From NCBI GenBank assembly GCA_030754235.1, contig JASMAS010000016.1, forward strand, positions 1 through 41,298: a stretch of 41,298 bases of DNA, written 5' to 3'. The notes below the pieces were generated by a model. It had not been told where the DNA came from and ran no database searches. It saw only the letters and a list, made by a program, of their open reading frames with translations. The DNA is from Litorilituus sp. Its GTDB lineage: Bacteria; Pseudomonadota; Gammaproteobacteria; Enterobacterales; Alteromonadaceae. This document shows, piece by piece, positions 1 through 41,298 of the stretch (position 1 is the first letter of the stretch; every line of letters starts with the position of its first letter). The position numbers were made by a program, and so were the translations under genes.

Positions 1-57
1 AGCGACGCAGGAGCAAAAACCAACTGTTATTTGTCCTGCTTGAGTGGCTTGTTAGCT
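1..57 (-). other. partial attC recombination site of an integron cassette
   Basis: Read on the minus strand from 57, the sequence starts with the R''-type core AGCTAAC and continues AAGCCACTCAAGCAGGAC, which resembles the left half of Vibrio-type attC repeats (TAACAA, CTCAAG and GGAC blocks). Positions 7-12 (GCAGGA) and 34-39 (TCCTGC) are complementary, as expected for a folding attC. The stop codon of the cassette gene (54-52) lies inside the core, a common cassette arrangement. The site runs off the left edge, so its R' half cannot be seen. Confidence 0.7.
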
Positions 58-297
58 GTTTTCTTGGTAGCAATCTGCACTTCTAGCACATGAAGATTTA
101 ATGCCTAATTCTTCATGATATTGCGCCATAATATAAAACATAATTAAAAATATACATGTAGCTATAACGAATTTAACCAAGTGCTTACTATAGAATGTTT
201 TACGCCAAGCTCCATCAACAAATTTAGTAAAATGTTTAAATGCAAAGATAAAAGAAACTATTGCAATAATAAAGGGAATCATTCCCAGTAAACTCAT
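52..297 (-). CDS. first integron cassette gene, small membrane protein of unknown function
   Basis: The protein has 81 residues. A hydrophobic helix covers about residues 2-20 and a second about 41-60, with a basic stretch between them (HFTKFVDGAWRKTFYSKH) and a polar tail with two cysteines (residues 70 and 76). I do not recognise the family. An AAGG ribosome binding site at 307-304 is six bases from the ATG. The gene points away from the integrase and is bounded by matching 10-base core sites (GTTAGCTGTT at 51-60 and its complement at 309-318), so it fits the first cassette of an array that continues beyond the left edge. It would be transcribed from a Pc-type promoter in the attI or intI region, which I could not place. 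Confidence 0.75.
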   Translation of the reverse strand: MSLLGMIPFIIAIVSFIFAFKHFTKFVDGAWRKTFYSKHLVKFVIATCIFLIMFYIMAQYHEELGIKSSCARSADCYQENS

Positions 298-308
298 ACT
301 CGACCTTA

Positions 309-370
309 AACAGCTAACAGCTTATTAGAAGGAATTTTTCCTTGTTTAAACAAGGGATTTTTCCTTCTTT
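309..370 (-). other. attI-like integration site region with nested palindromes
   Basis: The minus strand reads GTTAGCTGTT from 318 to 309, the exact counterpart of the core at the cassette end (51-60), so the attI/cassette junction is placed at about 318/317. Between it and the integrase lies a 16-bp perfect palindrome (CCTTGTTTAAACAAGG, 340-355), flanked by two near-identical units (329-343 and 352-366, AAGG[A/G]ATTTTTCCTT). These are enclosed by an outer inverted repeat, AGAAGGAA at 327-334 and TTCCTTCT at 361-368. Calling it attI rests on its position between integrase and first cassette; the palindromes could also be a terminator or integrase-binding repeats. Confidence 0.55.
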
Positions 371-502
371 CAAATTTTTCAAATAGTAACATACTTTATT
401 TCTCAAATGTATACAATAACTTACTTATCACCCTGTCAGGTTGCTATAAAGAAAGCGAGAATAATTCCTTTTTACTGGTGCAAAAGAGGAATACAAGCTA
501 AA

Positions 503-518
503 CTGTATAAAAAAACAG
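503..518 (+). promoter_or_regulatory. LexA (SOS) box upstream of the integron integrase
   Basis: The sequence CTGTATAAAAAAACAG has the LexA consensus form CTGT-N8-ACAG exactly, and the flanks AA and TA also fit the extended consensus. It ends 22 bases before the integrase ATG and overlaps a TATAAA that could be the -10 hexamer. Integron integrases in many bacteria are under SOS control, so this site predicts derepression of cassette shuffling on DNA damage. Confidence 0.8.
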
Positions 519-540
519 TATCACATATAAGGACGTATAG

Positions 541-1506
541 ATGAACTCACTTTTTCTGTGCCACATTAAAGAGCAAATGTGGACTAAAAGATACGCAAAA
601 CGCACTATAGAATCTTACTTGCATTGGATAAAAGCATTTATAATCTTTAACGATAAACGCCACCCTAATACATGCCATAATAAAGAAGTAGAAGCTTTTT
701 TATCCCACCTGTCAAATGTAATGAACGTTGCCCCTAAAACGCAAGCATTAGCATTAAATGCAGTATCTTTCATGTATAAATATGTATTAAAAAACGAGTT
801 AACTTTAGAGCTTAATTTTAATAAAAGTCACATACAACAAAAACTGCCTGTGGTGTTAACGCAACAAGAAATATCTGCACTATTACCGCAAATTAATGCT
901 AATTATCGATTAGCTTGTCAACTGATGTACGGTAGTGGTTTACGGTTAATGGAAGCGGTGCGTTTAAGAGTACAAGACATAGACTTTGATTACTTTACCG
1001 TCAGGGTTTGGCAAGGAAAAGGCAGTAAAAATCGCTGTGTTACGCTAGCAAAAGAGTTAATACCTTCACTAAAAAAACAAATTCAAGCGGTTGAATTACT
1101 TTTTGAATTAGATAACGACACCGATAATTATCAAGGTGTTTACCTTCCTTTTGCGCTTAGTAAAAAATACCCTAATGCACGAAAAGAGTTAGGCTGGCAT
1201 TATTTATTTCCATCCAAAAGTCTAAGTGAAGACCCTGAAGTAAATGCCCTAAGGCGCCATCATATTAATGAAACCACCATAAGAAAATCAATCAAAAATG
1301 CAGCTAAACAGGCACATATAGAAAAAAACGTCACTTGTCACACGTTGCGTCACTCTTTCGCTACCCATTTATTGCAACGAGGTGCTGATATCCGTACAGT
1401 GCAGGAGCAGCTAGGCCATAGCGACTTACGCACAACACAAATTTATACTCATGTTATAGAACATGGGGCTAACGGCGTGCGTAGCCCTTTGTCTGATTTA
1501 CTTTAA
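541..1506 (+). CDS. intI: integron integrase (tyrosine recombinase)
   Basis: The protein has 321 residues and catalyses recombination between attI and attC sites. An N-terminal SAM-like domain (about 1-95) precedes the catalytic domain. The tyrosine-recombinase residues are visible: Arg135 (GSGLRL), Lys160, His267 and Arg270 (CHTLRHSFATH), His293 (LGHSD) and Tyr302 (IYTH). The extra segment specific to IntI proteins is present at about 204-225 (FALSKKYPNARKELGWHYLF) and separates it from XerC/D. An AAGGA site (529-533) lies seven bases before the ATG, and a LexA box is just upstream. The gene is divergent from the cassette array, the usual integron geometry, and converges on the lon-family gene with a gap of only four bases. 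It appears intact. Confidence 0.93.
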   Translation: MNSLFLCHIKEQMWTKRYAKRTIESYLHWIKAFIIFNDKRHPNTCHNKEVEAFLSHLSNVMNVAPKTQALALNAVSFMYKYVLKNELTLELNFNKSHIQQKLPVVLTQQEISALLPQINANYRLACQLMYGSGLRLMEAVRLRVQDIDFDYFTVRVWQGKGSKNRCVTLAKELIPSLKKQIQAVELLFELDNDTDNYQGVYLPFALSKKYPNARKELGWHYLFPSKSLSEDPEVNALRRHHINETTIRKSIKNAAKQAHIEKNVTCHTLRHSFATHLLQRGADIRTVQEQLGHSDLRTTQIYTHVIEHGANGVRSPLSDLL

Positions 1507-1510
1507 AAAA

Positions 1511-3904
1511 TCATGCTTCTTCACCATGAAGTAAATCTGCAAATTTCTCTAACTTTTCTAACGCCAGAGCGTGTATTGATTTTCTTGGGTAACGCCCAGT
1601 GCTATTAAGGGTTCCAGCTTTATTCGACATCAATAATTCTAATGCTTGATCAATCGTTTCAACAGCATAAATTGTAAACATGCCTTGCTCTACTGCATCA
1701 ATAACATCACTATTTAACATCAAGTTAATCACATTGGTTTTAGGAATAATTACGCCCTGCTTACCCGTTAGCCCTTTGTCTTTGCATAGTTGAAAAAAAC
1801 CCTCTATTTTTTCATTAACGCCACCCACAGATTGCACTTCACCATGCTGATTAATAGAGCCCGTAATCGCCAAACTTTGATCAATAGGCAACAGAGTAAT
1901 AGCCGAAATCAAAGCACAAAGTTCTGCCATTGAGGCGCTATCTCCATCAATATGTCCATAAGATTGTTCAATGGCTATATTGGCAGAAATACTAACAGGA
2001 AAACCTTGACCATATTTATGCCCTAAATATCCCGTTAACAGCAACACTCCTTTTGAGTGAATAGACTTACCTAAATCAACCTCACGCTCAATATCTGTCA
2101 CGCCTTGGCTGCCAGCATAAACGGTCGCGGTGATCCGTGCAGGGGTACCAAAAACACTATCCCCAATTTCAAGTACCGTTAAGCCATTTACTTTACCAAC
2201 AAAATCACCTTCAGTATGAATAAGTACTTGCTGCTCTTTTATTTCATCAAGCCAGGTTTCACTTAATCGGCCAGTACGACGTTTTTTCGCAGCTAAGGCC
2301 AACTCAACATGCTCAGCGGTCAGCTTACCTTTTGCGCCTGCTTTCCCCCAGCAATAATTTGCTTCATCCAACAAATCATTTACTTGCACAATATTGGCTG
2401 ATATTTTATGTTGATGCTCAGCACGTCGCAAGGCATAGCGCACCAAGGCAAGCACCGCTTCATCATCAATATCAGGATACTTATGTTTAAAGGCTCGTTG
2501 TCTTATTAAATTGCCATAAGCTTTTAAATTATCTTCGTTTTTATCTAAATAGCGATCAAAGTCTGCTAGCACTCTAAATAGCTCGGTAAACTCCTGATCA
2601 TAATCTTGCAAGGTATAATAAATTTCTGCATCACCTAACAGAATAACTTTTACTTGCAGAGGAATTTTTTCCGGTTGTAAACTAAAAGCCCCCGGTTGGG
2701 TTATTTCTGAATACGGATTTTCTATGGTAATTTGACCCGTTTTCAAAGCTAATTTAAGTCTTGACCATACCAAAGGCTGAGTTAACAATTTATCGGCATC
2801 AAGCAGCAAATATCCGCCATTCGCTTTATGAAGCGCCCCCGGTCTAATTAACCGATAGCTGGTATAAGTGCTCCCTTGAAAACTAGCAAAATCCACATGA
2901 CCAAATAAATTTTGATAGGTTGGGTTTTGTTCATAAACCACAGGAGCACCATCATCGGTGTCTCTAGACACCAATAAGTTGGGTAAAAAGCGTTCAGCCA
3001 TAAGCTTACGCAACTCTTTATCGTTAACCGACTCTTCTTCTTCAGTAACTAAAATTTCTAATACGGCATCAACAATATGCGCTTTGACTTTCGTTAAATA
3101 TTTTAATACGCCTTTATTTGCAGCAAACTCTTGTTCAAGTTCTGTTAAGTAAGGAGCAATACCTTGTTCAGCGGTGTCATATTTTAATTTACGCATTTTA
3201 TCAGACGAGATGCGTTTCCATTGTGGTAACTCTAATAATTGTTCAGCTAGCACAATTTCAAGTTCAGCCAATAATTGATAAAACTTTGCGCGTTCTTCTT
3301 CATTAACACTAGCAAATTCTTTATCATTTAACGGTTTTCCATCTACTAAGGGCGAAAAGCCTACCTCACCATTTTCTTCGTATAAAGCCACGTTATTTTT
3401 CAAGGCTATATCTTCAACAGCCTCAATGGCTTGGTCATATTTATTATTAAATTCTCTGTCAATGGCCGATTTTTGTCGTTGATAGCCTGGGTTATCAAAA
3501 ATTTCAGGAAACAAATCTAACAACTCATCAATAAACTTATTTAAGCGTGACAACAATTGCTTACCATCACCTGGGTTGACGTACAATTTAAATGGCGCAT
3601 GGGTTTCATCAAAGTTATTGATATAGCACCACTCTGTTGGCGTAGGCTGCTCTTTGGCCAATGCAATTAACATTTGCTTTATTAACGTTTGTCTACCTGT
3701 GCCATGCTCCCCCATGGCAAACACATTAAAACCAATGGCCGACATAGAAAGGCCAAACGCTAACGCTTCTTTTGCACGTTCATGCCCAATAAAAACCTGT
3801 TTGATATGGCTAGAACATTGTGATTGGGAAAACAATTGCGCGCTAATGGTTGTGCTCAGCTGTGATGAAGAGAGTTTACAGTGTGAAACTGGCGTTGTGG
3901 TCAT
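1511..3904 (-). CDS. Lon-family ATP-dependent protease (AAA_32 / LonB-like)
   Basis: The protein has 797 residues. It joins an AAA+ ATPase region to a C-terminal Lon (S16) protease domain and presumably degrades unfolded or regulatory proteins in the cytosol. A P-loop-like GEHGTGRQT lies at about 65-73, with Arg where a classical Walker A has Lys. The protease dyad is visible as Ser656 (GDSASMAE) and Lys699 (VNEKIEGFF), 43 residues apart as in E. coli Lon. The length and architecture fit the AAA_32 branch related to E. coli YcbZ rather than canonical Lon, which begins with a long N-terminal LON domain absent here. It lies 114 bases downstream of ybeL on the same strand and may be co-transcribed with it. 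Confidence 0.85.
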   Translation of the reverse strand: MTTTPVSHCKLSSSQLSTTISAQLFSQSQCSSHIKQVFIGHERAKEALAFGLSMSAIGFNVFAMGEHGTGRQTLIKQMLIALAKEQPTPTEWCYINNFDETHAPFKLYVNPGDGKQLLSRLNKFIDELLDLFPEIFDNPGYQRQKSAIDREFNNKYDQAIEAVEDIALKNNVALYEENGEVGFSPLVDGKPLNDKEFASVNEEERAKFYQLLAELEIVLAEQLLELPQWKRISSDKMRKLKYDTAEQGIAPYLTELEQEFAANKGVLKYLTKVKAHIVDAVLEILVTEEEESVNDKELRKLMAERFLPNLLVSRDTDDGAPVVYEQNPTYQNLFGHVDFASFQGSTYTSYRLIRPGALHKANGGYLLLDADKLLTQPLVWSRLKLALKTGQITIENPYSEITQPGAFSLQPEKIPLQVKVILLGDAEIYYTLQDYDQEFTELFRVLADFDRYLDKNEDNLKAYGNLIRQRAFKHKYPDIDDEAVLALVRYALRRAEHQHKISANIVQVNDLLDEANYCWGKAGAKGKLTAEHVELALAAKKRRTGRLSETWLDEIKEQQVLIHTEGDFVGKVNGLTVLEIGDSVFGTPARITATVYAGSQGVTDIEREVDLGKSIHSKGVLLLTGYLGHKYGQGFPVSISANIAIEQSYGHIDGDSASMAELCALISAITLLPIDQSLAITGSINQHGEVQSVGGVNEKIEGFFQLCKDKGLTGKQGVIIPKTNVINLMLNSDVIDAVEQGMFTIYAVETIDQALELLMSNKAGTLNSTGRYPRKSIHALALEKLEKFADLLHGEEA

Positions 3905-4018
3905 GAAAATCCTTGAAGTTATTTACTCGAAATTTTTTAATTGAAACGCTGAAATATAAGGCATTTAAAAGCAAGTCGGTAAGTTTACTCGCTAAATTTT
4001 CATTGAACAATAGCAGCA

Positions 4019-4507
4019 TTAAGGATCAAGAGGCAAGCGGGTAAAAGTTTCTCCACCACATTGAGCACACACACCTAATTCACTGGCATGCATTAGCGTT
4101 AATGTGTGCTGGCAATGTTGACAAGCTATTTCGCCAAAGCCAATGATATCACCGCGATGATATACCCCATCATGTTTAAAATCATCAACAAGCTCAGCCC
4201 ACTCAACCTGCGACTTATCAGTCAGCTGTGCTAAGTTGGCCCATAAGGTCTCATTTAATAACCCCAAATAAATAGAGTGTTTAGCTTGTGATTGATTTTG
4301 CTGATAAAAATCATGTAAGTCATAGCTTAGGTTATCCGCAAATTGGCTAAGCTTTTCTTCAGACATCTCTTCTGCGGCTTTTGCATATAACGTCGCTTGC
4401 TTTATCAAGGCCGTAATTTTAGTTTTTTGTATTTCTTTTACTTCATTTAACCAAGCATTAAGATTTTGATAAACCACCATTAAATACTCTTTTTTTTCAA
4501 CCATCAT
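4019..4507 (-). CDS. ybeL: YbeL-like zinc-ribbon protein (DUF1451)
   Basis: The protein has 162 residues: a mostly helical, charged N-terminal two thirds and a C-terminal zinc ribbon with two CxxC knuckles (CQHC and CAQC, about residues 130-155). Its position divergent from leuS matches the E. coli neighbourhood, where ybeL also precedes leuS. The function is not known. A purine-rich AAGGAAAGG directly precedes two adjacent ATG codons (4507 and 4504). The SD spacing suits the second slightly better, so the start may be three bases shorter, and an internal ATG about ten codons in is also possible. Confidence 0.8.
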   Translation of the reverse strand: MMVEKKEYLMVVYQNLNAWLNEVKEIQKTKITALIKQATLYAKAAEEMSEEKLSQFADNLSYDLHDFYQQNQSQAKHSIYLGLLNETLWANLAQLTDKSQVEWAELVDDFKHDGVYHRGDIIGFGEIACQHCQHTLTLMHASELGVCAQCGGETFTRLPLDP

Positions 4508-4698
4508 CCTTTCCTTTTATGAGTACTTGGTATTCTTTTTAATAGTATAGACAAAATAAGCAATTAAGCTTGTTGTTAAGCACCTAGATAAGGTATTCTA
4601 TCGCGATATTTTTAATTCCTGTTTTTAGTTATTTTCAGCATAAACTGCTGAACAAAAAATTTAAAACACTCCAAATTACAGCGTTCGAGAAGCCATTA

Positions 4699-7299
4699 AT
4701 GGAAGCCATTTACAACCACCAAGCAATTGAAGCAACAGTACAAAAATTTTGGACTGACAACAACACCTTTAAAGCCATAGAAGATGACAGCAAAGAAAAA
4801 TTTTATTGCTTAGCCATGTTTCCATACCCAAGTGGGCGTTTACATATGGGCCATGTGCGTAACTACAGCTTAGGCGATGTGATTTCTCGCTACCAACGCA
4901 TGCAAGGTAAAAATGTTATGCAACCTATGGGCTGGGATGCTTTTGGCTTACCGGCTGAAAACGCGGCAATTAAAAACAAAAGTGCGCCAGGCAAATGGAC
5001 TTATCAAAATATAGATTACATGCGTAAGCAGTTAAAATCATTAGGCTTTGGATACGACTGGGACAGAGAACTAGCTACCTGCAAGCAAGACTACTATCGC
5101 TGGGAGCAGTGGTTTTTCACTAAGCTTTATGAAAAAGGTTTAGTGTATAAAAAAAACGCCACGGTGAATTGGGACCCTGTCGATCAAACCGTACTGGCTA
5201 ACGAACAAGTAATTGACGGTCGTGGCTGGCGCTCAGGTGCCATTATTGAGAAAAAAGAAATTCCACAATGGTTTATTAAAATAACCGATTACGCGCAAGA
5301 ATTACTAGACGACTTAGACCAACTAGAAGATTGGCCTGAGCAAGTAAAAACTATGCAACGTAACTGGATTGGTCGTTCACAAGGCGTTGAAATGACCTTT
5401 GAGGTTGACGGTGTAGTTGACAGTAAAAAAGAGTGCTTCAACATTTACACAACACGTCCTGATACCTTAATGGGAGTAACTTATGTAGCTCTAGCTGCAG
5501 AGCATCCTTTAAGCTTAGCCGTAGCTAAAAACAACCCTGCTCTGGCCAACTTTATTGAAGAATGTAAAGCAAACCAAACTACAGAAGCCGACATGGCAAC
5601 AATGGAGAAAAAAGGGGTTGATACTGGCCTTAAAGCCATTCACCCATTAACCGGTGAACGAGTCCCCGTTTGGGCGGCAAACTTTGTCTTAATGGATTAT
5701 GGCTCAGGGGCAGTTATGTCCGTTCCCGGTCACGATCAACGTGACTATGAATTTGCCACTAAGTATGGTTTAGCCATCACACAAGTTATTAAAGGCCAAG
5801 AAGCTGACGATATCAGTAAAGCAGCCATTACAGAAAAAGGCTTATTAATCAATTCAGGTGAGTTTGATAACTTAGACTTTGACGCTGCATTTAAAGCCAT
5901 TAGCGATAAATTAGTCAGCGAAAATAAAGGAAAAATCACCACTAATTTCCGTTTACGTGATTGGGGTGTTTCACGCCAGCGTTATTGGGGTACACCAATT
6001 CCAATGATCAATCTAGCCAATGGAGAGTCGGTTCCGGTACCTGAAAACCAGCTACCGGTTGTACTACCTGAAGATGTGTCGATGAACGGCGTCACCTCCC
6101 CCATCAAAGATGATCCACAATGGGCTAAAACAACCTTCAATGGTGAAGATGCCCTGCGTGAAACCGACACCTTTGACACCTTTATGGAGTCTTCTTGGTA
6201 TTACGCGCGTTATTGTTCTCCCAATGACAACACGCAAATGCTTGACCCAAGCAAAGCCAATTACTGGTTGCCCGTTGATCAATACATTGGTGGTATTGAA
6301 CATGCAATTTTGCATTTACTTTATTCTCGTTTCTTCCACAAATTATTACGTGATGTCGGGTTAGTGGCAAGTGACGAACCGTTTAAAAAACTATTGTGCC
6401 AAGGTATGGTATTAGCTGATACATACTACCGTGAAGCAGAAAATGGCGCCCAAGAGTGGATTGCACCATGCGATGTTAACGTTGAGCGTAATGAAAAAGG
6501 ACAAGTAACTTCTGCCATTAGCAAAATGGACGGTGAAGCCGTTATTTCAGCCGGCATGAGCAAAATGTCAAAGTCAAAAAATAACGGCATTGACCCACAA
6601 GCCGTGATTGAAAAGTTTGGCGCTGACACAGTACGCTTATTTATTATGTTTACCTCACCGCCAGAGCAAACTTTAGAGTGGTCAGATGCTGGTGTTGAAG
6701 GCGCGCACCGCTTTGTTAAACGCGTTTATAAAATAGTGAATGATTTTGTGGCAACCAACGATGCTAAATTACCTACAATAGCCTCATTAACCTTAAGCTC
6801 AGCACAAAAAACACTACGCCGAGAACTACACAAAACCATTGCGAAAGTGACCGATGACATTGGCCGTCGTAACACCTTTAATACTGCGATTGCTGCCATC
6901 ATGGAGTTAATGAACCATTTAAGTAAAGCGCCAATGAAAACTGCTGAACAGAAAACGGTTATGCTTGAGTCACTTCGCGCTGTTGTGTTGATGCTTACTC
7001 CCATCACCCCCCATATGTGTCATTATTTATGGCAACAACTAGATGAAAACAACACCGCCGTGGAAGACGCTCAATGGCCAGTAGTAGATGATAGTGCGTT
7101 GGTTGAAGATGAAAAACTCATCATAGTGCAAGTTAACGGTAAGTTGCGTGCTAAAATCACCATAGCAGCCGATGCCAGTAAAGAAGCGGTTGAAGCCAAA
7201 GGTTTAGCCGATGATGGCGTGATTAAATTCACCACTGATAAAACTATCCGCAAAGTGATTTATGTACCGGGAAAACTGCTTAATATTGTGGCGAATTAA
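4699..7299 (+). CDS. leuS: leucyl-tRNA synthetase
   Basis: The protein has 866 residues, close to the 860 of E. coli LeuRS, and charges tRNA-Leu with leucine in the cytosol. It is a class I synthetase: the HIGH signature appears as HMGH at 49-52 and the KMSKS loop at 622-626. The region between them contains the CP1 editing domain, with the threonine-rich TTRPDT motif. It is the first gene of the leuS to dacA cluster, and only one base separates its stop from the lptE ATG, so translation is probably coupled. The 190 bases upstream are shared with divergent ybeL. Confidence 0.98.
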
Positions 7300-7300
7300 T

Positions 7301-7825
7301 ATGGGATTATCCTATTTTAGTTCAAGTGTTCGCAAAGCGAATCAACAAACATGCTTGTTGGCGATATGCATATCAAGCATGTTGTTTAGCTGTGGTTTTC
7401 AGTTAAGAGGTGATTACTTACTTGATAAAGAGCTACAAACCTTATATGTCAGTTCAAGTGATGTACATGGTCAATTAACACGTTTGCTTAAACAGCATTT
7501 AAAGCGAAATCAGGTAAATGTTTTAACCAGTAAAACCGCTCAATCACCTGAGCTACGTATTATGTCAGACAAGCTAGATAGACGAACATTATCGGTATTT
7601 AAAAACGGGCAAGTTGCTGAATATGAACTAATATATACGGTGCATTATCAGCTGCGTTTTGTTAATGCAGAGCCGCAAAACTTTCGCTTTGAAGTTAATA
7701 GAGACTATCAAGATGATCCAAGCCAAGCACTCGCAAAATCACGCGAACTTTCATTATTATTAAGTGAAATGAGGCAATCGGCAGCAGACAAAATTTTACG
7801 CAATATGGCAAGTATTCAAGGCTAA
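7301..7825 (+). CDS. lptE: LPS-assembly lipoprotein LptE
   Basis: The protein has 174 residues and is an outer-membrane lipoprotein that plugs the LptD barrel and helps insert LPS in the outer leaflet. I chose the ATG one base after the leuS stop; a longer reading inside leuS would hide the signal peptide. A type II signal peptide ends in the lipobox LFSC with the acylated Cys at 31, followed by GFQLRG, a sequence typical of LptE. The rest is a short alpha/beta domain of family length. The position between leuS and holA is conserved with E. coli. Confidence 0.93.
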   Translation: MGLSYFSSSVRKANQQTCLLAICISSMLFSCGFQLRGDYLLDKELQTLYVSSSDVHGQLTRLLKQHLKRNQVNVLTSKTAQSPELRIMSDKLDRRTLSVFKNGQVAEYELIYTVHYQLRFVNAEPQNFRFEVNRDYQDDPSQALAKSRELSLLLSEMRQSAADKILRNMASIQG

Positions 7826-7855
7826 CTCGCTGTTTTTTTTCTAAACAAGGCTTAA

Positions 7856-8929
7856 ATGAAAATTTATCATAACCAATTACCACAAACATTAACACAATCC
7901 TTTCATTGTGTATGGTTGGTATTTGGTGATGAACCTTGGCAAAAAAATAACGCGTTAACCAGCATAAAATCGCATGCCAATCAGCAGGGCTATAGTGAAT
8001 TGATTCGCTTTAGCACCGATAATCACTTTAACTGGCAGCAACTCATGGATGAATACCTGTCCATGAGTCTATTTGCTAGCCAACGTATTATCGAAGTTGA
8101 ATTTACCACTCATAAAATTGGTGATGCGGGTAACAAAGCCTTGCTCGCCTTAAGTGAACGTTTAGCGCAAGATGCTAAAGACGCCCAGTCACCTAAAGAT
8201 GTGATTTTTATTTTTCACGGTGAAAAATTAGATGGTCCTAGTGCGAACCGAAAGTGGTTTAAAGCGTTAACAGCGTTAGGTTGTTATTTACCTTTATACG
8301 ATATTGACGCCAAAGCTTTGCCCCGTTGGTTGCAAACTCAGGTAAAAAATTTACAGCTTAATTTAGCACCAGAACTAACTAATTTACTGCTTGAATTATT
8401 TGAAGGAAATTTACCTGCGCTTGAGCAAGAGCTACAAAAATTGTCCTTGTTATTTAAGCCACAGCAACTTATTACCCTAGCAGATGCTGAAAACTTAGTG
8501 ATCAACCAAGCTAAATTTAACCCCTTTCAAATCATTGATGCCCTCTTGCTGGGCAACTGTAAAAAATGTATCACCATGCTAGATAAAATGCAGCAAGAAG
8601 GCATTGCGGCCAGCCAACTACTGTGGTTTTTTAATAAAGAAATAAATCAACTTTATCTAATGTTAACAAAACTAGCTCAAGGCCAATCACTTAATGATCT
8701 TTATAAAGAATATCGTATCTGGGATAAACGTAAACCCTTATATCAACACGCACTAACCCACATCACTTTAGCCAATACTAAACACGCAATTGCAAGGCTA
8801 GCCGATATTGACTTAATCAGTAAAACCAGTAGTGAATTTAATAGCTTTATTCTATTAGCCGATCTGTGCCTAACCCTTTATCAAGGCGAAAAAACTAGAC
8901 AATTTTCGCTAAATTATGAGTTCAGCTAA
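7856..8929 (+). CDS. holA: DNA polymerase III delta subunit
   Basis: The protein has 357 residues (E. coli HolA has 343) and is the clamp-loader subunit that opens the beta sliding clamp. The N-terminal region reads VWLVFGDEPWQKNNAL, the degenerate nucleotide-binding start characteristic of delta, and a segment near 225 (KFNPFQIIDALLLGN) matches the family's central domain. It lies 30 bases after lptE and two bases before nadD, so it is inside the operon. Nothing appears broken. Confidence 0.93.
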   Translation: MKIYHNQLPQTLTQSFHCVWLVFGDEPWQKNNALTSIKSHANQQGYSELIRFSTDNHFNWQQLMDEYLSMSLFASQRIIEVEFTTHKIGDAGNKALLALSERLAQDAKDAQSPKDVIFIFHGEKLDGPSANRKWFKALTALGCYLPLYDIDAKALPRWLQTQVKNLQLNLAPELTNLLLELFEGNLPALEQELQKLSLLFKPQQLITLADAENLVINQAKFNPFQIIDALLLGNCKKCITMLDKMQQEGIAASQLLWFFNKEINQLYLMLTKLAQGQSLNDLYKEYRIWDKRKPLYQHALTHITLANTKHAIARLADIDLISKTSSEFNSFILLADLCLTLYQGEKTRQFSLNYEFS

Positions 8930-8931
8930 AC

Positions 8932-9618
8932 GTGGAAAACATTGGTATATTAGGGGGAACTTTTGATCCCATTCACCTTGGTCACACCGAGCCAGTAAAA
9001 CAACTAATGTCTTGTTTATCACTTAATAAAGTACTCCTTATCCCAGCAAACATCCCCCCTCATAAAACAAGCCCCAATGTCACCGCCAAACAAAGAGCAG
9101 ACATGGTCAAACTGGTTTGCAACGAAGAAGAATATTTTTATTGCGATAACCGAGAGTTAGCCCGTAGCGGTCATTCTTACACCGTCGATACTTTAACTGA
9201 GCTAAAACAATGCTACCCTAAGCAAAGGCTCTTTTTTATAATGGGTTTAGATTCATTATTAACCTTTACCACGTGGCATAAATATCAACAAATTTTATCC
9301 TTATGCCATGTAGTGGTAAACACCCGACCAAACTATCAACTTAACAGTGTCAACGAAGCCACCAGGCAATTACTCAATCAGCATAAAATAACCCGTTTAG
9401 CCGAGTTAGAGCAAAAAGCTTGTGGTGGTATCCTCATTATCCCTGAAATCATAGAGCTGTTAACGCAACACAACGCCACAGCACCAATAAAACCTCTCAT
9501 CAATATCAACATCTCATCAAGCGAAATTAGGCATCGCTTAGCCAGTAAACAAAACTGTGATCAATTTCTCAATGCAAAAGTTTGCGCATTTATCAATAAA
9601 AATCGGCTTTATCGTTAA
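8932..9618 (+). CDS. nadD: nicotinate-nucleotide adenylyltransferase
   Basis: The protein has 228 residues and makes deamido-NAD from nicotinate mononucleotide and ATP in NAD synthesis. The nucleotidyltransferase signature GGTFDPIHLGH is at residues 8-18 and the ISSSEIRHRL motif is near the C-terminus. The start is GTG, two bases after the holA stop. The only nearby upstream ATG (8916) is out of frame, so GTG is the sensible choice and translation is likely coupled to holA. Confidence 0.95.
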   Translation: MENIGILGGTFDPIHLGHTEPVKQLMSCLSLNKVLLIPANIPPHKTSPNVTAKQRADMVKLVCNEEEYFYCDNRELARSGHSYTVDTLTELKQCYPKQRLFFIMGLDSLLTFTTWHKYQQILSLCHVVVNTRPNYQLNSVNEATRQLLNQHKITRLAELEQKACGGILIIPEIIELLTQHNATAPIKPLININISSSEIRHRLASKQNCDQFLNAKVCAFINKNRLYR

Positions 9619-9721
9619 CCTATAGCGCAAATGATGTTAGTATTCTCAGGTTGTGCTTAACTGAAATACTAAGCACCAAAAGTACATTCATACCACACTG
9701 TAAATATATAGGAAAATCACC

Positions 9722-10045
9722 TTGCAAACTGAAGCACTTAACGCATTTGTTATTGAAAAACTCGAAGACATGAAAGGTCGAGATATTATCTCTCTTAATA
9801 TCATGGATAAAGCCAGCTTTGCCGACTTTATGATCATCTGCTCAGGTAACTCAAATCGCCACGTAAAATCAATCGCCCAATCGGTAGCTACTGAGTGCCG
9901 CGCTAAAGGGTTTGAACCTAAAGGCATAGAAGGTAATGACGTTGGAGAATGGTCATTAGTGGATTTAGGCGATATTATTGTTCACGTAATGACCGATGAA
10001 CAGCGTGATAAATATAATCTTGAACAACTTTGGGCTGAAGATTAG
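9722..10045 (+). CDS. rsfS: ribosome silencing factor RsfS
   Basis: The protein has 107 residues and binds ribosomal protein L14 of the large subunit, blocking subunit joining when nutrients are scarce. The N-terminus MQTEALNAFVIEKLEDMKGR closely follows the family, and the WSLVDLGDIIVHVM stretch is the conserved core. Translation appears to start at TTG, with AGGA at 9710-9713, eight bases upstream; no ATG in frame gives the conserved N-terminus. It follows nadD by about 100 bases, which may hold a secondary promoter, and there is no cobC-like gene between them as in E. coli. Confidence 0.93.
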   Translation: MQTEALNAFVIEKLEDMKGRDIISLNIMDKASFADFMIICSGNSNRHVKSIAQSVATECRAKGFEPKGIEGNDVGEWSLVDLGDIIVHVMTDEQRDKYNLEQLWAED

Positions 10046-10077
10046 TTCACTCATTAACAACCTAGCACGATTTTATT

Positions 10078-10548
10078 ATGAAGTTAACGTTATACGCCGT
10101 TGGGACTAAAATGCCTGCTTGGGTCACGCAAGGTTTTAGCGAATATGCGCGTCGATTTCCCCGTGACATGTCATTTGATTTAGTTGAAATACCCGCAGGA
10201 AAGCGCGGAAAAAATGCTGACATAGCCCGAATTCTTGAAAAAGAAGGCGAACAGCTATTGGCAGCGATTCCAAAAGGAAACCGTATTGTAACCTTAGAAG
10301 TAGAAGGTTTACCTTGGAACACTCCACAACTTGCCAAGCAGCTAGAGCGTTGGCAATTTGATGGTAGAGATGTCGCCTTGCTTGTCGGTGGGCCAGAAGG
10401 CTTAGCGATGACTTGTATTCAAGCTAGTGAGCAAAAGTGGTCGTTATCACCACTGACCTTACCTCACCCTATGGTCAGAATTATCATTGCTGAAAGCTTA
10501 TACCGCGCTTGGAGCGTTAATCATAACCACCCGTATCACAGAGAATAA
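10078..10548 (+). CDS. rlmH: 23S rRNA pseudouridine-1915 N3-methyltransferase RlmH
   Basis: The protein has 156 residues (E. coli RlmH has 155). It is a SPOUT-class methyltransferase that methylates pseudouridine 1915 in helix 69 of 23S rRNA on the assembled ribosome. The SAM-binding knot is seen as LLVGGPEGL (about 101-109), and the C-terminus ends with the family's HPYHRE. It sits between rsfS and mrdA as in E. coli. Confidence 0.97.
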
Positions 10549-10550
10549 TT

Positions 10551-12539
10551 TTGGCTCCTCGTCGCGTTCTGATTAGGAATCACACAGCAGAAGCAAACCT
10601 GTTTGCAAGACGTACTTTTATCGCTTTTATTGGTGTATTGGTTTTGTTATTAGTCTTGTTTACTAATGTGTATAACCTACAAGTTAACTCATTTGAAAAG
10701 TATCAAACTCGCTCTAACGCTAACCGGATAAAATTACTCCCTGTCGCGCCTAATCGCGGTTTGATTTATGACCGAAATGGTGTGTTACTTGCCGATAACA
10801 AACCAGTTTATAGCTTGGCGGTTATTCCCGAAGATGTACAAGATCTAAAAAATAGCATCAGTGAAGTCAGCCAACTGCTGCAGATAAGCCAAGACAGACA
10901 AGACAAGTTTTTCAAAGCCGTTAAACGTAAACGTCGCTTTAAACAGGTTGAGTTATACCCACGGTTAAGTGAACACCAAGTCGCGGTGTTTTCCGTCAAC
11001 CAACATAAATATCCTGGTATTTTTGTTGATGCACGTTTAAAGCGTTACTACCCCTTTAGTGATTTAACCACCCATAGCTTAGGCTACGTGGCACGTATAA
11101 ACCGAAAAGATATTAATAAACTAGAGCTTGAAGGCAAGTCAGAAAACTATGCCGCAACTCATGGCATTGGCAAGCTAGGGATTGAAAAATATTACGAAGA
11201 TATTTTACATGGACGTATTGGGCATCAAGAAGTTGAGATAAATAGCCAAGGACGTATTATACGCACCTTAGATTATACCCCCCCCATCTCAGGAAAAGAT
11301 CTCACTTTAACCCTAGATATAGAATTACAAATGATCGCTAAACGTGCCTTATCAGGTAAGCGCGGCGCCGTTGTGGCGATGGATCCTCGCACCGGAGGCA
11401 TTTTAGCCATGTATTCTAACCCAAGTTATGATGGTAATTTATTTGTTCACGGTATTAGTTCAAAAGATTATAAAAAATTACTCAATTCCAAAAACTTGCC
11501 ACTGATCAATCGCAGTGTTCAAGGTTACCCGCCCGCATCAACGGTAAAACCTTTTCTAGCACTTACCGGCTTAGAAGAAAAAGTCATTACTGAGCATAGC
11601 AAAATTCCAGATCCCGGTTGGTATCAACTTGAAGGTTTACCCAATAAATATCGTGATTGGAAAAATGGAGGGCATGGCTGGGTCGACTTAAATCGAGCTA
11701 TAGAACAGTCATGTAATATTTATTTCTTCGATTTAGCCTTTAAATTAGGCATTACCAAAATCAGCACCATGATGGAACGCTTTGGTTTTGGTGATTACAC
11801 CGGTATAGATATTCATGAAGAAAGTAAGGCTATTATGCCAAGTGTGGGTTGGAAACGCGCTCGCTATAATCAGCCTTGGTATACCGGTGAAACCTTATCC
11901 GTAGGAATTGGCCAAAGTTTCTGGACGGTCACGCCATTGCAATTAACACAAGCATTAACCACCTTAGTAAACCGTGGTGAGAGAAAAGTGCCACATTTTC
12001 TTAAAGCAACAGCTGAAGTTTCTTCAAGTAACAGCAACCATAACAACACTCATGTTCAAAGACATTATGAAGAACAAGCGCCACTGAAATTAAACCAAGC
12101 GAAGAATTGGGATATTGTTCTTAATGCTATGCACAGAACCGTTCAAAAGGTTGATGCTACAGGGCATGCAGCCTTTAAAGGAACCACTTATGATGCGGCG
12201 GGTAAAACAGGATCAGCCCAAGTTGCTCGTATTAAGCAAGATGAAAAGTACGACGCACAAGCAACACAAGAGCGTAAACGTGATAATGCCATGTTTATCG
12301 CCTTTGCTCCTTTTAAACAACCAGAAATTGTCGTTGCTGTGGCGATAGAAAATGTAGCTAAAGGAGGAGGAGGTACGAATGCAGGCCCGGTGGCAAGGCA
12401 AATTATGGATCAGTATTTTGGCTCACGGGTGATCACCTCAAGTATTGATAACAATGTTAAGAGTGATCATAGACTTTCTGCTCATCAAGCTCATCACCAA
12501 GCAACACCGAGCCTTCAACAAAATAACGGAGCAGATTAA
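10551..12539 (+). CDS. mrdA: penicillin-binding protein 2 (rod-shape transpeptidase)
   Basis: The protein has 662 residues and is the transpeptidase of the elongation complex, anchored in the inner membrane by one N-terminal helix (about residues 23-44). The active-site motifs are Ser330-Thr-Val-Lys333 (SxxK), Ser387-Cys-Asn389 (SxN) and Lys552-Thr-Gly554 (KTG). The start is TTG, two bases after rlmH; the following sequence RNHTAEANLFARR matches the conserved N-terminus of PBP2, so the rare start is believable. Its stop overlaps the mrdB start by one base. The C-terminal 30 residues are His- and Gln-rich and look unstructured. Confidence 0.97.
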   Translation: MAPRRVLIRNHTAEANLFARRTFIAFIGVLVLLLVLFTNVYNLQVNSFEKYQTRSNANRIKLLPVAPNRGLIYDRNGVLLADNKPVYSLAVIPEDVQDLKNSISEVSQLLQISQDRQDKFFKAVKRKRRFKQVELYPRLSEHQVAVFSVNQHKYPGIFVDARLKRYYPFSDLTTHSLGYVARINRKDINKLELEGKSENYAATHGIGKLGIEKYYEDILHGRIGHQEVEINSQGRIIRTLDYTPPISGKDLTLTLDIELQMIAKRALSGKRGAVVAMDPRTGGILAMYSNPSYDGNLFVHGISSKDYKKLLNSKNLPLINRSVQGYPPASTVKPFLALTGLEEKVITEHSKIPDPGWYQLEGLPNKYRDWKNGGHGWVDLNRAIEQSCNIYFFDLAFKLGITKISTMMERFGFGDYTGIDIHEESKAIMPSVGWKRARYNQPWYTGETLSVGIGQSFWTVTPLQLTQALTTLVNRGERKVPHFLKATAEVSSSNSNHNNTHVQRHYEEQAPLKLNQAKNWDIVLNAMHRTVQKVDATGHAAFKGTTYDAAGKTGSAQVARIKQDEKYDAQATQERKRDNAMFIAFAPFKQPEIVVAVAIENVAKGGGGTNAGPVARQIMDQYFGSRVITSSIDNNVKSDHRLSAHQAHHQATPSLQQNNGAD

Positions 12540-13654
12540 TGCCTAGACATGGCCAAGATCATCCCGCAGAGCGCAGCATCTGGCAAAAACTGCATATCGA
12601 CTTACCTTTGCTGTTGGGCATATTATCATTGATGTCACTAGGCTTGTTTATTGTCTATAGTGCTGGTGGTCAAAATATTGATATTGTTATTCGCCAAGCT
12701 GTACGCCTTGGTATTGCTTTGGTGGTAATGTTATTTATTGCTCAAATTCCCCCACTAGTTTATCGAAAATGGGCGGTTGCTGTTTTTATCATTGGCTTGC
12801 TCATGCTAGTGGCAGTACTGCTATTTGGGCATGTAGGTAAAGGCGCACAACGTTGGCTAGATCTCGGTTTTATGAAGTTTCAGCCCTCCGAAATTATGAA
12901 GCTGGTGGTGCCAATTATGATTGCTTGGTTTATTAGCCAAGATAATTTACCGGTAAAAATTTCTACGGTCGTTTGGGCCTTTATTTTAGTGTTAATGCCC
13001 ACATTACTGATTGCTAAACAACCTGACTTAGGCACCTCGTTACTGATTGCGAGCTCAGGTATATTTGTGATTTTTTTAGCCGGCGCAAGTTGGAAATTAA
13101 TTATGGTTTGCGCCGCAATGGCTTCAGCCTTTGCCCCTATATTGTGGATATTTTTAATGAAGGATTATCAAAAACAACGGGTGATGACTTTCCTTAATCC
13201 TGAGCAAGACCCGCTTGGCTCAGGCTACCACATTATTCAATCTAAAATCGCGATAGGCTCTGGAGGGTTTCAAGGCAAAGGTTATTTACAAGGTACACAA
13301 TCTCAATTAGAGTTTTTGCCTGAGCGCCATACTGATTTTATTTTCTCCGTTTTTAGCGAAGAATTCGGCCTTATTGGCGTAGGGGTGCTGTTATCTGTCT
13401 ATTTATTTATTGTCATGCGCGGTTTATGGATCGCCATTAACGCACAGCATGCCTTTACCAAACTGTTAGGTGGCAGTATTACCCTTACCTTCTTTGTTTA
13501 TGTTTTTGTCAATATAGGCATGGTATCAGGACTTTTACCCGTGGTGGGAGTCCCTTTACCTTTAGTTAGTTATGGCGGGACTTCCATGGTGACATTACTG
13601 GCAGGATTTGGCATGCTAATGGCAGTGGGCACACATCGACGATTGCACGTGTAA
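12539..13654 (+). CDS. mrdB: peptidoglycan glycosyltransferase RodA
   Basis: The protein has 371 residues (E. coli RodA has 370) with about ten membrane helices. It is a SEDS-family glycosyltransferase that polymerises lipid II in the elongasome with PBP2. Family motifs include WLDLGFMKFQPSEIMKL (about 102-118) and LPVVGVPLPLVSYGG near the C-terminus. The start overlaps the mrdA stop in TAATG, consistent with coupled synthesis of the two partners. Confidence 0.97.
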   Translation: MPRHGQDHPAERSIWQKLHIDLPLLLGILSLMSLGLFIVYSAGGQNIDIVIRQAVRLGIALVVMLFIAQIPPLVYRKWAVAVFIIGLLMLVAVLLFGHVGKGAQRWLDLGFMKFQPSEIMKLVVPIMIAWFISQDNLPVKISTVVWAFILVLMPTLLIAKQPDLGTSLLIASSGIFVIFLAGASWKLIMVCAAMASAFAPILWIFLMKDYQKQRVMTFLNPEQDPLGSGYHIIQSKIAIGSGGFQGKGYLQGTQSQLEFLPERHTDFIFSVFSEEFGLIGVGVLLSVYLFIVMRGLWIAINAQHAFTKLLGGSITLTFFVYVFVNIGMVSGLLPVVGVPLPLVSYGGTSMVTLLAGFGMLMAVGTHRRLHV

Positions 13655-13710
13655 GCTAAGTTGGTTGAGCCCGATTTTTATAACCCTATTTGTAACAATG
13701 AAGATGAAGT

Positions 13711-14532
13711 ATGAGCCAATTAATGGGATATACAAAAAACTTTCTTTTATTTATCGCTATCATTTTTATTACGGCTTGTAGCACAGGTCGCTATCAGCAT
13801 GCCCATGACAGCACCCCAAGCAGAGCACCAAATCAGGTTGAGCTAAGAGATGCCATCGCAAGAGATGAGCCTCATAGCCCTGGCGGAAATAAAAATTACC
13901 GCGTTTTAGGCAACAACTATCAAGTGCTTAAAAGTGCTCAAGGCTTTGAGCAAACGGGTATAGCTTCATGGTATGGTAAAAAATTTCACGGCCACCTCAC
14001 CTCTAACGGCGAAATTTATGATATGTACGGCATGAGCGCCGCTCATAAAAACCTCCCCTTACCCACTTATGTCAAGGTGACCAACCTCGCCAACAACAAA
14101 ACGGTAATTGTACGGGTTAATGATCGTGGCCCGTTTCACCAAAACAGGATAATCGATTTATCCTACAGTGCTGCCTACAAGTTAGATATGCTAAAAACAG
14201 GCACCACCGACGTAAAAATTACTGCAATCACTGATTTCAATCCAAAAATCAAGCCAACAACAATAGTGAGCAACGCGTCAGCACCTGTAACTAAGCCAGT
14301 GAGCAAAAATAAACAAAGCTATATACAAGTTTTTGCCACCAGTAAAATAGCTTTAGCGAAACAAACAGCAAGCAAATTAGCTAAACAGTATAGCCAAAAT
14401 GTGCACTACCCTATGCATAATGGCATATACCGCATACAAATAGGGCCTATCCTTAAGGAAAATGTGCAAAAAAAACTATTACAACAACTTAAAGTCAGCG
14501 GCTACCCCAATGCCTATTTAAGACGTTTGTAA
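13711..14532 (+). CDS. rlpA: septal lytic transglycosylase RlpA (lipoprotein)
   Basis: The protein has 273 residues. The signal peptide ends in ITAC with the acylated Cys at 23. The double-psi beta-barrel domain covers about 90-175, with GIASWYGKKFHG and VNDRGPFHQNRIIDLS as typical motifs including the conserved His and Asp. A C-terminal SPOR domain (about 200-273, starting near SYIQVFATS) binds denuded septal glycan. It follows mrdB by 56 bases. In some species RlpA is a true lytic transglycosylase while in E. coli it is not, so activity is a family-level inference. Confidence 0.93.
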   Translation: MSQLMGYTKNFLLFIAIIFITACSTGRYQHAHDSTPSRAPNQVELRDAIARDEPHSPGGNKNYRVLGNNYQVLKSAQGFEQTGIASWYGKKFHGHLTSNGEIYDMYGMSAAHKNLPLPTYVKVTNLANNKTVIVRVNDRGPFHQNRIIDLSYSAAYKLDMLKTGTTDVKITAITDFNPKIKPTTIVSNASAPVTKPVSKNKQSYIQVFATSKIALAKQTASKLAKQYSQNVHYPMHNGIYRIQIGPILKENVQKKLLQQLKVSGYPNAYLRRL

Positions 14533-14602
14533 ATATTTATGGCAATATTCTCCTTATTATCATGATTTAACTCCTTTCAACCGTAGCCAAGAACAATAGA
14601 AG

Positions 14603-14611
14603 TGATATACT
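14603..14611 (+). promoter_or_regulatory. extended -10 promoter candidate for dacA
   Basis: TGATATACT fits the extended -10 form TGnTATAAT with one mismatch. A transcript would start near 14618, which favours the dacA ATG at 14663 over the TTG at 14615. No good -35 hexamer is visible, as is common for extended -10 promoters. Confidence 0.4.
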
Positions 14612-14662
14612 TTCTTGAAATTTCTCCTTTTCACTCAATACATCAAATTATTACACAACATT

Positions 14663-15859
14663 ATGGCTATAAAATTTACCAATTCTCCCCGTAAGCTTAT
14701 CCACTTTTTTACGACCACGTTAGTTGGCTCCGTGCTTGCCTTTTCTTCATTGAGTCAAGCCGTTACTATTATTCCTGATGCACCAAAAATCAATGCCAAA
14801 GGTTATATTTTAGTCGATTACACCACGGGAAAAGTGATTGCAGAAGGTAATGCGGATATGCAATTAGCGCCGGCAAGTTTAACTAAAATGATGACCAGCT
14901 ATATCATAGGTAAAGAGTTAGAAAGCGGTAATATTTCAAACGATGATAAGGTGATGATCAGCGAAAATGCTTGGGCAAAAAACTTCCCTGACTCCTCAAA
15001 AATGTTTATTGAAGTCGGTACCGAAGTCTCGGTTAATTTATTAAACCAAGGTATTATTGTTGCTTCTGGTAACGATGCTTGTGTCGCTATGGCAGAGCAC
15101 ATTGCCGGCAGCGAAAGTGCTTTTGCAAACTTAATGAATGCTCATGCCGAACAGCTAGGCATGTCGAGCTCTTTCTTTGAAAATAGCCACGGCTTAGATA
15201 GCGCATCCCATATGACCACACCACGTGATATGGCTACATTAGCCAGTGCCATTATTCAAGATGTGCCAAAAGAGTATGCGCTTTACAAGCAAAAGTCCTT
15301 CACTTACAACAATATTAAGCAGTATAACCGTAATTCTTTGTTATGGGATAAAAGCCTCAATGTTGACGGCATGAAGACAGGCCACACTTCTAATGCAGGT
15401 TACAGTTTAGTTACCTCTGCAACAAAAGGTGATATGCGTTTAGTGACCGTAGTGATGGGCACGGAAAGCGAGCGTGCTCGAAAAGTTGAAAGCAAAAAAT
15501 TACTCAATTATGGTTTCAGATTTTTTGAAACATTCACGCCATATAAAGCCGGTGATAAGTTTGCCAGTAATCGTATTTGGTTTGGTGATAAAAAACACAT
15601 TGATTTAGGTATTTCATTAGACACCCCCATCACGATACCACGTGGCCAACGTAAAAACTTAAAAGCCAATGTAGAGCTAACAAAAGCGCTTGAAGCGCCA
15701 ATTGACAAAGGCACTGTCGTTGGAAAATTATTCTTGCAACTTAATGGTGAAGACATTGCACAGTATCCGTTGGTTACCCTATCACAAGTCAATGAAGGGA
15801 GTTTTTTCTCTAAAGTGCTAGATTACATCAAGCAGTTATTTGCTCAGTGGTTTGATTAA
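14663..15859 (+). CDS. dacA: D-alanyl-D-alanine carboxypeptidase (PBP5/6 type)
   Basis: The protein has 398 residues (E. coli DacA has 403). It trims the terminal D-Ala of peptidoglycan pentapeptides in the periplasm. A signal peptide ends near residue 34 (SLSQA). The active-site motifs are Ser72-Leu-Thr-Lys75, Ser135-Gly-Asn137 and Lys238-Thr-Gly240. A PBP5-type beta domain follows, and the C-terminal stretch SFFSKVLDYIKQLFAQWFD is a typical amphipathic membrane anchor. I chose the ATG at 14663 because it starts the signal peptide; an in-frame TTG 48 bases upstream would add 16 residues. It is the last gene of the cluster and is followed by a terminator. In E. coli ybeD-lipB-lipA come next, but not here. 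Confidence 0.95.
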   Translation: MAIKFTNSPRKLIHFFTTTLVGSVLAFSSLSQAVTIIPDAPKINAKGYILVDYTTGKVIAEGNADMQLAPASLTKMMTSYIIGKELESGNISNDDKVMISENAWAKNFPDSSKMFIEVGTEVSVNLLNQGIIVASGNDACVAMAEHIAGSESAFANLMNAHAEQLGMSSSFFENSHGLDSASHMTTPRDMATLASAIIQDVPKEYALYKQKSFTYNNIKQYNRNSLLWDKSLNVDGMKTGHTSNAGYSLVTSATKGDMRLVTVVMGTESERARKVESKKLLNYGFRFFETFTPYKAGDKFASNRIWFGDKKHIDLGISLDTPITIPRGQRKNLKANVELTKALEAPIDKGTVVGKLFLQLNGEDIAQYPLVTLSQVNEGSFFSKVLDYIKQLFAQWFD

Positions 15860-15920
15860 GCAAAACGCCTAATATACAGTGCGTAGCCAATTTTTTCTAA
15901 GTGCTGAAAAAAGTTAATAT

Positions 15921-15950
15921 AAAAAAACCAGTCAATAGACTGGTTTTTTT
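15921..15950 (+). terminator. rho-independent terminator after dacA
   Basis: AACCAGTC (15926-15933), a four-base AATA loop and GACTGGTT (15938-15945) form a perfect 8-bp stem followed by a run of T. The A-run on the other side would also allow termination from the opposite strand. Confidence 0.9.
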
Positions 15951-16161
15951 ACGAAAGAATTACATCAAGTAAATTAATTATACCAAACATTACATTAGCG
16001 AGCTTAGAGAAAACAAAATGACTTACACAGTTAGTCTATATTTTATTAATATTGAGCGGTTATTAATTCGCTACTGAACTCCCAAAGGACGACTTTAAAA
16101 CGCTTATATGCTTTGTTATTGATTTTGACAAGGACGCTACATGAATATGTAGCTTATTAGT

Positions 16162-16201
16162 GAATGGTTGTTGAGGAGCCTATGCTCCTCAACAACCATT
16201 C
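16162..16201. repeat. perfect 18-bp hairpin inside the intergenic repeat
   Basis: GAATGGTTGTTGAGGAGC at 16162-16179 and its exact complement at 16184-16201 are separated by a four-base loop. There is no T-tract after it. A smaller hairpin, GCTACAT/ATGTAGC (16136-16153), lies just upstream. The right arm is the part shared with the copy near 35890, so the left arm looks like an added inverse duplication. Confidence 0.75.
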
Positions 16202-16260
16202 TCTTTAATCAATAGCTTGTCTTTAAGTCTTTTAATTCTCGGTAAGTGATCCATTAATTA

Positions 16261-16525
16261 GGGTCTGTTGATCTTTCGAGCTTGATTTTGCAGCGATTTG
16301 TTGGGTATTTATACAAGGCAGAGCTTTTGTCATGTGGTTGTTTCACATAAAAAAGCGATAACGCCGTAAAAATGTCCAACAAACACTGTTTGAAGGATTC
16401 GGCTAAAAGCGCTTTAACTCTTTGTTAAGTAGTATTTGCTTAGAATGACTAGGCTACACACTACTCGCCGCGATTAAAACGCTTTTATCTCGAACAAAAT
16501 TTAACCGCCAAAGATCAACTGTCCC
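16261..16525 (+). mobile_element. MITE-like element, copy 1 (265 bp)
   Basis: The ends are inverted: GGGTCTGTTGATCTTT at the left and AAAGATCAACTGTCCC at the right, differing at two positions, each bordered by TA. A second copy lies inverted at 32212-32468, and the two align along their whole length, best over 16425-16470 (GTAGTATTTGCTTAG, GACTAGGCTACACACTACTC, GCCGCGA). It is too short to encode a transposase. It is inserted in the TTATACCAA repeat; the copy at 35806-35997 shows the uninterrupted site (ATTAATGTACTTGGTATAA). The duplicated target cannot be fixed unambiguously (AT, TA or TAAT all fit). Confidence 0.7.
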
Positions 16526-16544
16526 TAATGTTTGGTATTACGTA

Positions 16545-18200
16545 TTATGATTTCAAACGATTACTCAAGGCTGCGGCTAAATCATGTTCAATTTGTGCTA
16601 GTTCATCTTCAAAGAAGAATTTATCGCTATCAAATGGTTTAAGCAATTTAACATCATTGGTACTTTCATCATATTTAGCTAAAAAGACTTTATCTAACCA
16701 CTGCATATTTCGCCCTTCGGTAAACATCAAGGCAAAGGCTCTTTCACCACCAACTTCACATTCACCCATGATAGAGATTTTACCCGCTGAAGTCGTCATC
16801 GATAAATGACGAGACGGACGGTTGATAGACGGTAGTTCTCGATAAATTTTATCGAAAATCTTACTGACATCAGCAATAGGTGCGGTAAAATAATGATGTT
16901 CGCCCGTAGGGCGCGCGCAATACATTGAATGAAAACTAATAAGCAAAGTCGCTAAGATATTTGATAAATCTATCCAGTTTTGTGCACTTCGATCAATATC
17001 AATGCTGCCATCTTTATGTTCAAATAAACTGATATGGTTCATCATGGGGCTCTGGCTACGAATAACAACACCGTGGCGTTGTAAACGACGAATAGCCGCA
17101 ATGGTTGTTGGGTTTAATAACTCACGTGGCGTAGAGAAATGCGCCATCCACGCCAACTGAATACCATTTTCATGAAGCTTATCAAATACAGCTAACATCT
17201 TGTCGTATTTTGAACTCAAAATCATTTCCGGTTGGAAAGTTAACGAGCGCGTGGCTAAGCGTACCGTTTTAATATGGAGTAACTCCCTGTCTTCCATTAA
17301 TGGCGTAACATACTGCGCTAAGCGGCTTGCTGGCATATAACCACCGTCACCACCTGTGATCAACATATCAGTAACTTCTTTATGTACTTTTAAGTACCGA
17401 TGAATTTGATCAATTTCTTTTTGAATAAACATATCTTCATCACCACGCACTTGTGCGTGACGGAAACAATACGTACAAAACGAGAAACAGTTTTGGGTGG
17501 TTTTATCAAAAATTAACTGACATTGTGGATATTTATGCTGCGAACCATCAAGAAACTCAATCTCTCCCTGCTCATTTTCAAACCAAGGTTTGTTTAATTG
17601 TTGGTTACCATCGTGCGGGCTGGTTTTTTCTTGATAATCACTAACAATATTCTTTTTATCTGCCGTTGTTGCGCCTAGGTACTGCCCAACCGTGTCTTTG
17701 TTGATCATGTTAGGTTGTGGCATAACCAGCTGAAAGACTGAATCTTCATAGAAATTGGTCCAGTCAATGCTATTTAAGCTGTGTTTGGTTGCTAAAAAGC
17801 GATATACCTCAACAAATAACTCTCGCTCAACAATATCACCAATATGAATACTGTTGGCCTCTAGAATTTTAACCACTTCACGAAAACCTGACAGACCTGT
17901 GTATTGATCTTTGTCGTGAAACATGTGCGCTTCTTTGTCCAACAAACCTGAATGCTGTGGATAAGAGGCATGTAATCGACTTAATAAGCCAGCAGGCAAT
18001 AAGTTTTCGTCTTTGATAATTTGACGAGCTTCGTCACTGTAGCCGTAGATATCTTGCATTTGCTCGATATCTGCCCCGTTAACATCATTTATCCCTTGCT
18101 CACGCACGTGAACCGCCCCGCTAGGCTGGCATGCTTCTTTATCAAGCGCTTTTGGGTTAACCACGGCAACGTCTATATGTTCTGCACTAGAATGTGACAT
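16545..18200 (-). CDS. KamA-family radical SAM 2,3-aminomutase
   Basis: The protein has 551 residues. The 4Fe-4S cluster motif CFSFCTYC (Cys238, 242 and 245) is followed by FRHAQVRGDED, typical of lysine 2,3-aminomutases, which use SAM and PLP to move an alpha-amino group to the beta carbon. The approximately 200-residue region before the cluster is longer than in classical KamA or EpmB, so the substrate (lysine, glutamate or other) cannot be told. No beta-lysine acetyltransferase (AblB) and no EF-P gene is adjacent. I chose the ATG at 18200, six bases after AAGAGGA, over a TTG two codons upstream. It is divergent from a LysR-type gene that may control it. Confidence 0.8.
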   Translation of the reverse strand: MSHSSAEHIDVAVVNPKALDKEACQPSGAVHVREQGINDVNGADIEQMQDIYGYSDEARQIIKDENLLPAGLLSRLHASYPQHSGLLDKEAHMFHDKDQYTGLSGFREVVKILEANSIHIGDIVERELFVEVYRFLATKHSLNSIDWTNFYEDSVFQLVMPQPNMINKDTVGQYLGATTADKKNIVSDYQEKTSPHDGNQQLNKPWFENEQGEIEFLDGSQHKYPQCQLIFDKTTQNCFSFCTYCFRHAQVRGDEDMFIQKEIDQIHRYLKVHKEVTDMLITGGDGGYMPASRLAQYVTPLMEDRELLHIKTVRLATRSLTFQPEMILSSKYDKMLAVFDKLHENGIQLAWMAHFSTPRELLNPTTIAAIRRLQRHGVVIRSQSPMMNHISLFEHKDGSIDIDRSAQNWIDLSNILATLLISFHSMYCARPTGEHHYFTAPIADVSKIFDKIYRELPSINRPSRHLSMTTSAGKISIMGECEVGGERAFALMFTEGRNMQWLDKVFLAKYDESTNDVKLLKPFDSDKFFFEDELAQIEHDLAAALSNRLKS

Positions 18201-18206
18201 TCTCAA

Positions 18207-18612
18207 TCCTCTTACTAAAATAACCTTAATTATTGTATGGTATTACTTGTACTCATTACCAAACAAGTTAAAAAGTGATGTAATAATATTCAAATTATTT
18301 GAATATAAAACAAAACGAGTCGTTATAGATCTTATTAACTCTCATTATCATTAACTTATTTAGCTAGCAGTATAAAAAACATACTGGCATCATCAACCAA
18401 TAACGGCGTAGATTCAAACGAGTTTATTTCATCAGGTCATTACATTTTGTAATGACAATTAACTCGAATAGCCGTTATACTTATTACCATTAACAAGTGT
18501 AGTGTTAATTAAGCTTATTTTTTTGCCAATAAAGGTTGATGAAAACGCCAGGTTTGCTGATCTAATCAACGCAATATTTATCAACAACACGTAAAGTAGC
18601 AGCACCTTTTAT
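18207..18612. promoter_or_regulatory. divergent regulatory region between KamA-family and LysR genes
   Basis: These 406 AT-rich bases hold no credible gene. The clearest signal is a palindrome at 18436-18456, GTCATTACA-TTT-TGTAATGAC, whose core ATTAC-N5-GTAAT has the T-N11-A form bound by LysR-type regulators. An outer inverted repeat (ACGAGTT near 18419 and AACTCG near 18461) encloses it. A stretch at 18337-18355 with the core TCATTATCATT weakly resembles a Fur box. Which protein binds is inferred only from position and symmetry. Confidence 0.55.
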
Positions 18613-19575
18613 ATGATGACAACACCCAGTTCCAAACGATTAGTACCTAGCACCAGTATGTTGTCAGCTTTTGATGCAGCTGCCAGAACCACAAGTTTTA
18701 CCGCTGCCGCTAAAGAGTTAGCACTAACTCAAGGAGCCATAAGTCGACAAGTAACAGCGTTAGAGCAACAACTTGGTGTGAGCTTATTTCAGCGGCATAA
18801 ACAAACCATTCGCTTAACACAAGCAGGTGAAATTTATGCTAAGGAAATTAATGCCGCCTTAAGCCATATTCGCAGTGCCACCCTTAACATCATGACCAAC
18901 CCTAGTGGTGGAGTACTCAACTTAGCTATTTTACCCATGTTTGGCTCACGCTGGTTAATGCCAAGATTACCTGACTTTTTAGCCAAAAACCCACAAATTA
19001 CCATTAACACTGTAAGCAAATTATCCCCTTTTGATTTTGCGCTAGAAGACATTCATTGTGCGATACATTTTGGTAAAAAAAATTGGGCACAAGCCAATTG
19101 TTTATTTTTAATGGATGAAGAAGCCGTTCCGGTGTGTTCACCTGATTTTCTTCAACAAAGAGGTTTAGCCAAGATAGATAGTAGATCAGAGAGTATTTGT
19201 GCCTGCCTCATCGATCTTCCTTTACTGCATATTTCAACAAGACCAGATGCGTGGCAACAATGGTTTAGTGATCATGATAATCGCACTGACACCATTGCTA
19301 ACTTAAGTAAAACAAGACAAGGCATGCACTTTGAGCAGTTTGCTATCGCAGCGAATGCCGCAGTCGCCGGACTGGGCGTTGCCTTATTGCCAAAGTTTTT
19401 AATACAGAGTGAGCTTGAACGTAATGAGTTAGTTATTGTCTGTAACCAAGCGTTAAATACCGATAATGGCTACTACTTAGTGACTCCCAATAATAAACAG
19501 GACTATGCGCCAATTAATGCTTTTCAACAATGGTTAATATCCATACTGAACAAGGAAAAAGTAACAAAAAATTGA
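18613..19575 (+). CDS. LysR-family transcriptional regulator (GcvA-like)
   Basis: The protein has 320 residues. The winged helix-turn-helix is at about 15-75 (AFDAAARTTSFTAAAKELAL, TQGAISRQVTALEQQLGVSLF), and the effector-binding domain of periplasmic-binding fold follows from about 100. The N-terminal pattern resembles GcvA-type regulators. Two ATG codons are adjacent at the start and no strong SD is seen. LysR regulators commonly control the divergent neighbour, here the KamA-family gene, and the palindrome at 18436-18456 would be the operator candidate. The effector is unknown. Confidence 0.88.
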   Translation: MMTTPSSKRLVPSTSMLSAFDAAARTTSFTAAAKELALTQGAISRQVTALEQQLGVSLFQRHKQTIRLTQAGEIYAKEINAALSHIRSATLNIMTNPSGGVLNLAILPMFGSRWLMPRLPDFLAKNPQITINTVSKLSPFDFALEDIHCAIHFGKKNWAQANCLFLMDEEAVPVCSPDFLQQRGLAKIDSRSESICACLIDLPLLHISTRPDAWQQWFSDHDNRTDTIANLSKTRQGMHFEQFAIAANAAVAGLGVALLPKFLIQSELERNELVIVCNQALNTDNGYYLVTPNNKQDYAPINAFQQWLISILNKEKVTKN

Positions 19576-19782
19576 CGGTTGTTTTTTAAACAACTCACCG
19601 AGTTAAATACTCGCTACAAAAAGCCTGTTGGGCTATTTACCCCGTTTGTGATACAAAAAATATTCACGCGAATTAACAGTGGTTTACATCCTAAAAACCG
19701 AGTACGAGCCGCGTCAAAAAATCACTTGGCATAACACTTGCCCTCTTAGTGTTATTCAATATTTTATGCTGCTAGGTTTGTT

Positions 19783-20199
19783 ATGTATTCGATAAAAACA
19801 GTGTTATGTTCTCTCCTTTGTTTATCACTTTTTGCTTGTAGCAGCACTGAACAAGTCAACTCACCGCCAATGTTAAATAATGGCTATTATCACGGGGGAG
19901 TGGTTGAAAAGTTTTCACACACTTTTATGCCTGTCAATAAAGATAGCATCAAAAAGCCACTTAGCTCAGATCACCAATTAATGATGTCATTACTTAATAG
20001 ACCGCTCACTACAGATCAAGCCATGATGTTAGCTTTCGCTGAGCAAAGAAAAATTAACACGCCAACTTATGCAACAGTAGGGGTTCAGATCAAAGGGGGA
20101 AAAAAGTCGGCTAACGAAAATCAACGCTCAGTTCATCTCTATGCTCATTTAATTAAAAAAGATATCAACACAATCAGTATTACCGCGCCAACTCAATAA
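19783..20199 (+). CDS. small predicted lipoprotein of unknown function
   Basis: The protein has 138 residues. A type II signal peptide (MYSIKTVLCSLLCLSLFAC) has lipobox LFAC with Cys19, followed by Ser-Ser-Thr. The mature part is soluble, with a hydrophobic patch rich in Met near 65-90 (MMSLLNRPLTTDQAMMLAFA) and a predicted beta-rich C-terminus. I recognise no family. It lies between the LysR gene and the efflux operon, on the same strand as the pump but about 190 bases away with two inverted repeats between, so it is probably a separate unit. Confidence 0.72.
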   Translation: MYSIKTVLCSLLCLSLFACSSTEQVNSPPMLNNGYYHGGVVEKFSHTFMPVNKDSIKKPLSSDHQLMMSLLNRPLTTDQAMMLAFAEQRKINTPTYATVGVQIKGGKKSANENQRSVHLYAHLIKKDINTISITAPTQ

Positions 20200-20297
20200 T
20201 AAATGGCGCTTTCCCTCTAAACACTAACACTTAAGCAAAATCACTAAAAAGTTTGCTTTTTCACTATTGCCAACAACCATTTCATTATTAACATAGT

Positions 20298-20314
20298 TGT
20301 AACTCCTTGTTACA
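20298..20314. promoter_or_regulatory. inverted repeat upstream of efflux operon
   Basis: TGTAAC and GTTACA (20298-20303 and 20309-20314) form a short dyad with a five-base spacer. It could be an operator half of the efflux promoter region, but it is short and may be chance. Confidence 0.3.
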
Positions 20315-20335
20315 TAGTCTTTAATCCCTATTGGC

Positions 20336-20377
20336 ATAAGATGTGCTAATTTGTATCAACTTAATAGCACATCTTAT
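20336..20377. promoter_or_regulatory. 13-bp perfect inverted repeat at the start of the efflux operon
   Basis: ATAAGATGTGCTA (20336-20348) and its exact complement TAGCACATCTTAT (20365-20377) are separated by 16 bases. A possible -35 TTGGCA (20331-20336) and -10 TATCAA (20354-20359) with a 17-base spacer would place the arms over the promoter and start site, as a repressor operator would be. As RNA it would form a hairpin just before the adaptor start. No regulator gene is adjacent. Confidence 0.55.
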
Positions 20378-20387
20378 GGACAACACT

Positions 20388-21509
20388 ATGCTAATCATTG
20401 ACATAAAAAAAGCGCTCATCATTTCAACACTCGCTCTAAACACAATATTTCTTAGCGCATGCGGTGACACAACGGCCAAAACAGAAGAGAAAAAAGAAAA
20501 GGCGTTTGCTATCCCGGTGACGGTTGCCGCTATTGAACGCAACAGTATTTCAGCAAATTTTCATACTACCGCAATCTTAGAGTCGCGTAACGAAGCTGAC
20601 ATTATTAGCCGTGTTACCGGTATTGTTGAAACGCTTGATGTTGAAGAAGGTGACTATGTTGAAAAAGGGAAAGTATTAGCAAAAATTGATCCTCGCCGAT
20701 ATCAACTAGCCCTTGATAAAGCAACAGCTGAATTAGAAGGCATTAATCAAGAGTTACAACGACTATCCTTAATGGCTAAAAAGCAATTAGTGAGTGCTCA
20801 AGCATCAGACAAACTTAAATATCAACATCAAGCAGCTGTTGCCGCACAAAAGTTAGCAGAGCTTGATTTGCAAGACAGCCAAATTATCGCTCCAATGTCA
20901 GGCTACATTTCTCAACGTTATGTCAAAACAGGACATTTTACCCAAGGCTATCAAAAACTATTTCATATTGTTGATCCGTCAAAATTGCAGGCAGTTGTAT
21001 ATTTACCTGAACACCAGTTAAGTCATGTTGAACTTAATCAACAAGCGTTATTAAGCTTTAGTGCACAAAAAAATAACCTTTACCAAGCCAATATTCGTTC
21101 TATTGCCCCAGTTATTGACCAACGCAGTGGTACCTTCAAAGTGATTTTATCTATTGATAATTCAAGCAAGCAATTAAAACCGGGGATGTTTGCGCAAATA
21201 GCCCTAACGTTTGCCACCCATGATAACGCGTTAACTATTGCCAGTGATGCCATTATCACTTTAGACAATGTCAGCAAAATTTATCTTGTAAGAGACAATA
21301 AAGCTGTTGAAGTTATTATTGAAAAAGGGTTTGTTGAAGAGCAACTTACCGAAATAAACGGTGAAATTGTTGAAGGCGATTTAGTGGTAATTAATGGTCA
21401 ACACAACTTAAAAGCTAATGCCCTTGTTGAAGTACTTAATGATGACAGCATCCTTGAAGACGATGACGAGTTAGCCAACCGCGAAACCGCCATTGTCAAA
21501 GCACACTAA
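20388..21509 (+). CDS. RND efflux periplasmic adaptor (membrane fusion lipoprotein)
   Basis: The protein has 373 residues. A type II signal peptide ends in LSAC with Cys25, so the adaptor is lipid-anchored in the inner membrane. The HlyD/AcrA layout is visible: a first half-barrel-lipoyl segment (VTVAAIERN, then ADIISRVTGIVETLDVEEGDYVEKG), a short helical hairpin (about 115-155), the second lipoyl half and a beta-barrel with a membrane-proximal domain. It bridges the RND permeases to a TolC-like channel not encoded here. I chose the ATG at 20388; an ATG at 20376 lies inside the inverted-repeat arm, and a GTG at 20343 precedes the likely promoter. The first permease starts 43 bases later. Confidence 0.88.
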   Translation: MLIIDIKKALIISTLALNTIFLSACGDTTAKTEEKKEKAFAIPVTVAAIERNSISANFHTTAILESRNEADIISRVTGIVETLDVEEGDYVEKGKVLAKIDPRRYQLALDKATAELEGINQELQRLSLMAKKQLVSAQASDKLKYQHQAAVAAQKLAELDLQDSQIIAPMSGYISQRYVKTGHFTQGYQKLFHIVDPSKLQAVVYLPEHQLSHVELNQQALLSFSAQKNNLYQANIRSIAPVIDQRSGTFKVILSIDNSSKQLKPGMFAQIALTFATHDNALTIASDAIITLDNVSKIYLVRDNKAVEVIIEKGFVEEQLTEINGEIVEGDLVVINGQHNLKANALVEVLNDDSILEDDDELANRETAIVKAH

Positions 21510-21552
21510 GACCTAATCCTATCACAATAACTGTCTCACTAAAGGAAGTATT

Positions 21553-24500
21553 ATGAGTGTAGTTGATACCGCAATAAAACGCCCAGTCACAGTATGGATG
21601 GCCACTTTTGCCGTAATTTTATTCGGCTTGGTTGGCCTGTCACGCTTAGCGGTAAATTTATTACCCGAATTAACCTACCCAACCTTAACAGTTCGTACCA
21701 ATTACACGGGTGCAGCGCCAGGAGAAATAGAACAACTGATCACTAAACCTATTGAAGAAGCCGTCGGTGTAGTGAAAGGGTTAAGAAAAATAACGTCTAT
21801 CTCTAAAGCAGGTCAATCTGATGTGCTATTAACGTTTGAATGGCAAACGCCTATGGATATCACCAGTTTAGAAGTGCGTGAAAAGCTTGATTTAATTACC
21901 TTACCTTTAGATGTTGAAAAGCCACTTATCTTAAAATTCAACCCCTCGCTAGACCCTATTATGCGTCTAGGTTTACAAAGTAAAGATAACTCAGTAGCGG
22001 CACTCACTACACTAAGAACCTTTGGTGAGTATGATATTAAACGCCAGCTTGAGTCTTTATTGGGCGTTGCCTCAGTCAAATTAGGTGGTGGGTTAGCACA
22101 AGAATACCAAGTCATTATTGATCAACATAAACTGGCACAATTAAACCTAAGTAGCCAACAGATCATCCAGCGAATCACTGCTGAAAATATTAATGTTTCA
22201 GCTGGCAAGCTTATTGATGGTAATACACAGTACTTAGTGAGAACCCTCAACCAATTTACCGATATTAAGCAAATTGGACAGCTAGTAGTTTATCGAGAAA
22301 ATAGCAAAATCATCTACTTAAATGATATCGCTAACATTGTCGATGGTTACAAAGAACGTACTGACGTCACTCGGATTAATGCTAAAGAAGCCGTTGAGTT
22401 AGCTATTTACAAAGAAGGTGACGCTAATACCGTACAAGTAGCTAAACTGATCAACAAAAAACTTGCCGACATTGCAAAAAAATCAGACGATAAATATCAA
22501 CTTACCGTGGTCTATGATCAGTCCACCTTTATCAGCAATGCCATCAGTGAAGTAAAATCAGCGGCACTTATTGGTGGTTTACTCGCCATGTTAGTGCTGT
22601 ATTTGTTTTTACGTTCAATAATACCGACCTTAATCATTTCACTTTCTATTCCTGTTTCTGTTATTGCCACCTTTAATATGATGTATGGCAATGACATTAG
22701 CCTTAATATCATGTCACTAGGGGGGATTGCTCTTGCTACGGGGTTATTGGTGGATAACGCCATTGTGGTGCTCGAAAACATTTCTCGCTACAAGGAGCAA
22801 GGACTTAACGTTATTGAGGCAGCAAGTAAAGGCACGAAAGAAGTCAGTGGTGCCATTATTGCTTCAACCTTAACCACACTTGCAGTGTTTGTACCGCTGA
22901 TTTTTATTGAAGGTGTTGCCGGACAATTATTTGCCGATCAAGCGATGACCGTTACTTTTGCTCTAGTGGCATCGCTAGCAGTAGCACTCACGCTAATTCC
23001 TATGCTGGCCTCAAGACAAGTAAACTCAACCATAAAAGAAGACACTGAAGGTAAAGTTCCCGTATTAAGCTTTAAACAAATGACATTTAAGCACAAAATA
23101 ACTTGGTTATTGACACGACCATTTAGCTTGGTATTTATCTATATTCCTATGCTGATAATACGTGTATTGTTGGTCATATTCCATGGTATTAGCAAAGCAC
23201 TCGCTGCTGTCGTTAAACCCATTACCAAAGGATTTAATGCGTTATTTGGTGTTATTGCGATTGCTTATCAACAATTATTGAATCTTGCTTTAAACCATAG
23301 TGTAAAAACCTTAGTGATCAGCTTATTATTTGCGGGGTCTTCAATATTAGTATTCCCTAAAATTGGCGTAGAACTACTGCCACCGTTATCACAAGGTGAG
23401 TTTTATTTTGATTTAGAACTCGCCCCAGGCACACCGTTGGCCAAAACTGATCAGGCAATTAATCTCGTTGCTAAACAATTACAAGATGACAAGCGCGTCA
23501 AAAGTACATATTCACTTACCGGTCGTGGTAGCTTAATGACCAGCAGTGCCGATAAAGGTGGAGAGCATCAAGCGCGCTTGCAAGTTATTTTACATCACAA
23601 CAAAGATGAGCAAGCGGTCATGGCTAAAGTCAGACAATATGCTCGTCGTGTCGTTGGCGCGTCAACATCCCTTAACCGCCCAGAATTATTTACCTTTAGT
23701 AAACCCATCAGCATTGAACTTGCTGGTTACAGCCTTGATGAATTAAAAAAATATTCAACACAGCTCACTAAAGCAATGGAACAAGACTCACAGTTTGTGG
23801 ATGTCGTCAATAGTCAACGTCAAGGTCAGCCTGAATTAGCCATACATTTTAACCAACAAAAAATTGCTCAACTTGGTTTAAATGCCGCTGATATTGCCCG
23901 CCTATTAGCGGTTAAAATCGGTGGTAATGTTGCCAGTAAATATACTTTATTAGATAGAAAAATAGATATTTTAGTTCGCAGTGATCTAGCTGAGCGGGAC
24001 TCTATAAGTGACTTACAGCAATTAATTGTCAATCCCAACAGTCATTACCCAATCACTCTGGCAAGCATTAGCGATATTGTCGAAACCCTAGGTCCTGCAC
24101 AAATTAATCGTATCAATCAACAACGCGTTGCCGTGATCAGTGCCAATATTGCCTTAGGCGATCAACATAGCGCTATTGCCCGTGCCAATAAGCACATTGA
24201 TACGCTACAACTGCCTTTTTCAGTGGTAGCAACCTTGGGGGGACAAAGTGAAGAAATGGACAATGCTTTTAACTCGATGATCATGGCGTTAACACTGGCG
24301 GTATTTTTAGTTTACCTAGTGATGGCCTCACAATTTGAATCCCTTCTTCATCCATTTTTAATCTTATTTAGTGTCCCATTGGCAGCGGTTGGCTCAATTT
24401 ATGGTTTATTTTTTACCGGTACCAATATCAGCGTTATTGTTTTTATTGGGCTCATCATGCTAGCGGGTATTGTGGTCAACAACGCCATTGTATTAGTTGA

Positions 24501-24831
24501 TAGAATCAATCAATTGCGCGCTAAGGGCATGGAAAAATCCAAGGCCATAAAAAGTGCGGCTATTTCACGCTTTCGCCCAATCATCATGACCACCTTAACC
24601 ACTACGTTAGGCTTAGTACCAATGGCCATAGGCTTAGGTGAAGGCTCTGAATTAAGAGCACCTATGGCGATAACTGTTATTTGTGGTCTATTATCATCAA
24701 CCTTACTCACTTTAGTGGTTATTCCTGTTTTATATCAGCTATTTGATTATAAAAATTTCGACGTTAATGCCAAGGAATGTGACCTAAATTCAGCGCCAAC
24801 TAACCTGGAGGGAGTTACCACTAATGTCTAA
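21553..24831 (+). CDS. RND-family efflux permease, first of a pair
   Basis: The protein has 1092 residues, a proton-driven inner-membrane pump of about 12 helices with two large periplasmic loops. An AAGGA lies shortly before the ATG. The fourth-helix proton site reads GLLVDNAIVVLEN: Asp401 is kept but the second Asp of AcrB is Asn. The tenth-helix Lys of AcrB is also Asn (GIVVNNAIVLVD). This pattern is common in the MexF-unlike, CusA/SwrC-leaning branch of drug-type RND proteins. An extra stretch near 490-570 between helices 6 and 7 explains the length. The stop overlaps the start of the second permease by eight bases. Confidence 0.9.
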   Translation: MSVVDTAIKRPVTVWMATFAVILFGLVGLSRLAVNLLPELTYPTLTVRTNYTGAAPGEIEQLITKPIEEAVGVVKGLRKITSISKAGQSDVLLTFEWQTPMDITSLEVREKLDLITLPLDVEKPLILKFNPSLDPIMRLGLQSKDNSVAALTTLRTFGEYDIKRQLESLLGVASVKLGGGLAQEYQVIIDQHKLAQLNLSSQQIIQRITAENINVSAGKLIDGNTQYLVRTLNQFTDIKQIGQLVVYRENSKIIYLNDIANIVDGYKERTDVTRINAKEAVELAIYKEGDANTVQVAKLINKKLADIAKKSDDKYQLTVVYDQSTFISNAISEVKSAALIGGLLAMLVLYLFLRSIIPTLIISLSIPVSVIATFNMMYGNDISLNIMSLGGIALATGLLVDNAIVVLENISRYKEQGLNVIEAASKGTKEVSGAIIASTLTTLAVFVPLIFIEGVAGQLFADQAMTVTFALVASLAVALTLIPMLASRQVNSTIKEDTEGKVPVLSFKQMTFKHKITWLLTRPFSLVFIYIPMLIIRVLLVIFHGISKALAAVVKPITKGFNALFGVIAIAYQQLLNLALNHSVKTLVISLLFAGSSILVFPKIGVELLPPLSQGEFYFDLELAPGTPLAKTDQAINLVAKQLQDDKRVKSTYSLTGRGSLMTSSADKGGEHQARLQVILHHNKDEQAVMAKVRQYARRVVGASTSLNRPELFTFSKPISIELAGYSLDELKKYSTQLTKAMEQDSQFVDVVNSQRQGQPELAIHFNQQKIAQLGLNAADIARLLAVKIGGNVASKYTLLDRKIDILVRSDLAERDSISDLQQLIVNPNSHYPITLASISDIVETLGPAQINRINQQRVAVISANIALGDQHSAIARANKHIDTLQLPFSVVATLGGQSEEMDNAFNSMIMALTLAVFLVYLVMASQFESLLHPFLILFSVPLAAVGSIYGLFFTGTNISVIVFIGLIMLAGIVVNNAIVLVDRINQLRAKGMEKSKAIKSAAISRFRPIIMTTLTTTLGLVPMAIGLGEGSELRAPMAITVICGLLSSTLLTLVVIPVLYQLFDYKNFDVNAKECDLNSAPTNLEGVTTNV

Positions 24832-27800
24832 TTCTCCTAGAGCAACACAGCGAAGTGTTAACTTAACCGCACTTGCCTTAAAAAAGCCTGTCACTACGTT
24901 TATGTTGTGTTTAACCATGCTGTTAACAGGCTTTAGCGCCACGCAATTATTGCCGTTAGAAAAATGGCCTGGCATTGACATCCCCGAAATGATGGTCAAT
25001 GCCCCTTATCAAGCTTCTTCACCAGCTGAAGTAGAACGCTTAGTGACTAAACCTTTAGAAGAGGCACTCGCTACCATGGGTGGCATTATCAGGCTCAATT
25101 CCAACTCAACCGAGCACGGCGCTCAAATTGGTATCGAAGTGGAGTGGGAGCGAAGCCTAACGGGTAAAGCAATAGAAGCGCGAGAAAAAATAGATGCCAT
25201 TCGTCATTTATTACCTGATGATTTACAACGAATTTTTGTCTATCAATTTTCAACCGCTGATATGCCTATTTTAACCTTGCGTATTTCTAGCAAACGCGAG
25301 CTTAAAAATAGTTATCAGTTATTGAATAATTACTTAAAAAAACCACTTGAGCGCATAGCGGGGGTGTCGAAAGTTGAACTTTATGGGGTCAATCCAAGAC
25401 AGATTTCAATACGTTTGCTTAGCGATAGAATGGCTCGACATAATGTTGATATAAAGCAGTTAACAAAAATACTGCAAAGAGAAAACTTTACCATCAATGC
25501 TGGCTCATTAAAATCAACTAACAACACTATTCGGCTTAACCCTAAAGGTGAATATACTCGTTTAAGTGATATTCGTCATGTTAAAATCAACGACTACGTT
25601 TACCTTGGCGATGTTGCCAGTGTTAATTTTGAACAACCAGAACAGATAGATGGCCGTCATTTAGATAGAAATTACGCAATTGGCGTGAATGTCTTTAAAG
25701 AGTCAAGTGCTAATTTAGTTGAAGTGGCTGGCCGTGTTACCCAGTCCGTTAATAAAATACGTAACAGTAAACAGTTTGATGGCGTTAATATTTTTATGAT
25801 GGAAGATCAGGCCAAAGGAGTCACTGACTCATTAGCAGATCTCTTAACATCGGGAGCTATAGGTGCTCTATTATCATTCGCGGTGCTATTTGTATTTATG
25901 CGTAATACAACAGCAACACTACTTGTGGTAGCCTCCGTGCCCTTTTCGATCTGTGTTACCTTAGCCATTATGTATTTACTGGGCTACTCTTTAAATGTGT
26001 TATCCATGATGGGGTTATTATTAGCTGTTGGCATGTTGGTTGATAATTCTGTAGTGATCACTGAATCTATTGCAGCACAACATAAAGAAGCGCCCAGCCA
26101 AAAAAAATCGGAAAAAATAAGCAACATATTACAAGGAGTAAATAAAGTCTCTCTTGCGGTCATGACAGGTACCTTAACCACAATGATCGTTTTTTTACCG
26201 AATATCATTGGTGAAAAAGTACAATTAACGATATTTTTAGAGCATGTAGCTATTGCCATTTGTTTATCACTTGCCGCATCCTTGTTAATCGCAAAAACGT
26301 TACTTCCTTTATTGTTAAGTAAAATATCATTAGATAAGCTAAGTGGCGTGAAAACACAGCAAATAGATAAAAAACCTAATCGTCTACAAGTTCGCTATAA
26401 AAAAAGTTTAACTTGGGTATTGGCTCATCCCAAAGTGACGGGCATTATAGCTTTACTGATCTTAGCTAGCACCGCAATACCTATGGGTGCTATCACCTCA
26501 GATAATATGGACACTCAAGACGGTACCAGACTTTATATGCGCTATCACGTAGAAGGACAGTTTCCTTTAGCGCATGTTGAAGCTATGGTAGATCGCTTTG
26601 AAGACTACCTCTATAACAATCAAGAAGCCTTTTACATAGACTCTGTTTATAGTTATTACAATGGTGAAAGAGCCTCCTCTACGTTATTGTTAAAAGAAGA
26701 GCGTGATATTTCTATGACAGAGCTAAAAGCGCGAATTCGACAGAACATGCCTGTTTTTACTGATGCTAAACCTGACTTTGGTTGGCAAAGTGCCCAAACT
26801 GGTGGCGCTACCATGACCTTAGTGGGTCCATCAACCGATTTACTGGTCACCCTTGCCAACCAAGTCGTTCCTATACTTCAACATGTTGAAGGTTTAGCCG
26901 ATGTACGTAGTGATGTTTCTCAACACCAAAAAGAAATGGTGCTACTCATTGATAAAATAAAAGCCAGCCAGCTAGGGCTAAATGTCAATGAAATAGCACA
27001 AATAGTCAGCACAGCATTACGTGGGATAGAGTTAAGAAGCTTTAGACACGATCCTAACGGTGAAGTGAAAATCCGCTTGCTTTATGATCAACAATTAAAA
27101 TACTCACTTAACGAACTTAAAAAGCTACCTATCGCTCAAATAGGTGAGCAAAATATAATCTTAGAAAATGTGGCAACCTTTAAAGTACAACCGAGGTTAA
27201 CAACAATTTATCGAGAGAATCGTCAAACAGCACTGACTATAGGTGCCAATCTAGATGACATCACCATGGAACAAGCTCAAGAGCGTATCACTAAAGCCAT
27301 GAGCTCTATACAGTTACCTCAAGGATATAACTGGAAATTAGGACAAGGTTTTAATCGCCAACAAGCCGATCAGCAAATTATGATCACAAATATGCTTCTA
27401 GCATTAGCCATGATCTATATTGTGATGGCCGCTTTATTTGAGTCATTATTACTCCCAGCGGCGATCATTAGCTCAATCATCTATTCCATTGTTGGTGTGT
27501 TTTGGTTCTTCTTGATCACTGGCACCACGATGTCGGTGATGGGAATGATCGGCATATTAATATTGATGGGCATCGTCGTGAATAATGGTATTGTATTGAT
27601 TGATCAAATTAATCAAATGACCCCTAAAATAAGCGACTTAGAACAAGTGATTTGTGATATCTGTATTACTCGCTTACGACCGGTACTGATGACAGTGGCA
27701 ACCACAGTTCTTGGTATGGTTCCTCTTGCGCTAGGCTCAACTCAAATTGGCGGTGATGGTCCCTCGTATTCACCGATGGCGATTGCTATTATTGGTGGCT

Positions 27801-27931
27801 TAACTTTTTCCACCATCACTAGTCTATTTTTAGTGCCTTGGTGTTATTTACTATTGACTAAAATGGCACGAAATTCCAGCATTGGTTTTCATCATGCCAA
27901 TGTGTTTGCTAAACGATTAACCCGAAGTTAA
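24824..27931 (+). CDS. RND-family efflux permease, second of a pair
   Basis: The protein has 1035 residues with the same architecture as its upstream neighbour, whose 3' end it overlaps by eight bases, so translation is coupled. The helix-4 motif is GMLVDNSVVITES with Asp407, and helix 10 reads GIVVNNGIVLID. Two different permeases behind one adaptor recall MdtB-MdtC, where a heterotrimer forms, but the sequences do not look like MdtBC orthologues, so a heteromeric pump is an inference. The substrate is unknown. The gene converges on truC with only 12 bases between, where a weak hairpin ATGAC/GTCAT spans the junction. Confidence 0.9.
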   Translation: MSNSPRATQRSVNLTALALKKPVTTFMLCLTMLLTGFSATQLLPLEKWPGIDIPEMMVNAPYQASSPAEVERLVTKPLEEALATMGGIIRLNSNSTEHGAQIGIEVEWERSLTGKAIEAREKIDAIRHLLPDDLQRIFVYQFSTADMPILTLRISSKRELKNSYQLLNNYLKKPLERIAGVSKVELYGVNPRQISIRLLSDRMARHNVDIKQLTKILQRENFTINAGSLKSTNNTIRLNPKGEYTRLSDIRHVKINDYVYLGDVASVNFEQPEQIDGRHLDRNYAIGVNVFKESSANLVEVAGRVTQSVNKIRNSKQFDGVNIFMMEDQAKGVTDSLADLLTSGAIGALLSFAVLFVFMRNTTATLLVVASVPFSICVTLAIMYLLGYSLNVLSMMGLLLAVGMLVDNSVVITESIAAQHKEAPSQKKSEKISNILQGVNKVSLAVMTGTLTTMIVFLPNIIGEKVQLTIFLEHVAIAICLSLAASLLIAKTLLPLLLSKISLDKLSGVKTQQIDKKPNRLQVRYKKSLTWVLAHPKVTGIIALLILASTAIPMGAITSDNMDTQDGTRLYMRYHVEGQFPLAHVEAMVDRFEDYLYNNQEAFYIDSVYSYYNGERASSTLLLKEERDISMTELKARIRQNMPVFTDAKPDFGWQSAQTGGATMTLVGPSTDLLVTLANQVVPILQHVEGLADVRSDVSQHQKEMVLLIDKIKASQLGLNVNEIAQIVSTALRGIELRSFRHDPNGEVKIRLLYDQQLKYSLNELKKLPIAQIGEQNIILENVATFKVQPRLTTIYRENRQTALTIGANLDDITMEQAQERITKAMSSIQLPQGYNWKLGQGFNRQQADQQIMITNMLLALAMIYIVMAALFESLLLPAAIISSIIYSIVGVFWFFLITGTTMSVMGMIGILILMGIVVNNGIVLIDQINQMTPKISDLEQVICDICITRLRPVLMTVATTVLGMVPLALGSTQIGGDGPSYSPMAIAIIGGLTFSTITSLFLVPWCYLLLTKMARNSSIGFHHANVFAKRLTRS

Positions 27932-27943
27932 TCCTTAATGACA

Positions 27944-28777
27944 TTAGTCATCAACTTGCCACTGTAACTGAGCAAAAACCTGTTGCCACTGTTGATCAAA
28001 TGGTGCCCTAACCGTGGTGATTTTTTCGGTGACAGGATGTTTAAAACGTAACGATTTGGCAATAAGCATTAAGCGTTTAAAGCCAAAATGCTCAGCAAAA
28101 AAAGGATTTTGTTTATTATCGCCATAATTAATATCACCGATAATAGGGTGGCGCAAATGGGCTAAATGACGACGAATTTGATGTCGTCGCCCCGTGATAG
28201 GGGTCAACATCACTAAAGAGTATCGAACAGTGTTAAATTTACCAACGGTAATAGGCAAACTTGCCTGTCTAATCACTTGGTAATGAGTTTGTGCAGATTG
28301 AGCTGCTTTGTGTTGGTTAACATGTTTATCACCGAGTTTATCCAACTTCTCCTTTAAGGGGTAATCAATAAGCACAGGCTCAGCATGTTCTTCAGCTATA
28401 GGCAAATGACCGCGCACCAAAGCATAATAGGTTTTTACAAGTGAAGCGCCGACTTGACAACTAATGTCCTGTTGTTTTTCGGGTACATTAGCACTGGCTG
28501 ACTTTTGTGCAAACGCCTGATTTAGCGTTTGCGCCACCCTTTTAGTTAAGGCAAATAAAAGTACGCCTGACGTTGGCCTATCTAATCGATGTACAGGGTA
28601 AACATATTTACCTATTTGATCGCGCACTAACTGCAAGGCAAAGTAAATTTCATCTTTGTCCATAAAACTGCGATGCACAAACAAACCTGCAGGTTTATCT
28701 ACCGCAACCACATAGTCATCTTGGTATAAAATATTGAGTAGTGGTTTTTCAGCTACACTAGTTTGTAGATTGAGCAT
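27944..28777 (-). CDS. truC: tRNA pseudouridine(65) synthase TruC
   Basis: The protein has 277 residues. It is an RluA-type pseudouridine synthase, with catalytic Asp66 in HRLDRPTSGVLLF. The opening NILYQDDYVVAVDKPAGLFVH, followed by RSFMDKDE and ALQLVRDQIG, resembles E. coli TruC, which modifies U65 of tRNA-Ile and tRNA-Asp. An insert around 95-115 and another near 135-155 make it longer than the 260 residues of E. coli. It is divergent from the DUF3549 gene across 117 bases, a neighbourhood seen in other Alteromonadales. The yqcC gene often next to truC is absent. Confidence 0.88.
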   Translation of the reverse strand: MLNLQTSVAEKPLLNILYQDDYVVAVDKPAGLFVHRSFMDKDEIYFALQLVRDQIGKYVYPVHRLDRPTSGVLLFALTKRVAQTLNQAFAQKSASANVPEKQQDISCQVGASLVKTYYALVRGHLPIAEEHAEPVLIDYPLKEKLDKLGDKHVNQHKAAQSAQTHYQVIRQASLPITVGKFNTVRYSLVMLTPITGRRHQIRRHLAHLRHPIIGDINYGDNKQNPFFAEHFGFKRLMLIAKSLRFKHPVTEKITTVRAPFDQQWQQVFAQLQWQVDD

Positions 28778-28894
28778 TAAGCGTTATTTCCGAAGACTTT
28801 TGCTAGGTTAATAGGGATATTATCCTTATAATAGCAAGCAAAGACAAACGTACTTTATACCCACGGGTATGATTAATTAACGATTACGGCACTT

Positions 28895-29950
28895 ATGGAT
28901 ACTATTGATACAATTTCTCAACTGTTGCAAGCATCAAACTCACAATATCGCCTCTATGATATTGGCCGAAAAATCACCAAAATATCAAAAGAATTGTTTG
29001 AGAAAATAGAGAAGAATCAACTACCATACCCTACGCCGTCCCAAGGACATGCTTGTTTTGCCATTGCTTTTTGGCAAAAACAATCACCACAGCCTTTTTT
29101 GTGGTTACTAAAACTTCCGCTTGATGAGCGAGGTTTACTCAACCAAGGGGCAAGAAATCACTTTATTGCCATTATTGTTGAAGCGTTAGGCGCTGATCTA
29201 ACCCAAGATGCGAACACACAACAAGAGGAGCTATTAAAAAGTAACCCATACTTATTTACTCCGGCACAATATAAGTTGGCCTCATTAAATAGCAAAATCA
29301 AACAAGAATTAAAGCAAGCACCCAGTGAGTATTTAGCGTCATTTAAAACTTACCTTAATGACGATTCTAACTGGGATCAATGGCAACATATTGGTGTTCA
29401 GGGTATTACTGATTTTGTCGCTCGTATTGACCATGAAAATAACAGTGAATTGCTCAGCAAAGCGCTTGAAAAATTACCTCATGAAGTATTATTTCCTTTA
29501 TGTGGTGCATTAGAAAATGAACACTTATCTGTTGAGTTAATTGATGCCTTAATAAGTGTATTCAAGGCGCATTTGTCTCTGCCAACAGAACAAAACACAG
29601 AACAGGCCACACTCATTCAGCAGCATTTATTACGCAGCTTGGCTAGCAGTTGTCAGCATCCACATGTTGCCAAACTGATTCGTGATTTATTACAACAACA
29701 AACCCTTGCAGAAGAATTACTGATAACACTTTCCGGCCGTTGCTGGCTGGCATTAGCCAACCCCAAAAACTTAATGGCCTTTTTTGAGCACTTAGTTACA
29801 AGTAAAGAGCAAGGTTTATTTAATAATATATTTAAAGATTTAGTTACTGTTCCTGAAGTTAGACCGGTTGTTTTTCAATGTATACGAGCACCTGAGCGCA
29901 GTGAGGCTTTTTCTCAAGCCATTGGCCAGTTGTTTCATCATTCGCAGTAA
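28895..29950 (+). CDS. DUF3549-family protein
   Basis: The protein has 351 residues, is cytoplasmic, and has no signal peptide or membrane helix. The N-terminal region (ISQLLQASNSQYRLYDIGRKITKIS, then GHACFAIAFWQK and PFLWLLKLPLDERGLL) matches my memory of the DUF3549 family found beside truC in Vibrio and Shewanella. The remainder is helical with a HEAT-like look. No biochemical role is known. It is followed 28 bases later by the DUF3301 gene, likely in one transcript. Confidence 0.75.
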   Translation: MDTIDTISQLLQASNSQYRLYDIGRKITKISKELFEKIEKNQLPYPTPSQGHACFAIAFWQKQSPQPFLWLLKLPLDERGLLNQGARNHFIAIIVEALGADLTQDANTQQEELLKSNPYLFTPAQYKLASLNSKIKQELKQAPSEYLASFKTYLNDDSNWDQWQHIGVQGITDFVARIDHENNSELLSKALEKLPHEVLFPLCGALENEHLSVELIDALISVFKAHLSLPTEQNTEQATLIQQHLLRSLASSCQHPHVAKLIRDLLQQQTLAEELLITLSGRCWLALANPKNLMAFFEHLVTSKEQGLFNNIFKDLVTVPEVRPVVFQCIRAPERSEAFSQAIGQLFHHSQ

Positions 29951-29978
29951 CACAATACAATAAGTGAACTAACGCCCT

Positions 29979-30281
29979 ATGGAAAACATTTATTACTTAC
30001 TTTTTTTCTCGCTTCTTTGTTGGTACTTTATTTACCTTAGAAAAATAGCAGAAGCTGGCCGCATGCATGCAAAACGCTATTGTGAAAACAATGGTCTACA
30101 ATTTATAGCCATTGCTAGACGCTCAAGCCAATTAAGTTTTACTAAGCAACACGGGGTAGCTTGGCGGAGTGTATTTGATATAGAGTTTAGTGGCGATGGT
30201 GAGTCTAATAATTGCGCCACATTAACCTTATTAGGTTTACAGTTAAATAATGTTGATGTACCTCCATACCGCGTAAATTAA
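29979..30281 (+). CDS. DUF3301-family membrane-anchored protein
   Basis: The protein has 100 residues. One N-terminal hydrophobic helix (about 4-20) is followed by a basic, soluble domain with AGRMHAKRYCENNGLQFIAIAR and GVAWRSVFDIEFSGDGE, features typical of DUF3301. The function is unknown. It sits between DUF3549 and a DUF805-like gene, with short gaps of 28 and 48 bases. Confidence 0.75.
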   Translation: MENIYYLLFFSLLCWYFIYLRKIAEAGRMHAKRYCENNGLQFIAIARRSSQLSFTKQHGVAWRSVFDIEFSGDGESNNCATLTLLGLQLNNVDVPPYRVN

Positions 30282-30329
30282 CTCAATATAGAATTTACTC
30301 TTCAATTTTTATTTTAACACGGAGAAATT

Positions 30330-31472
30330 GTGCAGCTACTCAAGTCGCTTTTTTGTTTACAAGGCTTTGATAATAGAGCGCGTTATTTTAGCATTTACAG
30401 CGCTGTTTTTATCCTTTTTATCATACTCACCGCAGCATCATACAATAATTTTTTTATTGCTATTATTGTCGTTGCTGCATTGAGCTTGCTCATAGGCTTA
30501 ACTAGCTTACGCCGGCTTCATGATGCAAAGCTCAATAAAAACTGGTTATTTGCCCCAAGTGTAAGCTTTGCCATTACCGCATTAGTTATTATTTTTTCTG
30601 GACACTATGCCAGTTATTATTTGTTAATTATTCCAGCCCTTTGTGCTAGTGTTTTATTAACCTACCCAAGTATAGAGCAACGTAATAAAGAGTACATTTT
30701 AGGTTATATAGGTCCAGTAGATCTTTCTGAATATCAGCAAAGTGTTTACCAAGGAAAAAATACAAAATTTCGTATTGAACCAAGCATAGTTGCAGAGCAT
30801 TCAGTTAATATCGAATCTCATGAGCACAAAAGACCACAAGCATGCAATGCAGATAACTTAACGGCGAGTCACCAAACAACTCCCATTCACTCACACAATG
30901 TCGATGTGGGTGAATTAATTAGGTTACAAATATTAGGCAATAAAAAAGCACAAATTATTATTGTATCACTGATGATATTGGTTTCAGCCATCGTATGTAC
31001 ATCATGGCTAATAAACTTATTCACCACAGCGATTGACAATAACGGTGTTGACCAAACTAATCAGCAGAATCAATTTAGTAGTACCGAAAACTTCAGAGTT
31101 CACCCTGTTGACATGCCGGATAATTTCACACTATTTTTATCTCAGCACCAAGGGGTTATTATCAATTGGCAAGCGGATGAAGTAAGTGCAAATGCGCTCT
31201 GGTCACAACACAGCGCTCAAGGAGATGAAAGTTGTAAGTACATTAGTTTTAATAAGGGAGAGCCTATTCGCCCCCTCAGCGTTGAAGTTGAGCAACTACA
31301 CGGCACTAATAATAATTATTTTGCTTATTTCTCGCCATTAGATAGTCAAACACTAGTGCAAGCACTGGCGTTTCGTGGCAAGTTTACTTTATGTGGTTAT
31401 AATTTTTCCTTAAAAGGAAGCCAAGCAGCGCTAGGAAAAAATGCGCATTATGCTAACTGGCTAAGCTATTAG
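30330..31472 (+). CDS. membrane protein with DUF805-like N-terminus and unknown C-terminal domain
   Basis: The protein has 380 residues and starts at GTG with GGAG six bases upstream. Residues 1-120 hold about four helices, with GFDNRARYFSIY near the start and LTSLRRLHDAKLNKNW after helix two, the two signatures of DUF805 (YhaH-like) proteins. A polar segment (about 125-205, His- and Gln-rich) leads to a further helix (about 210-232). The C-terminal 145 residues would be on the other side of the membrane, with two cysteines (ESCKYIS and FTLCGYN) that could pair. I know no protein with this layout, and the function is open. It is probably the last gene of the DUF3549 unit. Confidence 0.7.
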   Translation: MQLLKSLFCLQGFDNRARYFSIYSAVFILFIILTAASYNNFFIAIIVVAALSLLIGLTSLRRLHDAKLNKNWLFAPSVSFAITALVIIFSGHYASYYLLIIPALCASVLLTYPSIEQRNKEYILGYIGPVDLSEYQQSVYQGKNTKFRIEPSIVAEHSVNIESHEHKRPQACNADNLTASHQTTPIHSHNVDVGELIRLQILGNKKAQIIIVSLMILVSAIVCTSWLINLFTTAIDNNGVDQTNQQNQFSSTENFRVHPVDMPDNFTLFLSQHQGVIINWQADEVSANALWSQHSAQGDESCKYISFNKGEPIRPLSVEVEQLHGTNNNYFAYFSPLDSQTLVQALAFRGKFTLCGYNFSLKGSQAALGKNAHYANWLSY

Positions 31473-31530
31473 TCTTTGAAAGCGCGTAAGAGCAAGACTT
31501 TTTTATAGGTAAAGGAATGGTCGTTAGCGC

Positions 31531-31559
31531 AAAGAGTTACACACCACGTGTAACTCTTT
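31531..31559. terminator. 12-bp perfect hairpin between convergent genes
   Basis: AAAGAGTTACAC (31531-31542) and its exact complement (31548-31559) enclose a five-base loop, between the DUF805-like gene and the convergent DGC gene. There is no T-tract on either strand, so it may act as a bidirectional, factor-assisted terminator or as a 3' stabiliser. Confidence 0.5.
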
Positions 31560-31569
31560 CGTGAAAAAA

Positions 31570-32016
31570 TTATTGTTCACTGTCAGTGGTAAAAGTAAAC
31601 CCTTCGCTAAATAGTTGCTCATATATACTTTTCATGGCAATCGTATTTTCAGTTAATGAGTCATTCCACTTACTGCGCTTTTCAAAACCTAAATCACTAA
31701 TAAGATAATAGTAATCAGCGTTCAAATCACTCGCTTGAAGACAAGACTTAGTACAAGATAAACCACAACCATCGATAGCAATGATTGGTCGGCCTGACCG
31801 AGCTAGCTCGGTAATAGGCGGCACGTTACCAACAACACCTGAAATGCAAGACATTTCAGCAATGCCATCGCCATCTAAATTTAAGGCTATATTGTGTGCC
31901 ATTTGTGCAAGGTTTGAACAACCCGAACACGAATACACTATCGGTTTTTGTTGGTTAGCTTGCACATTATCTTTATTGTCTAACACAGGGCTATTTCTCT
32001 CTTTAATTAATATCAT
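31570..32016 (-). CDS. DGC-domain cysteine protein (putative zinc/metal-binding)
   Basis: The protein has 148 residues. The core reads YSCSGCSNLAQMAHNIAL, followed by MSCISGV and IDGCGLSCTKSCL, giving Cys 30, 33, 57, 84, 88 and 92 and the DGC signature of the DGC family, often annotated as putative zinc-binding. The clustered cysteines suggest a bound metal or a thiol chemistry role; no reaction is established. A perfect FNR box lies about 58-71 bases upstream, so low-oxygen induction is likely. No strong SD precedes the ATG, which leaves the start less certain. It is cytoplasmic, with no signal or membrane helix. Confidence 0.78.
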   Translation of the reverse strand: MILIKERNSPVLDNKDNVQANQQKPIVYSCSGCSNLAQMAHNIALNLDGDGIAEMSCISGVVGNVPPITELARSGRPIIAIDGCGLSCTKSCLQASDLNADYYYLISDLGFEKRSKWNDSLTENTIAMKSIYEQLFSEGFTFTTDSEQ

Positions 32017-32046
32017 TGATGACTGTATAAAAACGCCACTCTTCTA

Positions 32047-32052
32047 ATTTTA
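32047..32052 (-). promoter_or_regulatory. candidate -10 element of the DGC gene
   Basis: The minus strand reads TAAAAT here. Transcription would then start near 32040, which puts the centre of the FNR box at about -41, the class II activator position. No -35 element is needed at such promoters and none is seen. Confidence 0.45.
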
Positions 32053-32073
32053 ACAAGAGAAAACAAGTTGTTT

Positions 32074-32087
32074 TTGATGTACATCAA
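32074..32087. promoter_or_regulatory. FNR/EtrA-type binding site
   Basis: TTGATGTACATCAA is a perfect palindrome matching the FNR consensus TTGAT-N4-ATCAA at every defined base. It lies upstream of the minus-strand DGC gene at a spacing suited to class II activation. The consensus match is seen directly; activation of this gene is inferred. Confidence 0.75.
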
Positions 32088-32211
32088 GTTTTGTTTCAAT
32101 ACCCTCAGTACTTAATCACAAAATCACATGCTTTTTTATCAAAAAAATCTAAAAATTGACAAGTAATGTGACTTTGTTCTGATCAATACGCTAAAAATAA
32201 GTGTTCAACTA

Positions 32212-32468
32212 GGGGCTATTTATATTTCACGCTTAAATTTTTTTCTAGATAAAAGCATGTTAGTCGCGGCGAGTAGTGTGTAGCCTAGTCACACTAAGCA
32301 AATACTACTCAACAACGCGTAAAGCCTTTAGTCGAATTTTTTGGACAGCGTTTGATGATCATTTTTACGGTGTTATCGCCTTTTTAGGTGGAAACCCCCA
32401 TGACAAAGCCTCTGCTTTGTAAAAATCCCCAACAATTCGCTACAAAAAACTCGAAAGATAAAAGACCC
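32212..32468 (-). mobile_element. MITE-like element, copy 2, inverted (257 bp)
   Basis: The reverse complement aligns end to end with 16261-16525. Strongest is the segment 32270-32315 (GTAGTATTTGCTTAG, TGACTAGGCTACACACTACT, CGCCGCGA on the minus strand). The terminal repeats are more eroded than in copy 1 (GGGTCTTTTATCTTT against GGGTCTGTTGATCTTT; ATAAATAGCCCC at the other end), so this looks like the older or less constrained insertion. It lies between the FNR-site promoter and the ycaO promoter and encodes no protein. Confidence 0.65.
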
Positions 32469-32524
32469 ATGTATTTGAGACTATTTTATGCAATTAAATT
32501 GCTCAGCTTTTACATAATTTCCGC

Positions 32525-32530
32525 TATAAT
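32525..32530 (+). promoter_or_regulatory. candidate -10 element of ycaO
   Basis: TATAAT matches the sigma-70 -10 consensus exactly and lies 34 bases before the ycaO ATG. A -35 element is poor: TTGCTC at 32499-32504 gives a 20-base spacer. It sits about 55 bases from the end of the MITE copy. Confidence 0.5.
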
Positions 32531-32564
32531 ACGCGACTATTATTAGCAATTTATCGGAACACAC

Positions 32565-34304
32565 ATGGAACAAACATTTATCAAAGGCAAAGACTGTGCG
32601 CTTGAAACCTCTATTACCAGCATGCAAGAAAAACTCATCTCATTTGGCTTTGATATTGAAGAAGCCTCGTGGTTAAACCCGGTTAAAAATTGCTTTTCGG
32701 TACACATTAAGGACAAAAGCTGTGGCTTAATGTTCACTAATGGCAAAGGTTCTACGGCAAAGTCTTGTTTAGCCAGTGCTTTAGGCGAATATTTTGAACG
32801 CCTAAGCTGCAACTATTTTTTTGCTGACTTTTATTTGGGTGAGAAAATTAGCCATGATGAGTTTGTGCATTACCCTAATGAAAAATGGTTCTTCAGCGAA
32901 GATGACACCATGCCAGAGGGGATATTGGATGAGCAATTATGGCAGTACTTTGACCCTAATAGTGAAATCACGGTAGATAAGCTATACGACATGAATTCTG
33001 GTGCGGGTGAACGCGGAATCTGTGCTCTGCCTTATACCCGAGAGCGTGACCAACAAGATGTTTACATTCCAGTTAGTGTTATTGCTAATGTTTTTGTCAG
33101 TAATGGTATGTCTGCTGGTAATACAAAAAATGAAGCGCGGGTACAAGGGTTGTCTGAGGTGTTCGAACGTTATGTAAAAAATAAAATAATTGCACAAGGC
33201 ATTTGTTTACCCGAAATCCCTAGCCATGTTTTAGCCCGTTTCCCTACTATTTTAGCTGATATTAAAGAGTTAGAGAGTCACGGTTATCACTTAAGAGTAT
33301 GTGACGCATCACTAGGCGGTGTGTACCCGGTAATGAGTGTTACGTTAATAAACCCTAAAGATGGCAGCGTTTTTGCCTCATTTGGTGCTCATCCAAGCTT
33401 TGAGGTTGCACTAGAGCGTACCGTAACAGAACTTTTACAAGGTAGAAGTTTAGAGCAACTCGATGTATTTCAGCCACCAAGTTTTGATGAGGAAGAAATA
33501 GCTTCACCGCACAATATTGAATTACACTTTATCGACTCAAGCGGCTTTATTTCTTATGATTTTTTCAAAGATGTGCCTGACTATGACTTTGTAGACTGGG
33601 ATTTTGATGCCGACACAGAGACAGAATATGACAATTTAGTGAACGTTATTCACACTATGGGATTTGATATTTATATATCAGATTACAATCACTTAAATGT
33701 TTATGCCTGCAGAATTCTTGTACCGGGTATGTCAGATATTTATCCTGTGGATGAAATTGTGTGGAATAACAACAATGACGGAGCCTTATTTCGTGAATCA
33801 TTTCTGACCTTGAAAGAGTTAACATCAGAAGATTGGTTAGCCACTCTTGATGCGCTAGAGCAAGGTGGTTATAACGACGCTATGGCGGCTGCAGAGTTTA
33901 TCGGTTTAGCACCGGATGCTGGTACGACTTGGTTTGATCTGCGCATCGGCGAAATTAAAGCGATGTTAGCCCTCGCAGCACAAGATGAACAAGCACTTGA
34001 TTGGGTAAACTGGGCATTACACCTTGACCAAAACAATGAAGAAAACACACGTAAATATCGCTGTTTACAAGCTTTATTAGAAATTAAGTGGGATGAGAAT
34101 AAAGAATACGGCCCTTATATGAGCTCATTAGCCCTTATGTATGGTAAAGAAATGAGTGAGAACTGCTTAGCGATTGTAGAAAGCAAAGTCATTTTTGATG
34201 GCTTACATTGCCCAGGTTTAGGCTTAGAAGGGTTTAAAACTCACGGAAAATTGCTTGAAGGCTACGAAAAACTACAAGCAGCTAAAAGAGTAAATTGGTC
34301 TTAA
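32565..34304 (+). CDS. ycaO: YcaO, accessory factor for RimO methylthiolation of ribosomal protein S12
   Basis: The protein has 579 residues (E. coli YcaO has 586). The opening MEQTFIKGKDCALETSI and the following EEASWLNPVKN, TNGKGST and ALGEYFERLSCNYFFADF closely match the E. coli protein, which assists beta-methylthiolation of Asp88 of S12. It has the ATP-binding YcaO fold (about 60-390) and a helical C-terminal extension of about 150 residues as in E. coli. It is a single gene with its own promoter, convergent with yehS. YcaO enzymes in RiPP clusters make azolines or thioamides, but this full-length match argues for the housekeeping type. Confidence 0.92.
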   Translation: MEQTFIKGKDCALETSITSMQEKLISFGFDIEEASWLNPVKNCFSVHIKDKSCGLMFTNGKGSTAKSCLASALGEYFERLSCNYFFADFYLGEKISHDEFVHYPNEKWFFSEDDTMPEGILDEQLWQYFDPNSEITVDKLYDMNSGAGERGICALPYTRERDQQDVYIPVSVIANVFVSNGMSAGNTKNEARVQGLSEVFERYVKNKIIAQGICLPEIPSHVLARFPTILADIKELESHGYHLRVCDASLGGVYPVMSVTLINPKDGSVFASFGAHPSFEVALERTVTELLQGRSLEQLDVFQPPSFDEEEIASPHNIELHFIDSSGFISYDFFKDVPDYDFVDWDFDADTETEYDNLVNVIHTMGFDIYISDYNHLNVYACRILVPGMSDIYPVDEIVWNNNNDGALFRESFLTLKELTSEDWLATLDALEQGGYNDAMAAAEFIGLAPDAGTTWFDLRIGEIKAMLALAAQDEQALDWVNWALHLDQNNEENTRKYRCLQALLEIKWDENKEYGPYMSSLALMYGKEMSENCLAIVESKVIFDGLHCPGLGLEGFKTHGKLLEGYEKLQAAKRVNWS

Positions 34305-34344
34305 CCAGCTGTTAATAACAATTACCGCTCAGCGAAGTCAAACT

Positions 34345-34380
34345 CTCATCACTAGCTTTATTTATAAAGCTAGTGATGAG
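34345..34380. terminator. 16-bp perfect hairpin between ycaO and yehS
   Basis: CTCATCACTAGCTTTA (34345-34360) and its exact complement (34365-34380) enclose the loop TTTA. Its place between convergent genes suggests a bidirectional terminator, but no T-tract follows on either strand. Confidence 0.6.
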
Positions 34381-34430
34381 TATAACTCAATGTCTCTAAA
34401 CTAAAGTAGATAAATCACCTTAACAAGGTG

Positions 34431-35084
34431 CTAGTTTAATTTCAGCGTTTTTCTTTTAGCATCAGTTTTTTTATCAGCATTGCTCGAGTTAGGGTTTACA
34501 TAAACAGCGCTAGCATTGGGTCTTGCTCCCTCAATTTTTGGCGCCTCATCCTTAGATTTATGCTTATTGAAAGTAGCCTTGCCTTTAGATTGCTCTTCTG
34601 GTTTTTTATCGTATTTAACAGTTCTGGCAACATGATACTTCTTATCAATTGCTTGCAATAAATTACGTAAAACCTGATCTTTACAAAGTCGATAATTTTT
34701 GTGTTCGGCCTTTCGGGAAAATGCCGTTAACTCAGGCTTGCTCAGACGAAAATCGACACTATTAAGTAAATCAATAAGTGCTTCAGATTGAAGATTTAAG
34801 GCTATTTTTAATTTAGTTAAAATAACATTATTTGTTAGCCTTTGCTCTGCAACTGCTTGCTTGCCCTCCTTTTTACCACGCTTTTCATTGATAAAACCAT
34901 TAAGAAAGCTTGCTAGCTCTACATCGGTGCACTGCGCAAAATCAGTATCATTATCTTTTTTCAATCGTTGACTAATATACTCTCGGTTAACGGCCATACC
35001 ACCGGAGGCAAACAAAGCGACCATTTGCTTATCATTATAATTAAAAGTGTAGCGTAGGCGACGGAGAACATCGTTATTATTCAA
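34431..35084 (-). CDS. yehS: YehS-like DUF1456 protein
   Basis: The protein has 217 residues. Two DUF1456 repeats are visible: NNDVLRRLRYTFNYNDKQMVALF (about 3-25) and NNVILTKLKIALNLQSEALIDLL (about 85-107). E. coli YehS has 156 residues; here a Lys-rich, low-complexity tail of about 60 residues is added (160-217), possibly for nucleic-acid binding. The start is TTG (35084), with AAGGA at 35095-35091 six bases away; no in-frame ATG would keep the first repeat. The function is unknown. Confidence 0.82.
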   Translation of the reverse strand: MNNNDVLRRLRYTFNYNDKQMVALFASGGMAVNREYISQRLKKDNDTDFAQCTDVELASFLNGFINEKRGKKEGKQAVAEQRLTNNVILTKLKIALNLQSEALIDLLNSVDFRLSKPELTAFSRKAEHKNYRLCKDQVLRNLLQAIDKKYHVARTVKYDKKPEEQSKGKATFNKHKSKDEAPKIEGARPNASAVYVNPNSSNADKKTDAKRKTLKLN

Positions 35085-35290
35085 AGGAAATCCTTAGTGT
35101 AGAAAAGTAAGCATAATACAAAAATCAGCTTTTATCAGTGTTAAAATCAGTTGTAACGGTTTAAAAAGTTAGCAAGCTTTAGAGCAAAAGTGATCCGGCT
35201 TAAATCCAACAATAAATTTGTTCAATTACCTTAATAACTTAGCCAGCTTAGCGTTACATTAATGAACTTAACATAAAAAAATTAGATTTA

Positions 35291-35331
35291 TGTTGTGCGT
35301 TTACCAATTGTAGAGCACTAGCAAATGGCGA
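35291..35331 (+). repeat. 41-bp inverted repeat, left arm
   Basis: This 41-bp stretch, starting TGTTGTGCGTTTACC and ending GCAAATGGCGA, is matched at 39 of 41 bases by the reverse complement of 35931-35971. It is a detached piece of the TTATACCAA-type repeat copy on the other side of the EGKCG peptide gene. The rest of 35085-35458 is AT-rich with no gene apparent. Confidence 0.85.
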
Positions 35332-35405
35332 TATTAAAGAGTAAAAGACAGTAAAAACTGGGTAATTTTAGCAGTTTTCATCTTGATTAAAAATAGCTAA
35401 AAAAA

Positions 35406-35425
35406 AACGAGCTATAAAGCTCGTT
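35406..35425 (-). terminator. terminator after the EGKCG peptide gene
   Basis: AACGAGC (35406-35412), the loop TATAAA and GCTCGTT (35419-35425) form a 7-bp stem. On the minus strand it is followed by a long T-run (A-run at 35399-35407 on the plus strand), so it terminates the peptide gene transcript. Confidence 0.85.
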
Positions 35426-35458
35426 GATGTAGAGGGGTTGCAAAGTTAGCAGCGTAAA

Positions 35459-35731
35459 TTATTCACCGCATTTTTTACTTTTTCCTTCGCCACATTTACC
35501 TTTTTTGGCTTTGTTTTCGCCGCATTTACCTTCGCCACATTTACCTTTTTTGGCTTTGCTTTCGCCACATTTACCTTCGCCGCACTTGCCCGCTTCTGCA
35601 TGTACAGTTTGGGTGATAGCTTCTTGGGCAGTAAATGGATTAATTTCAGCGTTAACGACATGAGTGGCAAAAAGAGAAAACGCAACAAAGCCCATTAGCA
35701 CCGATAAGCCAGATTTTTTCGATAGATTCAT
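35459..35731 (-). CDS. secreted EGKCG-repeat peptide, HvfA-like RiPP metallophore precursor
   Basis: The protein has 90 residues. A signal peptide (about 1-28, cleaved after VVNA) precedes a linker and a Cys/Gly/Lys-rich tail built from a 15-residue repeat: residues 48-62, 63-77 and a partial 78-90. Cys are at 50, 55, 65, 70, 80 and 88, with two EGKCG motifs. This matches the HvfA family from Haemophilus, whose EGKCG cysteines are converted to oxazolone-thioamide groups by an MNIO (DUF692) enzyme with HvfC, giving copper-binding peptides. No such enzyme gene is in the window, so modification here is an inference. The ATG at 35731 has AAAGGA eight bases upstream; a longer reading to 35797 lacks this and would spoil the signal peptide. 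Confidence 0.7.
   Translation of the reverse strand: MNLSKKSGLSVLMGFVAFSLFATHVVNAEINPFTAQEAITQTVHAEAGKCGEGKCGESKAKKGKCGEGKCGENKAKKGKCGEGKSKKCGE
35479..35591 (-). repeat. 45-bp coding tandem repeat in the EGKCG peptide gene
   Basis: The segment encoding residues 48-77 is two copies of a 45-bp unit (GKCGEGKCGE[S/N]KAKK), and a third, shortened unit follows. The DNA copies are nearly identical, including synonymous positions, which points to recent duplication and potential length variation. Confidence 0.8.
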
Positions 35732-35805
35732 GATATATTTCCTTTTGAGTAAAATGACAAAGAGAGGGTAAAATTTTTTAAAATTAAATAACTTCATTTG
35801 CTCTT

Positions 35806-35997
35806 GTTGTTATACCAAGTACATTAATTGATCACTTAACGAGAATTAAAAGCTTAAAGGCAAGGTATTGATTAAAGAGAATGGTTATCCCCTTGTCAAA
35901 ATAAATAACGAAGCATGTAAGATTGTAAACTCGCCATTTGCTAGTGCGCTAAAATTGGTAAACGCACAACATTAATGTAATTGATGTTAGTTATACG
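35806..35997 (-). repeat. TTATACCAA-type intergenic repeat element, copy B
   Basis: Read on the minus strand this runs from GTATAACTAACATCA near 35997 to TACTTGGTATAAC near 35806. It shares the blocks TTTTGACAAGG, AACCATTCTCTTTAATCAAT and TTTTAATTCTCG with copy A (15978-16540), but lacks that copy's extra hairpins and MITE. It includes the right arm (35931-35971) of the 41-bp inverted repeat around the EGKCG gene. It lies between the TonB2 operon's 3' end and the peptide gene, with no coding potential. Confidence 0.65.
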
Positions 35998-36060
35998 ACA
36001 TTTTATAGAGACCATCAAGTTGTACATAAAATTTCAAAAAAATCATATTTTATAAATAAA

Positions 36061-36084
36061 AAAACCAGCGGTTAAGCTGGTTTT
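36061..36084 (-). terminator. terminator of the TonB2 operon
   Basis: AAAACCAGC (36061-36069) and GCTGGTTTT (36076-36084) form a 9-bp stem around a six-base loop. On the minus strand a T-run follows, 31 bases or so after the TPR gene stop. The plus strand also ends in T, so it may work both ways. Confidence 0.85.
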
Positions 36085-36115
36085 TCACAAAGTGTATCTT
36101 GCTAGTTAGGCTTAA

Positions 36116-37414
36116 CTAGATTGAAACATTTTTTCGCCTTGCTGTATCGGCAATAAAGCTCTTCCAACCTTTAGCCGATTTACGTGACTTAGGGTCTTTT
36201 ATTGCTTTATTAATAGCCGCATAAGCTTTTTTGTACTTTTCAAGGTAAAAGTAAGACGCTGCAATATCCATATGAATACGGCCTTGATTTTTAATCCCAA
36301 GCGTAAGCGCTTTTTGAAGCGCAGGAATAGCTTTTGAAAATTGTTCATCCTGCTTTAATAGCATACCTTGTTTGCGATAATGCTTAGCTTCATTGGTCAT
36401 TTTAGCCAGTTCACCATAGTACTTAGCTGCCTTACCTATATGCATGGCGGCATGCCATGTGTTAGCTAAGGTCGAGATGTTTTTATCATCACGAGTGATA
36501 TCACCAGACGCAATATGTTTTTCTAATAACTTGGCCGCTTTATAAGGAGCTTCGTTAGAAGAATACAAGCTAGCTAAGGTTTTAAACTGAGATTCTTTTT
36601 CAAGAAACCCCTGTTTATAAGCTAAGTCGAGTGTTTGCACAGCTTTAGGGTAATCTTCCACTAACAAGTAAAACATAGGTAGTTGAGTCCACCACGCCTT
36701 ATTTTCAGGGAAAATTAAAATCACCGTCTCTAATACCTCAACAGCTTTTTTATACTTTTTACGTTCATAGTATGAATTAAGCTTTAGCACATAAGGATTT
36801 TGATTAGGTTTATCACCAAAAGCGGCGATAGCTCTATCAGCTGGTTCAATCATTTTATCTAATTGTTTCAACTCATAGTTTGCTTGGGCTATTTTAACCC
36901 AAGTATTGCCATCCTCTTTGCCCGTAAAATCCATCCATGCGTAATAGTTTTTTAACGCATTTTTGTATTTCTTAGTTTGCATTTGTAAATCAGCTAATAA
37001 TTTCAATGCTTCGCCATGGTCACCTTCATTTAAAATGTCGGGACCGACAGCAAGCTTCAAATACTTAATCGCTTCTTTTTCTTGGTCACCTTTTGTGGCG
37101 TACATCACCGCAATAAAACGCGCAACGTACGCTTTGTCGTAATCCTTCTTGGCATTAATGTCCAATAAAACAACTAAGGCACCATCGATATCAGACTCAA
37201 TACCTTCCTTTTCGTTACCAGAGTAAAGTTCGAAAGCTTTTTGTACTTTCTTACCCACCGATGGACCAATCAATTGCGTAGGACGTTTTTTCTTTTCTTC
37301 TTTAGCGCCAGCAGCATTTGCAATATCTGTAAATGGCGCTTGAGCGACTAAAAGTGAAGCGATAACAACTAAAGAAGTCGATAACTTTTTAAATGTGTTC
37401 TTATTCAAAATCAT
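36116..37414 (-). CDS. periplasmic TPR protein of the TonB2 operon
   Basis: The protein has 432 residues. A signal peptide (about 1-34, ending DIANA) is followed by helix-turn-helix TPR-like repeats from about 60 to the end (for example AIKYLKLAVGPDILNEG, AVQTLDLAYKQGF and AIPALQKALTLGI). In Vibrio and relatives a TPR protein closes the TonB2 cluster and takes part in TonB2-dependent uptake, so a periplasmic scaffold role is inferred. The start overlaps the tonB2 stop in TAATG. It is the last gene before the operon terminator. Confidence 0.85.
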   Translation of the reverse strand: MILNKNTFKKLSTSLVVIASLLVAQAPFTDIANAAGAKEEKKKRPTQLIGPSVGKKVQKAFELYSGNEKEGIESDIDGALVVLLDINAKKDYDKAYVARFIAVMYATKGDQEKEAIKYLKLAVGPDILNEGDHGEALKLLADLQMQTKKYKNALKNYYAWMDFTGKEDGNTWVKIAQANYELKQLDKMIEPADRAIAAFGDKPNQNPYVLKLNSYYERKKYKKAVEVLETVILIFPENKAWWTQLPMFYLLVEDYPKAVQTLDLAYKQGFLEKESQFKTLASLYSSNEAPYKAAKLLEKHIASGDITRDDKNISTLANTWHAAMHIGKAAKYYGELAKMTNEAKHYRKQGMLLKQDEQFSKAIPALQKALTLGIKNQGRIHMDIAASYFYLEKYKKAYAAINKAIKDPKSRKSAKGWKSFIADTARRKNVSI

Positions 37415-38031
37415 TACTTCCCTCCGTCCATATTAAACTCAAGCTGTACTGTTAAACCTGGTTGTCTCATGGCTTTACCTTCAACAACTTTTGGCTTGTA
37501 CTTCCACTTTCTTAACGCACGCTTAGCTTCTTTATCAAAAATACGCTTAGGTTGTGCTTCTATTACTTTAACATCTTCAACACCACCAATTTCATTAATA
37601 GTAAATGAAAGTTTTACCCAACCTTCTTTACCATCACGAGCTGCTTGAATAGGGTATTTAGGCTCTATTCTAACAATTGGCGTTGCATCACCGTCACGGC
37701 CAAAACCAGCACCCGGAGCAGATAATCCCGTTGATGTACCAGATAACTGGACACCCGGCATGTTAAATTGCAACCCACCACTATCGTTACTCGCTTCAGG
37801 CTCTGGTGGAGCCTGCTTTGGCGGTGCTTTAGGTGGCGGTGGCGGCGGCGGCGGAACACGTCGACGCTGCTCTGCAGAAGACTTTGGCGGTGTAGTATTT
37901 ACTTCTACGATTATATTCTCTTGTGCCTCATCCTTGCTTCTATCACCTGATGAAACAAGAAAAGCCATAAAAGAAAATAAGCCAAAGGTTACCGCAGCGC
38001 CTAGTAGTATTGATACTAAAAAGCGAACCAT
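37414..38031 (-). CDS. tonB2: TonB2-type energy transducer
   Basis: The protein has 205 residues. An N-terminal membrane helix (about 4-27) is followed by a proline-rich spacer with a run of eight Pro (60-67) and a C-terminal TonB domain (about 110-200, GWVKLSFTINEIGGVEDVKV, then ALRKWKYKPKV). It carries proton-motive energy from ExbB/ExbD to outer-membrane receptors. The short length and the run of partner genes fit TonB2 rather than TonB1. The gap to exbD2 is three bases, and its stop overlaps the TPR gene start. Confidence 0.92.
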   Translation of the reverse strand: MVRFLVSILLGAAVTFGLFSFMAFLVSSGDRSKDEAQENIIVEVNTTPPKSSAEQRRRVPPPPPPPPKAPPKQAPPEPEASNDSGGLQFNMPGVQLSGTSTGLSAPGAGFGRDGDATPIVRIEPKYPIQAARDGKEGWVKLSFTINEIGGVEDVKVIEAQPKRIFDKEAKRALRKWKYKPKVVEGKAMRQPGLTVQLEFNMDGGK

Positions 38032-38034
38032 AAC

Positions 38035-38439
38035 CTACCCCTTAGCTGCAGCAATTGATATTTTAAGACCACTACCTGCTTCTTTAATTGCATCCATCAC
38101 TTTAACAACAACGCCATGCTTAGCATCTTTGTCAGCTTGAATGATAACTACATCGGTAGGTTGTTCAGCAAGTAATTTTTCAATCCTTGCGCCAACACGT
38201 TCGATGTCAACACGGCCTTTATCTAACCAAATTTCACCATTATCTTTAACTGCAATAAAAATATTGGCATTTTTTTGTTTAGTTTGTTGTGCCGCTTTTG
38301 GTTTATTTACTTCAATACCTGCTTCTTTAACAAAAGAAGTGGTTACAATGAAGAAGATCAGCATGATAAATACGATGTCAAGCATCGGTGTCATATCAAT
38401 TACCGCTTCTTCGTCCTCACGAATCTTTTTACGTGCCAT
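38035..38439 (-). CDS. exbD2: ExbD2, biopolymer transport protein
   Basis: The protein has 134 residues with one membrane helix (about 20-36), which carries the essential Asp21 (PMLDIVFIMLIFF), and a periplasmic domain of about 90 residues. Together with ExbB2 it forms the proton channel that powers TonB2. It lies 12 bases after exbB2 and three before tonB2. Confidence 0.93.
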   Translation of the reverse strand: MARKKIREDEEAVIDMTPMLDIVFIMLIFFIVTTSFVKEAGIEVNKPKAAQQTKQKNANIFIAVKDNGEIWLDKGRVDIERVGARIEKLLAEQPTDVVIIQADKDAKHGVVVKVMDAIKEAGSGLKISIAAAKG

Positions 38440-38451
38440 GAAAATATCTCT

Positions 38452-38976
38452 CTAGTGATGAGGTAAACTGTCAACCAGTTTAGCCTTTGCTAGTTTAACT
38501 TGAGCGTCTAACCTTGAACTGAAAAACACGCCAGATAATGCTGCTACCATACCGGCCATTGTCGGGATAGTTGCTTGTGAAATACCTGCGGCCATCAAAC
38601 GCGGATTACCTGTACCCTGTTGTGCCATAGTTTCAAACACCCCAATCATACCGGTTACTGTTCCCAACAAGCCAATTAACGGACACATTGCCACTAAGGT
38701 TTTGATGGTAAACATGCGCTGTTCAAGCAGCTCGTTTGCTTCGGAAATCCAAGTCTCTCTAATACGATGTGCATACCAAGATGTAGTGTCAGTACGTGCG
38801 TCCCAACGAGAAACAATATCGTTTTTCATTGTTGGGTATACTGACGTTAAGAACCAATAACGTTCTATCATCATAATCCACATCAATAAGAGTGCAAAAG
38901 CAACAACGTAAAGCACGTTACCGCCAGTTGCAATAAAACCCCTGACAGATTCCCAAAGCTCTATCAGGAATAACAT
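38452..38976 (-). CDS. exbB2: ExbB2, MotA/TolQ/ExbB proton channel protein
   Basis: The protein has 174 residues with three membrane helices. The conserved channel segment CPLIGLLGTVTGMIGVFE (about 115-132) and the following TIPTMAGMVAALSGVFF are typical of ExbB. It is short because the long N-terminal extension seen in its neighbour is missing, as usual for ExbB2. The start overlaps the stop of the TtpC gene in TAATG. Confidence 0.93.
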   Translation of the reverse strand: MLFLIELWESVRGFIATGGNVLYVVAFALLLMWIMMIERYWFLTSVYPTMKNDIVSRWDARTDTTSWYAHRIRETWISEANELLEQRMFTIKTLVAMCPLIGLLGTVTGMIGVFETMAQQGTGNPRLMAAGISQATIPTMAGMVAALSGVFFSSRLDAQVKLAKAKLVDSLPHH

Positions 38977-40325
38977 TATTTAGACTCCTTCTCTGCAATA
39001 GCAGCAATTAAACCAGCGCTTTGCTCGTCTAATTTTTGTAGAACGCCTTTCGCTTTACCCGCTACAACACTGTGAACTAAAATCAATGGTAGTGCACAAA
39101 TCAAACCTAGTGCAGTGGTTACTAATGCTAAAGAAATGTTACCAGCCATAATTTTAGGGTCACCAGTACCAAATAAGGTAATCGTTTGGAAGGTCATAAT
39201 CATACCAATTACCGTACCTAACAGCCCCATTAATGGTGCAATGGCAGCGAACATTTTAATTAAGTTAATACCACGGTCAACTTTTGGTGTTTCACGTAAA
39301 ATACCTTCATCAAGTTTAAGTTCAAGCGTTTCAGCATCAACAGACTTATTGTCTTGATATATTTTAAGTAAACGCCCTAACGGGTTGTTTTCATTTGCTG
39401 CATCAAGGTTTTTCTCTTGCGCTTTAATTTTAGCACTAGTTGCTGTTAGGTCGATGTAACGAACTACCGCAATAAGAAGACCAAAAATTAATAGAACCGT
39501 AATGGCATAACCCACTTGTTTACCTTCGTGGAAGAATTCTTCTAATGTTTTCTTACGTGTTTCTAGTGATAAAATACCACCACGCGAAGGATCCAGATAC
39601 ACACCAACATAACCTGAGCTAGCATTGAAAAAATCAGTTGCCGTCCCTGAAATATGACCCGCTGGTTGCTTAGGTAGCGGTTGAACTTGAGAAACTTCAT
39701 CATTGTAAGTTAAGTAACCATTGTTTGACACTAAGTTAAAAGTACCTAAACGAGTAATCGTTTCAGTAGACTTAGAACCATCTAAATTAGTCACTTCAGC
39801 GGTAAACTGTGCTACCTTACCCGACTCAGTCATCTCAGTTTGCAGTGCAAACCATAACTCTTCAAGGTCTTCTAAGGCAGGAATTGCACTTGCGTTAGCA
39901 ATGCGGTTAAGCGCTTCACCACGGCCAGGGTATTGAGCACTCACAATTGAGGTTGAAATTTGACCATAAGCACCGGCAGCAGCGGCACGTGACACACCAA
40001 ACATCTCACCTAAAGTACCGGTGGCATTGTCTAGCTCCACTTCTTTTTGTGCTAACGTAATTTCATTAGCAGCATATTCTTTATTTAAGCGTTTGCTGCG
40101 GGCTTCTTGGTTAGCTAATTCTTTTTTAGCTTTATTTAAAAGCGTTTGTTTGTTTGCACGTGCAGATTTAAACTCAGCTTCACGCTTTTTATCAAGCTTA
40201 GCTTCTGAAACACGGTCAGCTTTTACTTGCTTTAATAAATCATCTAATTGGTTGGCTTGCGTTGTTGCTACAAAGCCTGTTGCCATAACAGCTGCAACCG
40301 ATACAAAATTAATAAGTTTTTTCAT
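38976..40325 (-). CDS. ttpC: TtpC, large ExbB-like TonB2 accessory protein
   Basis: The protein has 449 residues. A signal peptide (about 1-24) is followed by a coiled-coil periplasmic region (about 25-115) and a beta-rich part. A membrane helix lies near 270-290, and a TolQ/ExbB domain (APLMGLLGTVIGMIMTFQ, near 365-382) makes up the C-terminal third. This domain order is that of TtpC in Vibrio, which is required for TonB2 function. Start and stop overlap the neighbours by one base each, so the operon is tightly coupled. Confidence 0.9.
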   Translation of the reverse strand: MKKLINFVSVAAVMATGFVATTQANQLDDLLKQVKADRVSEAKLDKKREAEFKSARANKQTLLNKAKKELANQEARSKRLNKEYAANEITLAQKEVELDNATGTLGEMFGVSRAAAAGAYGQISTSIVSAQYPGRGEALNRIANASAIPALEDLEELWFALQTEMTESGKVAQFTAEVTNLDGSKSTETITRLGTFNLVSNNGYLTYNDEVSQVQPLPKQPAGHISGTATDFFNASSGYVGVYLDPSRGGILSLETRKKTLEEFFHEGKQVGYAITVLLIFGLLIAVVRYIDLTATSAKIKAQEKNLDAANENNPLGRLLKIYQDNKSVDAETLELKLDEGILRETPKVDRGINLIKMFAAIAPLMGLLGTVIGMIMTFQTITLFGTGDPKIMAGNISLALVTTALGLICALPLILVHSVVAGKAKGVLQKLDEQSAGLIAAIAEKESK

Positions 40326-41104
40326 TATTTTGCTCCTGCTGCAAATACGGGTAATTTAGTTAAATCCATTGGAAGTTGTTTACGTGCCATAGCAATAGCA
40401 TCTTTAACTGGTTTTAAATATTCATCGCCTAATTCTTCCCATGAACGTGCTTCATTGTTCCACAACCAAGAACGTTTACCGTCTAATGATTGTGCCACTA
40501 AAGCAATACGCCCCATGTGAACGAAGTCAGCCGTTAACAATGTACCGTTAAAGTCTAACTCTGCTTGATAAGCATCAAAAATAGTACCGTAACCTGCTTC
40601 AATTTCGTACGCTTCAAGTACTAAACGAAACTGCTCAGAAGTTGTTACGTTAGAACTACCCATTACTTCACGTAAGTTAGCCACGCGCTCTTGACGACGG
40701 TCGATATTCATTGGCACATCAAGCTCAATAAATTTCTCTAAGGTGTCAATCATCTTGTACATTAGCGGTACAACACCTTGCTTAATTTTGTCTATGCCGT
40801 CAATTTGCTCTTGTAACGAGGCAATATTGGCTTTTTGATCATCAACCATACGCTGAACATGGTCATTGTAACCACGCAGTACGTCAGCTTCATCTACCGT
40901 GTTACGATATTCAGCAAGAAGTTCTTGCGTTTGCTCGTAAATGGTATTGATTTTGGCTTGTGATTTAGCTGATTGCTTAAATATTTTAGCTTCAGCTTTT
41001 TGAAGGTCTGTTAATGCATCAGCAGCAGCAATATTGCTACCTGATAATGCTAGTGCGCCTACCATCGCGGTGGCGATGAGGCTTTTCTTACTTACTTTGG
41101 ACAT
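40325..41104 (-). CDS. DUF3450 periplasmic coiled-coil protein of the TonB2 operon
   Basis: The protein has 259 residues. A signal peptide (about 1-29, ending NIAAA) precedes a long coiled-coil (about 35-110) and a C-terminal domain with SWLWNNEARSWEELGDEYLKPV. DUF3450 proteins open the TonB2/TtpC operons of Vibrio and Alteromonadales; the role is not known, probably a periplasmic partner of TtpC. I chose the ATG at 41104; a TTG three codons upstream is in frame but less likely. The stop overlaps the ttpC start in TAATG. Confidence 0.88.
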   Translation of the reverse strand: MSKVSKKSLIATAMVGALALSGSNIAAADALTDLQKAEAKIFKQSAKSQAKINTIYEQTQELLAEYRNTVDEADVLRGYNDHVQRMVDDQKANIASLQEQIDGIDKIKQGVVPLMYKMIDTLEKFIELDVPMNIDRRQERVANLREVMGSSNVTTSEQFRLVLEAYEIEAGYGTIFDAYQAELDFNGTLLTADFVHMGRIALVAQSLDGKRSWLWNNEARSWEELGDEYLKPVKDAIAMARKQLPMDLTKLPVFAAGAK

Positions 41105-41158
41105 AGTTCCCAACCAATTGCTATTTAAATTTTGATAACAAAGATTTTTGTTACCGCA

Positions 41159-41188
41159 AATATAAAAATCTATCGTTTTTTATGTAAC
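41159..41188 (-). promoter_or_regulatory. candidate promoter of the TonB2 operon
   Basis: On the minus strand GTTACA (41188-41183) and TATATT (41164-41159) are 18 bases apart and could be -35 and -10. Transcription would start near 41152, at a hairpin (GATAACAAA/TTTGTTACC, 41134-41154, one mismatch). Confidence 0.35.
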
Positions 41189-41210
41189 TTTTTATGTGTA
41201 ACTTTTTATG
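41183..41210. repeat. 14-bp perfect tandem duplication in the TonB2 promoter region
   Basis: TGTAACTTTTTATG occurs twice head to tail (41183-41196 and 41197-41210). Each copy carries one GTTACA on the minus strand, so the -35-like hexamer is duplicated. Confidence 0.8.
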
Positions 41211-41230
41211 AATACAACTAACCAATAATC

Positions 41231-41249
41231 CCAAATGATAATCAAACTG
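41231..41249. promoter_or_regulatory. Fur-box-like sequence upstream of the TonB2 operon
   Basis: CCAAATGATAATCAAACTG matches the 19-base Fur consensus at 12 positions, including the unbroken core AATGATAATCA. TonB systems are commonly iron-regulated. However, it lies about 80 to 100 bases upstream of the promoter candidate, further than expected for simple repression, so it could serve a gene beyond the right edge. Confidence 0.4.
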
Positions 41250-41298
41250 TCAAGGAGGGAGTTCATAAGTTGTTTTAATCGCATGCAAAACAACCTGT

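Follow-up and report, generated by a model that had tools for sequence, protein, structure and literature searches.

The question raised by this locus is whether a peptide of the EGKCG type, a member of a large RiPP precursor family, can work in a genome without the enzyme that modifies its relatives. The window, i.e., the whole stretch of 41,298 nucleotides of Litorilituus sp. DNA that was analysed, carries such a gene (Table 1). Its initial annotation as an open reading frame for 90 residues with a 15-residue repeat, six cysteines and two EGKCG motifs is borne out by our reading of the sequence. The ATG lies at 35731 and the stop codon at 35459-35461 on the minus strand, with AAGGAAA shortly 5' of the ATG. 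All six cysteines are found in a KCG context, EGKCG being exact twice, and the 15-residue repeat is encoded by two 45-nt copies (35480-35524 and 35525-35569) of 93% identity. By eye, the N terminus (KK, a hydrophobic stretch, then VNA followed by E) is a plausible signal peptide. The AlphaFold model of the peptide is disordered (mean pLDDT 50), with a helix at residues 6-22 in this low-confidence model, so that metal binding is not backed by any fold. A beta-helix has been described for a mid-size Buf_EGKCG member (Antoine et al., 2025, PMC12452194); according to the model, it is not supported for the short peptide of the window.

Table 1. Features of the peptide locus and its candidate regulator (positions in the window, unless a contig is named).
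Feature	Position	Strand	Remarks
DGC-domain protein (PF08859)	31570-32016	-	several Cys; also close to the peptide gene in certain other Colwellia genomes
YcaO-family protein, two genes away	32565-34304		at 1.2 kb from the peptide gene; PF18381 present
DUF1456 protein, downstream neighbour	34431..35084	-	PF07308, 147.7 bits
Terminator-like hairpin and T run 3' of the peptide gene	35406..35425	-	similar ones by eye after many orthologues
EGKCG-type peptide ORF, stand-alone	35459..35731	-	90 aa; likely Sec signal, NPF motif, six Cys
Promoter-like element TGAAAT-N17-GGTCT, putatively of ECF type	36009..36036	-	0 mismatches; 277 nt 5' of the ATG
Terminator-like hairpin 5' of the peptide promoter, after the TPR gene	36059..36086	-	similar ones by eye in many orthologous flanks
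DUF3450 - ExbB1 - ExbB2 - ExbD - TonB - TPR, upstream neighbours	36116..41113	-	Pfam
ECF sigma factor, PRK12517 type (L286), followed by a DUF3379 gene	contig 74, 14469-14981		NF009170, 291.5 bits

The resemblance to HvfA that had been proposed for the peptide stands at the level of the repeat and not at that of the full-length protein. The NCBIfam model NF050137 (HvfA-type KCGExKCG repeat) matches with 38.7 bits (cut-off 19.5, E 5.8e-10), and the profile search that had been suggested as a check of HvfA/EGKCG placement is therefore passed for this repeat model. The full-length HvfA equivalog NF050188 gives 42.2 bits, below its cut-off of 95, and the peptide is therefore not called HvfA here. 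This failure says little by itself, since an MNIO-adjacent peptide (L301, see below) likewise remains under the cut-off, with 64.8 bits. A Pfam search of the peptide with E up to 1 returned no family, neither DUF2282 (PF10048) nor a metallothionein. As for the modification itself, the oxazolone/thioamide chemistry first put forward for the EGKCG family is superseded, having since been reassigned to 5-thiooxazole (PMC13097082, PMC13419390).

The absence of hvfB and hvfC near the peptide gene extends to the whole assembly, which is rated 100% complete: profile searches of it gave no match to MNIO (PF05114) and none to DUF2063 (PF09836), with positive Caulobacter controls. As no MNIO was found in the assembly, the earlier suggestion of a modifying enzyme from another place in the genome is unlikely to hold for an MNIO. 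The peptide is not an isolated orphan either, as had first been assumed, but part of a subfamily. In the genus set called Colwellia here (39 genomes, including that of the window and a Litorilituus record), the repeat model matches in 33 genomes and MNIO in 20. Eighteen of the 33 peptide-bearing genomes are without an MNIO match and 15 have one; five genomes have MNIO and no peptide match, including G031, where the peptide is cut off at a contig end and is not counted in the 33. In a sample of 295 genomes of the bacterial family, 217 have the peptide, 212 have MNIO and 174 have both, MNIO being found without the peptide in 38 and the peptide without MNIO in 43 of the 217. These 43 genomes belong to 11 genera, in six of which no sampled peptide-bearing genome has MNIO, and some of them are single-contig assemblies (e.g., G014, G078, G139, and G253). 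No MNIO was seen in the flanks examined at 33 loci of 32 Colwellia genomes, nor in those examined at 35 loci from further genera, in genomes lacking MNIO. Stand-alone precursor genes are mentioned by Antoine et al. (PMC12452194), who found Buf_EGKCG without MNIO in 67 of 2583 complete genomes, termed this situation rare, and proposed either unmodified activity or loss of function.

The stand-alone peptides can also be told from the others by their sequence. A motif found in this analysis as a feature of MNIO-adjacent members, and not taken from the literature, is [SAT]GY, located between signal and core in 24 of 26 MNIO-adjacent peptides vs. 0 of 67 stand-alone ones; the two exceptions have MAYQ (G217) and SGFM (G267) instead. 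NPF is present in 67/67 stand-alone peptides and in many MNIO-adjacent peptides, too. The peptide of the window has NPF and lacks [SAT]GY. The comparison loci are 28 in number, taken from among the best-scoring of 217 genomes and not at random, 26 of them with MNIO within the 3 kb examined. In this set, G074 has SGY, with MNIO about 59 kb away, and the largely masked peptide of G206 is counted as being without the motif and is left out of the trees. A 78-aa open frame of G155 with a repeat match is outside all motif, promoter and tree counts.

In the peptide tree, stand-alone and MNIO-adjacent peptides are separated by a single branch (support 100/97), and the same split is obtained with four further rows (100/99). 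The trees are based on 67 columns and have no outgroup root, so that they do not distinguish between enzyme loss and an unmodified ancestor. One genome, G290, holds both types: a DSGY peptide (L301) with MNIO and DUF2063 genes after it, plus a separate stand-alone NPF peptide (L302), each of them on the expected side of the tree (100/99). The stand-alone branch of which the window peptide had been proposed as a candidate is thus real by recurrence, motif and tree. One possibility is that [SAT]GY serves in recognition. For HvfA, the role of leader falls to the signal peptide itself, and modification drops strongly once it is removed (PMC13419390).

In 32 Colwellia genes (that of G005, split over two contigs, is not among them), all 337 cysteines past residue 30 are in a CG context. 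Their codons vary (TGT 235, TGC 100), as do those of the preceding lysines (AAA 217, AAG 118). The mean number of cysteines is 10.3 in the genomes with MNIO (n = 15) vs. 10.8 in those without (n = 17), and that of EGKCG motifs 4.3 vs. 4.4. That cysteines and lysines are kept despite codon change, with similar counts with or without MNIO, argues for selection on the sequence even where MNIO is absent, although the repeat units are also kept similar by exchange among them. For the N-terminal part, the median dN/dS is 0.31, over 166 non-independent pairs.

The number of repeats is very variable among the Colwellia peptides (6 to 19 cysteines in the 32 genes), as would be expected from unequal exchange between repeats. 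The copy of the window is the shortest of the 32, with the fewest cysteines (6; mode 11), and is on a long branch in the tree. Its gene has on both sides a 68-nt inverted repeat (35269-35336 and 35926-35993, 84% complementary), the 41-nt core of which occurs in its own genome only as this pair. No pair near such quality was seen in the 31 other Colwellia flanks, the next best being 46 nt at 74% (G002). The inverted repeat accompanies a longer distance from promoter to ATG, 277 nt vs. 54-106 nt in 29 of the 32 genes. A mobile cassette delimited by this repeat was considered and rejected, the repeat being private to its own genome, and a plasmid search with 34000-37000 returned a single record, matching ycaO alone.

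The position of the peptide gene is conserved in Colwellia. In the 33 genomes with the peptide, and as far as the contig reaches, its gene is directly 3' of the TPR gene in the TonB operon, and the DUF1456 gene comes next after it wherever the contig reaches. Among the 35 loci from outside the genus, in genomes without MNIO, 7 (three genera) share this place and 27 lack the operon nearby, the remaining locus being that of G155, with a TonB operon near its peptide frame. Separate transcription units are suggested for the two genes by the hairpin that parts the TPR gene from the promoter of the peptide, the count of terminator-like sites in the region (2 vs. 1.3 expected from shuffles) carrying little weight alone. 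Given this hairpin, the peptide's own promoter and the 27 loci without the operon, the TonB link looks like an inherited position. The TonB operon, fixed in Colwellia and not seen at the 27 other stand-alone loci, was rejected as a functional partner.

Upstream of the peptide genes, TGAAAT-N17-GGTCT is found with at most one mismatch at 39 of the 40 stand-alone loci that have the TonB operon beside them, at 22 of the 27 other stand-alone loci (4 match at N16) and at 20 of the 28 comparison loci, 26 of which are MNIO-adjacent. Other spacings of TGAAAT and GGTCT give 0-4 loci per set, and in resampled sequence the three sets average 0.08, 0.12, and 0.10 loci, with at most 1; start codons were picked by rule, and some of the upstream windows are thus misplaced. 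Such a constant distance points to an ECF-type sigma-factor promoter. A sigma-70 promoter noticed by eye, TTGATG-N17-TATAAC, overlaps the element; it is less conserved than TGAAAT/GGTCT and appears less probable, and a sigma-70 scan gave 2 sites vs. 5.0 expected.

A longer pattern, TGAAATTTT-N14-GGTCT, has its best match in the 500 nt before the 32 Colwellia genes with 0 mismatches in 25 cases, 1 in 6 and 2 in 1. In the genome of the window it is exact solely at the peptide, with two 1-mismatch matches besides; with up to two mismatches it has 45 matches vs. 51 for the reversed control. Since these matches are no commoner than those of the control, the longer pattern alone defines no regulon. 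In the 39 Colwellia genomes, 40 matches with at most one mismatch were obtained vs. 34 for the reversed control, and all 25 exact matches but one are at the peptide locus, the exception (G029) being located before a DUF2282 gene. The element is also present with 0 mismatches at the bufA1 operons of G022 (L306) and G029 (L305), two genomes with no peptide match; the operon of G029 contains, according to Pfam, MNIO, DUF2063 and DoxX, and the element is found in this genome 5' of a second DUF2282 gene (L139), too. G010 has three MNIO clusters, none of them with a 0-mismatch copy. In G290, the element is exact at the stand-alone peptide and absent, at up to one mismatch, at the MNIO-side peptide.

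The genome of the window has 18 PF08281 matches, 14 of them over the cut-off, and the surroundings of the eight best were scanned for the element. Matches with 2 mismatches are common there; a single one among the eight is just before a start codon, that of the PRK12517-type gene on contig 74. Close orthologues of this gene are found in 39/39 Colwellia genomes (30 loci, L310-L339, of which 27 were placed and 3 were not placed by the anchor). The element precedes their own start with at most one mismatch in 23 of 27 and with at most two in 27 of 27; a spacing of 12 also matches, in 5 (at most one mismatch) and 22 (at most two) of the 27, via a stretch rich in A+T that overlaps with the same GGTCT. 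As the copy of the window's genome has 2 mismatches, the case for this regulator rests on its relatives. Autoregulation is typical of ECF factors, and it is suggested here by the presence of the peptide's element 5' of the orthologues' own start; the PRK12517-type sigma factor may well drive the peptide gene. Among the papers searched, none mentions DUF3379 or PRK12517, and nothing relevant was listed on Colwellia, copper and RiPPs together. The word "promoter" is absent from the main text of Antoine et al. (PMC12452194); what is new beyond that 2025 survey is the coherent subfamily, its N-terminal signature, the promoter and the candidate sigma factor.

When known systems are compared, the captophorins (HvfA/oxazolin, fontiphorin, gonophorin, bulbicupramide; Buf_EGKCG) are the closest to the window peptide in having a likely signal-type N terminus, a repeated EGKCG-like core, C-X4-C pairs and a match to NF050137, and TGAAAT-N17-GGTCT is also found in most of the MNIO-adjacent members of its bacterial family. 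Unlike them, it comes from a genome without MNIO and DUF2063 matches, lacks [SAT]GY, is on a separate side of the tree and under the HvfA equivalog cut-off, and is presumably devoid of 5-thiooxazole. The bufferins Buf1 (DUF2282) and Buf2 are exported cysteine peptides, as the window peptide probably is, and their bufA1 operons in G022 and G029 share the element; they are, however, MNIO-modified, whereas the window peptide has no DUF2282 match. Bacterial metallothioneins recall the working mode proposed for the peptide, i.e., free cysteine thiolates that would buffer metal, but their cysteine spacing is different, and the window peptide is likely exported, repetitive, rich in Lys, Gly and Glu, and without a Pfam match.

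All these results make it reasonably probable that the peptide belongs to an enzyme-free (MNIO-independent) branch of the HvfA/captophorin peptides that would be ECF-induced and exported and would probably bind Cu(I) through cysteines left as they are. Envelope or metal stress would lead the ECF sigma factor, with its putative DUF3379 anti-sigma partner, to activate the gene; the peptide would be exported via Sec, and its C-X4-C cysteine pairs, as free thiolates, would bind Cu(I) or another thiophilic metal. It could in this way act as a periplasmic or secreted metal buffer needing no maturation enzyme. Copper is proposed as the metal because of the family (PMC13097082, PMC12538549) and of the element common to two bufferin operons. 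Caution is nevertheless required, as free thiols outside the cytoplasm may be prone to disulfide oxidation, and the MNIO of 15 of the 33 peptide-bearing Colwellia genomes could act in trans there. In a study on Microbulbifer, the EGKCG system of this genus escaped detection whether copper was present or absent, and the protection from copper was only slightly better with modified MmrA than with MmrA alone (PMC12538549).

The main rival, which we regard as unlikely though worth serious attention, is that the peptide, exported and rich in thiols, serves above all as a sacrificial antioxidant against reactive chlorine, oxygen or sulfur species, the ECF factor sensing oxidants as RpoE2 does in Haemophilus. 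The ECF-type promoter before the peptide genes would be in agreement with this, no enzyme is required for free thiols, and HiRpoE2 governs msrAB in the HOCl response (PMC7907618). The KCG context, kept by all cysteines of the 32 Colwellia genes, is however not obviously needed for a scavenger, the element 5' of two bufferin operons points to copper, and the parallel is a loose one, as the sigma factor may be unrelated to HiRpoE2. It seems improbable to us that the peptide is modified by a non-MNIO enzyme encoded elsewhere, even though its core motif is kept as well as in modified relatives and the YcaO gene of the window lies close to it. This gene was found in the examined flanks of just 7 of the 32 other peptide-bearing Colwellia genomes and, as a neighbour that is not conserved, was rejected as the source of the modifying enzyme; its PF18381 is the C-terminal domain of the E. 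coli-type YcaO, a protein with a housekeeping role. No recurring enzyme gene was seen beside the stand-alone peptides among their neighbours, which are annotated in part. We give an equally small chance to a wider version, in which the whole stand-alone clade would be matured by an undiscovered non-MNIO enzyme encoded away from the peptide, i.e., to a second EGKCG cysteine chemistry in the MNIO-less Colwellia relatives.

Two other explanations appear less probable still. The peptide could be a decaying relic of an MNIO-linked cluster, functionless at present, as its genome has neither MNIO nor DUF2063 matches, the copy of the window is the shortest, has the fewest cysteines and is on a long branch, and loss of function is one of the possibilities named by Antoine et al. 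(PMC12452194). This is very doubtful, since the frame is intact, the cysteines are kept despite codon change, and promoter and position are kept across the genus. The smallest probability goes to a secreted metallophore, re-imported through a receptor powered by the adjacent TonB system. The place of the gene after the TonB operon, in 33 Colwellia genomes and at 7 loci outside the genus (three genera), would fit, and G022 has a TonB-dependent receptor with a 1-mismatch element, the identical site being found in G029. However, single 1-mismatch sites are at chance level, because the reversed control gives 34 matches for 40 real ones in the 39 genomes, and neither G022 nor G029 has the peptide; furthermore, the peptide gene is separated from the operon by its own promoter and a terminator-like hairpin, and 27 stand-alone loci of other genera have no TonB operon nearby.

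If the reading of an enzyme-free branch is true, the shared promoter and the ECF/DUF3379 pair would provide a regulatory handle on these peptides, whose inducer has been elusive in at least one genus, Microbulbifer (PMC12538549). Modified and unmodified EGKCG peptides, present even inside the single genome G290, would offer a natural test of what 5-thiooxazole adds. Finally, a large RiPP precursor family would have a coherent branch living without the modifying enzyme, and the core repeat would be valuable by itself.
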